A stretch of DNA of 64,000 nt from Letharia columbiana (Eukaryota; Ascomycota; Lecanoromycetes; Lecanorales; Parmeliaceae): positions 620,001-684,000 of the forward strand of contig NW_023501039.1 of NCBI RefSeq assembly GCF_014066305.1, written 5' to 3'. Position 1 is the first letter of the stretch; every line of letters begins with the position of its first letter. Below the pieces are notes generated by a model. That model worked only from the letters and a program-made list of their open reading frames with translations. It had not been told where the DNA came from and made no database searches. This document shows, one piece after another, positions 1 to 64,000 of the stretch. A program made the position numbers and the translations under genes.

Positions 1-485
1 CTAGTTACCTAAGCTCCTAAGGTACCCTCTTACCTCACCCACACCAAATCCCTGCTTTTTATTCTCTGGAAAACCCACAGCTCTGGTTCGCCAGCGTGCT
101 TGCATGCCTTGGGTCAAAGGGCGATCATGCGCTGCAAAGAAATCAAAGCAACAACATGGCACAAGATGCGTCGTTGGCTCAAGCTAATGCACAGAAGCCT
201 TCTTGAACAAATATTGCCAAGCTGATCTCATGACCTCGATGTGTCCGTACCCTCGTACTTTGAGCTTGAATGACGATCATGTACAGCTGGAACAAGGCTA
301 CCAACCATCGGGTGTGGGTGATACGGCTCCTTGTTGGTCTGAGATTTGACAATTCCAGCTCGATACTCATACATCATGCAGGTATGCCTGGAAATACGGA
401 GTAGGGCACTGGCTTTATCATTCCTTCCCACACGCCATCGTGATCATCGTTTTTAGCTATAATTAAAGACTAGAATCATGTACGG
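1..485. other. Intergenic, downstream of the MFS gene
   Basis: No convincing gene is visible. The open frames here are short, on the minus strand, and resemble no family I know. The stretch is the 3' flank of the minus-strand transporter whose stop codon is at 486-488, plus the window edge. Confidence 0.5.
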
Positions 486-2802
486 CTATCTCCCAGAAGC
501 GAATCGCGAATTACCCCCTAAGATGGGGGAATCAGTTTGACTCCTTTGAGGTAGAAAATTCAGGTAACAAAACAAGATTGGAAGCACTGTGAGTATGCTC
601 CCGAGACATGTCTCGGGACTCAACCATGATATTGATTGGAAGGGAATTCCGAAAAGTGTACTCACGTATCCTTCGGCCGAACCTAAAAAACAGATATCTG
701 GTTTGACCAATCAATATATGCCCAAGCCGCCAAGTAGAGAAAATGTGACAGCTGTTGCATCGACGTACGGGAAAGGTGCCATGATAACCGTAAGGCCCGC
801 CAACAAGGTAGTTGCCCACTAACGTGAAGTTCGTCAGTGGAAAAGCTTTGGTCAGAACTGCTCCCTGCATTACCTGATACCCTAATTTGTTGTACACTAT
901 CAAACATTTGTTAGCCTGTCACTGTCACACCTGGCGGATACCGCGTCAGACGTGGAACTCTAGATAATCTTACTTTGATCACCAAACAGTGGAAACGCTG
1001 CAGCGAAGCTCGAGCGAGCAAAGCTGTTTGCCGCCAAGGCAGAGGCGGCATATAGAGGATATGCATCCACCAGAAATGTGAAGATTCCTGAAAATGTAAG
1101 TAGCATGCTGATACTCGTTCAGTAGCTATTCATTGAAGTCAAGGACAATCCGCAGCGACTCACCCGGCTGCAAAGATAGCACTTCCTATGATCGGCACTG
1201 GGTAGAAGTTTAGCTTAGCTCAGGCAACTCCTCTTGTTCCTCCTCACCTATCCAATGTACGGAGGCATACGTGGTCCAGGCAAACCTGCACCGAGGTCAG
1301 CTCGCGATTTGCGATTTGAAATACGGCAATAGATGATGCGCACCAGAATAAGCCAATTGGCACGAGTATCCCTCCTGCAATCGCTGGTGGCAGACGGTAC
1401 TCGGGTTCTGAACCCCCAGACTCTCCATCTTCCTCTTCTTTTTTCCGGAGTAGCCTAAGATAATTGTTGTGCCACAGCGGGTCCGTTCCTATTGCAACCA
1501 ATTGGCCTACCAAAAGGCCCGTGAAACTCAGGCCGACTTGCCACAGCTCAAATCCATGATTGTTCGTGAATACGATTTCGAAAGCGCCAAAGAAGAGATA
1601 GAGGACCCCCAACAATATCGCGGAGAACAGGCAAAGATTCAGGACCATAGGCTCTAGGGTAAGCAACAAAAATGGCCGATAACAGGACCGCAAAATAGTC
1701 TGCAAGATCGAGCGTTGCATAATCTCGATTGGCGCTTTCCATCTCTCATCGCCAGTCTCTTTCCGTAGCTTCGCAGCCTTATGACGAAGAAGGACGGGAT
1801 GATAGGTCTCGGGCACACCTAATACGATCAAGCCAAGCATCAGCGCGGACCAGATGATGAGCACATAGAAAGTCCACCGCCTGATCTGTTAGCCTTTATT
1901 CTATAGTTTGCCTGTTTGACTCACCAGGTAGTGTACTGATTGATGAAGCCTGCGATAATGGGACCCACTGGCGGCCCGATGAACGGAGAGGCCGTGAAGA
2001 TCATCATTGGAGCTTGCAGTTCATTCCGTACAAACATATCGCCAACGGTGCCCCCAGCCACACTCAAAAAAGCACTGCCCGCAATACCGTCAATGAACCG
2101 GGAAACAAGCTCTGTTCCAATGTTCTCTGCCACCGCACAAGGAATAAGCCAAACCAGGAAACATCCAAATGAAAAAACGTAGACGGGACGGCGGCCATAG
2201 AACTCAGATAAAGGCCCAAGAATCATAGGCCCAAGGCCCAACCCCATAACGAACAAGCTCAGTCCCAACGTAGCGACGACTCGGGAAACGTGGAACTCCG
2301 TTGTAATTTGACCGTATGTTAACGTATACATCGACGACGCACATGTGACACACGTTGAGCCGGCGGATACAATGGCCACGATCACCCACTTGCGTGTCTT
2401 GCTCAAGGATCTTGGATTCATAGGATCAGAGTCACCATCGAACCGAACTTCGAACTGCTTATTGGGATCTTGTCCCTTCTCTGCATCCTTGGTAGTCCCT
2501 TCATCATCGTTAAAAGCCGTACAGCCGTAGCCGTTGCCATAGGAGGGCGACCTTTGTAAATTGGCAGAACCTCCTTCGGTGCTTCGATTAGGCGACAAGT
2601 CCGGCGCAGCGGCAGCTCCTTCAATCGGTACGTCTTCTCCCTCTGATCTTGTCCATCGACTCATCGTCTGCGTGGTAGGCTTCTCGACGCTTGGGGCGCT
2701 GTGCGAGGACTGCTCTGAGGTAGCAAGGGTGGAGTCGGAGTGGCCAGAGCCCATCCTAGAACGAGGGTGAGCACAAGTCGTTCTGTATGGGGCTTGAATC
2801 AT
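486..2802 (-). CDS. MFS drug/polyamine exporter, DHA1 (TPO/FLU1-like) type
   Basis: Predicted 12-helix major facilitator of the plasma membrane; DHA1 members export drugs and polyamines by proton antiport. I reconstruct nine exons: 2802-1925, 1880-1344, 1285-1248, 1197-1164, 1107-974, 896-874, 818-769, 697-666 and 517-486, giving 585 aa in one frame. Seen: a long hydrophilic Ser/Thr-rich N-terminus (about 120 aa), then helix 1 after the PMNPRSLSKTRKW segment, the motif A-like loop GPLSEFYGRRPVY, and TTWRWTFYV before the central loop. The C-terminal half keeps LVDAYPLYAASALAANSFARS split over tiny exons. The protein ends FGRRIRGNSRFASGR. The last intron (518-665) is a repeated introner-like element found elsewhere in the window. 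Substrate cannot be read from sequence. Divergent from the gene at 4164. Confidence 0.9.
518..665 (-). mobile_element. Introner-like element, copy C (intron 8 of the MFS gene)
   Basis: On the minus strand the element starts GTGAGTACACTTTTCGG and ends with branch-like CTGATTC followed by ATCTTAG. It contains the perfect 18-bp palindrome CCCGAGACATGTCTCGGG at 600-617. Removing exactly 518-665 (148 bp) joins ...FGRRIR to GNSRFASGR in frame and restores a normal MFS C-terminus. It aligns over most of its length with copies at 37280-37434 and 56332-56490. Confidence 0.85.
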
Positions 2803-4163
2803 TCCAATCGCAAGACATAGATGACTAGCAGCTCTTTACCTTGAGAGGTAAACACCGGAATATCCCCAGTATCAGAGTGATTTAGCAACAGTGTTGGAGG
2901 CGCCGCCGAAGACCTGAGCTACGTTAAGAGAGCTCTGTCCATTGACTTGCTATATATGCATTCCTATCAAGCTGCAAAATGCACAAAGGAGCGAGAACGA
3001 CGGCAAAGCTCAGAAAGCAATCCATATTGGTAATGAACAGTTGCCAATTTTGACTACCGTAAGTTACCTATGACGGGCTTTTCCTATATAGTTTGCAGGG
3101 ATCACCAAACCAAATGTTTCCTTATTGCCGAAACCGCTAAGGAATGGCGGACACAACCCTAGCATATCACGTACTATCCCCCATAAATGTGATGTGCATC
3201 GCGGTAGATAGCAGAATACGAGGAAGATCACCGTCCATGTTAGACGACCGAGTAGTATCATCTGACATGAATTGGGAGGCACTGCAGATTCCAATATGTA
3301 CATCCTTACTGTTCAGGAAGCATATCTGTCAACCTTTCAAGCGCAGCCTCATGGCGCTCCATGGCCCGTGTACTTTGAAAACATTGTCGCTATCAATGGG
3401 TTTCTTGGAAGACGACATAAAGGAAAAAGCCTGTCAAGTGTCCATGGAACGAAATGGTAGTTAAGCAGTATACAACATAGTTGAGTAGACGTAAAAAGCG
3501 CGTGGCTAAATGTGGCGATAGATTAGGGCAGTGCTGTCCGCGTCATTGTGCGTCCTTTTCGCAGCTGGCGACGGCGCCTGAATCATTGGCGCCATCACAC
3601 TTCCTACAACATCTATACTCAAAGACCAATGATATCTGTGTTATACGCGCCCCGTGAGATTTGGAGCAATAATGATCAATTGATTATTCTCAGATGGTCG
3701 AGTCTAAAGCAGGCTTGCTTGATCCATGGTCCGAACCCAATCAAGGCAGCGGAGGCGAGCGAGCAATCGCAGCGTGACAACAAAGATGCACTTCCCGAAC
3801 TATCAATGGCCTCTCATTACATGACAATGAATATCCATAACCATATCCATCATCCTCTGATCCTTGATTCTGACTATGCTCTCCGTGCCAGTTCCACCTC
3901 CTATATCTTGCTGTCAGCAAAGCTCTTATCGTGCTATGAAAGCCGACTTGTGATTCAAGCAATCTCATTGTTCCCTTTGTGAATTTACTACTTGCTCTGT
4001 ACACACGTCTACACGGCCTCTATGTCCATCTCTTGCGCATGTAACGTGTGCTGCTAGAAGTCCTTGGCTGATTTAAGTGGCTGTCAAGCAACTATAGATT
4101 GACAAACAAGCTCTGTCTGCACGGAGTGGCCATCCATAAGTGGAAGGCATCTTGATACTCAAC
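2803..4163. other. Intergenic, divergent promoter region
   Basis: About 1.36 kb between the divergent MFS and 4164 genes. An ATG-started frame at 3144-3464 (106 codons) has no recognisable family and no supporting exon structure. I see no repeat or RNA gene. Both flanking promoters must lie here. Confidence 0.5.
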
Positions 4164-5483
4164 ATGGCAGCACTCATACAAACAATAGCAGTCCTGGACA
4201 ATTCTGGCAAGGCGATTAGCACAGTAAGTCACCGTTTCATCCACACCTCCCAGCCCAACTAGCTGATCCCTGCGTCACAGAGCAAGCATCTTGTCAATGT
4301 CTTCAGAGAAGCTAAAGCTGCGTATCGCGAAAGAAAAGCTGAAGTCGTCGCTGGCCGACACTACGAAATCGAAGACAGGAAAGCCCGCAAGGGTCTAGAA
4401 GCAGCTACAGTCTACGATAATCGCCCTGCAGCAGGCCCCCGAAAACATTCCCGGCCACATCACGGCAATCGCAGATCATCCACTGACCATCGACGCCCAG
4501 AAGAGGCCTCTAGAAGCGAGTCAAACACGATCTACCCATCATCACACAACCGTTTTTCGCAAGAACTTCGCACTCCACATTCTCCAACGTTCCCGCACCA
4601 GGAGCTTACAAGAAGACACTCCGGTCTGGACGACGTTATTGTGTCACGAGCCCCACGCCTTCCACCCCGATCCATGACTTCTCCCTCGTCGCCTTCATCA
4701 ATCATAGATATGGACCTGGCATATGGCCCTATACCTCCACCTCTCCCTGTGGCGAATCCGGCCGACGACTCTGAATTCAAAGGCCTCGTCAACAAAGTGA
4801 AGGCTCTCCTAGAAGAAGCGGATTGCCTACAGTATTCCGTATCCGCAACAATAGCCTCCTTACAGAAGAACCCTGACGCTATGGCCGCTGTCGCTCTCAC
4901 GCTGGCCGAGATCAGTAATATCGCTACAAAGATGGCGCCAGGCGTCCTTGTCACCATGAAAGGCAGCGCTCCAGCAGTTTTCGCCTTGCTCGCGAGCCCA
5001 CAATTCCTGATCGCTGGCGGTGTTGCTGTGGGAGTTACAATCGTTGCACTAGGTGGGTACAAGATCATCAAAAAGATAAGGGCGAACAACGCCGTGGAGG
5101 ATCCGGGGATGGATGAAATGCTGGAAATCGGAGGAGATGTCAGCGCGATTGATAATTGGAGAAGAGGCATTGCAGAAGCAGAAGAGCAGAGTTTGGGGAC
5201 GAGCGTGGATGGGGAATTTATTACTCCAGAGGCATTCACGCTGTCGAAGTCCAACCTAAACGACAAGAGCGCCTCAGAGACCAGAAGAAAGGAAGTTGGG
5301 AGTGGAAGCAAGAAGTCGAGCAGTGCCAAGGGCGCAAGTGAGACATCATCAAAGACAGGCTCCAAAGGAAGCTCAAGGGGAAGCTCAAGGGGAAGCTCGA
5401 AGGAGAGTGAGCAGGGAGGGTCTAAGGGAAAGAGAGAGAAAAAAGCCAAGAAACCCTCCCCTCTACGATTAATGTTTACATAA
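4164..5483 (+). CDS. Conserved fungal protein with one membrane segment
   Basis: Two exons, 4164-4223 and 4281-5483 (intron 57 bp, GTAAGT...CACAG), giving 420 aa. The start is chosen because MAALIQTIAVLDNSGKAIST splices straight into SKHLVNVFREAKAAYRERKAE, a helical N-terminal block I associate with uncharacterised proteins of filamentous ascomycetes. A Ser/Pro-rich linker follows. A helical region from about residue 185 leads into a strong hydrophobic stretch at about 251-285 (FLIAGGVAVGVTIVALGG, then KIIKKI). The C-terminus is Ser/Lys-rich with tandem GSSRGSSRGSSK repeats and a basic tail. No catalytic motif is seen and function is unknown. It could be a membrane-tethered adaptor (inference). 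Confidence 0.85.
5370..5402 (+). repeat. Tandem 12-bp coding repeat
   Basis: Nearly three copies of GGAAGCTCAAGG in the 3' part of the 4164-5483 gene, encoding GSSR/GSSK units in its basic serine-rich tail. In-frame repeats like this readily vary in copy number. Confidence 0.7.
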
Positions 5484-5608
5484 CAGCAACACTACACCAC
5501 TTTGACGCGATTGACCCATGATGGGGGTCTTAGTCGTCGTTACGTTCTGAATCACGGATTTCTGGGCGTCAGACTGGAAGATCTGATCGTCTGGGCCTTT
5601 CAATTAAT

Positions 5609-5970
5609 ATGGAGAGCATTCCTTGGCCAGATTTCGAAAACAGCTCTTACCTCACGGCTTCAACCTCCTCGACACATACAAGCCAGTCCCCACTCTAGAG
5701 TACCCTGCCATCTTCAAGTCAAGCCTCGCGCGGTCATTTCATTTCCAGTCGCGCCAACACAATGCACGCGAAGGCCTTCCCACCATCCCACCAGAATGCA
5801 TCTTGCACATCGCCTAGTACTTCAGAGATGTCAACGTCTTCTGCAGGTATTATCGTCGCCAACTACTCATAACCTATGTCAATGAGTGCTATCACAGCCC
5901 AGGTTATGTTAATTCGATGCTCTGTCACATGTTCCCCTACGCCACCTTGGCGATGACCAGCAGCTACCTG
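5609..5970 (+). pseudogene. Possible decayed F-box-like gene
   Basis: In the frame of bases 5623-5970 a segment reads ...GLPTIPPECILHIA, an F-box-like start, then meets a stop at about 5815 and continues in the same frame as YFRDVNVFCRYYRRQLLITY. The nearest ATG (5609) is in another frame and closes after 29 codons. This could be a disrupted F-box gene or chance. The evidence is weak: one short motif and a protein-like composition. Confidence 0.25.
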
Positions 5971-6411
5971 TGAAATGTTTTCAGCGTGGAGGCTGGAATG
6001 TGAAGAACCTGTGTTCTATAACTTACTGACGCTGAGAAGGACTCGAGTCTGAGAGCGGACTAGCGGTCTGAGGCTGGACCCGAATCTATTGTTCATACAG
6101 AAAACGATCAAAGGCTGACTGGGATTTTTTGATATGAGGCGGTATGGGGGGTGAAGAGAAGAAACGAGTCGCATGAAGCTGAGAGAACATGTGCCCGGGA
6201 TCGACTGGGGAAACAATGATTGGATGATATCGTTGGGAAAAGTGAAACGATGGGAATGGTTCACCTTTTGACCGCCTTGAAATCACATAAGACTCAATAC
6301 TTAATCGATGACAAAACGGTCATTCTCTATATGTGATCTCTCCCACCCTTCTCGTCCCATGCACCCAGAGCCTTCTCCTCCAAACAATTTGCTACACTCC
6401 CGAAAATGGCA

Positions 6412-6530
6412 AGAATCAACATCCTCTCACTTCCCACCACCAAGATCCTTTGCGAAATCCCTTCCTACCTCCACCCTCACAGCCAAGACTCTATCTTCTC
6501 CAAGCTCCCCAACTGACACGTGGACCATGT
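6412..6530 (+). pseudogene. F-box-like N-terminal relic
   Basis: From the ATG at 6412 the frame reads MARINILSLPTTKILCEIPS then YLHPHSQDSIFSKLPN and stops after about 37 codons. LSLPTTKILCEI-SYL matches the usual opening of a fungal F-box. No downstream continuation is convincing. Probably a truncated copy of an F-box gene. Confidence 0.3.
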
Positions 6531-7145
6531 TCATCGAAAGCGCTCCCACATCTCCATGAACTCCAACCCAATCACTCCATGCCAACCGGTCTTGCTCATC
6601 ACGTCCGTCGCCGCTATGACGGCCCGAACGCACCCATGCTCTCCGGCCCTCCTCCAGCCAGGAGTAAGTGATCCCGAGCCCTTGCAGATTCCGTACCCGG
6701 TGCGCAAGCTCCGCGCAAAGAAGGGGCGGGGGTAGGTACCGGATCGGTGGGGTTGGCGAGCATGGGTGGGTGATGGTTTGGCTGGATGATGATGTGAGGG
6801 AAGCAAGGGAGGGCGCTGGAGAACTGGGTAGTCTGGTACCAGCGACGTTGGAGATCTCGAGGCCGGGAATATGATGCGACCATGACGTCCACTGAGGTAC
6901 CTTACATAGTGGATCTCGGATGATATGGTTTCATCGCTGACAGTTTTCTATCAGGTTCTTCTGTCTTTTGACACCCAGCGGTGTGGAACAGTGGTAGGTA
7001 TGGTGTGCACTGGGCCCGGCGGGCCAGGGGTTCGGGTTCAGATACCGTGTAGACCGATATGACGAGGAATGGAAGAGGATGTAGCGAAAGTCATGCATAT
7101 CTTTAGAGCGAGTCTCAGAGTCTTCACGTTTGGGGAGGAGAAAGC

Positions 7146-7184
7146 TTCCTTCCTTCCTTTTTTTCCATCTTTCCTTCCTTCCAT
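7146..7184. repeat. TTCC microsatellite
   Basis: Imperfect TTCC tetranucleotide tract with an internal T-run. A second, cleaner tract lies about 260 bp downstream. Confidence 0.85.
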
Positions 7185-7393
7185 ATTCGCAGCTCTTTCT
7201 GAACATCGACCAGAACAAATCGACCCTTTCCACCAACCGATATCGAACCACGAGGACCAAACGCACGAAAACAATCTCCGTTGCGGGCAAGGATCACGAC
7301 TTTCTAGGCCGAGTTTGCCAAAACCGCCACCTCTTCCCTTGGCAACGCGCCTGAACCGTACGGCTTTCAACAACGCCATCTGAATTTTCAGCC

Positions 7394-7591
7394 CTGCGTG
7401 CGTGAACTGTTGCTAGGATTCTCCGACAACGACTGTGGAAAGATCCTTCCTTCCTTCCTTCCTTCCGAGTGCATCTCGTCGTTTTGAAGTTCCAACCCCG
7501 GCGATCGTGGGCACGCACAGGTCAACATCGATTCGAAGCCGACGACATCTTCGCACATCAAGGATTCCTCGTTGGCCGTTCCCTTGGTCAT
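7394..7591 (-). pseudogene. Possible decayed ribosomal protein eL37-like copy, or small unknown ORF
   Basis: An ATG on the minus strand at about 7591 opens MTKGTANEESLMCEDVVGFE and the frame runs 67 codons. MTKGTA is the usual start of eL37. Nucleotide strings such as TGCGAAGATGTCGTCGG and GACCTGTGCGT resemble parts of an eL37 gene, but in different frames, as after several small deletions. About 250 bp of pyrimidine-rich minus-strand sequence upstream looks like a strong housekeeping promoter. No intact zinc-ribbon remains, so this is a tentative relic, not a working gene. Confidence 0.25.
7446..7467. repeat. TTCC microsatellite
   Basis: Five to six perfect TTCC repeats. Confidence 0.85.
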
Positions 7592-8044
7592 GATATTGAC
7601 GTGTATGTTGTGGTGAGAAGGGTTGATTGGTGCGGGTGGTTAGTGATGATGGGTTCTTGTCGTTGTGGGATAAAGAGAAGAAAGGGGAGGGGAGGGACGA
7701 TGTTAGATGTTCGGATGGGGAGGTGAGGGATAGGGTGGTGGGGTTGGTGAATAAGAGGGGGGTGGATGCTGTGGTGGTTGTGATGACGGCGATGGGAGAG
7801 AAGATGGAGGTGAAGACGAGGGAGGTTAGCCGTGCTTGATGGTGCTGAGTGTAGGACAGCACTGTGGCTGCGGGGGGAAAGACTAGAGAGCAGAGGAGCG
7901 GTAGTGACATGCTAAAAGCACGCGGAGACGCACATTCAACAGACCTTCTCGATGAAGTCAAGAATCGTTGTTACAAAAGAGACGCTCAGGACGCCACCCT
8001 AATGCTTCGCTAAATGCACATATAGATGTAGGCCCCAGGAAGGA

Positions 8045-10966
8045 TCACCAAATCCTCTTAGCAGCCATACTATACCGAGTCACGCTCCCAAAAGATTCTT
8101 CCCCCCCTTTCCTCTCTCGTGCATCCCTCTCCCTCTCCCGCAATTTCTTCGCACCATCAGGATCATCCTTGTATATCCACCGTCTTTTATCTTCATCAAC
8201 TTCCACAACACCCCAGCCTCCGAATCGTCTACCATCCGCGTGCGTGGAAGTGTTCTCCCTTTCTTTCATGCCTTTATAGCGTCGACGTGCGAAGGAGAGC
8301 AAGCACATGCCGAGTACGAGCTTGAAAGCCAAAAGGGCAAGAAACAGGACGAGGAAGAAGACAAGCATAGTTATGAACGCGATTATGTCATCTGTGCTCC
8401 AAGTCTTGCTATGTTCGGGCGCGAGCGTAGGATCACCAACGCCGAACGTAGAGCGACCCAAGGCGCGTCTGAAAATCTGGTCGATGTGCTGTAAGGCTGC
8501 TGTCGTCGCTGGAGAAGCGGCTGCATTGTCAACGGAGAGGGAGGTGGCAGTCGAAGGTAGCGGAAGTGGCATGTGAGTTGCGAGGAACATATGGTAGGTT
8601 TGGACTGAGGCGCGGATGAAGAGGCAGGCAAGAGGAATTACCGGGAGGCCAAGACGGCGGGTCAGATTTTGGTCTGCAAAGGCATTGGAATAGTAATCTT
8701 TGGCTAAGACGTCCAGGAATCGGCCGTAGATGGCTGGCTTGGTGTTGTTGAACTTGGTAATATAGGCATGCTTGATCCAGTCGACGAGCATTTCGCTGCC
8801 GAGTACGAGGAAGAAGGGACCCATAACCTGGCCACTCCATTCAGGGAACATGGTAAAGCTCTTGGGCAGGATGCCAGATCCTCCGATAGCAGAAGCAGAG
8901 GACGTGGCGGATCCTCCGGTCCCAACGCTCAGGCCTCCTGTCTCAATGATGTTTCGAGATGCAATGATTATGAGCATTAACCACAACTGGAAGCGTTCGA
9001 CTACATCCGCGCATGTCAGCTGAAACAGATTCTCCTTTTCAAATTTCTTGAACACTGTAGATTTAATCTCGACGAATTGATTGGACATCAAGAGAGTCAG
9101 TAGAGCGTTCGAGTAAGAATTGACTGCCACATTTAGCGTGATGACCTGATAGAACAAAGCTGTCGCGTGGACCAGGTTGTAGCAGAGGGCCAAGATAAAC
9201 AGCCAGAACGGTCTCAGGACCTTACTACGACCGTCAGGTTTGCGCTCAAGCGATTCTTTTGAGAAAAGACACTCCAGAATGTCCTGACCAAGTGCAGAGA
9301 ACAATCGGTCGCAGACTTCGAGCACATTGTAGATGACGTAGAGCTTGATCGCAGCTTGTCCTCGGATACCGTGATACATCCGACTGGCATCAAAAAACAT
9401 GAGAATGGTGCAGCTAATCATGATCAAGAGACCCTTCAAGATGTCCGCTTTATGATCGGGTTGTAAAGCAGAAGGAACAAATTTTGCTTTCCGGTGTCTT
9501 TGGCCAGAAGCCCGTCGAAATTTTCGATTCAGGTCCGGGGTCGACGGTGTAGCATTCGAGGCCTCTTCTATTTCAGCCTTGAGCGTGGGTGTGCAGTCTG
9601 CAGGACTTTTGGCAGTAGACGTAGATTTCGGGGCTGCAGACCCATCGATGCTTTCTCGTCGCCGTCGCCTACGCCACATTCTGCCTGTGCCAGCGTAAAT
9701 GAAAGCACCAACGAATCTGACCTCCATAACAAGGTTCTCTCCCCAAGAACGACCAAGGATCGACAAAGCCTTCAGAAACCGTAAAGGCAGGATTGTAAAG
9801 GAGAATAGCCACGCATCGAGACAAGCAAGTGCACCGAACCATAACACTTGCTCTAGTTGAGGAGGTAGGAGTAAAAAATTCAGCAGGCGTTCAATTTTTA
9901 CCTGGTATGACTCGTAAGGGAAGTCGCTAGTGATAGAGCGATGGATGTACGAAGGTGAAGGTCGCTGAGAAGAGAGCTCGAGCTGAAGGTATGTAGGCAG
10001 TGAAAGAGGTGGAACAGGTATAGATTGGGGCATCGGCGAAGGCTGTGGCTCTTCAATAACAGCGACTTTACCACCTGACTTCGTGTCTTCGAAACGCAAG
10101 GGCGTAATGATAGCCTTGGGCTGCTTTGTAGATGACGAAAGAGGGGCTTTTGCGGACCCATTGGCCTTTGAAGAAGATGATCTCCTCTTCGACAATGGCG
10201 TGGAAACAGTGCGAGCAGTCTGACCCGGCCTTGAAGTATAGTGCGAGTCTCTCTCCGAGAAGAATAAGGGAGTGTCCCGGCTCTCTTCTGCTGTTGCCGA
10301 AGGAGTACCAACAATGCTGATAGACTGGCTTCTGTCTCTCGTTCTGCTTTTCTCGCCCTTCGGTATTTCTCCCCCCTCCGATATAGTCCACCGTCCTCTA
10401 CCCTTCGGTGTGCGCTCGAGGGTTGGACTGCAAGCATCGCTGAGATCCTCAGAAGAGTCGAGTGGTGGGAGCACCAACGGTGATGATGTCAAGTCGTATA
10501 TCTTCGCGGGCAACAGTTTCGATACTTTTTCTTTCCCCTTGGATTCTCGTGCGTGATTCTCGAACGATGACTCCGTCTGGCTTCCGGACTCATCTCTTCT
10601 GGATCCCAACCTGGCCTTTTCAGGTCGATTAGAAGAGCCTGACCCGTCGGTGATCTCACGACTACGCGTCCTAGCACTCCCAAATCCATCCGAATGTGCA
10701 ATCGCTGGGTCGTGTTCTTTTGCCCATTCCATATGCCTGTTTTCATTATCCTCGTCAAAGCCAGCACGCTCTCCCATGCTTTGAACCTGCTCTAGCAGAT
10801 GCGGTCTCCGGCGGCCTAGTGCCGGTGGTTGAACATTGTCATAGTCCTTGTCAACGCTGAATATGTCCTGAACCCCTCTTCCACTATAGTAGCTTCTGTA
10901 CTCTGTTGGTTCTGGCTCTTCGTTCGTGCCGGAGGGTCGAGGCAGGTGCGGAAGGACAGCAGCCAT
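8045..10966 (-). CDS. TAPT1/Emp65-family ER membrane protein
   Basis: Single-exon gene, 973 aa. TAPT1-family proteins are polytopic ER membrane proteins; yeast Emp65 works with the SUN-like protein Slp1 in the ER and protects folding of soluble proteins. Seen: a hydrophilic, Ser-rich N-terminus of about 340 residues, then the family block SDFPYESYQVKIERLLNFLL and FILALCYNLVHATALFYQVI followed by the conserved LNVAVNSYSNALLTLLMSNQ and VEIKSTVFKKFEKENLFQL. More hydrophobic segments and a charged C-terminal tail follow. The protein is much longer than the roughly 550 aa usual for yeast or animal members, mainly by the N-terminal extension and a Ser/Thr linker. ATG 10966 is the first in frame. 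Confidence 0.92.
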   Translation of the reverse strand: MAAVLPHLPRPSGTNEEPEPTEYRSYYSGRGVQDIFSVDKDYDNVQPPALGRRRPHLLEQVQSMGERAGFDEDNENRHMEWAKEHDPAIAHSDGFGSARTRSREITDGSGSSNRPEKARLGSRRDESGSQTESSFENHARESKGKEKVSKLLPAKIYDLTSSPLVLPPLDSSEDLSDACSPTLERTPKGRGRWTISEGGEIPKGEKSRTRDRSQSISIVGTPSATAEESRDTPLFFSERDSHYTSRPGQTARTVSTPLSKRRSSSSKANGSAKAPLSSSTKQPKAIITPLRFEDTKSGGKVAVIEEPQPSPMPQSIPVPPLSLPTYLQLELSSQRPSPSYIHRSITSDFPYESYQVKIERLLNFLLLPPQLEQVLWFGALACLDAWLFSFTILPLRFLKALSILGRSWGENLVMEVRFVGAFIYAGTGRMWRRRRRRESIDGSAAPKSTSTAKSPADCTPTLKAEIEEASNATPSTPDLNRKFRRASGQRHRKAKFVPSALQPDHKADILKGLLIMISCTILMFFDASRMYHGIRGQAAIKLYVIYNVLEVCDRLFSALGQDILECLFSKESLERKPDGRSKVLRPFWLFILALCYNLVHATALFYQVITLNVAVNSYSNALLTLLMSNQFVEIKSTVFKKFEKENLFQLTCADVVERFQLWLMLIIIASRNIIETGGLSVGTGGSATSSASAIGGSGILPKSFTMFPEWSGQVMGPFFLVLGSEMLVDWIKHAYITKFNNTKPAIYGRFLDVLAKDYYSNAFADQNLTRRLGLPVIPLACLFIRASVQTYHMFLATHMPLPLPSTATSLSVDNAAASPATTAALQHIDQIFRRALGRSTFGVGDPTLAPEHSKTWSTDDIIAFITMLVFFLVLFLALLAFKLVLGMCLLSFARRRYKGMKERENTSTHADGRRFGGWGVVEVDEDKRRWIYKDDPDGAKKLRERERDARERKGGEESFGSVTRYSMAAKRIW

Positions 10967-11688
10967 CGACTGGCTTGTGTATCATGTTTCTATTGGCAGA
11001 AGTCTACGAGCTTTCGTCAGATCCACACACAGTGTAGCCATGAGCTTCGGTAAAACATGTAAGATAAGCTCGCTTCGACAATCGGCCTGGACGTGTCGTG
11101 GTATCTGAACAGCATTGGGGAACGGTAACGTAAATATTTGGATGTCTAAGTAAAACTTGTGCTTATAGTGTTGGGCGTGCTCCGCCCGCTTTGTTGGCTC
11201 TGAATTGTGTTTTGGTGGACGGTGGCTTGTGGCCTGCCTCAGACTGGCGTTTGGCCGGCTTGCTGGGTGGGTTAGCGGGTGGGGTGCGGTGCCCTTGTGT
11301 TGATGTACCTGTCCGGGGGGGGGCCCCAGCGCGTTGCTCTTGTCCGCGGGTCTGCGGGGCGTGGCTTTAGTAAAACCCTAACCCTAAGTAGGGCTATGCC
11401 CTGTGCTGGGGCCAAGGGGACTTTTTCTATGTTGACGATTCACAGTGCATAGGTATAATCAATACTTTAATAGGTATGGAGACGTTCATTTCTTGCGCTC
11501 TATGTGTGATCCTAAGTATATGCGTTCTCCAATGCATCACCAGGGAGTTATATAACCCAGACCCTCTGAGTACAAAGCTGACGGCGATGCCATATCCCAG
11601 AAAGAGTATGGTTCATACCGCACGCATATCATCGTCATTAAAATCGTAAGATGGGTTATTGTGATAGGAAGATCGAACGAGGCTCAGA
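10967..11688. other. Intergenic block, GC-rich, with telomere-like motif
   Basis: Promoter side of the TAPT1-family gene and 3' flank of the KCH1-like gene. From about 11165 to 11370 the plus strand is unusually rich in G and T with a G9 run near 11320. It ends next to AACCCTAACCCTAA (11374-11387), two repeats of the fungal telomere unit. A short hairpin (AGGGC/GCCCT) follows. No coding relic is recognised; it could be the end of a decayed transposable element. Confidence 0.5.
11374..11387. repeat. Interstitial telomere-like repeat (CCCTAA)2
   Basis: AACCCTAACCCTAA, matching the TTAGGG telomere unit of filamentous fungi. Only two units are present. Confidence 0.8.
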
Positions 11689-13786
11689 TCAGTAGCGAGG
11701 AGGCATTGGTCTTCTCTGCCCGTATCCAGCACTGGGGATAGCCGTTGCAGGTCTCGAAGGACCCACAGGACTTGTAAAAGGCTGTTGCCAATTCCCCTCG
11801 TATGGATCATCTGGAGAAGTATTCAAGGTAGTGGGTTGGGGTAGAGGCGCTGTTCCAGATCGTTGAGCTGGCCGGTCAATTGATCCGAAATAATCGTTCG
11901 GTGGTCCATGCGGTAGCATAAATTCGCGAGGTGGCGCCGCAGACGGTGGCGTTGAGTATACTGAGACCGGTAATCCAGATGAGGCGCTCTGTGTGTGAGG
12001 ATTGAATGTATGGGGGTTGAAGGCTAAGTAGCCACCGTTTCTGGGCGGTTCAGTTGCCCTATTAACCGGAGGATGCATCTCAAACTCCTGTGTAGGTGGA
12101 TCGAAGCCTGGGGGCCCTGAAGAACGCCTTCCCACAGCACCCAAAGACATATCTCGCGGCATCGGTTTAAGAACTTGCGGTTGAGAGGGTACGGAAGTTG
12201 GTGTCATCCTCCCACTCATGTCACTATTCTGCCGATTTGGTGGCCCGAATGTTGACGAGGACGAGCGGAAGGATCTTTGTGTGCTCTGTGAGTTTCCCGT
12301 TAAAGTTCGATTCGGTGGCCCGGATCTTGACGAGGACGAGTCAAAAGATCGTTGTGTGCTCTGGGAGTTGCCCGTAAGACTCCGATTGGGAGGAGGCCGC
12401 GCGCTGTGCAATGTGCGAACTTCAGAGTCCATCCTAGACGGCGCGCCTTTAGGGCCAGGGTGACCGTTGCCGCCGTAGCCCATTTCACCAGCTGAACTCA
12501 GCAGAGGTGCATTCGATTCATAGCTTCCATGGGAGCGGAAAGAAGACTGAGTGACGGACCGAGAGGGCGACTCTGGTCGCCGAGGGTTTAAGAATACGTT
12601 GGGGACGGTAGGTTCCGGGCCGACGACAGCTGTGAGACTATGCGGATTGAACGAAGTATCTGTCTGTGCCGTCTGTCCCGAACCTGGTGCGAAGTTTTGT
12701 GCGCCTGTAGTGTCTAAGACGGGCAATGTTGGCTGAAGTTTGGCATCGGCTTGGAAATTTCCAGCTTTCGGGCCTTTTGCTCCTTGCTTTGCTCGCGGAT
12801 TGCTATCCTTCGCTAAGGCCTTATTCACTTTCTTCATCACGATCTTGTGCAGTCGGGTATCAATCTTTCTTCTGCAATACCGTGAAAGGCTACCATCACG
12901 GATGTGGTGCCATAGATAAAGAACATAAAACAAAACCGCCAAGGCCAGACTGAGAGCGGAAATGACCCAAATTATGAGCGTAAAGAGCATGCCGAACAAT
13001 ATTGCAGCTTGCTCTTTGTCCTTGTTTGCCAGTATCTGTACGTTGACGAAGAATTGGACAACAGAAGTATGGCCGTCGCTGGCCGAGTGCTGCCCTGTCG
13101 GCACAAGATCCGCCTGCATAACCGAGTACAAAGTAAGGGCGTTGATGGCGACTCGAGGACCTTCTGCAAAGCAGATGCGCAGCCATGCTAAGACAAGTCA
13201 ATACATGTCTTTGAAGAACATAGGATGTAAACTTACCTTCAAATGAAAAGTACGTGAACAAAGCTACATACTCGTTACCCTTCCTCCCCTTCGTAAGAGC
13301 AGCAAAGACAAGAAATCGCCTCCAGCCGCGTCCGTTGGCGCCCATGCGTATACTCTGTACTCGGACAGCAAGTGGGTCGAGGTAGCTAGCAGCAATAACG
13401 CCGCTCTTAATGGCTCGCACTGCCTTCATCCATCTGTATACCAATAGGATCCAAGAAAGGATGATGCAAGCCGTGAAGATCCACCTAGAGATTTTGAAGG
13501 GTATGGCAGGTTTTACCTGACCAGACCAGCGGTCGAAGATTAATAGATTCGCGCATGTGAACAGATCGACTGCATATACAGCGATGCTGATGATGAGGAA
13601 GAGGTAGAGAACTCCGTAGGATAACGGAGTAAGGCAGGACGTCGAGCGAAAGTCGGACAGGTTCTATACAGTGCAACGATCAGTCATAGGTGCTAAAGAG
13701 GACATCTAAAAATGGATTACTATATAGTCCCACTTCTGTTCGTTCGATGCCTCTCCTTCCTTCTCGCGCAGGGCGCAACAGCTCAT
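11689..13786 (-). CDS. KCH1/PRM6-type low-affinity potassium transporter
   Basis: Three exons, 13786-13721, 13663-13237 and 13187-11689, give 663 aa. The start MSCCALREKEGEASNEQKWD fits the family's short acidic N-terminus. The KCH domain follows with about five hydrophobic segments: a conserved L-F-T-C-A-N-L-L motif after helix 1, YRWMKAVRAIKSGVIAASYL, LTKGRKGNEYVALFTYFSFE and then WLRICFAEGPRVAINALTLY. In yeast, Kch1 and Kch2 mediate K+ uptake during the pheromone response and activate Ca2+ influx. The last about 390 residues are disordered, Ser/Pro-rich, with a repeated block (PPNRTLTGNSQSTQRSF twice, 12240-12390). Function of the tail is unknown. Confidence 0.9.
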
Positions 13787-14696
13787 ATTGAAGCGAGTGG
13801 ATAGCTTCCGGGCCAGCCCAAAGAAGCCGAATTAGCTGCGGCCTCCTTCAGAAACACTCGTGATTCGTGAGAGAGGCCCCCAAATTGTTGAAAGTCGTAT
13901 GCAAGATATTCAATGGCAAGGTAGTATTGCTGGCGGTGGTGCAAGCAGAAGGTAGAGTGCGGCCGCATCACCTGGGTAGAGCCATTTTCCTTTGTGGAAT
14001 CTATGGAGCATGCACAATGAGGACTATGGCGAGGCGCAACAATAAAAGATACGTGGTTCCGTTCGTCGCAAGATGGCAAAAGAGAGATATAGGCTAGGAA
14101 CAGGCCTTCAAGGGACTGCGACCGGCGCTGGATGAGAATGAGACTGGGTGTCAGCGTGTATGCAAGGAATGTCGGTGGTCCGAGAGTCAAGAACGTGTCA
14201 ATAAGGGCAAGAAGAAGAGCAGCAAGTCGAACAATAGATAATGAATGAAAGGGAAGGTGAAGTGTCAACGTATCATGATACATGATACTTAATGAGAGTG
14301 ATGGTGGTCTACTTCGCATGCTGTTTCAGGTTTGAGGGGCGCGAAGCAGAGCTTGACGGCGCATGGCTTTCGTTGGTCCACGCTGCTTCCTGCATCCCTC
14401 GATCGATGACAGCGGGAAGGGGAACCAAGGTGGTGCCAAGTCTGATTAGCGCCCTTGGCGAGACTTGGCGCCGGGTCTAAAGTGAGGGGCCAGGATCGAC
14501 TTTCAGCTCAGGGCCAGGCCTTTACTATACTTTACTTTACGCTGCTTCTTATCAAATTGCCTCCACCCCAAACGTGAGGCAATTCACATTATGGACATAG
14601 GTAGATTCTTTGATGACAATGACATTGAAATACCGGAAGCACTGAAATACCCGAAGCTTTGTTCCCTCAGAAAACATTCTCCCCACTCAAATGTCG
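13787..14696. other. Intergenic, KCH1 promoter and 3' flank of coiled-coil gene A
   Basis: About 0.9 kb. No family-like protein is encoded on either strand. I see no repeat or RNA gene. Confidence 0.5.
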
Positions 14697-17567
14697 CTAT
14701 TCAAGACATCCTCCCCTCTCAATCTTGGCCTTCTTTCGGTCATCGTCCCCCTCGTCATCCGCCTCTCCGTCCGAGCATTCATCATGTTCTCTCTTCACTC
14801 CTGCTCCTTCTCCGAGGACAGGCTTCCTCGTGGGTTGGTGCGCTGGTAGGCGCGCAGGTCGACGACCGAATCTATGAGCAGGCTTGTATGCAGGCTCTGT
14901 GCTCTTATCGCTGGCAGAGGCAGCCGTCTGCTGCTCCTTTTGGATTGCGATAGGCTCTTCGGTGCGTCCGTCGTTCATTGTGCTGTCGCTATTCATGGAG
15001 CTCTTCTCTCGGAACGCTACAAGCTCATTCTCCAATGCCTCGTATCCTTTCCTCAGGATTGAAATTTGGTTCGAATATGTGCTGCAGTTATCTCTAGCTT
15101 TGTTCCGATCCACCTTCATGTTTTCCAACTCACGCTGACACGTGAGGAGTTTGCTCTGCAGAGGATTAACGTTCTGAGCGCGTCGCTGATCTGCCTTGAT
15201 TTGTTCAAGCTCGCTCCTCAGATCCTCGGTAGCCGGCTGCGCTTGCTCGAACTGCTGGCGGTAATGTTTTGCTTCACCAGTCAATCGAGAGTTGTTCGCT
15301 TTGGCTATTTTCGCGTTTTGTTCCAACTTAATTATGGTTGACTGTAGGTTGGCTTCCTTCTCAAACGCTGCGTGATCAATGGTGGGAGCGTTCTTGGCCT
15401 CCTCCAGTTTTGCATCCTTCTCCAAAAGCAGGGCATTTTGCTCTCGGATTCTCTTCGTATTGAGTGCGAGCACGTCGCGGTAATGATTTTGGAACTCGTC
15501 GCGCACTTCACGCTCGACTTCGCCTCTAATCTGCCGCCGAAGGTCATCTCCCACTTGAGATCTCAGCTGCGCGCGGACACTCTCCTCAACTTCTCTCCTC
15601 ATTTCGACCCTAGCAGCGTCGTCAGACATGTTAGCGTCTTTTAAGAGCTCATCAAGAGCTTCTCTCAGTTTCTGGCAGTTTGGACAGTTGGTTTCCAAAC
15701 TTTGGATGCGTCGTTGCTGATGATCGACCGTCTGATTCAAGGCCTCGATTTGCCCTTGCAGCGACCGGATTTCTCTCTGGCTGCTTGACTGCAAGTCTAT
15801 CAACGCTTTATTCTGGTTCTGCACTTGTTGACCCTCTCCAATCAGGTTTGCATGTTGAGCTCTTGCTGTTCCAAGCTGTTGCAGTAAGCTGTTGTTGGAA
15901 TCCTGGAGTGGTCCGCTTGCGTTGCGAAGTTGCATGATTTCCAGGTCCTGTGTTTTCGTATGGTCGCCACATTTCGCGTGTATCTCTTGTAGTTCTTTCA
16001 GCACGCTGTCAAAGTGAGTGACTTGCCCCTGAAGACTGCCAATCTCGCGGTCCCTGACTTCAAGCACTTCCTCCAGCTGCTCTTTTGCGGTCACCAGCTG
16101 GTCAATTCTGGAACTCTGGCGAGTTGAGTCCTCATCACACTGGCCATGAGCAAGTCGAGACTCCTCAAGCTCATTACTCAATGTGTTCAGACGCTGGACA
16201 GTATCCGCAGAAGGAGCTGCCTCGGCGACCAATGTGTCGTTCGCCTCCTCAAGATCTGCAACTTCTTTCTCTTTCTCCCCCAGCTCTGTCCGGAGAGTAG
16301 CAATAGTCCCGGCTGAATCCTTGTCTGCTGTGGTCTTTTCAGCTTGAAGTTTCCTAATCTCTCCGTCCTTCTCGGCTAACTGCGTGTCAAATTGCTCACT
16401 GCGCTCGTTATGCTCGTCGCTTAGTTTCTCAAGATCAATACGCAGCCCACCAATCTGTGCAGTCAACGTTTCTTTCTCTTGTTCGAGATCATTGATCTTC
16501 TGATCTTTGGCCGTTATAGATGCCTCCAGCGCAAGTGCTTCTGGGGTCTTCTCTCCGACTGTCTGCTCTGCTTCTGCATCAGCCTGCACAGTTGAAGTCT
16601 GACTCGGTTCCTTGAGGGCCTTGACTTTTGGGCCCCTCTCTCCAAACCCCCCCAAAAAAATTTTGGGAGGCCCGTAGGTCCCGCAGACGAAGAGGTACTT
16701 GATTCGGCGGCTTTAGACCCCTTGAGTAAGAGCTCTCTGTGGGGTTTCGGCAACGAAGACGGTCGTTGGGTTCGTCGATGCGTGGGCTTGGGTCGAGCTT
16801 TGAGCGTTGCGACGACGGGTGTGGCCTGTCCATGCTGGGGCTCCACCTGCATGCTGAGCGTTTCCATCTCACCCTGAGCCAGGTCACGTTGGCGTCTCAC
16901 TTCGGACAGGTTCTCCTGGAGCGTTTGTACTTCAGCCTGAGCCAGGCTAAGTTGATTGTTCCCTTTGGACAAGTCCCGCTTGAGCTTCTCATTCTCCTTT
17001 GAGACCTGGACCACCTGCCTACTGTACCCATCACGGTCGCTCTCGGTGTTCCACACATCTTGTTCCAGAGAGCGGATCTCTTCTTGATAAACCAGGTGTT
17101 GGTCATTCAGCCCCTGGATGGTGTCGCGAAGTCCTTTTCGTTCTTCGCACATATCGCTGTCAGCGTCTTGCAGCTTCTCGTTCGCGTGGTAGAGCTCGTT
17201 CTCCGTGTCTCTGAGCTTCAAGTGGAGATCACACCACTCGTACGCCCCCTTTCTCGAGTCTTCTCTCGCCTCATCTCGCTGATTCTTTATATTTTTGTAG
17301 GTATTGCATAAACTCAAAGCCCAGAGGAACAAAGCGAGAAGAGCGGTGCAGAGGAACTTCACGAGGAGATAGGAGATGTTCTTAAGCGGCCAATTAGCTT
17401 TCGATCCCGACTTTGAGGATCTCAACACTCACTTCCTCTCGGAAAGGATCTAAAGACCCCAATTCTGTGAGGACGATTCCCCACCAACTATCCACGTCTG
17501 GGTCGTACTGTGCGGGCATGCTGCCAACGGTGGACGAGAAAAGCTTATAGAAGAAAGAAGCACCCAT
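14697..17567 (-). CDS. Membrane-anchored long coiled-coil protein (paralog A), frameshift or extra intron
   Basis: Starts at ATG 17567 (MGASFFYKLFSSTVGSMPAQ). Exon 1 is 17567-17433; a 52-bp intron 17381-17432 leads to NISYLLVKFLCTALLALFLW, one membrane helix, then a long heptad-rich region with a cysteine pair, NCPNCQKL, near the middle. The reading frame changes near 16647-16660, a C7/A7 homopolymer: upstream frame ends ...SSAGPTGLPKFFWGG, downstream frame resumes ...RGPKVKALKEPSQTS. Either there is a cryptic intron (possible donor GTACCTCTTC about 30 bases before the run) or a real or sequencing frameshift. The C-terminus is basic with KKAKIER, a possible nuclear signal. Tandem paralog of the next gene. 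Function unknown. Confidence 0.75.
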
Positions 17568-18672
17568 GTCGGTAAGAGTTCAAGTGCCTCTTGTGGTTGG
17601 AGTATGGCAAGAATTGATACCCTATGGTGTACTTTCTTGCTGGGCACGATGTGTGGGACGGAGACCGGGATAAACGCGGTATTATCACGGTATCAGAGTT
17701 TGTTGTGACAGTCAAGAGTGTGAAGACTCGAGGATGCGTCAGAAGCAGTATTCGTGAGCTTGATAGCTCCTGGATGATGGTAGTAGAAGAAAGTGGATGT
17801 GGTTAAACGGTGGTTGATGTGGTGCAAGGTGGATGATGTGGAGGATGTACGGAAGGAAGTGGAGGATGGTCAAAACGAGGGTGCTTAAATAGGTGATCTG
17901 GATCTGTGTTGAGGGGAGGAGGCTGGTCACGGGTCATCGTTCCGAGATTCACTCTCGCTGTGTTCGGCACGACGCTCTCAACACCTCACCTTGTTGTTCC
18001 CCGCTCCAGACAGCCTCGAGCAACTATTGGTGGACACCGTCCTTAGCATCTACCTGTGTTCTCCTTCGACGAATGTGCTAAGCCTGAATGGAGTGTTTTT
18101 GGAGACCTAGGATGCCACTTTATCAAGAGTATTTTACTCAAAGTCGCACCTGTATAGTTTCTCATCATGGGGCAAAATATCAGCTTCATGGAGCAGATGA
18201 TTCCATTGAGGTCGCTTCCATGAATGCCAATTTTCTTTGTTGACCACGTACAATCTCAGGCTTTTCGAGCATCTTCTCTTTCATACGTGACAACCTTCTT
18301 TGTTGTGTTGGCAGACAGAGGCTCATCCTAGGAATCGCTCAGATTAAGGAGGTTCAGTAAATGTGCAAATGGTGAGTTCCTGAATACCAGAACAGCATTT
18401 AGTCAAACAAAGTATCGTTGCTGGCTTGTTGGTTGACAAGCTTGATAAGATATCAAGGAATGGCATAGTACTTAGATAGCGATCAGCCACGATTCAAACC
18501 TCTATGATTTCCTGGGTACAAAACGTCTTTGTCTCCCCATCACAAGGCTCTCACACCTCAACATGATAGAAAACGATACTCAAAAAGCCTATTTCGATGT
18601 ATATAAAAGTGCTAGCTTTAAATTTAGCTATATCCTCCAGGACGCATAAGATCTGGAGCCGCAGCCTCATGC
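17568..18672. other. Intergenic between tandem coiled-coil paralogs
   Basis: Upstream region of paralog A and 3' flank of paralog B. It shares short blocks with the region upstream of paralog B, for example ATTCACTCTCGC here (about 17950) and ATTCACTCTTGC at about 21920, and CCAATTTTCTTTGTTG here versus CCAACTTTCTTTGTTC near 22250. This suggests the promoter was duplicated with the gene. Confidence 0.5.
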
Positions 18673-21615
18673 TCATGCATCGTTTCCACGTGATTGCTGC
18701 TCCCCGAGCTCTTTCGAGAGTCTTGCAACCTCGTCTTGAAGGTTGCTGACCGTGCCCTTGAGAGGGTTTTCTCTCTCAAGACGAAGCTTCAAGAAATCGC
18801 TCCTCCTCTCGGAGTCCTCCCGCTCCTTCTCCAACACTTTTTCGTGCCTCGCCTTCTCATCTGCCCGCTCTTTTCTCTCCTTGTTTAGCTGGCTCTGGAT
18901 GCCACGGTTTCGAACACGAGCGTCGCCTGCGTCTTTGTTCGCTGCCGCCAATTTGTTCTCCAATGTTTTGACCTCGTGATCCGCCTTGGACCCATCCTGG
19001 TCAAGAACCATGGCATCCTTATCGAGCTTGAGCGCGTCTTCCTTGAGTTGGACGGCATCCTCTCGCGCTTTGATCTGCATTTCCCGGAGGGGACTTGCCT
19101 GGTTTTTCGCTTGCTGGAGTTGGTTCTCCAGCTTGAAAACCTGTCCCTCACTTGCCTCGAGCTTCAATGCCTGAGTAGACATTTCACGATCAAGGTTCGC
19201 TTGCCAGATTGGACGCGCGCGGTTCTCACCTTCGACACGATACTTTTCGAAATTGCTTTCAGAAGAGGAATTCATCTGCTCGAGGTTGGCGTTGGTTTGT
19301 TGTAAATTGGCGACTTCGCTTCGCAGCCCGCGGGCATTTTGGTTTACCACGTCCAGCTCCGTTGCTTGGGTGTTATATTTAGTTTGTAGGTCAGTGTAGG
19401 TATTGGCACCTTGACGAAGTTGGTTCGTGAGATCAGTGGTTCGTCCTTCACAGTTTGTATGGTGGGAGCGGAGGTTGTTGTATTCGTCCCACAAACGTTG
19501 TAGCTCTAGCTGCTTCGCGGTGACGCTCTGCTGCATTGTGTTCAGTGACTGCATGTCCTCATTATGCTTGGCTTCCGCAAGCGCCTCTTGACCCAACATC
19601 TTATTGTAGAGATCGTACAGCGCTTGGTAATCCCGATCCTTATTGCTAATAGCGTCATTCTGGGATTGAATATGACGCTCGATGAGATCTTTGCTTGGGG
19701 CATTATTGATCTGACCCTCGAGTTCTGTGATTCTGTCGTCTTTGACCTTGACTGTCGCCCTTAATTCGCGTCCAGCGGCCTCTAATTCGCTGATTCTGGC
19801 TTTCTGACTCTCTGAATGCTCTTTACACTCGCAATGTTCACGGCGTAAGTCGTCCAAATCGGAGTTTGCTGTCGTTAGGCGCTGGAGATTCTCTGCGTAT
19901 CCTGGGGCTGGTTGTTCGGCGATTTCCTGATTCTTTTTCTGAAGGTCATTGATTTCGCGATCCTTTCGCTTGACAGCGTCTTCCAGTCCACGGTGAGCAG
20001 CCTCCAGTTCGCTGATTTTGGTCTTCTGTTCTCCCAGTTCATGTTCACACTCGGCACTCACTTTACGTGCTTCCACCAAACTGATGCGACTATCAGATAT
20101 TTCCTGGCGCAAATCTGAGATTGCTGTGGTTGCATTCTTATCTGCTGTCATCTTCTCTTCTCGAAGATCGTTGATCTCCTTATCCTTCGCGGCTAGCTCT
20201 TCGCCCATGGTCACCTTCTCCTCTCGAAGGTCTTTGATAGCTTGATTGTTCTTGGCTAGCTCTTCGCTCCCTGTCACCTTCTCTTTTCGAAGGCCGTTGA
20301 TCGTTTCATTCTTCGCTCCTACCTCATCGCTCATCACCACCTTCTCGGCTCGAAGGTCTTTGATCTCCGTGTCCTTTGCAGCCAATTGCCCCTTTAGCTC
20401 GGCCGTAGCATCGAATTCTACAGTATCTGCGGTAGCCTTATTCGAGGCTGGTTCCCCCAAATCCTGGCACTCTTTGCGGAGCTGTTTTATGGTCTCCGCA
20501 TCATCAGCGACCTGTTTACCAAGGGTTTTGCATTGCTCCTCATACTCGCATGTATGCACGAGGGTCGTCGTGAGGGTTTGAGACCCGGTAATAGAGTCGG
20601 ATTTTGAAACCTCTGTTAAAGGAAGGGATGTGTGATCGGCGTTGGACGTGGACGCGGCGTCATTCTTGCCCGAATTCCATACGGGGCGCCTCTCTCGAAG
20701 ACGCTTGATCGTTAGATCGCGTGCAGCCACTGTAGCCTCCAGCTCAACAATTCTAGGGTTTTGGTCTTTTAGGCCATATGCGATTTCCGGCTCTGTGCAT
20801 GCACAACGCACTCCCCAAGCGGGCTTGGTATCTAGGGCATTTGGGCGGTACTTTGCCCAGTACGCGGTGCTTCTTGCATTCTTCTTGAGCTGAGATCGTA
20901 GCCACTCTTTCTCCTTGTTGTCCTTTTCGCGCTGAGTCCCGAGCTTCTCCTCGAGAGCCTTGACGCATTTCTCAGACTTCTCCAGGAGATTGTTTGAAAT
21001 CTCGAGCTGTCTCTGGGTTTGCTCGGATCTCTGCTGGTAGTATTCTGGTCGCTTCGCGGACATTCCGTACACAGAGACTTGTTGCAGAAGCTCATCATAG
21101 TCCTGCTTGAAACCTTCCAGGCGCTCGATCTCGTTGTGCTGGACGCTGTTCTCCTCTGCAAGTTCGGTGTTTCTATGCTTCAACCATGGTAGATCCTTGA
21201 AAGCCGTGCTGAGCTCGGCCCGGAGCTCCAGGTTTGTTTCCATTGCTCGCTCATGCTTTGTCCTCATCTCTACCCAGGCACGTTGCGCGTCATCACGCTC
21301 CTTAACGGCGGCATTTCGCTCTTCGTTAGCAGCTCCGACAGGATCCAGGCGATTTTTCAAGCTGGACTGGCCGTAATACCAACTGAGTAGGAGAAGCAAC
21401 CCTATGAAAGAGCTAGAATAGACGCATTGTTTGAGAAAGTACTTTGAACACTAGTCAGCTTGCAAGGTCAAGCTATTCGACACTCTGATACTTACATCCT
21501 GAATATCTGGCTCGCGGAAATCCGGGATAAAGTGAAACTGGGAGCATAGTACACCATACCAAGAGTCTACGCCAGGTTGGAAGCCCGAAGGAAGTCTTGA
21601 GAACTGTTGACCCAT
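18673..21615 (-). CDS. Membrane-anchored long coiled-coil protein (paralog B)
   Basis: Two exons, 21615-21496 and 21441-18673, give 962 aa. It starts MGQQFSRLPSGFQPGVDSWY; the MGxxxS pattern fits N-myristoylation (inference). The segment VDSWYGVLCSQF parallels VDSWWGIVLTEL of paralog A. Exon 2 opens with YFLKQCVYSSSFIGLLLLLS, a membrane helix, and the rest is almost entirely heptad coiled coil. Four repeats of about 21 residues (AKDxEIxDLRxEKVTxxEEL) lie at about 20150-20390. Part aligns with paralog A: APGYAENLQRL versus APSADTVQRLN, then KDDRITELEGQI versus RDREIGSLQGQV. Could be an organelle tether or scaffold; no family assigned. Confidence 0.85.
20150..20390 (-). repeat. About 63-bp coding tandem repeats in paralog B
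   Basis: Four in-frame imperfect repeats of about 21 codons: each reads roughly AKDxEIxDLRxEKVTxxEELA. Paralog A has only a diverged counterpart, so the array appears to have expanded after duplication. Confidence 0.7.
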
Positions 21616-22536
21616 GGTATGGTACTGTATATGTATAGGGTTTAAGCGTAGGGAAAATTTTGTATGTGCGGGTTTACACCCTGTCGGCGAAATATTGGAA
21701 CAGTGCTTTCAGGCTTAAGTCGAGCAAGTGGTGTATGAATAGTATGATATTGGTTGATGATTTGATGTGGTCCGTAAGATGTGGAGTTGGCCTCGCGGTG
21801 TGTAAGATGTAAGAAAGATGGTTGAGTAAGAAAGTACCTTAATGTGCGGAAAGTTCACAATTTAAGTCCTACATCTGTGTGTTGGGAGGGGCTGGTTAAG
21901 AGTCACCTTGTTAAAATTCACTCTTGCAGCAGTTTTGTCAACACTTCGGCTGCTTGCGTCCCCTCCCTCACACGTTGTTTTAACCCCGACGATCCTCAAC
22001 ACCTATGAGTTGCATTTAAGGCAGTGAACATCCTGCGGTCGCGACACCGGTTTGCCTCGGATTATGGATCTAAGGGGCTTTGCGTCGAGTCTCGGTCCTC
22101 TGTTTTGAGTAAGCTAGCAGAATACTAAGTGAGGTGTATGCTTTGCTCTTAGATAGAATCCTAGCTTCGTCGTTTCACTCTTGCATTATACTCCAAGCCT
22201 AGCATTCTTTTGACCTTTATAGAGAGCCTTGAATATGTAGCCATAAAAGCCAACTTTCTTTGTTCTCCAGAAACTGACCCGAAAGCCTCTCTGCCCCCCC
22301 AGTCAATACGGCCTCCTTTGTTCTTCATACTAAGGATCACATTCAACTCTGGCTTGACGACAGAGCCACTCGTCGAATCCCAAAACACGACACTACCTGG
22401 CTGCTAGTTTCGGCAAAAGCTTCTACTGGCAGCGACAAGTTGAGAAGTACTAGTACGTGTAGTACAGTGAACATACTGTTTGCAGGTGCCCTTGGAATTG
22501 AGATCCATCTGGCTTGGAAAAGCGAAATAGAACAAC
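21616..22536. other. Intergenic, promoter of coiled-coil paralog B
   Basis: About 0.9 kb with short similarity blocks to the upstream region of paralog A. No coding signal recognised. Confidence 0.5.
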
Positions 22537-23820
22537 TCAGAATTCCATCGTTCTTTTGATTGTATCATATATTCCTGGTAGTTGTCAACGATGAAATCTT
22601 GACCTATCGCAAGAGCTTACTTGTGACATCTGGAATATTGAATCTCTCAAAAGCCAGCCCCATGTGGGTGGCCCAACCTCCAAGCCGCTGCACGGGAGCT
22701 TCCAAATGCAAGAAGGCCCCTTCTTGTATCGAAGCTGCGACTTCGGCTCCTACCCCTGCATTGATCATACTCTCATGCACGACGATCGCACGTCCTGTCT
22801 TTTGCACACTCTGAATTACGGTCTGCTTGTCCCAAGGATACAAGGTCTGGAGGTCCAGTAGTTCAACGCTTATACCAAAATCTTTCTCTGCAGCAGCAAT
22901 GGCTGACGAACACAGATAGAGTGGCTGTCCGTAAGACACAATGGTCATGTCTTTGCCTTCTTTCACAACTTCAGCTTGCGATAAAGGGATCTCATATGCT
23001 TCCGTAGGCACTTGCTCCACCGCAGCACGATACAAGATCTTAGGCTCAAGAAAGATGACAGGGTCATTGCAGGCAATGGAAGCAAGCAGTAGCCCCTTAG
23101 CTCGGGCAGGGGAACGAGGCAGCACGACTCGTAGACCAGGAATATGCGTGAAGAGTGCCTCCGGCGACTGGGAGTGATATCTCGTGTTTGATCAGCAAAG
23201 CTACGTAACCTAAGAAAGAGACCATCTACGTACAAAGCCCCGTGTCCCACACTCCCACAAGGCATCCTGACCACCAAACCTCCGATATGGCCCCCAGTGT
23301 CTCCCTCCCTGTATCTCCATTTGGCCGCTTCATTGACAAGCTGATCAAACGCTGGATACACATAGTCTGCGAATTGAATCTCTGCAATCGGCTTCATCCC
23401 CTGCGCAGCGCATCCAATTGCAAAGCCCACGATTCCTTGTTCGCTCAGGGGCGTATTGAACACTCGTTCGGAGCCGAATTCAGTAGCGAGATCCATACTA
23501 CAGCGGAAGACGCCCCCGAAGGCGACGTCTTCGCCAAACACCAGCGTGCGTTCATCGGTACGGAGGGAATGTTTGAGGGCGCCATTGATGGCCTGAAAGA
23601 GGTTCTGGCGAGTGAAAGAGGAACTTTGAGGGTAAGACACATTGGCACGGAGAGAAGATGGACTGTGGTTGAGGAGAGGATGGGAGGAGTAGTCTATTGG
23701 GATGTTCAGACGGGCGTTTGGAGGGAGAGTCGAGTAACACCGGGAAGGGGGAGTATGTCCTTTGTGCCACCGTAACTGATTGTAAAATCTCAATGGCTTC
23801 AATGAGACACGCATGGTCAT
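22537..23820 (-). CDS. Branched-chain 2-oxoacid dehydrogenase E1 subunit beta, mitochondrial
   Basis: Three exons, 23820-23234, 23180-22621 and 22574-22537, give 394 aa. The E1 alpha2beta2 enzyme decarboxylates keto acids from Leu, Ile and Val in the mitochondrial matrix using thiamine diphosphate. The N-terminus is basic and Ser/Arg-rich, as in a transit peptide. Family blocks: [20 protein letters not shown] (E1 beta glutamate), [60 protein letters not shown] and [19 protein letters not shown] across intron 1. Only the spliced end gives the usual [20 protein letters not shown] terminus; without intron 2 (46 bp) the protein would stop early. RCSM and HGALYHSQSPE favour the branched-chain over the pyruvate enzyme. 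Divergent from COX15. Confidence 0.93.
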
Positions 23821-24932
23821 CGCTGCAAAAGTAGCCCCATGTCATTTGGAAGCGATGCCCAGAATAAGGGGAGTAGAGAGTGAAATGCTGACCGGGAGAG
23901 TGGTCGTTGCTGAAGTGGGGATAGACGCGGGTTTAGCCATTGCGCTTTCCGTCGGCATAGAAAGAACGGTGCTTTAAACCTCGCCCTGTAAAAATACCGG
24001 GGGATAGGCCGCGCCGTTTGTTGGGGTCATAAATAAGGCGCGGCCTGTGACCTCGCTGTACCGTGGTTTCGCAAAGGCCTCCGCCTTCCGGGTTGGGGGA
24101 AGAAGACCGCCGCCCCGGGTGGGGATTTTCGGGGAGAACTTTATCGGTGTGTTGCTTTAGTTGTTAATCCTCTTCGCTGCTGGGCTTAGGGGTTGATACA
24201 TGGGCCTTTTTGGTTCTTAACCCCTTGTTGAATAGGCCCGGTTTTGGTATATCGCCCCTGGCGAATACGCTCCCTTATGTTTTCCATCCCGTACCCGCTG
24301 GGTCTTTATCTTTTGCTTCATCTTTAGGGATCGACGGACGCTGCTTTTTGTACCTGTGTTGCTGATAGTCTGCCCTTTGTAAACGCCCCATAGAATAACC
24401 GACTGCCTTGGCAGTAGCGGCTTGTCGGGCTTTTGTTACCGAAATTATCAACTAGAGGTTATACGCGTTAAACTGCTGGGCGTTTATTTGATAATATTTT
24501 AGCGTAAACAGCCTCGGTATCGGGTTTGTGGTTTGGCTGGTTTTGTTTGGCTGATGAGGCCTTTCGCGGGGTGGGGGGGGGGGGTTGATGTGGCGCGGCG
24601 CTGCGCGGGTGCCGCGACTCCCTCGCTCCTGGGGCCCTGGCGGGTTTCTTGGAACCTTGGGGGACTTGTGCCTTGGGTTGCTGCCGTTCACGCCCCCGTC
24701 TGCCCTCGGGGGGCTGCGACGCGCGTTTTGGGGTTGGGGGCGCGGCGCGCGTTTGGGTGTGGCGGGGCGGTGTGGTGCTTAATTGGTGGGGGGTAGGTGA
24801 CGGTGGGGGCTCATTATTGGCCTTCTTGGCGGGTTATTCTTTAGAAAGAACGACAAGGATACCCATCCTGGCGGACCTGACTTCAAAATGAGTATCAGTT
24901 CGACACCACTGGAAAGCGAAGAGCTTCAATGA
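23821..24932. other. Divergent intergenic with a GC-rich, strand-skewed block
   Basis: About 1.1 kb between the E1 beta and COX15 starts. From about 23960 to 24830 base composition departs from the neighbours: G/T-rich plus strand, G12 run at 24573-24584, CpG-rich patches such as GGCGCGGCGC. The minus strand at 24440-24330 reads a basic, Gln/Lys-rich stretch (ARQAATAKAVGYSMGRLQRA) that looks like part of a transposon protein but matches no family I can name. Possibly a decayed mobile element inserted between the two promoters. Confidence 0.45.
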
Positions 24933-26523
24933 ATGGCTTCTTTATTGCCTGCTTTGCGACAGGCTGCTCCGAAGCTCACCAGGCAATTCTTCCAATGCTC
25001 GCACTGTCGATGTCTCCCTCGAGTGGCGACCCGAACTGACATCTTCAAGGAGGCGTCTCCCAAGTATATAAGAGCTTCCGAGTCTAGCACAAGACGAGTG
25101 TCATCAACAGCTTCGGGCAATTCTGCAGCAGAAACAAGCTCTTCATCGACGTTGTCATCCTTGAACAGGACGAGTGGACAAAAGGCAAAGACGAAAACCC
25201 GCTTCTTCCCCAATAAAAGCGACAAGTCCGTGGCGTATTGGCTACTAGGGAGTGCCGCAAGCGTGTTTGGGATTGTGGTGTTTGGAGGCCTGACACGGCT
25301 GACAGAGTCTGGGTATGTTGCACTGTTCCGAAATGGCTGGCAAGGTGCTAATTGTTCAAAGCCTAAGTATTACAGAATGGAAGCCAGTAACGGGCAGCTT
25401 GCCCCCAGCAACCGAAGAGGATTGGGAGTCTGAGTTCAACAAGTACCGGTCATCTCCGGAGTTCAAGATGCTCAACCCGAACATGACTTTATCGGAATTC
25501 AAGTCGATTTACTATATGGAATGGACACACAGACTCTGGGGCCGCTTTGTTGGATTGTCATTCGCCATCCCAGCGCTATACTTCATTGCACGGAGAAAAG
25601 TCTCGGGGCCCATGGCATTGAGGATCACAGGTATTGCAGGCCTCATAGGCTTTCAGGGGGTGCTTGGCTGGTGGATGGTAAAGTCTGGGCTCAAGGATGA
25701 TTTATTTGCCACGGGAAGTCACCCGCGTGTCAGCCAGTATCGACTTGTTGCGCACCTGGGCACCGCATTCCTTTGCTACTGTGCTATGCTTTGGAATGGC
25801 TTGTCTATCCTTCGTACGCATAAGCTGCTGGGCAATCTTCAAGTGGCAGAGGCCAGTCTCCGAAGGCTGAGAAACCCAAGACTTCGCATCTTTAGATCGT
25901 CCGTAGGGGCGCTTGCTGTGCTGGTCTTCATTACTGCCATGTCCGGAGGGCTTGTTGCTGGTCTTGATGCGGGCCTGATATACAATGAATTTCCCTACAT
26001 GGGACTTGGGTTGACGCCTCCAAAGTCTGAGCTCTTCTCAGACTTCTACTCGCACACACCCGACAACAGTGATATCTGGTGGCGTAACCCACTCGAGAAT
26101 CCATCTCTGGTGCAACTAGACCATCGGATACTGGCAACTACGACTTTTACATCCGTGATGGCACTATGGGCCTACTCTAGATTTTCTAGCAATGTCCGGA
26201 CCATTCTACCTGGCCCCGCCAGGAAAGGAGTTCACGGGGTCGTGGGATTCGTATTCCTACAAGTAGTCCTAGGCATCAGCACTCTGATCTATCTGGTTCC
26301 GCTGCCGTTAGCATCAGCACACCAAGCGGGAAGCCTAGCGCTACTGTCTTACGTCCTCATACTGGGAAGTAGGTCTTGGCTCCCCAATCGACGGGTCTCA
26401 ACGCTCCTGGCCAAAAGATTCGCGACCGCTAAAATGACCCCGAAGAGGTCGGTTCAATCAAAACTACGCATGCGTAAACAGAACAGCGCTTCTGAAGGAG
26501 CACAGAAGACCGCAGTGGTCTGA
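24933..26523 (+). CDS. COX15: Heme A synthase COX15, mitochondrial
   Basis: Two exons, 24933-25312 and 25362-26523 (49-bp intron with CTAAT branch point), give 513 aa. Cox15 hydroxylates the C8 methyl of heme O to make heme A for cytochrome oxidase, in the inner mitochondrial membrane. The N-terminus is a Ser/Arg-rich transit peptide of about 90 residues. Signatures: FGGLTRLTESGLSITEWKPV (spanning the intron), YYMEWTHRLWGRFVGL with its heme-ligand His, VKSGLKDDLFATGSHPRVSQ YRLVAHLG, GGLVAGLDAGLIYNEFPYMG, LVQLDHRILAT and LASAHQAGSLALLS. All expected histidine-bearing motifs are present. Skipping the intron would shift the frame before ITEWKP. Confidence 0.96.
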
Positions 26524-28081
26524 TGTGAGGTGCAACATGCGCTTCTCTTCACTCTAGACTGCCAAGACCTTGCGCATATTTAGTCATTGAAGAACAAGGC
26601 GTTATCGAGATCGTTTCCAGCCGCATTCTTTTGGTGATCTATGTCTAGTCCAGTATTACACTTCTTGAGAGGACCAAGCTCGAAGCCAGTCCAGTCACGC
26701 GGCAAGAGTGAACAGTCAATGATACTGAAGCATGGATACACGTCGGATAGAAGGAGTTTACGGACAACGCGTCCATACCTCCAGTGCATGAAATGAGCAA
26801 GCGCAAGAGATAGGCCGAGGAGAGGTTCACACAATGATGTACAATCTTGACATGGTGCTCGCGCAGGGGAGGGAAGAGAAATTAGTATCTTGAAGGCAAT
26901 GATTGTGAGCTTTTCTCACAGAAGCCATCTGTGAGCTTTGAGCGCTCCTGAATAGTGGCTTCGGTCAGGGTCATTGCATTAGCCAATCTATTAGCAAGCC
27001 GTTTTGGGCCATCGAAAATGCATCAAAGCGCTGTGATACGACATTTTACAATCCGATGCTCCGAAAGTACGTTGCCCCACACCCAAATCCTCCCACAAGC
27101 TGTAGCGGTTCGTAAATTGATCTCTCGACCCTGACCCCACTTATGTCTCATCTCCTGCAAGTTTTAATGCCGATAACGTTGTTGATAGATACAGCTTCTC
27201 ACAACTCAACTTAGGGGTTTGGGGCAAATCGAAGAGCGGACAGGCTTCTTGAGGTGGAGGCTTGGCGCCTCGCTTACGTTTATCTTTTGGCAGCTGGCAG
27301 AAGTTGTAAGTTCTTGCAACTCCGGGAGCTGGAACATTTTGAGGCCCTCCCATTGGTGCGAGACCAAGATTAAAGGGCATTGGGATGCGCTGATGCGTGA
27401 AAGGACGCGGTTTCCGGGTGTGAGTGGTGGGATGGGGCCCTCTGATTGGGAGACATGGAAGGGAGGAATGGAGAGGAGGATATGGGTATAAAGGGAAGCA
27501 TGTCTGCCTGCTTCTTGAGATCATTTGAAGCAGCAGATTCCTGTTCTATATTTTCTGCTCGTCACCGCGACTTCGTGACGATCTGCCGAGCGGTTGAACT
27601 TTTGTAGCTCGAGTCCGCAGTGAGTGATTCCTTTTCTACAAACCTCACTTCCACCCACCGTCTTTCACCATACAACGCACCTCGTCCTTCTAGGCCATCA
27701 TGGTTTGATCCAGACTGTATTACACCGCACTCGTGTATGCCATCGCTCATGCTTTCTATCTAGCCACGCAAAATCCTCTACTAAAGAGAGAGCTCGTATG
27801 TTACATTTCTTTCCTAGCCATGCCAGACATCATCCCAAGATTTGCGTCCACTCTGCTAGTGTCATAAAAGTTTTACACCACATTCATGGCTTTCATATAT
27901 CCTGCCTTGTCGGTTCCCTTTCCTCGCTGAAGTCATCCTCCAGCTTCTACTCATTTCACGAATGTTTGTGAGCTGTCTTCTTTTACACATCTCTTTAGAA
28001 AACTCGTGGTTTTTAGGCTGAAGCAGTGTTTTAGATTGATCGTCGTTATCTTCTTCCATCTTGCAAAGACAGTGGTCTTAC
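26524..28081. other. Intergenic, about 1.5 kb
   Basis: 3' flank of COX15 and promoter of the dynamin-like gene. A proline-rich ATG frame on the minus strand (27524-27141, 127 codons) and a hydrophobic frame near 26834-26580 lack family similarity and I do not call them genes. Pyrimidine-rich tracts near 27860-28060 look like a promoter or 5' UTR. Confidence 0.5.
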
Positions 28082-30962
28082 ATGTCACAGATGGCACGCA
28101 AGTCGATCAAGAGAGAACAACAAGCAGCCCAGAGAATGCCGGTCACACGTGTGGCCGCAGAGCAAAACCCTAACGAGCAGCCTATTAGCTCAGGTGATAC
28201 CATTGCTATCGACTCTGATGTCACCATGACCGATGGTCAGGCGGACGAAGGCTACCAGAAGAACCGTGAGCACAAGAGGACTGGTAAGTCACAATTTTGT
28301 TGGGGGAGGGATGGTCTGCGCCAACTGACACCCTCCATAGATCATACCATCGTCGCCAAAGGTCAGAATGTACAGACTGCCAGCATTTCAAGTGATGCGA
28401 ACGAAGTCGCTGAAGGAGGTCTTCAAGCCCTAGGGCGAGGCGTCAAAGAACTGGTTCAAGCAATTCAGGAGCTTCGCTACCTTGGGGTCGAAGACTTGAT
28501 CTTGCCGTTACCTAAGATCGCCTGTGTGGGAGATCAGAGCGCGGGCAAAAGCTCGTTGATTGAAGGTATCAGCGGAATCAAGGTTCCTCGCGGTGCTGGT
28601 ACCTGCACAAGATGCCCTCTAGAGATCAATCTTTGCGAAAGCTCTAGTTTGGAGGAGCCGTGGACATGCAAGGTATCACTTCACAAGAAATACATTTACG
28701 AAGGCAATCTCGTCCCCGGTCGAGTCCTCGCAAAGAACGCCAGCAAACTCGAGGGTGCTACACGTGCTCGGCCCTTCGGACCTTGGACCCTTCAGGAGAG
28801 CGAGGAATTCCACTTTGCCACTTTGACATCCAAGGATGAGGTCGAACATGTTATCTATTTGGCTCAGCTAGCCACCTTGAACCCAGGTAGCCCATGGGAG
28901 AGATACCTTCCAAGCAACCCGAACCCGAACGAGCAGCATCAGGTCAAATTTTCCCCGAACGTCATCCGTCTTGACATTTCTGGCCCCGAATTGCCCAATC
29001 TATCCTTCACAGATTTGCCCGGGGTGATCAGTGACTCCGATGATGAGGAGGTTTACTTGTTGGCCCTTGTCCAAAACTTGGTCAAAGACTATGTAAAGGC
29101 AGAGGACTGCATTAATGTTCTCGCCATCCCAATGACACATGACCCAGCAAATTCAAGGGCCTCTAGACTCATAAGGGAGCTCAAAGCCCAGGGCCGAACA
29201 ATCGGGTGTCTCACCAAACCAGATAGGATGCAGGTGGGTGAGTCGTTGGACCAGTGGCTTGGAATACTGAATGGTGAGACTTTTCGTCTGGGATTTGGCT
29301 ATCATGTCATCAAGAACAACCCGGATACTCGCGTTGATCATGCCACCGCAAGACTTGAGGAGCAAGCCTTCTTCGACGAAGAAGAGCCATGGACGACTAC
29401 TCTCAGCGCGTACAGTCATCGCTTTGGTACGTTGCAGTTGGTATCAGCTCTTTCAGAACGCCTGACAGCTCAAATTCGAGCAAGGTAAACATCGCCTCAA
29501 TGTTTCTTAGCTTCTACTAATCACATGGGCAGCCTTCCACGGATCGCCGACCAGGTGCAGCGAAAGGCCGAGCTGATCGACGCCAAACTCCAAGAATTAC
29601 CAGAGCCCATAGATGGCAACCTACCTGCGATCGTGATGGGGGAGCTGAATAGGTTTGAGAGGGAGATAGAAAAGCACATTGACGGAGGCTCACACGTCAA
29701 CTCGTTTCAGAAAGAATGGAATCGCTTGGCAAGAAAGTTCCGCAAGGACTTGGCTGACACTCGTCCTGTACTCGTTTTGATGCCAAGCCCACAAACTCCT
29801 AGCCATGGCCATTCTTCTCGCGGTACTGGCCCCAGCAGCATGTCTGGGACACCAACGCCTACAGCTAGGGGAAATACAACTCCTATCCCCATCGACTCTG
29901 ACGATGACGACGTACCCTGCAAGCCAAGTCCAGTCGTCCAACGATCCGGTCAGAAGCGTCCGCTTGCCTCAGTGCAGCACACTCCACAGAAAATTCCACG
30001 AACACTCAATAGCGCACCTCGATTGACAGCATTGTCGTCCTCCAGACGCTTCGACCTTTCCGAGGTCCGTGATATCATCCAGGATGCTTATATTGGGTTG
30101 CCGAATCAGATCGATCCAAAGGCCACTGAGAGAATGATCGTGATGAGCATGGAGCACTGGGAAGAGCCCGTCAATCGCTTCTTGACCGGAACCAAGCAGC
30201 TATGCGAAGCAATGGTCTTCGAACAGGTTGAAAAGGTGTTCGGCAAATATGCCAAGACGCTTTTCTACGAGAAGGTCATGAAAATTTGCGAGTCGTTCTT
30301 CGAGGAAGTACTGTCTCAACAACGCCAACTCGTGATGCAGGTTCTGAGGTGGGAGACGTCCAAGCCTAAGACCTTCAATGACGAATCTTTGGAGTTGGCC
30401 GAAGGAAGAGCACTTACTATGCTTCAAACCAAGCGCCGCGAGGCTCGTGCAGGCGCTTACTTGGACGAACAAGAGGCCCAGACAGGAAAGTCAACAAGTG
30501 GACAGACTCGCATCGAGAAGATCTCTAAGCTTTCGGATGCTCAGCTTGGACCAGAGACGTATAACAGAGAGATTGTCGCTATGAGCGTAGGTGCTATCTC
30601 AGGTGTTAATGACCTTGCTGACTAGGGAGCAGACTGTCAAAGGCTACTACGAGTGTGCTTACTCTCGCTTTGTGGATGTCGTCTGTGCTAGCATTCATTG
30701 CGAACTATTTAACAAATGCCGCGACAATATTGGACGAGAGATGAAGCAGCAATTTGGTGTGATCGAGGATGGAGGTAGGAATTGGATGTCAATCTACTGA
30801 AGTTGCACTAACATTCTCTTAGCGTATGAGCGCTTTGCTATTCTTATGGCTGCCAATCCCAGAGATGAGGAGCGTCGTGCCCAATTGAAGAAGGAGAGAG
30901 ACACAATTCAGAAAGCCCGGGAGCGTCTCGACGGTCTGTCGCAAGATGAGCTGTGTGAGTAA
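28082..30962 (+). CDS. Dynamin-family large GTPase with a disordered SIM-like insert
   Basis: Five predicted exons: 28082-28283, 28341-29484, 29533-30586, 30633-30774 and 30823-30962. GTPase motifs: G1 GDQSAGKSSLIEG, switch Thr in GAGTCTRCPLEI, G3 DLPG, G4 TKPD. The stalk follows, then a C-terminal GED-like helix (GYYECAYSRFVDVVC...YERFAILMAANPRDEERRAQLK). Dynamins remodel or sever membranes; this subtype belongs to fungal proteins related to Mx/Drp rather than Vps1 or Dnm1 (inference). Unusual: an about 90-residue insert with PIPIDSDDDDVP and an N-terminal IAIDSDVTMT, both resembling SUMO-interacting motifs, plus KRPL and KIPR basic patches. An alternative last splice (donor GTGAGT at 30955, acceptor at 31008) would extend the protein to a stop at 31062-31064. 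Confidence 0.88.
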
Positions 30963-31419
30963 GTGGTCGGCACCGCGATAAGTCTACCGCAGTAACACCC
31001 CACGTTAGTGCTTATTGTTACGAGAGCCGGTCAGAATTGTCGACTTAATAAGGAAGTACGTTAGAAGTTGAAGAGGACTGTGCGCGAAAGGGTCATGAAC
31101 GGAGACGTTGACATCAAATTGAGGGATCTTCGTGTCAGCGTCGTTAGATAGATCAATAGTCTCGCTCTGCATACCTCAACTGAAGCCTTGACCCTCTATA
31201 GATATCAACGGTGAAGCTGTAGTCCGTGGCATGCTATTGCTTGAAGCAATTTGTGACTCGCACCACGTTCGCTGAGAATGAATCATTGCACGTGACTTCA
31301 TAATCTCGCGTAGCCATCTATTTTTCGTGACTCAATTCAAATGCCCGTCCTTGCCTTCTTCCCTCCGCAACAACCGTGAATGCGACCTCGATGAAATTCC
31401 TCCGTGTGAATTACCATTC
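30963..31419. other. Intergenic between dynamin-like gene and KRS1
   Basis: About 450 bp. It may contain the alternative last exon of the dynamin-like gene (31009-31064) and must hold the KRS1 promoter. Nothing else recognised. Confidence 0.5.
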
Positions 31420-33456
31420 ATGTCACAGTCAACGCCAGATGGCAACCCTTCTCAGGAGGAGAACGACCGGCCGGTGAAGCTTCCAATTCGTACAAAGGAC
31501 GGGCAAGAAGCTATGGACCCCACAGAAGATTCCTCAGGGGAGAAGATCAGGTTCGCTTTCATCCCACTCCAATCACTGCTCCTTCTGACCCTGTCACAGC
31601 AAGAGTGAGCAAAAGAGACGTCAGAAAGAGAAGGAGCGTGAGGAGAAGAAGGCGGCCAAAGCGGCAACCGCCCCACCCCAGGCCGAGAAAAAGGTGTCTG
31701 CTGTCGCTCAGGAAGCTGAATTGACGCCAAATGTAGGTTTCTTGCGGTCCATCCAAGAGCGACGAAGGACGCTGAATCTTGATCCTTGCCCCGTAGCAAT
31801 ATACAGAGATCCGATCGCGCACCGCCCGCGAACTCCACCGCGCCCCTCATTTCGACATTCATGGGGCCAACCCCCCGCATAATGAAACCGTGGGTGGATT
31901 CATACCGAAATACCAGCATATCAAGACAGGCGAGCACCTCAAAGACGTGGAAGTCAGTCTCGCAGGCAGGGTTTTCACCAAGCGAGAGGCAGGACCCAAG
32001 CTCATATTTTATGATCTGAGGCACAAGGGCGGCAAGCTCCAGATAATGTGTCAAGCTCAAGAGGCAGCGGGCCCGTTGACTTTCGAACAACAACATGAAC
32101 ATATACGGCGTAATGACATTATATGGGTTACAGGCTACCCGGGACGGACAGCTCCCAGGAATCGACCCGAGGGCGAACTCTCCCTATTCGCAAGAGAAGT
32201 CAAAATGCTTACACCAAGTCTACACCAACTCCCATCAGATCACTATGGTTTCAAGGATCAAGAGCAAAGATACCGACAAAGACACCTGGACTGGATCATG
32301 AACGAGGCTTCGGTGGATGTCTTCCGCAAGCGTCATGAGATTATCCGCTACATCCAAAAATTCTTCGACGGGATGGATTTCATTGAGGTGGAGACCCCTG
32401 TATTGACCGCTATAGCAGGGGGAGCGACCGCCAAACCTTTTATGACGCACCACAACGAGCTGAACATGACCCTCTACTTGCGGATCGCACCAGAACTAGA
32501 TCTCAAGAAAATGATTGTTGGCGGGTTCGATCGAGTCTACGAAATAGGCAAGCAATTCAGAAACGAAGGCATTGATTTGACCCACAACCCGGAGTTCACG
32601 ACCTGCGAGTTCTATATGGCATACGCAGATGTGTTTGATGTCATGGAAATTACCGAAGATCTGGTATCTGGTTTGGTGAAGCACGTCACCGGCAGCTACG
32701 AGACTAAGTTTGACCCCCAGACAGGGGAGCAGTACCACATCAATTGGGCAAAGCCTTGGAAGCGTGTCGAGATGATACCAGCTCTCGAGGAAGCGTGCGG
32801 AGAGAAATTTCCGCCTAGCCCGGAGCTACATACGGAGGCTTCTACCGATTTCCTCAAGCGTGTTCTCAAGAAAATGAATATCGAATGCTCGCCACCGCAA
32901 ACAAACGCCCGGATGCTGGACAAACTTGTTGGCGAATTCATCGAAGAGAAGATCGTTAATCCCACATTTATCACCAATCACCCTCAGATCATGTCTCCTC
33001 TTGCCAAAGTACACCGCAAGCATCCGGGTCTCTGTGAGCGGTTCGAAGCCTTTGTCTGCAAGAAAGAGATCGTAAACGCTTACAGCGAACAAAATAATCC
33101 CTTCGCGCAACGAGAAGCTTTTGAGGAACAAGCCAAAATGAAAGCCCAGGGCGATGATGAAGTGCCGGCCATTGACGAGAGCTTCATAACGGCTTTGGAA
33201 TATGGGTTGCCACCAACTGGAGGCTGGGGTATGGGAATTGACCGCTTGGTCATGTTCTTGACGAACCATTACAACATCAAAGAGGTACTTGCCTTCCCTT
33301 TTATGAAGGATGACCGGAGCCAGGGCAAGGACAAAGGGGCTGTAGCCGAGGGAGAAGCCGTAGTGACCGGTCTCGATGGGGGGATTTGTAAGTCAAAATC
33401 TGCAGATTCGGGGGATTTTGTGATCTCGTCTCACCCATTGTACAGTGCACAAATAG
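31420..33456 (+). CDS. KRS1: Lysyl-tRNA synthetase, cytosolic (class II)
   Basis: Four exons, 31420-31550, 31600-31732, 31797-33387 and 33446-33456, give 621 aa. It charges tRNA-Lys. Order: Lys/Glu-rich eukaryotic N-terminal helix ([20 protein letters not shown]), OB-fold anticodon domain ([20 protein letters not shown]...), then class II core with motif 1 ([21 protein letters not shown]), motif 2 ([20 protein letters not shown]) and motif 3 ([20 protein letters not shown]). No mitochondrial presequence is evident. The last intron (33388-33445, GTAAGT...TACAG) gives a GGILHK end; without it the frame would stop at 33468-33470 with about 20 different residues. I prefer the spliced form because both sites are strong. 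Confidence 0.96.
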
Positions 33457-33954
33457 ACACGGACGATTGAAATGGGAATCTAACCCGAAGAGTGAGACCA
33501 TATGAGCCGGTGTGAGGGGTTGTCAGCCAATCAGGGTTACGTGGGTTGTACGACCTCAAAAGTTTCATACCTGAGATACCACACTCGAGTGAATAGCCAA
33601 CACAAAGAGGATAGAAATCATACAGAGCACATTCACAGTTTCATTTTCAGTTTGTGTGACATGTTCATCTTAGCAGATTGCCCGCAGCAGTTTTCATTCA
33701 CTCTGGTGAGAGTTGCAGTGAAGTGTTGAATTTCTTACTCTCGAGATTTCACTTCCCCTCCGCCCATCTCCGTTACTTAAGACCTCTTCTCCGCCCCTTT
33801 GACTACAAATACTTCTTTTAACACATCACAAATCAACACTTGCAACCACACTTCCATCCATCAGCATAAAATCCGAAGTTTCTATCACTTGGGCTTTGAT
33901 TCGGCCATCAATCCCCTCAATTCTTGAGAGGTGGTACAATCTCACCGCCTCATC
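33457..33954. other. Intergenic, about 500 bp
   Basis: KRS1 3' flank and promoter of the zinc-binding protein gene. A pyrimidine-rich tract lies at 33720-33810. No other signal. Confidence 0.5.
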
Positions 33955-36917
33955 ATGGCAAGAACAATCCACACAGCCAGACTCAACCCTCCAACACCGG
34001 TCTCCGATCCAACAACGAGCGCACCAAGCGTGTCTCGGCTCCACACCACCTTTGTAGAAGTCAGGGTCCACACCGCCAAATGCGACTCGTGTGACAGGCA
34101 CAACAAGCTGACCCTGTACCGCTGCACGGAATGCGGCCAGCACGTGTGTTCGTTGTGTTGGCGCAAGGCCGGGGATGGGACCCATGTCTTCGGTGGTGGA
34201 TTGCACGATGTGCCTGGATCGGACGCTAACCATCTCATCGAGGACGATGATGCAGATAGCGAGCGGGGATATAAGAAGGCGGGTAAGACGCATGCTAGAA
34301 GGAGAGTTCAGGTCATCAGCGACGACGAAGATGATGATGTCCCGATGTTGGAGCCTGCTCGCACAATGGAGAACGCAGAGGTGAATGATGCAAGCAAGCA
34401 AGATAGGAAGGAAATAACCGTCATCATGAACGATGACCATCACGAAGACCATGAAGATGACTTGCCCAGATTGTGGCCTGTTGTAGCATCCGGAGAATTG
34501 CCAGTGTTGACGCCGGTTGTACCAGCTGCCAACACAACTGCATCCGAGAGCGTAACCCGGGCGACGCAGAGAGATCCTCACATCTATGGAGAAGAAGGTG
34601 ACTCAGAGCACCAGAGGATCCTGCGAGTTTATGACAGCCTAGGCAGACAAACAATGTCTAGTCGATATGGCTTTGTTGGCGACCAGGAGACAAGCCCTCA
34701 AGCTCGTCATCCTTCCCAGTCATCCATATCTCATCAGCAGGCCACTCAGTTGGCTCCTAGTCAGATCAAACCCGCCATCTACCGCCCCCGGCCTGGGGCA
34801 GATGTGGATAAGCAGGCGGCTCGCAATCAACTTGCTTTCGCCAACAGCCAACCAACGAATCGTCAAGCTCCTCGTCCCGCTCCACCCTTAATGGCACACC
34901 AGCAGGCCACTGAGTTGGCTCCTGATCAGATCAAACCCGCCGTCTACCGCCCCCGGCGGGCGTGTGGTAGCAGGCGGCTCGCAACCAACTTGCTTTCGCC
35001 AACAGCCAACCAACGAATCGTCAAGCTCCTCGGCCAGACAAAGCCCCCACCTCACACGAGCAGGCGGTCCATCCGGCTCCTCGTACGGCGCAAGCCTCCA
35101 TCTCTCCGCAGCATGCTCACACTGCAGCAAACGTGGACCGGGTGGCGGTGCGCAGTCAACAGATCCTCCGCTTGAACCAGCAGGCTCAGGCTTACGCGAA
35201 TGCAAAGCAGATGGAGGCTCGCAATGGACAGGCCTTGAGCTCACACCAAAGCACGCGGCCGGCAGCAGATAGGGACCAAGTAGCGGCTCACAACCAGCAA
35301 GCGTTCATCTCAAACCAGCTGTCGTCATCTGGTGCAACTTATGTGGAACAGATGATAGCGGCTCGCGATCGACAGCAGGCCTATCTCTCACGACAGCAGG
35401 CAAATCATCCAACGCCTGGCCCACCCCAAACCTCGTTCTCATACCGAGGTGCTACTAATACACCTCGTTTTCCAGCTCAGGCCTTCCTCTCACAGCAACA
35501 TGCGGCCCTCTTGACTTCTCGTCAGGCCCAGCATCGGATAGCCACTCAAGATCATCCCAATGGACCTTCGGGGGGTGTCCGGGTTCGAGAGGTATGTCCG
35601 CCAGTCCCCATCAATTCGAATAAGAAACACTAACATCAGTCTCAGCACTCTCCAGAAATCCTCGAAGCAGCCGACACCCTTCTGTTCTACGCCGGAGTAG
35701 ATCAGACTCCGGGAGTTCGTCTCCGTTCGGAACAAGATGAGAATGGTGTCTCACGGTTGGTCAGTGCAGCTGGTCAGCTTGAAAAAGCAAGCTCTGCCCG
35801 TTCTAAGCCCCGCTCGTCTTCGAAGACTTTTGCCGGTGGGTCTGGAGCAGCTGAAACACACTCTAATAGCTCACGTGGTCCTGCATTGAACCCGACTCGG
35901 AGAAGTACGGACGCTGGTTCAGCAAAAGCTCGACTCGACAAGCATCGGGCTCGTCTTGCTGGTTTGCATTCACCAGCGGGTACTCAAAACACTTTTTCTG
36001 ACCGACCAGTCAGCATACGAGGTCATCCAAGCTACCCTTATCCTGCGTTGCAGTCTGATCCAGGACGCATGCTCGCTGACTCCTCCGCTGCCCAGTTTCA
36101 CAAGTCTAGCTTTCGCGGTGCTCAGTCGCACCCAGGCCCCAGGCTCCCTATGTCAGAGCATGCCGCTACGTATCTCAATCAGTGGAACTCTGGTCGTGCT
36201 GCGATGTCCTCAAGCTCGAGTAGTACTGCCGTTGATGTGCCGGCTACCCGACTTAATCACCCCAACTCTCCTGTCCCAGCACTACATCTGCGTTCAACTA
36301 TTAGTGTTCAGGGCATCACAGCTACTGGGCGTAGCTCAAAAGAGGCCGCGGAGGCCAGCACTCAGGCGCTGAGCGCTCCGACGTCCGTGGCCGGAGGACT
36401 GAATGATGTCGATGTTGTGATGGGTAGCCCCGATGTCGAGATTTTCGAGTACGACGAGTCTCGTCGTAGTGAGACACGGGCTCCGGAGAATAACGCTTGG
36501 ACAGTTGGAATGGTTAGGGATGCCGAAAAGGCTCGTGCTAGGGCAGCTGGGCCAACCTCCGAGCTGCACGCCGAAGGCAAAAGCGAAAAGCATCCGAGAG
36601 GCGAGAAAAAAGGTCACCGTGAAACTAACAAGGAGCACAAGGCGTCAAGCGATGTCGATGTTATTGACGCGAGGAAGAGAAACAGCAAGGACAAGCATTC
36701 TGAACAGACCGATGACGATGATAGTGACATCGAAATTACCTATTGGAATAAGTTGGACAGCAACAAGACGGCTGGAAACCACCAAGATACAAATGCTGAG
36801 GCAAAGGGACCCAAGCCCGCCAAAATCATCAAGAAAGGCGTGTCGCACATTCAGAAGCCAGAACCGAAGGGTCAAAAGGAGAAGACGACGGTGGACAGAG
36901 AATTCTTTTGGAGCTGA
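33955..36917 (+). CDS. Cys-rich zinc-binding, largely disordered protein with an apparent frameshift
   Basis: ATG 33955. The N-terminus has a B-box-like zinc pattern: CDSC, ten residues, CTEC, four residues, CSLC, then H and H (residues about 42-82). The rest is disordered, acidic patches alternating with Gln/Ala/Pro-rich repeats. Several segments look like SUMO-interacting motifs (VQVISDDEDDD, DVDVVMGSPD, DSDIEITYW). Two copies of an about 165-bp coding repeat (34728-35040) encode ATQLAPSQIKPAIYRPRP-like units. In the second copy seven bases are missing relative to the first (near 34960-34980), which throws the frame to a stop at 35173. The expected frame reopens (QAARNQLAFANSQPTNRQ...) and continues through a normal intron (about 35592-35645, GTATGT...CTCAG) to the stop at 36915. 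Either a null allele, an assembly error, or an unrecognised intron. Function unknown. Confidence 0.65.
34728..35040 (+). repeat. Two-unit about 165-bp coding repeat
   Basis: Unit 1 starts near 34731 and unit 2 near 34898. Both carry CAGGCCACT.AGTTGGCTCC and AACCAACGAATCGTCAAGCT. Unit 2 is seven bases shorter in its middle, which causes the frameshift. Confidence 0.8.
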
Positions 36918-37273
36918 GAAGGATGTGACGACAGCAAGCGAGCAGTGACTTTTTTCCTGAGGCGAGATGCTTACAGCCTAAGGTAAATGGATATTGCAAT
37001 AAGCTTCGGTCTTGTACGATGGGGGGCATGCATTCTGTTAACGATAGCAGATTTCGAGATAGCGAGTGGAATAGATTATGCAGATATATAGCAGAAATGC
37101 GTTGAACAACACGGGTCTCCCAAACCTTTGGTAATGGGACATGCTCGGCATCCCCTCATCTCAGAAGTCCCGAGTCTGGGCATCCGACAATCACTCCCAA
37201 TTTCGATGTCAGTACCTCTCTAGTGAGTATCGATCTCGTGTCTTCTCAAGTCAGAATCCAAAAATTTCACTCA
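36918..37273. other. Intergenic, convergent
   Basis: About 350 bp between convergent genes. Nothing recognised beyond 3' flanks. Confidence 0.5.
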
Positions 37274-37706
37274 CTACATCTACGCAGATTTCGGAGTCAG
37301 CAAAGTCCATTCGAGGCAGAAAATGGAGTTGCAAGACAGGTCTCAGGAGTAGAAAGGTCCTTTTGCTCCCGAGACATGTCTCGTGACTCGATCCTACTAC
37401 CGACGAGGAAGAATCAGCTCCGCAATGTACGAACCATGAAGGCTTTTTGGATGCCCTTTTTGACCTTTTTCCAAACGCTGTCTCTCACTGCATATCACCG
37501 CCTATCAGCTTCCTAAATACTCTGACATGGACTCAAACAGAATACTTACAAGGCGGCAGACCCTCACTCGCACGTTTAGCGTTTTCCGCCTCCCTCTTCT
37601 CCTGCTCGTCTTTTTCTACCTGGGCCTTGATAGCTTCGTAATTGGCGTTATCCTCCTGGTTCTGAGGCGCGGTGCGGGCGCCAGGACCTATCCAGCCGGA
37701 AGACAT
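37274..37706 (-). CDS. Small conserved-looking protein, with an introner-like element as intron 2
   Basis: Predicted exons 37706-37550, 37487-37435 and 37279-37274. The protein is about 71 aa: MSSGWIGPGARTAPQNQEDN, a charged Glu/Lys helix, then after intron 1 (62 bp) LRDSVWKKVKKGIQKAFM. Intron 2 would be the element at 37280-37434, leaving only one codon plus stop afterwards. An alternative donor four bases inside it gives about 80 aa ending SEIFGF. The reading frame, GTAAGT donor and continuity of a basic amphipathic helix support exons 1 and 2. I do not recognise the family. Divergent from the RING-H2 gene. Confidence 0.6.
37280..37434 (-). mobile_element. Introner-like element, copy B
   Basis: Read on the minus strand, 155 bp from GTTCGTACATTGCGGAGC to CTGACTCCGAAATCTGCGTAG-type end (branch CTGAC plus TAG). 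Internal inverted repeat around GAGACATGTCTCG and a second one around GAGACCTGTCTTG. It aligns end to end with the Wss1 intron copy and has splice sites in the same strand sense as the small gene hosting it. Confidence 0.8.
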
Positions 37707-38566
37707 GCTACTTGATGTTGATTTGCGGCCGGAAATGGGTTGTTGGTGCGGTCGTCTGGTATTAGGGCGTGGGGAAGGGTGGCGCTTGGCTTGGTTCTTT
37801 CGAATAGAGGAGATCAGGGAGGCTTGTAAGGCTCAAAGACTATGCATACTATGGAACAAGTTTGACATCGAGATAGGAAAGGGGGATGAATATATAGCCT
37901 TTGGAAGAGGTTCAAAGGTACCAAAAACGCTGGCTTTGCAAAAATAAGCTGTCAGGAACATCGGATGGATCTACTTACACCGAAGAGAAGAGTTGCTGTT
38001 AACGTCGGCATCTTTTTCTGATGCTAGAGTTCACTGCCTCAATCGAGGTCTTGTGGCATTCATGCGGGATTTTCAACCTATGCACCATGCCATGCCGAGC
38101 AAAATTGTCGACAAGTTGATAAATCAACAAAAGCTGCTCTGCTTTCTGGTGGATCCCCTCTCGATTGTTGTACTGATTGGGAAAGAGCAGCTGTTCAAGC
38201 TCGAAGTTCGGGGCTGCTGGTGCTGCTATATTTACTCGTAATACATATGATCAGCAAAGTGAGGCTTTTTGTTAGACTCTCTCTCACTGCCTTTAACCAT
38301 ATTTGTCGGAATTGTCGGCGTGGTTGGCGGGTCAAGCGGCGCATTTTAAAAGCAAACGGCGCTCAGGTAGCGGGATAGTAAATTAGCGTTGATCTTTATC
38401 TTATCAGATTGATCTGATGTGTGAACGCGCAGTTCCATGATGCCTGCAAACTTGCGACAAATCAACAAGCTAGACACACACGCTCCTACTCTCTCTTCAA
38501 TCGCCTGACACTGCCACCACCATTTGTACCGCCTCAAAATCCGAGTGAAGATCTCTTGTCATCGAA
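37707..38566. other. Divergent promoter region
   Basis: About 860 bp between divergent genes. No family-like ORF. AT-rich segments near 38220-38420. Nothing else recognised. Confidence 0.5.
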
Positions 38567-39400
38567 ATGGCGTCTTACGAAGGTACTCCACTCCTTTCGC
38601 CCTCCTCGTCACAAACCGCCCACTAACCTCGCTCGCACCAGTCGAGCACAACGTCCCCAAACCCTCCACTACGGAGCCTTCTCACCCTCCTCGCCGTCCT
38701 GACCTTTCCACCTTCTTCTCCACTCTCCAACACGTCGATACCACTGACGTATCAAACGGCAACGCATTGCCAGTACCCGGTGATGTCTCTGCCGCCTTCA
38801 GAACGCTGGCCGAGGCATTCGAGAGAATGAGACCGGATCGGAGTGGGGAAGGGCCTTTGGATGGCATGATAGAGCTTTTGGTTGCGAACTCACAGGCGCC
38901 GCCGAAGGAAGTGAAGGGGGTTAGTCAAGGGTTTTTGGATGGTGAGTGAGAAGTCTACCCCGGGGAAGACTGGGCTACTGCGCCGCTACTGCTTGGATTT
39001 GAAGGAAAAGGATTCCGGGACTCTCTCATGTTTAAAAGTACCGTTCTACGGTCCCACGGCTGACCCTGGCTACGCCTGCAGAGCTCGAGCGAGTGCCGAA
39101 CAAGCTTCTGAAGCCGTCAATGGACTGCCCAATTTGCGGCAATCCTTTCTTAGATGGTATATCTACAGCCACACCATTCACTGCTTTCTTCGCTAACACC
39201 GGGTTACAGATGAGTATCCTCTCGTCGTGCGTCTCCCATGCAACAGAAACCACATGTTCGATCTGGAATGCATAGCACCCTGGTTGAAGTTGCACGCTAC
39301 ATGTCCCCTGGACAGGAAAGATCTGGTAAAGGAGAAAGAGCCTCCTCCACCACCCAAGGACGAGGAAGAAGATGGGGAGTGGGACGACATGTATGCATGA
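38567..39400 (+). CDS. RING-H2 finger protein, probable E3 ubiquitin ligase
   Basis: Four exons, 38567-38582, 38642-38941, 39082-39156 and 39210-39400, give 193 aa. The RING-H2 domain is split by intron 3: MDCPICGNPFLDDEYPLVVR, then LPCNRNHMFDLECIAPWLK and HATCPLDRKDL. The Cys/His spacing C-x2-C...C-x-N-x-H-x2-D-x2-C...C-P-L-D fits RING-H2. It lacks a membrane segment. The C-terminus is Pro then acidic (PPPPPKDEEEDGEWDDMYA). First exon is only 16 nt, but the GAA-G|TC splice gives an unbroken frame. RING proteins of this kind recruit E2 enzymes; the substrate is unknown. Confidence 0.88.
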
Positions 39401-39604
39401 TTGGCGAAAATTTGATGTAGTCTTTGAGCGAGCATTGTCCAGCGACAAGGCACAGTTTAGATATCCGAACGAACATTTCAGAATCGTCCACACAACCATC
39501 TACCCATCTCACCCATTCAACAAAAGAAAACGTACAAACATCGGTCCACTCCCCAAGCCAGCACGCCTATTCGCCCGTCTACCCCGCTCCACCTCCCCCC
39601 CACC

Positions 39605-40630
39605 ATGCCCCCCTCCCCACCCGCATCCCCACTCCCCACAATCGACATATCCCCCTTCCTCCACCCCTCCACCCCATCCCGCCTCCACTCCACCTCCGCC
39701 TCCCTCTCCGCCGCCTGCACCAACCCAGGCTTCTTCTACCTCACAAACCACAACCTCAGCCGCGCCCTCACCTCCCGCGTCCTCGCCCTCGCCCGCGCCT
39801 TCTTCCTCCACGCCCCCGCCGCGGAGAAGGAGCGGATCAGACGGCTCGGCGTCGGGGTCGGGACGGGAGACGGGGCGAGGGGATACCAGGTCGTGGGCGA
39901 CAACGTGACGGAGGGGAAGCGGGATTGGCACGAGGCCATCGATTGGTACAGGCCGGTGAGGGAAGGGGAACCGTTCGAGAGCGCCGGCGGCGGGAGGGAG
40001 GATGGCCGCGCGGGTGGTGGTAGGGAAGGGCCGTACGAGCTCCTCAAGGGGGTGAACGCTTGGCCGGCTTACCCGGAAGGGTTCAGGGAGGTGTACGAGG
40101 AGTATGTGGAGAAGATGTCGGAATTGGGTACGGCGGTGGTGAAAGCGATGGGTCTAGCGCTCGGCCACGGCATGGAAGAGGTGTTTGTGGGGAATACGAG
40201 GAGGAGTGCCTGGGTCATGAGGGCGATTGGTTATCCGCCTTTGCCTGAAGATGGCACGACGGGCAAAGACGAGGGTGGTGTGTCCTGTGGCGCCCATTCA
40301 GACTACGGCTGCGTGACGCTTCTACTCGCCGACGAGACAGCCGGCGCTTTACAAGCTTGGGTCGAGAGTGAAGGGGAAGAGGGTAGATGGGTGGACGTTG
40401 ATCCAATGGACGGAGCCCTTGTTGTGAACATTGGAGATATGATGTCTCGGTGGAGCGGAGGGAAGTGGAAGGCGACGAGACACAGAGTTTTGCATAGAGG
40501 AGGGGGGTATCGGGTCAGTGTGCCATTCTTCTTTGAGCCTGATTGGGATGCTGGGGTGCCTGGGAAAGAAGGGGAGGAAGAGGTGATCTATGGGAAGTAT
40601 TTAGAGGGGAAGGTTAAGGGGAACTTTTGA
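39605..40630 (+). CDS. 2-oxoglutarate/Fe(II) dioxygenase, isopenicillin N synthase-like
   Basis: Single exon, 341 aa. Family: N-terminal DIOX_N (LPTIDISPFLHPSTPSRLHS... GFFYLTNHNLS) then the 2OG-Fe(II) jelly roll. Iron ligands are visible as H-x-D in CGAHSDYGCVTLLL and the distal H in ATRHRVLHR, and the 2OG-binding Arg in YRVSVPFFFEP. NIGDMMSRWSGGKWKATRHR is the usual surrounding block. Such fungal enzymes oxidise small molecules such as gibberellin-like or thymine-type substrates; the substrate here cannot be predicted. The first 250 bases are extremely C-rich on the coding strand, unlike neighbours. It starts 204 bp after the RING-H2 stop. Confidence 0.92.
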   Translation: MPPSPPASPLPTIDISPFLHPSTPSRLHSTSASLSAACTNPGFFYLTNHNLSRALTSRVLALARAFFLHAPAAEKERIRRLGVGVGTGDGARGYQVVGDNVTEGKRDWHEAIDWYRPVREGEPFESAGGGREDGRAGGGREGPYELLKGVNAWPAYPEGFREVYEEYVEKMSELGTAVVKAMGLALGHGMEEVFVGNTRRSAWVMRAIGYPPLPEDGTTGKDEGGVSCGAHSDYGCVTLLLADETAGALQAWVESEGEEGRWVDVDPMDGALVVNIGDMMSRWSGGKWKATRHRVLHRGGGYRVSVPFFFEPDWDAGVPGKEGEEEVIYGKYLEGKVKGNF

Positions 40631-40879
40631 TGATAGTGCAAGAGGGCGAGATTGGGATGGGGAGATGTGATGCATCTGAACGTAAAGCGTGAGGTTTAGA
40701 ACATACTGGAGCAGTGATCATCTATGCAGTAATCTCGTCTAACTCCGGAATTCGAGACTCTTTTCTGAGCGTTTTCCGTCTTGGAAAGGCGCTTAGTAGC
40801 AACCAGCAGCTAGAAAATCGTGATATGTCTATTAAAAAGTCGTTGTCCTGCGTCGTGACGGGCAGTACTGAAGATTCTC

Positions 40880-42364
40880 TTACATAATGACTTCGTTCGT
40901 AACATCCTGCATGGTTATTAGCTTCAGATTCGCAACGAATAAGAGGAGTCACATACTCGCTTTAACTCTTTATTAGGCAAGCAGACGCAATTTTGCACCC
41001 TCACTTCATCACCAACCCCACAATCTTTCCCCAGAATAGTGATGCTCTGCACTTTGACACCGTTCTTGACAATGCTTGTTGTATGACTACCAACCGGTGT
41101 TGGCGTGCCCTCAACTCTAGCCCAGGCTCCTACACGGCTATTCCACCCGATGATCGAGTATAGCACGCAAGCGTCGTGCTTGATCTCCGCGTCTTCTAGA
41201 ACAATAGACTCTTTGACTCGAACACCAGCGCCGATGACTGCACGGGGACCGATGGAGACATTTGGGCCAAGCTTGGCGGTGGGGTCGACATCTGCTGTAG
41301 GGTGGACGAACACTGGTGGTAGGATATTAGCTGACGGAGCAGCGAGCTCTTCCGACTGAGACTGGAAAGCTTTCTGGAGGTATAGAGCATTAGCTGGTAT
41401 TGCTGAGCCGGCAGTCTTGATCTGACGCCAGAAGTCCTTGGTTTCAAGGACGAAGAATTGGTTGCTGTCCGCTAGGTCGGACAGGATATCTTGTTCTAGG
41501 CGGAGCACCTCGTTCTTCTCTCCGTCCTCCAGCTTCTCGGCGAAGAACGAAGAATCCAAGTTCTCAGATGATGGATAGGAAACGAGGCGGGGTCGGTCTG
41601 CACGACGCTTGATTGCAGATCTGATGGAGGGGAATATGGTTTCCGTCGAGAAGAGGTAGACACCGCAATTGATCAAATTCGAGATGTGTGACTCTGGCTT
41701 CTCGACGTAATGGAGGACTTGTTTCGTTTGTGCATCCGAAACAATGCACCCAAAGTTTGTCGCAGCATCATTGCTAACCCTTGTACCAAGGATTACGGCC
41801 TCTGCCTTCTTCTCTTCGAAGAGCTTGAGCATCTGCTCGAGTGGAAAAGAGCAGCAGACGTCGGCATTGAGGACGAAGAAGCGATCTGGACCACCTTTGA
41901 GAATGGCATCACGAAAATGGTATAAGCCGCCAGCTGTGCCTAGAGCTTGGTATTCTCGTAAATATTGTATGCGTATTTGGGGCAGCTCTCTTGCAGAGTC
42001 TTTGATGAACTCTCGAAACACACTCTCGTCATAGTAGCCGACTAGAATGACCTCTCGGATGCCCGGTACTTTGGCTACAGCTCGTAGGCAGTGCCAGATG
42101 ATGGGGTGTCCCGCTACGTCAAAGAGAGGCTACAGCACAGTGTCAACGCTATACTTTTCGAGACTCTCGTAGGAACACCAACCTTGGGTACATCGAGAGA
42201 GAGTGGTCTGAAACGGGTTCCCCTAGAGGGTCCGCCGACCTGTGGCAAGCATGAGCTCAAGGTCCTCTCCGGTGGTGCACCGAGCTTACAAGGATGACAG
42301 CCTTCGTCGAAGCTGTTGTAGCCGAAGTGCCATTGGCCTGGCGAGTCGGGACTTTGAGACTCAT
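40880..42364 (-). CDS. Mannose-1-phosphate guanylyltransferase alpha-like (GMPPA-type)
   Basis: Four exons, 42364-42290, 42239-42183, 42129-40957 and 40906-40880, give 443 aa. GDP-mannose pyrophosphorylases make GDP-mannose for glycosylation and cell wall; the alpha type is regulatory, binding GDP-mannose and inhibiting the catalytic partner. Nucleotidyltransferase start: VGGPSRGTRFRPLSLDVPKP across introns 1 and 2, rather than the GGxGTRLRPLT of the catalytic form. Then PIIWHCLRAV, FVLNADVCCSFPL, VEKPESHISNLINCGVYLFS and left-handed beta-helix hexapeptides (VHPTADVDPTAKLGPNVSIG). The C-terminus LPNKELKRDVTNEVIM is typical and needs the last 50-bp intron. Confidence 0.92.
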
Positions 42365-42790
42365 GTTGATTTCTCAAGACTTTAAACGTCGCCTGTAGCT
42401 ATTTTTGAAGCTCTGTGCGGATATAGAGCAGTTCGTGGTTGAAAGAGAGCAAGAACAGCTTCGTGGTCTGTTCCACCGTTGAGAAAGGACGACCAATCAA
42501 AATTCCACGCCTAAGGAGACCCTGCAGATTTGCCAAGCTCTCGCTTAGATCTAGTAGCCGTAATTAAAGTGATGCACGTCATGCTAGCGCCTGCTTTACA
42601 CGTCAAGCCTGAGAGCAAGAGCCTCAAGCCCGTGCGCCTATCTGCAAGGTACCGACCAGCGAAGGATCCCTGATTAATACATCACACGCGCCTGTTCAAG
42701 AGAGGATCTAGGTATGATGATGGAATTCTGTGTACTAGATATTATTTTCATGCAAGTCCATTGTCTATATATTCGAGCTCTACCAACCCG
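42365..42790. other. Intergenic, about 430 bp
   Basis: Promoter of the GMPPA-like gene and 3' flank of the secreted-protein gene. Nothing further recognised. Confidence 0.5.
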
Positions 42791-43627
42791 TCATTCAGCG
42801 ACTCTGCGGCTTGTTGAGTCCTCCGTGGTTTTGCATTCTGCACAAGCGTCTCCAGAGGAAGCATTGAAATGCTGAGTTGGCCCTGACAGCATGATTGCCG
42901 TCCCTCGTTTCAGGGTGCACGTAACACGTCGCGCTCGAAGCCTCAAGTTGGAAATCTCAAGCCGATGAAAGCCAGCCATGTCGATGACACCAATCTCAGG
43001 ACTAGAAAGCTCATCGAAAAGAAAGCGCGAGGTTTCCCGGTTCTGATCATCGAGACCCCGGCCACCATGGCTGATCCGACCTTCATAGACAGCTGCAATA
43101 ACCTGTACTAAAGCATATTGTGTCCTTGATCTTGAAGGTTTCCATGAATTTGTGAAGATAGCTGGTAAAAGTGATGTGCGGCGATGAATTGGATGCGTCA
43201 CCGAAGGCTGAATTGCTCAGGCCGCAATGCCTGAACAATGTTGATCACTTCTGCATCAGAGAGCGATGGTACGGCTTGTCTATCGAGCGAGTCTGTCAGT
43301 ATTCTTCGTCGCTGTCGGAAGTCACCCGAGTTGCACTTACTTTGCTACCTTAGCCACGTGGCCTGCAGTGATGTTGCTTGGAAGTGTAAAGTCACCGATC
43401 TCACTGAGCAGGGTAGCATAATCTGGCGTGCTTCGAATTTTGCGAGTCTCCGCGGTGGTTATGTTTTTTGCCTCTTCCTGAGGAATCACCAGATCGCCTA
43501 TTTGACCCTCAAGGTCTGAAGCAGATTGCACGGCTGATGAACCGCCGAGCGTCTGGGCTGGAGCTTCTATAGTGACCGTTGTATACTGCACCAAGAATAG
43601 CGCAATCAATGGTAAAGTCGACAACAT
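42791..43627 (-). CDS. Predicted secreted protein of unknown function
   Basis: Three exons, 43627-43341, 43279-43202 and 43130-42791, give 234 aa in one frame. N-terminus MLSTLPLIALFLVQYTTVTI is a signal-peptide-like hydrophobic segment. The middle (LLSEIGDFTLPSNITAGHVA, then AVPSLSDAEVINIVQALRPE across intron 1) looks helical; the C-terminal part (AGFHRLEISNLRLRARRVTC) looks like beta strands. Only three cysteines, so it is not a classic Cys-rich effector. Potential N-glycosylation sites NIT twice. Intron 2 (71 bp, GTGACG...TCAAG) is the weakest call; without it the protein stops after ...PEQFSLR. No family recognised. Confidence 0.6.
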
Positions 43628-44290
43628 ACTATGTCAGACGTGAGTATGAATGTTGATAGAAATTGTGGTGTGTGGCTTCGGTAAGCTTGTCAATATTTAG
43701 AAGTTGGTGTGGTTGAAAAACAGCGATCCGTTTTTATAGATGTCTTCATGTCCCAAAGGATGTGACGTCGGAACTGCCACCGTACCTTAGAATTAACCTC
43801 CACGAAAGTGCCGCACTGTACTCCACCATCATGCATTTTCTAGCGTCTCATCGGCTCTGCGATATCCTACCTACTTTGCATCTGTTGTGGCGCGAGAGAT
43901 CGCTAGCGCTATCAGGGCAGTAAATGGTACCTGGATGAGCACAGCTGACTGGCTCAACAATTTCTAGCTCACCAACCATCGCATCGTTGAAGATTGTCGC
44001 TTATGCAAAGACCTGATTGTCTGATGGGATTGGAAAATCTATGTCTCTGTCTCATCGCGTGTCGCGTACAGCATAAAGTCATTGGCAGGAAGGCCAACCC
44101 GAGATGACATCTCTAACCCCCAAAATGCAGAGATAAGACCAGTACGCTCTCTGCAATGATGATGTTTCATAGGGTGTCCCACTTTGTATGCTCCTCCCGG
44201 ATTGGATCGAAATATTTGGAAGCTTTATGTTGACAACAAATGAAACCCAGAGACCGCCCACTCATTTCTCTACTTAACAGCACGTTTTCA
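43628..44290. other. Intergenic, about 660 bp
   Basis: Promoter of the secreted-protein gene and 3' flank of the oxidoreductase gene. No repeat or RNA gene seen. Confidence 0.5.
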
Positions 44291-46168
44291 TTAATAATCA
44301 AAGTCCTCGTAGACAGTCGTCTTCCCCGGTAGCCAAGCCAATAGCGATTCACGTAGTGTACCTCCTGTACACAGATACCATATCGATGACCCGTCTCGAT
44401 GTCCTTCGACATCGGAAGCTACCATACGTCTAGTGGCGATGTGAACGCCGTAAACCTCAAGCATTTGAATTTGGAGGTTACTTTCTGGGGGTGACTGTTC
44501 GCTGAGTCTAGATATGAATATTCTTGTGGACGCACCCAACTCGGGACAACGCTCGATAGTATCGATTACTAACCCAATGTCATGGACGTTGATTGCCCAA
44601 AATAGCTGTACGCGTGCCAAGTCCAAAGTATGTAGTTGGGCAAGAAGAGGCGTAATACCGATACCACCAGCGACGAATGGAACCATGCCCTTAGAGCCTT
44701 GTTGAATGGTGAAGCTGCCTCCAAAGCCTTTCAGTGGGACTTCGAGTCCAGTGCGTACGTTTTGTCGGAACAAGAAATTTGTGACAGTCCCAACGTTCCG
44801 AATTGTGATTTCGAACTCATCTTCCGGGAGCTCACCAGGTGATGACGAGACCGTGAAGGTCCGTACGAAGTCATCGTTCAAGCTCTTTGGATCATCGTCC
44901 CGCATGTGGCTGTAGCCCACTGATAATTCGTCTTCAAAAGCTAGAGCCACGTACTGGCCTGGCGTCCAACGCCCTGACGCTTCAGAATCACTTATGCTAA
45001 ACCGGAAGCGTGCAATTGTGGGAGCAAGCCGATCTCTCGCCAAGAATTTCGCATGGACCACCTTGCTGTTGTTGGTCTGTGCATCGGCTATGGCTTTTTC
45101 CGCGGGAAGATAACGGACGGGAGGATTGTATGGCGATCGCTCGAGATTGTCGCCTCGGAAAGACAAGCTATTTTTAACGAAGCGAGCTGCCAATACGTGC
45201 AATTTTACAACGAGGTTGGACCGGGAAAGAACGGTCGGTGCCTCTTTGCCAAGCACAATCTCAGTGGTAGTTGTAAGATACAGAGCGTCTCCGCTGTCAA
45301 AGTCTGGGAAGATCAAACCAGCCTGAGGAGTTGTGTACAGATTCCCCAGTGTCTGATACAACCTGTTACCACTCAATTCCGGGTACACCAGAACGGACTC
45401 AAACGCATTGTTCTTCGCCACACGAACAAAGCCTGGTTGCCCACCACGATGGTTTGTTCCCATGTTCGATTCATGATTCGATGAAGAAAGGAAGAACATG
45501 TCAGCCTTAGCGATCAGCCTTAGAGCCGGCTCAGGCAAAGGAAGGGTATCGGACAGCAGCAAAGGTTCCGGCAGAGATGGAACTATTTGTTTTTGGTTCA
45601 AGTACTTGGGACAATTGCCTGTATTCTCACTTAGCCTGAAGGTAAACCACGCCTATCATTACGTACCTAAGCTTTGCTGGATAGCGAAGACTAACTGGAC
45701 CTCCGCCGCACCACTTTCATCTGCGTCTGCTTCCCGTGTATGATATCCAAGAGCACCAGCAACCATCTTTCCTGACAACTTTACCCTGCCTCTCGTCGCT
45801 AGATGTATTCCCAGAGCCGAGACCAACCGTCCATCCCCTTTCTCTTCGTGGACTTCCCCATCTTTTTTGTCGCCCAACAAAATTCCAATCACGGGATCAA
45901 ACGTCCGATCAACTAAAGTCTTCACCACGATGATGGATTGGCCCAAAGACCTTGCAAAACCTGGTTCGCCACCCAGCAACGTAGTCCAAGGACGTCCTTC
46001 AGCATCCAACGTACCAATGGCTAGTAACGAGGAAATATGTAGTACGCGCCTAGCATACGGACTGAGGCCAGGAGATGTAGGATTGTCACCATCAGGGACA
46101 CGGAGGAGTGACCGCATTTGCTTCTCCCCTTCATGGAAGCGAATTGGAGCTGTGTGTATGGGCACCAT
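44291..46168 (-). CDS. PNPOx-like FMN domain fused to FAD/NAD(P) ferredoxin-reductase-type oxidoreductase
   Basis: Two exons, 46168-45667 and 45618-44291 (48-bp intron), give 609 aa. N-terminal half: split-barrel FMN-binding fold of pyridoxamine-phosphate-oxidase type (ISSLLAIGTLDAEGRPWTTL LGG, then ADMFFLSSSN and NMGTNHRGGQPGFVRV in the second barrel strand set). C-terminal half: FNR-type module with FAD motif RTFTVSSSPGE, GQYVALAF, and NAD(P) motif FVAGGIGITPLLAQL. There is no C-terminal 2Fe-2S cluster motif. Likely a soluble NAD(P)H-dependent reductase; substrate unknown. ATG 46168 is the first in-frame ATG. Divergent from POF7 with a LINE relic between. Confidence 0.85.
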
Positions 46169-46931
46169 GGCGGCTTTTCTTGAAAGAAAAAGCGACGGCA
46201 AGGACGACCTCAAACATTATCTTGAACAGATAGTACACTGTTCAACAACGACCCGATTGTTGGGGAGTTAAGCCACTTAATGTAGATAATTTCGCTGTTG
46301 CGAATCCAGACCCTAAAAACCGTAGAGCCATGGTTCAGTAATCCAGGAACTTCAAACTGCAATTGTCAGCATCTACAAACTCTATGATGTACTTGTGGAA
46401 TGATCAGCGGTTCATGCTAAGATTCACTGGCCGTACCGTACGAGTATGCAGTGATAGTGATGGCGATAGTGGTATTCATCCAACCTTCACGCCTATGAGG
46501 TTTATGCCACACAATATATAATAGGTTTCCACTCAGAAGTTTCCGGATCCCACCCGCTTGTTGATTCGGATCTGCATATACTCACCAGCTTGTTTGCGGG
46601 GTTCGTGCGCGGGGCGGATCGCCGCTTGGTTGTTGGTAAAAATCGCAACCGGGGTGCCGCCGCTGTCGATAGTGGCCATGTCCAAGGCCATGAGGATGCC
46701 GTAGAGCTCTCCAAAGTAGACTGTGTAGCCGGTGTCGGGGCCTGGATATGCACTTTTGGTATCGGCGACGATGAGACCAATTCTTGAAGGGTAGAATCAT
46801 CATGAGCACTGCGGCGCGAAACTGATGTAGTATGCAGGGGAAACCCTTTTCCGTCTCCGAAGGTGCCGCTCTTGGCATTGTTTTGAGACCGCACTCAATC
46901 ACGGCGACTTTAGTTCAGTCGATACCGCAAC
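46169..46931. other. Divergent intergenic holding a LINE relic
   Basis: About 760 bp. The central part (46533-46800) is an RNase H remnant described separately. The rest is presumably the promoters of the oxidoreductase and POF7 genes. Confidence 0.55.
46533..46800 (-). mobile_element. Relic of LINE retrotransposon RNase H domain
   Basis: On the minus strand one frame reads AYPGPDTGYTVYFGELYGIL, MALDMATIDSGG, PVAIFTNNQAAIRPAHEPRK and QAGEYMQIRINKRV, ending at a stop at 46533. TVY-GELxGI...ALDMA and FTNNQAAIR.....RKQAGEY match the RNase H domain at the C-terminus of fungal Tad-type LINEs (AEL...FTDNQAA). No reverse transcriptase or other ORF is nearby, so this is a short fragment. It abuts the POF7 start. 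Confidence 0.7.
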
Positions 46932-48539
46932 ATGGCTGGAGACACGGCCGAGGAGCTTGAGATATTTCGCCAACAATGGCAACAAGAGGTAACGCAGCGT
47001 GCAAAGGGAGCAACAAACGCATCAGTCAATATACCTGCACGACCGCCACGGCCATCACAGAGTAGCAGTGGAGCAGCCCCTCCACTGATTCGCAGGCAGA
47101 CCAGAGAAGCAGAAGAGTACCCCGAAGACCTTGGAGAAGAGAGTCATCATGATCTAGAAGACAAGGATGAGGAACGAAGATTAGGGGAAGCTGGAGAAAG
47201 AAAACACCCAAGCAACAAACGAGAACCACGGTCGGCTTTAGATCACTATGAGCTGGCAGTTGAGAGGGAGTCGGAAGGTAGTCTGGGGGACAGCTTGAAC
47301 CATTACCGGAAAGCCTACAGGGTACGCATCGACCGATTCCAATTAGATAAATGTCCGTTATTGACCCAAATCCAGCTCGATGCAGGCGTCGACCGCATCT
47401 ACAAGAACAAGCACTTCCCGCCCTCGTCCTTTAAGTCGAAACCGACCAACCCCAACCCATCAAATGCCGCTGTAACTGTCCCAAATCCTGCTCACCACTC
47501 CCTAGACGGGCCCCCCGCCTCGACCATATCCGAGCTCATAGCCTCCTTCTCCTCCCTACCAATACCAGTGCTGGAAGTACCCACAGACAAGTCCCCCCAA
47601 CCGTCATGTCCTCTCTCAACGATTCCTTCAGAGATTCTCATCAACGTCCTCCTTCAAACAGCGATCATCGACGTCGCCTCCTTTGCCCGCCTCTCCCTGG
47701 TCTGCAAACGCTTCGCCTATCTAGTCGCAACCGAAGATCGAATATGGAAACGTGTTTGCCTAGGCCCTGAATTTGGTTTCAGTGCTATGCACTACAATTG
47801 GACCTGCACTATCACCGGCGGCCCCCTCCCACTCTCCGTGGTCGACCTCGACGCAGACCTCGACTCACTTGAGCTCTCAGATACCACTCCTCTCCCGGAT
47901 CCATTTGCCTTGTCGCCCACCTACCCATCCTACCGTTACATGTTCCAAAAGCGGCCCCGCCTCCGCTTTAACGGCTGCTACATCAGCACCGTAAACTACA
48001 TCCGTCCCGGCGGCAACACCGCCAGCCAGGTCACATGGAATACCCCCGTCCACATCGTAACCTACTACCGCTACCTACGGTTCTTCCGTGATGGGGGGTG
48101 CGCATCCTTACTTACGACCAGCGAACCCGCAGACGTAGTGCACTATCTCACCAAAGAGAACATGCACACTCGCCACGCGGGCGGTCTGCCAAGTGCCGTC
48201 ATGAACAACTGCCTTCGTGGCAGGTGGAAGCTCAGCGGTGATCCATATCACACTACAACCGGCGAAGAGGGCCACAAAGAAGAAGTCGGCGAAGAAGGCA
48301 CTATTCACATTGAAACCGAAGGCGCAGACGCTGGCCACGCTAATCCAAAGTACATCTACAAAATGGCTCTTCAGCTCAGGAGCGCTGGTAGGAACGCAGG
48401 TGCTACAAGAAATAACAAGCTGGTATGGATGGGCTATTGGAGCTACAACAAGCTCACAGACGATTGGGCGGAATTTGGGCTGAAGAACGACAAGGCCTTT
48501 TTCTGGAGTAGAGTGAAAAGCTATGGGATTGGTGAGTAA
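46932..48539 (+). CDS. POF7: F-box protein Pof7/Hrt3 (FBXO9 family)
   Basis: Single exon, 535 aa. SCF ubiquitin-ligase substrate adaptor, homologous to fission yeast Pof7, budding yeast Hrt3 and human FBXO9. Seen: an acidic N-terminus, a MIT/TPR-like helical pair (ALDHYELAVERESEGSLGDS LNHYRKAYRV), then the F-box (LSTIPSEILINVLLQTAIID VASFARLSLVCKRFAYLVAT) near residues 230-275 and the family's C-terminal domain with W-K-R-VC, YRYMFQKRPRLRFNGCYIST and NTPVHIVTYYRYLRFFRDG. The end (FWSRVKSYGIGE) matches the family. A long low-complexity linker separates the helical and F-box parts. Confidence 0.93.
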   Translation: MAGDTAEELEIFRQQWQQEVTQRAKGATNASVNIPARPPRPSQSSSGAAPPLIRRQTREAEEYPEDLGEESHHDLEDKDEERRLGEAGERKHPSNKREPRSALDHYELAVERESEGSLGDSLNHYRKAYRVRIDRFQLDKCPLLTQIQLDAGVDRIYKNKHFPPSSFKSKPTNPNPSNAAVTVPNPAHHSLDGPPASTISELIASFSSLPIPVLEVPTDKSPQPSCPLSTIPSEILINVLLQTAIIDVASFARLSLVCKRFAYLVATEDRIWKRVCLGPEFGFSAMHYNWTCTITGGPLPLSVVDLDADLDSLELSDTTPLPDPFALSPTYPSYRYMFQKRPRLRFNGCYISTVNYIRPGGNTASQVTWNTPVHIVTYYRYLRFFRDGGCASLLTTSEPADVVHYLTKENMHTRHAGGLPSAVMNNCLRGRWKLSGDPYHTTTGEEGHKEEVGEEGTIHIETEGADAGHANPKYIYKMALQLRSAGRNAGATRNNKLVWMGYWSYNKLTDDWAEFGLKNDKAFFWSRVKSYGIGE

Positions 48540-49039
48540 GTGGAGCGTGGCTGTGAGTTGAAAGACGGGGTTGCGTGGGGGTAGGATGAAGCGCAAAAGC
48601 GCTACTTACGATGGGATGACAGATGACTTGATGCATATTTCACATTTCCGATCTAGAGCCTACAAATGCATATACGGCTCGGATCGAAAAAGATGACTTG
48701 ACAGCCCTGTTTCAGATCGCGCGCACTTGAAGCGTATTTGCTCAAACCGAACAAGCAATGTTTTGCGCCCCCTCTTGCTCTGCAAGATGAGGCAATTATG
48801 TACTTTTCGCTGACGCTCTCTGTACATGCTCATGCCACCCAATCAGCCGCCGAAATCTTCAATTGAAGAACCCCCACGTCCTTCAACCCAACCCGAACGC
48901 TCCCGCGTTGAAACGAGTCTATCCGCCGATGCTCAACGCCGAAGTTGCTCCTTGATCTTATTCCAGATCATGCTGCTAACCTCAGAGGGTAGCCCCTGTT
49001 TCAAAATTCCAATCAATCATAAACGTTCATCAAAACTCG
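48540..49039. other. Intergenic, convergent, 500 bp
   Basis: 3' flanks of POF7 and the C2H2/RING gene. Nothing recognised. Confidence 0.5.
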
Positions 49040-50663
49040 TCAGCGCAGCTCCAATTGAAATGCCTTATACCGTGGCCCCAGCACCTGGCACTTCGGACAA
49101 GGCCTTGGTCTGCCCATATGCTGCTCACTACTCAGCCTATAGATGCAATCGCTACAGAACCCGCTGATACACTCGGTGCACGCATAGCTGTCTTTCAGCA
49201 CGCTCAGTCTTCTACAACCCGCACAGTATATCTGCACCGGCTGGCTATAAAACGTTGGTGAAGTGGTATCCGAGGAGTTTGACAAACCTGCAGAAGGTAT
49301 GTGAAAATTGCGGCCGGATGATTGAGTTGAGGTGGAGGAGTCGAGCGATGTCTCGACTGAGGGAAATAGCCTGGGACCGGTGAAGGAGTGTGAGGATGGT
49401 GGCGTGAGGGCCCTATGGAGCGGCGATGCTTTGTAAGATTGGTTGTTGTGGGACACGCTGGAGAAGGGCGGCATGGAGGCGCGTTTAACTGAGGAGGGCG
49501 ACTGCGGTATCTGTTGTAGGGTGAGTGGGCGGAAAGGAGGGACAATGTTGATCTGCCGGAAGGTCTTACAGGCGTCATGTCTCGATCAGAGTCTGCTTCT
49601 GTAGCGGAAGTTGCTGCATCAATCAAATCTTCCCACCTCTTGCCCATTGCGGCCGCTGCTGCCGCACCTGGCGGTTCTGCAGAAAATGCTTTCCTTCCCT
49701 CTATGCTTAATCTCCTCGAATAATCCTTTGATTTCGTCTTTTCGTGCTTGGGCTTCCGGCTGTTCTGGGTTATCGAAGACTTTCGAGGCCTATTGGCTTT
49801 TTCTTTTCTTTGTATGGAGTCTTTCCTTTGCAGGGGAGGTAGGGTGGAGGAGCGTCCAGGCGGTGAATGTGCCATCATTGAAGGAAGCAACTCTCTGGGT
49901 CTTGGCGAGTGGAATGGATGTATCAATTGCTGGTTGAGATGGTTTTGGATGGGAGGAAGTTCAATCGAAGGACGCATTGGTGGTTGACCCGCTTCATTCT
50001 CGGAGGCGTAGTCCTGCAGGGCGACCGTCAGTTGCCATTCGAGGTCTCAATGGAGGTTCAACTGCTCCGAAGAGACTACTCACAGCCTCCGAACCCCACT
50101 CTGAGTGCGGTTGATGGCTGTGAAGCTGCGCTAGGGCAACGGCGGCTGTAGCTGCAGCTGGGTATTGGTCTTCCAACGTTCGAGGAGGTGCGGGAGAGCT
50201 TCGCATGATGTATGCATCTCTATCGTGACCATAGACTGAACCATCAGCATCGGACCTTACTTGCCGGGGTTACTAGCATACCTGAATTGCCGAATGGCTG
50301 GGTCGGTGGAGGTGGAGGTGGAGGTGGAGGTGGAGGCGGTTGTGGGCGCTCCGACGGCGGGGTGTTGATCATGAGCTGGAAGCTCTCTTCGGTCGCAGGT
50401 AGCTTTGCAATATAGTGTTCCGGGTGTGCCCTTCGTATGTGCTCTTGCATCGACCGATACCGCTTCTCCTATAGATCAATTGGTGGTCAGCTTTCGTTGA
50501 GTCCAAGCTGAGTGAAATTCGCCCATTGTTTACGAGTCGCAAAGCTTACTCCCAGGCATCTTTTCCGACAGTTCGACCCATCATGGTTTCTCAATGGACA
50601 GACAACCTCGTTATTGACATCAGATGCCGGGAAAGAGCTTGTAAAGGAAGTCTTCGGTGGCAT
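49040..50663 (-). CDS. C2H2-like and RING-type zinc finger protein, conserved in filamentous fungi
   Basis: Five exons, 50663-50550, 50468-50282, 50235-50084, 50013-49570 and 49510-49040, give 455 aa. N-terminus: VCPLRNHDGSNCRKRCLG then EKRYRSMQEHIRRAHPEHYI, a C...C...H...H zinc-finger-like unit split by intron 1, followed by PATEESFQLMINTPPSERP. A run of 12 prolines (50307-50341) and a long disordered linker with basic patches follow. C-terminus: IYCAGCRRLSVLKDSYACTE CISGFCSDCIYRL...RPCPKCQ, a RING-like cross-brace, ending YKAFQLELR. First in-frame ATG is 50663; homolog-like starts are similarly short. Probably nuclear and possibly an E3 ligase (inference). Confidence 0.85.
50307..50341. repeat. 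GGT/GGA trinucleotide tract encoding polyproline
   Basis: Repeating GGTGGA units on the plus strand; minus strand encodes 12 consecutive prolines in the zinc finger protein. Confidence 0.85.
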
Positions 50664-51275
50664 GCCTGGCGGCTGTGGATCTAACGATCGTTTGTCTGCA
50701 GGCAAGCGTGTTCAGCGAGGATCAGCTTCCAGGTATTTATTATATGGTAAGAATGCTGCTTGTTAAAGACTAATTGGCGTTAAGGACAGACGAAAAGTAT
50801 GTAGAGTAAGGTAAGCTTGAAGCTGCGATTGAGGGAAGGAGTGAGTGGCATGTTAGCATCTTGTGGGAAGCTTGGAACGGCATGTGGTGGTTGGTGGGGA
50901 CTAGTAGCTTTATCGATAGCCTCTGTGAGGGGCATTTTTGTCCTTAGACTTTTAGGTACTTAGAGCTAAGCACCCTTGTAGATCGACACCCTGGTAATAT
51001 TGAATACCTAGGTATTAATGGCTGGAAAGGAAAGCTTGCATAAATATTGCATCACGTGTACTAGTACCGGGTAGTGCGGAGTAGCTCTTTGACATTCAAT
51101 GCTTGGAATCAATATTTAATGTTTTTTCTTCCTTTCTTTTTTCTTCGATCCATGTACTGACTACACTTTTGAGTTGCATTGCATTGTGCATGAATTATAA
51201 CACATTCAATAGAGTAGAGATGGTATACCTGAACGCCAAGCGCTAAATAGTTGCAAAACATCTACCTTTCGACTC
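50664..51275. other. Intergenic, about 610 bp
   Basis: Promoter of the zinc finger gene and 3' flank of AOX. AT-rich with no repeat or ORF of note. Confidence 0.5.
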
Positions 51276-52522
51276 TCAGATCACCTCTTCTCTGTTCCAA
51301 CCTGTTGGTTTGATATTCTCGATTCCCTTAGATGGATGTGGTCGGACCGGGTCCTCGTACTCGCTGACGAAAGGATTCGGGTCATTCTTTTGCTCGAGGT
51401 TGCCCAGGGTATGGTTGACCTCCCTATGCTTGGCCTCGTCGGCCCGAATGTACAACAGCAGATCTCGCATCGTTCGATGACCCTCCGGCATGTTCCAGTA
51501 TCTGACAGCGATCTCTGGTGCCTCAAGCTGCTGCCATTTGGGAAGCCTTCCGGCCTCAATATCATGAATTGCACGGGTGTATGTCAGGACCGCTTCCTCC
51601 TCCAGGTACCCGACGAACCGGTGGCATGCCCGAGGGAAGAACAAGTAGCTCATGAAGAACATGTTATAGAAGACGCCTTGCGCACCGATGATCATTGTCT
51701 TCATGAATCGGCCTGGTTCGGCCATCTTCATGAACGTTAAAAGGTGCATGCGTTCGTTGTAGGCTTCTTCTAGGAGGGTTTCAATCCTATTACCATCGTC
51801 AGTCAGCCACAGTCTAGAAGAATGACCAGCTGATGCTTACCATCCGTTGTCTCTTTTCAACCGCCGTAGGCTGTGCAGATGCCGTACCGAGCCAGCAACC
51901 ATGCCGGGGACTCCAGCGACGCTTTCGAGGAAGAGGAACCTGATGAGCCATTTCCGCTCGGTCATTGGTGATGGACCAAACCAGCTCTTGACTTTGCTGA
52001 GCCCGAGCCAACTGCCCATCTTCTTGGCCTCTTCGGTCGGATGACTATAGCCTGTGGCGGTGTCCATACCAAATCGCAACAGGCTCACCATAGACAACGC
52101 CCAAACGTCGGACCAGGTCTTCTTCTCGCGGTGGGCTACTTGAATAGCATTCATCTGTTGTTCCGTGTAACTGGCTCGATGTTAGTTGTATGGGTACGTT
52201 GCGTTGACGACACAAGGGTTCCTTGGTATTGCCAACAACATATGGTGGGTACTTACACCGGGTGGTGCCATGCTGGACGGGTGATTTTAATATTCTTGGT
52301 GTCGGCTGGAGGAAAATACTTCTCCTTGAACTGTGTCCGAGGAGTGGTGGTAAAGTGTCGTTTCGATGGCCGCCCAGGGCGCTGGACCAGGCAATAGTTC
52401 GCACAGGGTCTGAAGCACGTAAAGCCTGATCCATCGACGAGGGTATGGACGGCGTGTGAGAGTTGTGCTGCAGCTCCTTTGTTGACAAGGACTGTTGTTG
52501 TGGGTTTTGCATTTGCATACAT
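51276..52522 (-). CDS. AOX1: Alternative oxidase, mitochondrial
   Basis: Three exons, 52522-52257, 52170-51841 and 51786-51276, give 368 aa. Cyanide-resistant ubiquinol oxidase on the matrix face of the inner mitochondrial membrane. N-terminus carries a transit-like stretch ending near [19 protein letters not shown]. All diiron ligands are present: E171 in [15 protein letters not shown]210 and H213 in [12 protein letters not shown] near 262 in [11 protein letters not shown], and E316 and H319 in [12 protein letters not shown]. The fungal [20 protein letters not shown] block spans intron 1. Fungal AOX is usually induced by respiratory inhibition; I did not identify a specific regulatory site. 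Divergent from VPS71. Confidence 0.96.
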
Positions 52523-53239
52523 ATGTGATGCAGGTACCGGTATCAATATAGGTTATGAGGATATCTCAAGAGGTTCGATTTAAGAGTATATGTTGAGGGT
52601 TGTTTAATGAAGAATAGGTAGTATGTATGAGTGAGCTAGATAGTAGGAGAACAAAGCAAACAAGGGTTTGCCGCTTATGTATGATTCACCTCCCCGAGCA
52701 ATATTCGCAACAGCTCCACAAAACAAAGGCATCTGTCACGCGCTAGGGCATTACTTCATTAAAGTAAGGCCCTGATGTGTAAGCGGGAAAAACCGTTTCG
52801 CCGACGTGTGCTATACGAGATTGCCCAATGAAATAGAAAGGAAATAGGCATACCGTAGCAATAGAGTACGAGCTCCGCCACTCTTGATATCGACATATTC
52901 CGAACCTCGCGAGGACCGAACGGATTTTCCGTGGCTCCGACTTTGGCTTGGCATTGTCAGGACCGGGAGAAATCGGATTCGACCCCTTTCACTTTCAGCA
53001 TGCGAAGGCACCACCACTGAAGTTGCAATCAGCCTCGTGACCCTCACCAAGTTGACGGATTATTGAATACAAGGCAATCTGGAGTGAAAGTCATCTTGAT
53101 GCAAAGGAACAGAGGATCGAAGAGCCCGTCGACAGTTTGATGCATGTCGTTGCCGAGGTTTAACCATTTTTTTAGTCTACATCATTCCCGCTGAACATAC
53201 TCAGCGAAACCTTATCAAAGCTGGCTTCAGGCCGCCGGA
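52523..53239. other. Divergent promoter region, AOX1 and VPS71
   Basis: About 720 bp. No family-like ORF. A minus-strand frame at 53050-52811 lacks any recognisable domain. I looked for and did not find a tRNA here. Confidence 0.5.
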
Positions 53240-54104
53240 ATGCCTCAGATCGAAGTGCTTGCAAACTCGACTTCGATTAGGGCGCCAGGCTACACTCTGG
53301 TCCCTGACCATGGACAAGGCACCGTTCAAGCAGCCGTACAGCCAACAGTCGGTCGGAATAAACGCGGTACCAGATTCGCAGGAACCGCTGGCGCAGATAC
53401 CACGGTCGCTCAACAGAATGCTGTCCTGAAGCACTTGACCGACCTGGACAAAGACAGTCAAAGGGATGTCCAGATCGTTGTGCCATCAAAGCAGAGGGAG
53501 AGCGCGGGGAAAGGTTGAATGAACATTGGATACTTTTATTGGTGGGACTGGGAGGTTTCTGACTGGGCAAGCAGTACAGAAGAAGACCACGACGAATGTC
53601 CGCCGCATACTCATGTCCCAAAAGACGTTTGCCAACCATCTTGCCGATGAGGAGGCATTCCTTGCCCTACAACAGCAGCATCCATCCTCTGCCGCCCCTC
53701 GGGTACCAGCTCTGAAACCTTCCAGATCTACGCCGAACATGAAACGCTCTTCGACGTCAGAAGTGCAGTCCACAAATGGGGGACCCTCGCAAACAGGCAC
53801 TGTACGTGCTGGTGGAATTGTCAACTCACGAGCCAAAGATCCTCTGGACGATGAGCCGTTGCTCAAATCTCAGGTGCCCTCCGCGCCGTCAGACGAAGTA
53901 ATGGAGGCCCTTCTTTCAGGTCCTGCGCTATCCTACAATGCCGCCCGCGCAGCGCCTCCGCCTCCGGGGAAACCTCAAAGACACTTCTGCGAAATCTGTG
54001 GATATTGGGGCACCATCAAATGCATGAAGTGTGGAGCTAGGGTGTGTGGACTAGAATGCAAAGGCGCGCATGACGATGGACGATGCCTCAAATTCTACGC
54101 CTAA
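53240..54104 (+). CDS. VPS71: Vps71/ZNHIT1-type HIT zinc finger subunit of SWR1
   Basis: Two exons, 53240-53513 and 53575-54104 (61-bp intron with CTGAC branch point), give 267 aa. Vps71/Swc6 is a subunit of the SWR1 remodeler that deposits H2A.Z. Family blocks: RNKRGTRFAGTAG near the N-terminus, LTDLDKDSQRDVQIVVPSK, and NVRRILMSQKTFANHLADEE just after the intron. The C-terminal HIT zinc finger is complete: HFCEICGYWGTIKCMKCGAR VCGLECKGAHDDGRCLKF. Without the intron the upstream frame stops at 53516. Confidence 0.92.
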
Positions 54105-54385
54105 GGGCTTGACGGTAAGCTCTCGAAAGGGCCGAAGATTGCTCTACGAGTAAATAAGAGCCGAGGGAATGGGTAGGAAAAGAATGGGTCAAAAATCATG
54201 ATTAGAGGGAGACCTCGTAAATATGAAGTCTCACTGCGTCAATATTGCAGGCAGGCAAGATCTCAAGAAAAGTGACAGTACCTACTTTTAAAACACAATG
54301 AGTTCAACCAAGGAAGAGGCTTTTTTTGCGGTTTCGGGCTCAATATGTATTGTTTCCCGTCTGGGAACAGCTTCTATAGGAGAGA

Positions 54386-54430
54386 GTAGCAAAAGTCATG
54401 CATAGAGAGAAACTCAATTCACAGCAAGAG
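54386..54430 (+). repeat. Dispersed repeat copy (GCAAAAGTCATGCATAGAG core)
   Basis: Shares about 40 bp with the right end of the MITE-like element at 63548-63846 (reverse orientation): both read GTAGCAAAAGTCATGCATAG, then AGA and a CAATTCAC string. Weaker copies of the core occur at 7081, 55985 and 59511. Confidence 0.65.
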
Positions 54431-55025
54431 CAAGCTCCCCTTCTTTTCATTTACGCATATCTGGATGGATATTAATTGGAATAAACTGGCTGTTTCAATT
54501 CGAGAATGTTGAATAGAGAGGATTAACTGCACCAAAGCATTCCATTCGCAGATAAAATAACGGTCTTCTGCAGAGAACTCCGTCAAAGCGACAAGAGAGG
54601 GTGCCATCACTGACGCCTGGGCAGCCTGTGGATCCCGTTGCGGCGTCTCCTCACCATCCCAAAACCTTTGTTTCACGACAAGTATATAAAACCCCAGAGT
54701 TGATACGTCCCTCGGGCACCAAACAGCTCACGTCATGTCCACGCCGAGTCCGATGGCAACTCCGAGCATCGAGCTAGCCACTAACGGTTATGTGATCAGC
54801 ATGGCCTCAGGAAGCTGATGGGGTCCGAGTCTTGTGAGAGTGTAGACGATGCGTAGTCACTCGCTATGACATGGGAACCTGACGAGTGTAGGTTCTACAA
54901 GTCGGAGCCTGTACCAAAGAGACGCGAGGGTATCGCGGCAGGATTTGTTGCAGCAGGCACAGGAAAAGCCCGTTCTCTACCGTAAGTTCCTCTTGGTCTG
55001 GGCTCGATATGTTTTCTGATCCGGG

Positions 55026-55265
55026 TCAGACCAATTGGTGGAAAGCGTAGTGTCGTTCGAGTCCCTTAAACTCCCTCGTCACCGGATCTTCAGAGGATTT
55101 GCGGGTCATATACTGGACAAAGTGCCAGTACGCCCAGAAGAGTTGGGGTTCCTCGAGCAAAGCGCCGATCTCGTCGCCCTTGTCGAACGGAAGGAGCGAG
55201 CGAGGGAGGTTGGTTGAGAGAACCGTGTCTTGGCATTTGCCAATCAACGTACTTGGCCTCGACAT
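55026..55265 (-). CDS. Possible small ORF, unknown
   Basis: ATG at 55265, 79 codons. Composition is protein-like with aromatic residues (LFWAYWHFVQYMT) and a charged C-terminal part. No family, no confirmed exon upstream. Could be the last exon of a decayed gene. Low confidence. Confidence 0.25.
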   Translation of the reverse strand: MSRPSTLIGKCQDTVLSTNLPRSLLPFDKGDEIGALLEEPQLFWAYWHFVQYMTRKSSEDPVTREFKGLERHYAFHQLV

Positions 55266-56198
55266 TATCCAAGTTTGTCACTGTGCGAGCTCCAGCTTAC
55301 TTGACATTAGACTGTTTCTGACTAATTCCAAAGACCCTAGAGCCGACGAGCGGTTCGTTTCTTTATTTAGAACCTACCGAGTCGACACCACTGTATAAGT
55401 TTCCCTCGCCATCCTGACCGTCAGTATTTTGATGCTTCCAACGACAAATGACGTTCGTTCTCCAGGGCCATGACACCATCAAAATTGGCCTCATCATCTG
55501 CTCGACGCTGGTTTCAGCTCCGCTTTCAGTATTCTTCACAAAAGCGTACGCTTTCCCGACATCTGCTCCAAGAATTTATCGAGTTGAGAGCAGACAACAT
55601 TGGATGGAATCGGTAAAAGATATGAGATGTATGCCGCTACGGCTGCCTACGTCTCGTGTGTGAGTTTTGAAGTTACCCTCAGCGTAGCAAGAGTATGGTC
55701 CCAAGAGCCATGTTGAAAATGTCTCGCAACCTACCTCGAGCATCGGCATGCACAAGCCAGTAGGCAGCAACCTTAGGCATTCTCCCAGACAAGGTGACAG
55801 TTGTAAGCAAACGAAACCTTGAATCATCGTCCTTTTCGGCGAAGGGAAACTCAGGTATCCCTTTGTTCTACACCCCTTGGGGTGAACAGTCAACTTATCC
55901 TGGTTGATTCCCACGAGAGTGTGCCGGAATGGAAAGAAAGAAGCCTTCTAGAATTTCCCTTTCAATTTTCGCCCGTCTCATCCCCCTCCATGCACGACTT
56001 TTGCTTGATCCTGCTTCCAAATTGCGGCGGAAATTTCCACTTGAACCCTTCGGTCTTGGCGTCACGTGCTACCGCGTCCATTTGCCACACGTGAGGACAT
56101 CCCCGCTCCTTCGGCACTTCCGCTCAACCAAAACCCACTCTTCACATGTTTCCTTGCACTCACCCATCCTATCTAAAAAGCTCCACCCTCTCGCCACG

Positions 56199-57869
56199 AT
56201 GCCAATCGGTATCCAACGCCTCAACGCCCCCCGTCCCCAACCTTCCTCCCGCATAATCTTCATCAAGCCCCTCCCCGGCCCCACCTCCGCCTACGCCCTC
56301 GACTTCCTGGAACGCATCGCCGCAATCTGTCGTACGTACATTTTCGGAGCTGATCCTTCCTATGTGGTAATTGAAATTGAGTCGCAAGACATGTTCCGGG
56401 AGCAAGAAGACCTCTCTACTCCGGGGACCAGTCTTGCAATTCCATTGCCCACCTCGAAATAACCAATGCTGATTCCCGAAACCTGCGTAGACCCCGTCAT
56501 GACGCACGCCCACCTCTCCGTCATGACGCTCGAAGAACACGAACCCAACCCCGAGTTCATCGGCCGGAACTTCAACGCTGGGGAGATCATCCAGCTGGTG
56601 CTCAAGGCGCCGTACACGGGTCGCTGGTTGAGCTTCAGGAGCGTGCAGATGGTGATGATGCACGAGCTGGCGCATTGCCTGCAGATGAACCACGGGAGGG
56701 ACTTTTGGAAGGTGCGGAATCAGTTCGCGGGGGAATTGAGGGGGTTGTGGGCGAATGGGTACACGGGGGACGGGCTTTGGGGGAGAGGGCAGACCTTGTT
56801 GAGTGGAGAGTATCATACCGGGGGGAGGACGGAAGATGACGTGTTGCCGGCCCACGTGTGTGGTGGGACGTTTAGGAGTTCGAGGGTGGGGAAGAGGAAG
56901 AGGGGTGGAGCTGGCTCCGAGAAGAAGAAAGAGACGTATGCGGAAAGGCAGCAAAGGAGGATTAAGAAGAAGTTTGGGGTCAATGGACAAGCTTTGGGCG
57001 GGGACGAGGAGACGAAGGTGAAGTTGGAAAGGGAGAATAAGGCGAAGGGGAAGCCCAGGGTCGCGGGAAGTCTTCGCGGAAGGGAGTTGAGAGCTGCGGC
57101 GGCGTTGGCGAGATTTGAGGAGAAGAAAGAGGAGGAAAAGGAGGTTAAAGATGAAGAGTGGATGCTGAGTGGCAGTGAGACGGAGAGTGATTGCGATGAC
57201 ATCAAGGTTGAGGGGCAGGCCTTTGAGCTTGATGGCTCGCGGATGCGAGACGACAAGGGTCGTGGCATGGTCAAGGTCTGCGAGGTCGAGGATCAAGATG
57301 ATGTTCACGTGAAGCAAGAGATCGAAGAGCTGCAGGGGTTGGAAGATCTTGGTTTGATTTCACGGACGACGGCAGTAAGAGACCGGACTACCATTGAGCG
57401 GACAGAATCTCGTGGTGCGGATAGAGCGGGAACAAGCTCGAGCCGAGCATCAGCAACGAGCGACATAGACCCTCCAGATCGAATACGCATGGAAGATATA
57501 CCGCAGTACGTCGAAAGAAAGGACCGGCCAAGCGCAAGCAATACAAAAGCCGTCCGAATTAACATCCGTCCCTTGCTTCATGCTGACAAAGACACGCCCA
57601 ATACCACAGCATCGTCAGCGTCCAATCCTCCAGCAACGGCACCAACGGAAACATCGGAACCTTCGGAAATGATGTGTCCAATCTGTTCCATGTCAAACGG
57701 GCTCGGCTCGCTCCTGTGCATAGCATGTAGTCATGTCTTGGACACGGGTAAGATCACAAGATACTGGCGATGCCGAAGCGATGCATGCCAAGGAAGCCAG
57801 TACATCAACGCTGCGGACTGTGGACGTTGTGGAATCTGTGGAAGTCGGAAAGATGATGGCGAGTTTTGA
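56199..57869 (+). CDS. WSS1: WLM-domain metalloprotease, Wss1-like (DNA-protein crosslink repair)
   Basis: Two exons, 56199-56331 and 56491-57869, give 503 aa. Wss1/SPRTN-family proteases cleave proteins crosslinked to DNA, acting with SUMO and Cdc48. The WLM catalytic motif is intact: HELAHCLQMNH (HExxH plus third His). The WLM start (MPIGIQRLNAPRPQPSSRII ...FLERIAAIC) is joined to HPVMTHAHLSVMTLEEHEP only by splicing out the introner-like element. Downstream is a basic region, acidic segments with KVCEVEDQDDV-type SIM-like strings, and two zinc-finger-like Cys sets: CPICSMSNGLGSLLCIACSH and CRSDACQG...CGRCGICG. The intron is the repeated element described next. Confidence 0.92.
56332..56490 (+). 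mobile_element. Introner-like element, copy A (intron 1 of WSS1)
   Basis: 159 bp from GTACGTACATTTTCGGAGCT to a CTGATTC branch region and CCTGCGTAG. The core is CAAGACATGTTCCGGGAGC. Exact excision keeps the reading frame through the WLM domain; the alternative donor four bases inside does not. It aligns along its whole length with copy B at 37280-37434. Confidence 0.88.
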
Positions 57870-58127
57870 TGATTGTGTTGGCGTCGGCGTCTGCGGAAGA
57901 TACCCATCGAATCGTACTGAGACAGGATTGAGTGTTAGGCATAGCTTGCTTCTACCGAAGACGGAGCTGATTGATTCGCTTGTATGGAGATCGCTATTTC
58001 GAGCACGGCAGAAAAGATATGGCGAAGTTCATCCGGTGCACCTGTGGCCTTCTGTGACCAGAATCGAGCTATCCATCTCCTTGCTCACAACGTTGCCCGT
58101 AATGGTCCCCAATGATAGTCATCGACA

Positions 58128-58541
58128 TCAAGAGCACTCCCAAACCAACCCTTCACTCCTCGCCTTCGCTTTCGCCTTCGCCTCCTTCAGCACAGCATCC
58201 GCGATCTTGCGGCCCTTGAGCAGATCCCAAAAGATCCGATGCGTGCGCGCTAGACTGATATACTGCACTTCGTGAGCGGTGCATGATCGGAAGAGGTCGA
58301 GTTGCCGGAGGTTGCCGCGGTAGGTGCTGGGATAACCGTTTCTCCAGGAGAGGTAGTCGTCCAGGAAGTGGTCGGCGATTTTGAGAATGAGCTCGGCCGG
58401 GAGGGACAGTAGTGTTGCCTTCTCCTTCTTCTTTGGTTCGGACTGGAGTCTGGCTTTGATTTTGGCTCTGGTTTTGGCTCTGAGTTTGCTTTTGGTTTTG
58501 GTTTTTGGAGTGGGCGTGGCCGGCGTGGTGTCTGGCTCCAT
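58128..58541 (-). CDS. Small F-box-like protein (1 of 2)
   Basis: Single exon, 137 aa. Lys/Thr-rich low-complexity N-terminus, then LLSLPAELILKIADHFLDDY LSWRNGYP, an F-box-like start, and a helical remainder ending EGLVWECS. Shares layout and the LLSLPxELxLxIAxxxLDDxL motif with the gene at 58832-59116, so the two are likely tandem paralogs. F-box proteins dock on Skp1; no substrate domain is visible. Confidence 0.55.
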   Translation of the reverse strand: MEPDTTPATPTPKTKTKSKLRAKTRAKIKARLQSEPKKKEKATLLSLPAELILKIADHFLDDYLSWRNGYPSTYRGNLRQLDLFRSCTAHEVQYISLARTHRIFWDLLKGRKIADAVLKEAKAKAKARSEGLVWECS

Positions 58542-58831
58542 GTTGGAGTATTGAGTGCGGATCCGTCGATGCTGAGGGGTTTCTGAACGGTGCCATGTTT
58601 TCGTAGCTTGTTGACAGTGTGGTCGCGGCTCAGGCGCTTATTCCGGGATATTGGAAAACAATTCGCCGACAAAGAGAGTGAATGGACGGATGGATAAGTG
58701 TCAAAGGCTCCGGGTTATAAGGGGGCAATGCCATCCTGGAGATGAGACACGACCAAACATCTAACGCGCTGTAACATATGTTTGCTGGCCTTGTGGAAGC
58801 ATGAGCGGTCCATGATTCATGAGACACAGTC

Positions 58832-59116
58832 TCATTCCAATAGCCCGCAAAGATCAAAAGTAACCGGCTTGTCTTCAGGCTGCTTGACTAATCTCTGTGT
58901 GATCAACAATGAATAGAGGTACGGATGGGCTTTACACAAAGCTAAGTATGGCCATAGATACAGCTGGTTCTTCCTAAGATATTTGCTCAGATATCGGCAT
59001 TGGTTCGATTGCCAGAATAGAAAGTCGTCGAGGTGATAGCTCGCAATCTGCAGGAGAAGCTCCGGTGGTAAAGATAGCAGGCCTAGCTTTGGTTCCTTCG
59101 AGATCGGCATACTCAT
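58832..59116 (-). CDS. Small F-box-like protein (2 of 2)
   Basis: Single exon, 94 aa: MSMPISKEPKLGLLSLPPEL LLQIASYHLDDFLFWQ, then an aromatic-rich tail (YLWPYLALCKAHPYLYSLL). The F-box-like segment is related to the neighbour's. It is shorter and may be a truncated or decaying copy. Confidence 0.5.
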   Translation of the reverse strand: MSMPISKEPKLGLLSLPPELLLQIASYHLDDFLFWQSNQCRYLSKYLRKNQLYLWPYLALCKAHPYLYSLLITQRLVKQPEDKPVTFDLCGLLE

Positions 59117-60196
59117 CGTGATTGATTTACGGAAACGATTGTGGTGGGAACGACAGCAAGTGGGTTTTCGATTTGGGCTTTAACCGACTGGAGGATCTGG
59201 TATGGGAGAGAATGAACGATATGCAGGCGATCTGCTAAAGAAAAGTTGTAGTTGTAGCTGTACTAGCCCCAAAAAGATAGGCTTATGACTACTACGGGGG
59301 GCAGGTTTTCTCTTTGCCGAAAGCTCTGGCTGAGCTAAGTTCATATGATAATAACGGGATATTTGGGCTTGATGCTTATGAGTCGTGTTAAAGTTGAAAG
59401 ATCAGGCGCTCAACATTGCTACTTTCTTTGCACAGCTTGGCCGGAATCGAGGGGAAGAGGTGAGGTTACTAGCGGCTTGGCGTCTATCATGTGTGCCCTG
59501 GTAAGAGGTTCGAGCAAAAGTCATGCAAAGAATATCAATCAAACCAGATTGACTATTTATCTTCAATAGTCCGTAATCCAAGAGAACTTGATATAAAAAA
59601 TGTAACATCCCTCCCCTTCACTTAGGTAGATAATACTTAAAGTTCGGTCTGACAGCGCACCTCTTGAGACTTAGACATTTTAGGAATGCCTCTAAGCATG
59701 ACATTTGCTACGTTCATTTCTTACCCGTAGGCGAATCGACACCAAACACTGGGTCAATCAGAAGAAACAGAACTTGTGAAAAAGGGGGCGACCGCGCACC
59801 AGTAACGGATTCGAGACTCATATACAGGACTCATGCATTTCCGCATCGTGGACCGTGCCAGATACCTGACCTGCGAGAGGAGCAGCGGTCCGATCTGGCC
59901 GGATAGGTGTGGGAGAAGAAACAGCGGATGATGTGGTAGGGAGACGCGAATGCTTTGTAAATATGCAACGCCTCCGAAGAAGAAAATGAAAGTGCAAGGC
60001 CAGATGATATCGGAACCATTCACAGGCCCGCTTGCTGCCCCTTTGAGAGTACAGAATGAAGACGTGATCGCTGCGAAGACATCTCGTGGGCTGCTAACCG
60101 TGGCGACATGGAACGTTCAATCCCGAAGAGTAGCTTTTCCTGTAGTCTCTAGCAAGCCGGAGTGAGTCGCGAAAAGGTAGATGACGGTTGACGGCC
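59117..60196. other. Intergenic, about 1.1 kb
   Basis: No gene recognised. A weak copy of the dispersed core (GAGCAAAAGTCATGCAAAG) is at 59511-59531. Confidence 0.5.
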
Positions 60197-60360
60197 CTTA
60201 TTTCGGAGTAAGCATTCCCATTCGTTAAAAAATCTCTGAGTAGAGGGACATATTTGGGGAGTAGAGAGGGTGCTAGATTGGATAAGTTGTTCCCCCAACA
60301 TGTCTCGCGGCTCAAGAACCAGTTTCGAACAAGAAGAGACCACTCCGAAAAGTGCCTTAC
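60197..60360 (-). mobile_element. Introner-like element, copy D1
   Basis: Minus strand: starts GTAAGGCACTTTTCGGAG, contains GCGAGACATGTTGGGGGAAC, ends near GCTTACTCCGAAATAAG. It lies one base downstream of copy D2 in the 3' region of MTM1. Decayed relative to copies A and B: the palindrome and branch point are altered. Confidence 0.65.
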
Positions 60361-60361
60361 C

Positions 60362-60573
60362 CTACGCAGATTTCGGAGTCAGCATCGTTTTTCTTAGTTG
60401 ACAAAACGAGGAAAGAGACACGTTTGAGGTAGAAAGAATCTTCCGGTGCGGTAACATGGCGTTTCGCCTGATTAAGAAGACAACTCTGGAGAATAATATA
60501 GCTTTCTGCTCTCGAAACATGGAGTGTGACCCCAACTTGCTACCGAGTAGAAAAGATTTACTCCGAGAGCTAC
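60362..60573 (-). mobile_element. Introner-like element, copy D2
   Basis: Minus strand: starts GTAGCTCTCGGAG four bases after the MTM1 stop codon, contains CATGTTTCGAGAGC, ends CTGACTCCGAAATCTG then CGTAG, identical to copy B over its last about 22 bases. At 212 bp it is longer than the others, with extra sequence in the middle. It is followed one base later by copy D1. Confidence 0.7.
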
Positions 60574-60577
60574 CTAT

Positions 60578-62012
60578 TCAACCTCCAGCAGCATCCCTCT
60601 TTTTCTCGTTTATCCTCTTCGCCATCTTTTTCCCAACCTCGTAACTACTGATCATGATAGCACACGCCGGCGCCACTTTCAGCATCCTCGGCACCCAGCC
60701 TCTGAACAGGCCCGCCATCCCCTCCTCTTTCCAGATATGGTAGATGAAACGCGGCATCGCCTGCTCTTCTGGTCTTAGCGCTGTTGAAGCTTCTCTTCCA
60801 ATTTCCTTTGCGGGCTCATGGTGGAGCACTTGCTGTCGAGTTTTCCCGACATCGAAAGGTGTTGTGATAACAGAGGCTATAGCTCCCGAGAGGGCTCCGG
60901 CGATGAAGCTGTCCACGAATGTCGAGGTGTGATTACCACTGTCTCTTGTTTTCGATCTCGGTCTCGTCCGCGAGTGCGGAGGATCTCGCATGTCTGCCAA
61001 TCTATTCCGTACAGCTTCGTAACCCCACCAGTATATTCCACTAAACGGCACATCCCGCCACATCGTCAACGTTAATCCTCGCCAAAGTGATGTGTATCCC
61101 TGGGAATGCACCATGGTCCGCAGTCCCGTGAGCGTTTCGGCGAACACACCTGTTCCGCTGCCAGATGTAGTGGCCTGCATTCGCGTTCGGAACATCTCGA
61201 TAGGGCTTATGACACTTGCGGCTGCAACTCGTGCTATCGATCCAGCGATAAGAGGGGCGTAAGCATCTGGGATGTAATTGTGTACCGGGCTGTGAGGATT
61301 TGAACGGAGAGAATCGTAGCCGGTGAAGTAAATGACATTTGCGGGTATGGACATGACGAGGGTAGGGGAAAGACCTCTCCAGAGAGAAGTAGGCCCTTCA
61401 TGGCGGGCAATCTTGCGGAGCCCATCGAGAGTGGAGGTGAAGTTCTTGCGGCGAGTCTCGTCGACCGCGCAGTCGGCGGCTGGAGATGCTGTTGAGGATA
61501 AGGATGGATTGAGAGTTGCGAGGGTGGCGGTTGGAGAGGGGTTGGCGGCTATGCAGAAAGGCGAGGTATTGTTCACCCAGAAGACTTCGCGGCAGCAGGC
61601 TGTGACGCCAATATTTGGAGGCAGATTTGTGAAATTCGAGGAGGGTTTAGAGATAGGAAGGTTCGAGGTCTGGGATTGAGATTGCAAGCGTACTCGGACG
61701 ACATCTAGAGGTGTGACTATTGAAGAGATACGTTAGTAGAGAAGACATACTTCGGTGTTGAAGGACGGAGGTACCAAGGAGAGATGTCAGGAGACTGCCG
61801 GATACCGCAGAGAGCATCTTCTGTCCGGCAGATATATCCATCACCACCTCGGGCTCGCCGGAGTCATTCATTGTCACCGAGTTGCTTCTTGATGCCGCGC
61901 CTTTTGATGATATGTTGTGCCTCTGCCCCGGAGGTTGTTCCGAATTTCCATGACTTGGGGTGGCAATCTGGTGTTCGTCTGTGCGTGCTGGCTCTGATAT
62001 GAAGCCTGACAT
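60578..62012 (-). CDS. MTM1: Mitochondrial carrier Mtm1/SLC25A39-40 type
   Basis: Two exons, 62012-61751 and 61716-60578, give 466 aa. Members import glutathione into mitochondria and affect manganese and iron-sulfur homeostasis. Three carrier repeats with PX[DE]xx[KR]-type signatures: ITPLDVVRVRLQ (spanning the intron), ISPIEMFRTRMQ and TTPFDVGKTRQQ. Diagnostic of this subtype is the long first matrix loop with cysteines NIGVTACCREVFWVNNTSPF C and later CAVDETRRKNFTSTLDGLRK, corresponding to the cysteine-rich loop of SLC25A39 that senses iron-sulfur status. The intron is only 34 bp with a perfect TACTAAC branch point. Two introner-like elements follow the stop directly. Divergent from the MARVEL-like gene. 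Confidence 0.93.
61717..61750 (-). other. Very short intron (34 bp) of MTM1
   Basis: GTATGT donor, TACTAAC branch point and ATAG acceptor within 34 bases. Its removal is required to join exon 1 to ITPLDVVRVRLQ in frame. Confidence 0.75.
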
Positions 62013-62524
62013 TCAAGATGTCGGATATCAATGGACAAGCTGGACTTGAGATGTCAGTGAAAAGTTATTAATGAGTTGTGTCTGATGTGTGAGTAGCAGC
62101 TGTCAGAACGCGAATGATGTAAATGGACCGCATCATCCATGTTTTTTTTGCCCAGGGCCTGTAAGGCTGTACCGGAGACGGAGACGCTAGTACTTAAACT
62201 CCGACCTGCAAACCGTCCTCTAGGGCGCGCCTAATGAGTGTCGGGCCCGTCGTTACACTAGTGTACCTTACTTGTACCGGTACCGTATACGGTATGTCCA
62301 GCCGCACAGGGCAGCAACTTTATAGACCACCTAAAGGTAGGTAAGCTAGTCCTCCTAATCCTAGTGCTAGACTCTGCCAGCCGTGCAGTCCTTGATAAGG
62401 AGCTCCTAGCCTCCCACGTCCTCCTCTCCATGTTTTCACGTCCTTGCTGCTCTCTGCTATTATTGCCTTGAAAGGAGTCCATCAGCGCAAACCGCGCAGT
62501 CACTCGCTCACACCGCCATCCATC
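62013..62524. other. Divergent promoter region with a palindrome cluster
   Basis: About 510 bp between MTM1 and the MARVEL-like gene. Between 62224 and 62294 several perfect palindromes are packed together: GGCGCGCC, CGGGCCCG, TACACTAGTGTA (62254-62265), GTACCGGTAC (62274-62283) and TACCGTATACGGTA (62281-62294). These could be binding sites for dimeric regulators. Confidence 0.55.
62254..62294. promoter_or_regulatory. Cluster of perfect palindromes in divergent promoter
   Basis: TACACTAGTGTA, GTACCGGTAC and TACCGTATACGGTA occur within 41 bases. Regulatory role is inferred only from symmetry and position. Confidence 0.35.
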
Positions 62525-63444
62525 ATGTTTCCTCGAATCGAGCTACCCAGGGACCGAGTCTCCAAAAAGCCCTCACCATACCCGACCCTCGCATTCCACC
62601 TCCTACGACTGGGCCAGTTGCTCTCCTCCATCATCGTCTCCAGCGTTCTGCTCTTCTTCATCCATCATCTCCACAAGGAAAAATACTACATTCCCTGGAC
62701 CTTCATCCTCGTACGCGATATCCATTCCTTTTCCCTCCACTTTGCGATGTCTAGCCTTGTACTGATTGGGAACTACAGCTTCTTACTGTCTCCCTCTTGA
62801 CTACAATCGCCCTCATAGCAACTACCATCTTACATTTCACCCTCACCCTAAATCCGAAACACAATCTCCTCTCCAATCTCTCTCTTCTCATCCTCTGGGT
62901 CCTCGGGCTCTCGCTCCTCTCCTGGAACCTTGGCTGGACCCTCGGCCACCGCTGCACCTCAGTCACCTGGCACAACGACTCCGGCATCATGGTCTGCCGT
63001 CTCTACAAAGCCCTCACCGCCTTCACCGTTACGGGCCTTGTGTCCACGCTTTTGGCATTGGCGCTCGATCTCCGTGTTCAGAAAAATTCTACGCAGTTGG
63101 GAAGTTACAATCAGATGCTTGACGTCAAGGGGCCGACGGATCTGAGGTCGAGTAGTCCGTTTCACGGAGGCGCGGAGGGATTTGAGCCGGCGCATAGGAG
63201 GGAGAGCAGTCCTTATCACACCGGTGCTTTGGAGGCGACTTATGATGATCAGAGAAGGGACCCGAGTCCGTACGAGTCAGAGGGGATTGAGACGGCGTAC
63301 TCACATCGGAGGGACCCGAGTCATGACGCGGCTCGGCCGTACAAGGTACAGAAGCCTATCGAGGCCCAGCAATTTGGGTATAGTGCTCCAAGTGAGCAGA
63401 CAAGCTATGGGGGAGGGGGAGGGGGAGGGACGGGGTGGTTGTAG
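62525..63444 (+). CDS. MARVEL-like four-helix membrane protein
   Basis: Two exons, 62525-62710 and 62779-63444 (68-bp intron), give 283 aa. Four hydrophobic segments: LAFHLLRLGQLLSSIIVSSV LLFF, then YYIPWTFILLLTVSLLTTIA LIATTI (crossing the intron), LSLLILWVLGLSLLSWNLGW and LTAFTVTGLVSTLLALALDL. This matches the MARVEL-type topology of fungal plasma-membrane proteins. The last about 100 residues are cytosolic-looking with imperfect repeats (RRESSPYHTGALEATYDD, RRDPSPYESEGIETAYSH, RRDPSHD) and end in a Gly-rich tail. The Ser-Pro sites could be phosphorylated (inference). Function unknown. Confidence 0.82.
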
Positions 63445-64000
63445 GATATTGTGAATGGATTCGAAGAGCCCTTGTTGTTCCATCTGTATCTTTCACTTCT
63501 CCACGCCGCAGTAATTAGGAAATATGAGGGTGGAATATAAGAGGATCGAGAAAAATTCACGCATAGAGGGCGAAACCCAGTCCTACAGTTGCTAGAAAAT
63601 ATCGACAGTCTTCACGAATTCTTCCTAGCAAGGGAGTAAATCGTAGAAGTCGTACAACCCAGGCGTATGGCCAGAGAAAGGGAATTATTTCCACAAACTC
63701 TCCCTAAAAACTGTTGTGAATTGAAGATCCTTGACTGAAAAAAGTCGATGTATTTCAATCGATATCTACAAAAACCTGTGTAAATGGAAAGAAAGAGAAA
63801 TTTCTCCTGTGGTGAATTGAAGTTCTCTATGCATGACTTTTGCTACATTCTTTTACAATGATTGGGCCATTCAGATTGCATCTGAGCTTCAATTAGTGGG
63901 AATCTGATGGAGCATCTATACTGATAGCATGAGCAAAGCCGATGCTACTTAAGTCTGACGTACCCAAGCTCGTTTGTCCTTCATATCTTCTGCTGATCGC
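63445..64000. other. Intergenic to window end
   Basis: Holds the MITE-like element below; no gene recognised. Confidence 0.5.
63548..63846. mobile_element. MITE-like non-coding element with terminal inverted repeats
   Basis: Left end GAGAAAAATTCACGCATAGAG and right end (reverse complement) TAGCAAAAGTCATGCATAGAG match at most positions over about 25 bases. About 300 bp, AT-rich, no ORF, with an internal repeat GTGAATTGAAG near each of 63715 and 63812. The right end is shared with the sequence at 54386-54430. Target-site duplication not resolved. Confidence 0.5.

Follow-up and report, generated by a model that had tools for sequence, protein, structure and literature searches.

A probable introner-like element family with inverted-repeat ends, including the single intron of a WSS1-like gene, in the lichen-forming fungus Letharia columbiana

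Described introner systems

Introner-like elements (ILEs) are reportedly known from the Dothideomycetes through the work of van der Burgt in 2012. According to the passages of Collemare 2015 (PMC4457414) that deal with them, ILEs are multi-copy canonical introns in unrelated genes, with several families per genome; they are gained at sites that are empty in relatives, degenerate with age and are sometimes found twice in one gene. The family that we describe here from Letharia columbiana is alike in each of these respects. It differs in its host, which belongs to another fungal class, the Lecanoromycetes, and the two are likened by description and not by sequence. The palindrome and the C^A preference of the lichen family go unmentioned in those passages of PMC4457414. 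Its copies are also far less alike than those of the active ILE families of Zymoseptoria and Fulvia, for which the same passages give 98-99% identity, and are closer to those of Dothistroma, for which they give less. The comparison with Dothideomycetes drawn in the initial annotation holds as background but not as a statement of host class, the host being a lichen-forming Lecanoromycete by its protein relatives.

In the results of Gozashti 2022 (PMC9860276), ascomycete introners are an outlier without terminal inverted repeats (TIRs) or target-site duplications (TSDs). The introners of that survey and the lichen family share similarity from splice site to splice site, enrichment in genes and a mostly unchanged mRNA length; in contrast to the ascomycete families described there, the lichen family has TIRs. 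These inverted repeats extend over the full length of the lichen element.

Stwintrons and related introns with TIRs, without TSDs and without site bias are described in Fekete 2021 (PMC8469720). As far as the relevant parts of PMC8469720 and PMC12403724 describe them, the sister stwintrons and cropped sister introns of Hypoxylaceae and Xylariaceae resemble the lichen family in being seamless and free of target duplication, in the length of their near-terminal inverted repeats (10 nt, against ~9-17 nt in the lichen family) and in the position of these repeats, just past the donor and beside the branch point and acceptor. However, the stwintrons are mostly nested ([D1,2]) and show no site bias, whereas the lichen element is one canonical intron that favours C^A; the repeats also differ in sequence, being GUAUAAAAAC in Xylaria and AUUUCGGAG in the lichen family. 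The algal introners of the MITE type (Huff et al., as presented in portions of PMC9860276 and PMC12403724) are likewise short, non-autonomous intron makers with inverted repeats; their target duplications supply one splice site, whereas none was found in the lichen family. In the titles and abstracts of the open-access literature, we found no report of introners for lichen fungi, Lecanoromycetes or Parmeliaceae, and supplementary tables may list a lichen genome.

The intron of the WSS1-like gene and its dispersed relatives

The window, by which we mean the whole 64-kb stretch of DNA analysed, carries a gene for a WSS1/WLM protease with a GT-AG intron that, as first proposed from the sequence of the window, proved to be a repeated element: it is one complete copy of an element of ~155 bp that is scattered through the genome. 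The features of the gene, its intron and the other family members in the window are as follows.

56199..56331, + strand: exon 1 of the WSS1-like gene (WLM domain), from sequence, relatives and domain search
56332..56490, + strand: intron of the WSS1-like gene, an introner-like element of 159 nt, GT...AG
56332..56349, + strand: 5' arm of the element, donor GTACGT and ATTTTCGGAG, forming the 5' terminal inverted repeat and one strand of the near-terminal stem, from counts per position in 60 copies and the fold
56379..56402, + strand: 5' arm of the central hairpin (GAGTCGCAAGACATGTTCCGGGAG), from the folds of this copy (z -2.3) and of the consensus (z -9.2)
56418..56442, + strand: 3' arm of the central hairpin, from the fold of the WSS1 copy
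56469..56490, + strand: 3' arm of the element, branch-point-like CTGAT, TTCCCGAAA (pairing with the 5' arm) and acceptor GCGTAG, from position counts and the fold
56491..57869, + strand: exon 2 of the WSS1-like gene, stop codon at 57867-57869, from sequence and domain search
37280..37434, - strand: second full-length copy of the same family (GTTCGT...CGTAG), 144.6 bits
60362..60573, - strand: long-form member of 212 nt with duplicated centre, two profile pieces of 42.9 and 37.9 bits
60197..60360, - strand: older member, head to tail behind 60362-60573, 71.6 bits over 60355-60195
518..665, - strand: older, diverged member (GTGAGT...CTTAG), 53.2 bits over 520-661

The WSS1 intron lies in phase 1 and splits a His codon (TGT C|AC), giving the flanks C|A; its branch point was assigned by motif only. 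In the spliced protein, Pfam placed the WLM domain at residues 21-202 (480 residues were submitted and the last 22 omitted), the exon junction falls at residue 44, inside the domain, and the alignment with relatives runs across it. The earlier claim that excision keeps the frame and the WLM domain was thus confirmed, with exon 2 ending in a stop codon, and the GT block, the central GACATGT hairpin, the branch-point-like CTGAY and the ...TAG end were all as first described. A [D1,2] stwintron (nested, G|GT...AG|T...AG) was rejected for WSS1, where the intron reads as a single GT..AG unit. No Rfam family matched over 56232-56590 at E <= 1. A viral carrier of the 3' end motif was also sought, but viral_contigs contained no match to the exact 21-mer.

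The family occupies well over a hundred places in the genome. When the 52-Mb genome was searched with the 159-bp intron, scores were computed for 40 of the 60 first-look candidates; every one of these was a match, and 30 spanned query positions 1-158 or 1-159. Genome-wide, the 5' end motif gave 84+83 matches (reversed control, 5+6), the 3' end motif 74+80 (0+1) and the 13-mer CTGACTCCGAAAT, with at most one mismatch, 213+213 (control, 24+21). Copies were collected from a sample of the genome, 74 separate stretches with 293,505 bases (~294 kb). Its 110 starts were the 100 listed of 167 places of the 5' motif together with the matches of the first search; 35 starts were not fetched, 2 of which lay inside another sampled locus. 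A first profile, made from 20 full-length copies and run on 90 partly overlapping loci and the window, returned 236 raw matches in 122 regions, which became 117 elements once pieces were joined. Two regions were too close to a locus end, and of the 120 usable ones 105 had GT..AG, with a shift of up to 6-8 nt allowed for ends beyond the reach of the profile; in the other 15, 6 of which scored above 60 bits, GT or AG was missing from its expected position. A broader superfamily profile, built partly from the window and most of the loci on which it was then run, returned 313 raw matches, 144 regions and 139 elements from the 90 loci and the window, and at E <= 0.1 it had no match on reversed sequences against the 313 raw matches on the real ones. 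After one of the identical copies C77 and C109 had been removed, 60 unique copies above 60 bits remained. The element and its printed flanks are identical between these two (loci L013 and L012), which lie on two contigs; this seems to reflect a redundant or haplotype contig in the assembly.

Some loci hold several copies. At L028 (C49:145947-149102), four members of different subfamilies lie on one strand within ~1.2 kb, and one gene may have gained several introners at different times. At L077 (C1:1713800-1714147), a 5'-truncated copy is followed by one base and then by a full copy; the internal GTGAGT of the element may act as a donor for the truncated copy.

All five window copies named in the initial annotation were real and related by the superfamily profile (37.9-144.6 bits), the WSS1 copy at 56332-56490 (+) scoring 128.7 bits. 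Four of the five lie outside demonstrated coding exons. No coding exon was found around the copy at 37280, which has 22 and 8 open codons in sense, and the copy at 518-665 could not be placed in any gene. The members at 60197-60360 and 60362-60573, which had been listed as two related copies, are indeed related and are better described as a head-to-tail pair with one base (G) between them. This pair (60197-60573, -) begins 4 nt past the stop codon of a mitochondrial-carrier ORF (60581-61732, -; Mito_carr) and therefore, on this reading, lies in the 3'UTR and not in a coding exon; introns so near the carrier stop codon may be harmless.

The window also holds other repeats. A second dispersed repeat, TGCATGACTTTTGCT, has five window matches with at most one mismatch, where 0.01 were expected. 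A motif search placed it as follows.

7083-7097, - strand: TGCATGACTTTTGCT repeat
54388-54402, - strand: TGCATGACTTTTGCT repeat
55991-56005, + strand: TGCATGACTTTTGCT repeat
59513-59527, - strand: TGCATGACTTTTGCT repeat
63830-63844, + strand: TGCATGACTTTTGCT repeat

Genome-wide, it had 54+46 matches (control, 0+3), and about 15 inverted pairs, 137-375 bp apart, occur among the matches listed, an arrangement that resembles a small inverted-repeat transposon. The start codon of WSS1 is preceded by one of the copies at a distance of ~200 bp. Imperfect direct repeats were seen at 20145-20364 (63-bp spacing) and 34698-35035 (~160-bp spacing).

Open frames around the copies and insertion sites in relatives

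In the sense direction, exact excision left one joined frame that was open for 30 codons or more to either side in 46 of the 60 copies; the antisense strand gave 19 of 60, and random places in the window gave 36%. With at least 60 open codons on both sides, the values were 26 of 60, 3 of 60 and 7%, respectively; 14 of the 60 copies do not reach 30 open codons on each side. When the excision was made longer by 1 or 2 bases, open arms were found in 35/61 and 36/61, against 47/61 for the exact excision. We chose 20 of 38 joined frames, for length and a recognisable look, for Pfam searches, and in 16 of these 20 a domain extended across the junction, one of them (Amidase, 26.6 bits) lying just under its cut-off of 27. 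In two of the remaining four a domain edge touches the junction, one has a sub-cut-off domain elsewhere and one has none. The copies sit in genes of unrelated Pfam families. A codon-usage score trained on 18 ORFs, which was a weak test, was higher in sense than in antisense for 37/60 copies (122/270 random excisions), exceeded 0 in 42/60 sense and 26/60 antisense readings, and agreed on the frame for 37/60 copies (82/270 random excisions). Neighbouring elements up to 1.5 kb apart lay on the same strand in 67/67 pairs above 25 bits and in 93/94 pairs of all scores. Judged from sequence, most copies thus have the same orientation as the open frames around them, with the frame restored by their removal, and, in the sampled copies at least, they are not mostly outside genes, which is what the introner proposal in the initial annotation had required (46 of 60 join open sense frames).

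To compare the insertion sites with those of relatives, we used WSS1, FMO and photolyase proteins, keeping 84, 88 and 63 of the 120 listed for each. Proteins from ena, lgn and jgi were kept and those from NCBI, nr and UniRef, which possibly are spliced models, were dropped. Unspliced sources make the comparison informative, since in their proteins an intron shows up either as a break or as read-through; this unspliced state is evident from read-through in P0001 and P0011 (ena) and P0196 (lgn and ena) and was taken to hold for the rest. Among the matches listed, with proteins as the only evidence, the site was uninterrupted in 58 of 59 spanning relatives for WSS1, the exception being P0001, in 88 of 88 for FMO and in 63 of 63 for photolyase. 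The other 25 of the 84 WSS1 proteins fall short of the intron site and may have either state. Intron carriers tend to drop from such lists, and the figures therefore tell that the intron-free state is widespread rather than how many carriers there are. In all three genes, the insertion added or removed no residue.

P0001 is the closest WSS1 relative among the matches listed (94%), and its N-terminus corresponds to the translated 3' half of the WSS1 intron, with 32 of 37 residues agreeing in our own comparison; a peptide from another copy of the family hit the same place by BLAST. The WSS1 relatives P0003-P0006 (71-79%) read through the insertion site, and P0011 has an intron-like stretch, seen by eye, elsewhere in the protein. 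The closest named proteins among the matches listed were those of Alectoria sarmentosa (81%) and Imshaugia aleurites (69%), both Parmeliaceae, for WSS1, of Stereocaulon virgatum (Lecanorales, 79%) for photolyase and of Lecanora helva (77%) for FMO. On these protein comparisons, the WSS1 intron is a gained intron seen, among the matches listed, in Letharia columbiana and its closest relative only; it is not conserved in relatives, as the introner proposal had predicted. In addition, the FMO of one relative, P0196, runs at AMDG|F into a peptide like that of the 147-nt subfamily (E 7e-7, 56% over 27 residues), at a site where the Letharia columbiana genome has no intron. If so, the superfamily would have made introns in more than one species.

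We found many similar introns in unrelated genes, similarity extending to both splice sites, insertion at sites empty in relatives and sense orientation in genes. These results make it very probable that the elements form an introner-like family, that is, a canonical U2-type intron that multiplies, and the original introner interpretation is supported by the gained WSS1 intron and by the sampled copies, which lie mostly in open sense frames. From the frames, the domains and the relatives, we infer that the elements of the family are spliced from mRNA. The converse explanation, that older transposons landed in pre-existing introns and made none, is an established alternative, removed by filtering in introner surveys (PMC9860276), and it is hardly credible here, where similarity starts and stops at or very near GT and AG and the whole intron is missing in 58/59, 88/88 and 63/63 spanning relatives among the matches listed; an old transposon inside a pre-existing intron is contradicted in WSS1, FMO and photolyase alike.

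Hairpin, insertion site and route of spread

In the 60 unique copies above 60 bits, positions 1-17 are GTACGTACATTTCGGAG, conserved at 86-100% per position, and the last 18 are ACTCCGAAATCTGCGTAG, at 66-88% ahead of the final AG. GT and AG stand at 100% in this set because copies without them had been left out; without that selection, the projected ends of copies above 60 bits gave a GT start in 67/67, most of which were found through a query or motif beginning with GT, and an AG end in 53/67. The two ends are inverted repeats, GTACGTACATTTCGGAG matching the reverse complement of the end, CTACGCAGATTTCGGAG, with 14 of 17 bases equal between the consensus ends by our count. The 155-nt consensus folds into a single end-to-end hairpin in which base 2 pairs with base 154, at -65.1 kcal/mol compared with -31.5 +- 3.7 kcal/mol for shuffles (z -9.2). 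The WSS1 copy folds less stably (-44.9, z -2.3), and z was below -2 in 49 of 59 young copies and 9 of 27 older ones. Four more subfamily consensuses, of 2 to 7 copies each, also fold, with the outermost pair near both ends in three; that of the two-copy subfamily ends at base 127 of 147. Long forms of ~215 nt, including that at 60362-60573 in the window, carry the centre twice.

In resident young copies, paired and unpaired columns have changed at nearly equal rates (13.1% and 14.7%), and the hairpin therefore seems to be little or not at all needed for splicing. Pair-keeping double changes in the young copies slightly exceed those in shuffles (37 versus 29.6 +- 4.4, and 42 versus 31.9 +- 4.8 in another alignment of the set), and some constraint on the structure of resident copies is therefore possible. 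Compensated pairs over subfamilies numbered 168 against 106.1 +- 8.7 in shuffles for all 86 copies and 126 against 105.7 +- 6.9 for the 27 older ones, counts that shared descent inflates across subfamilies. RNAalifold returned no structure on the 220-column superfamily alignment. Selection on the structure after insertion is at most weakly supported by the young set. On the simplest reading, the fold matters for copying, and the near-perfect hairpin of the consensus is that of the sources that multiplied.

The flanks of the copies have no strong base beyond -1 and +1. Of the 60 copies, 24 have C|A flanks, and so do 13 of the 20 that match the profile best, compared with a CA background of 7.5% in neighbouring exons (p ~2e-12, with copies treated as independent). 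All 24 C|A copies end in CGTAG; 19 of them have open arms of at least 30 codons, 15 of these in phase 1. The C and A of the site lie in codons for His (WSS1) and Gln (FMO), residues that do not vary among the six relatives shown for each gene, and the C and A bases therefore derive from the target. No copy of the 60 had 4-10 equal bases at its exact ends, and a 3-base repeat was present there in 2 of 60 (0.8 expected). The strongest shifted repeat signal (26 versus 15.7) falls inside the element. A CGTA target duplication was rejected, because in this shifted signal the partner of flank base -1 belongs to the element itself, because a C at -1 accompanies the CGTAG end and because the relatives of WSS1 and FMO retain the residues encoded at the site, where nothing has been added or lost. 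Three places have two copies in head-to-tail order, either abutting or separated by one base, and no split donor was seen.

Copies are a median of 87.7% identical to the consensus (~12% away) and 76.8% (~77%) to one another. Apart from the identical C77 and C109, the closest pairs are one at 97% and the next at ~93%, copies at ~99% being otherwise absent; the family thus does not show the near-identical copies that mark active families rather than the class. If a single gain is accepted and the Alectoria gene is intron-free (its protein comes from a named source and may reflect a spliced model), the WSS1 insertion predates the split from the species of P0001 and postdates that from Alectoria. 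The family had been called active or recently active. "Active" goes further than the sequences do, because the copies are 88% identical to the consensus at the median and the WSS1 insertion is common to the closest relative; present activity is possible, and "recently active" holds only on the scale of speciation.

How would such an intron spread? We lean, with modest confidence, towards copying through an RNA hairpin. The excised intron RNA would fold end to end, and the hairpin would hold both ends together. The hairpin RNA, or a copy of it, would then be inserted at exonic C^A sites and become permanent as DNA. Since the spliceosome would remove the new copy from the mRNA, the host gene would survive. 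Spreading would depend on the hairpin, whereas splicing would need it hardly or not at all, given its decay in resident copies. An RNA intermediate, which has also been proposed for the Xylariales stwintrons (PMC12403724), is favoured by the sense direction and exon bias of the copies, by their seamless insertion and by a stem that joins the ends.

Another possibility is a non-autonomous DNA transposon (MITE) whose TIR ends became splice sites, with a transposase moving the DNA and selection keeping the sense copies in genes. The inverted repeats of the consensus ends (14/17) and the palindromic nature of the whole element would suit it, the C^A target preference resembles the choice of an enzyme, and most introner families outside ascomycetes bear signs of DNA transposons in the relevant passages of PMC9860276. 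However, target duplication is absent (0/60), the three genes compared show seamless insertion as judged from their proteins, and intergenic copies should persist freely under this explanation, yet 46 of 60 copies join open sense frames. We consider it rather unlikely. It is possible that a DNA element with inverted-repeat ends inserts here without duplicating its target. The arguments for the RNA route are the sense bias, the seamless insertion and the hairpin, and a similar pattern could result from selection acting on a DNA element.

It is doubtful that intron RNA was simply captured at random chromosome breaks during repair, without a sequence-specific step, as in the model for Xylariales stwintrons. 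Seamless insertion, lack of target duplication and a near-terminal stem, as described for stwintrons in parts of PMC12403724, agree with such capture, as do the head-to-tail copies with 0-1 base between them. Random breaks predict neither the C^A flanks of 24 of 60 copies (all 24 ending in CGTAG) nor the exonic bias; the C^A preference points to an insertion step with a choice of sequence, for which random break repair gives no explanation.

Returning to the RNA hairpin, we tentatively propose a wider reading, which we hold to be possible though not probable: that the elements form a superfamily several subfamilies deep, whose mobile form is an end-to-end RNA hairpin inserting seamlessly at exonic C^A, and that the near-terminal stem is a requirement of intron copying that evolved independently in ascomycetes and is shared with the stwintrons of Xylariales. 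If this were true, a large share of the introns of lichen fungi would be decayed copies. With a target preference, a gain placed between relatives and a graded decay at hand, the order of hairpin, copying, splicing and decay can be tested with genomes of close lichens. The origin of new spliceosomal introns is a long-standing question, and this family shows one way in which genes gain introns.
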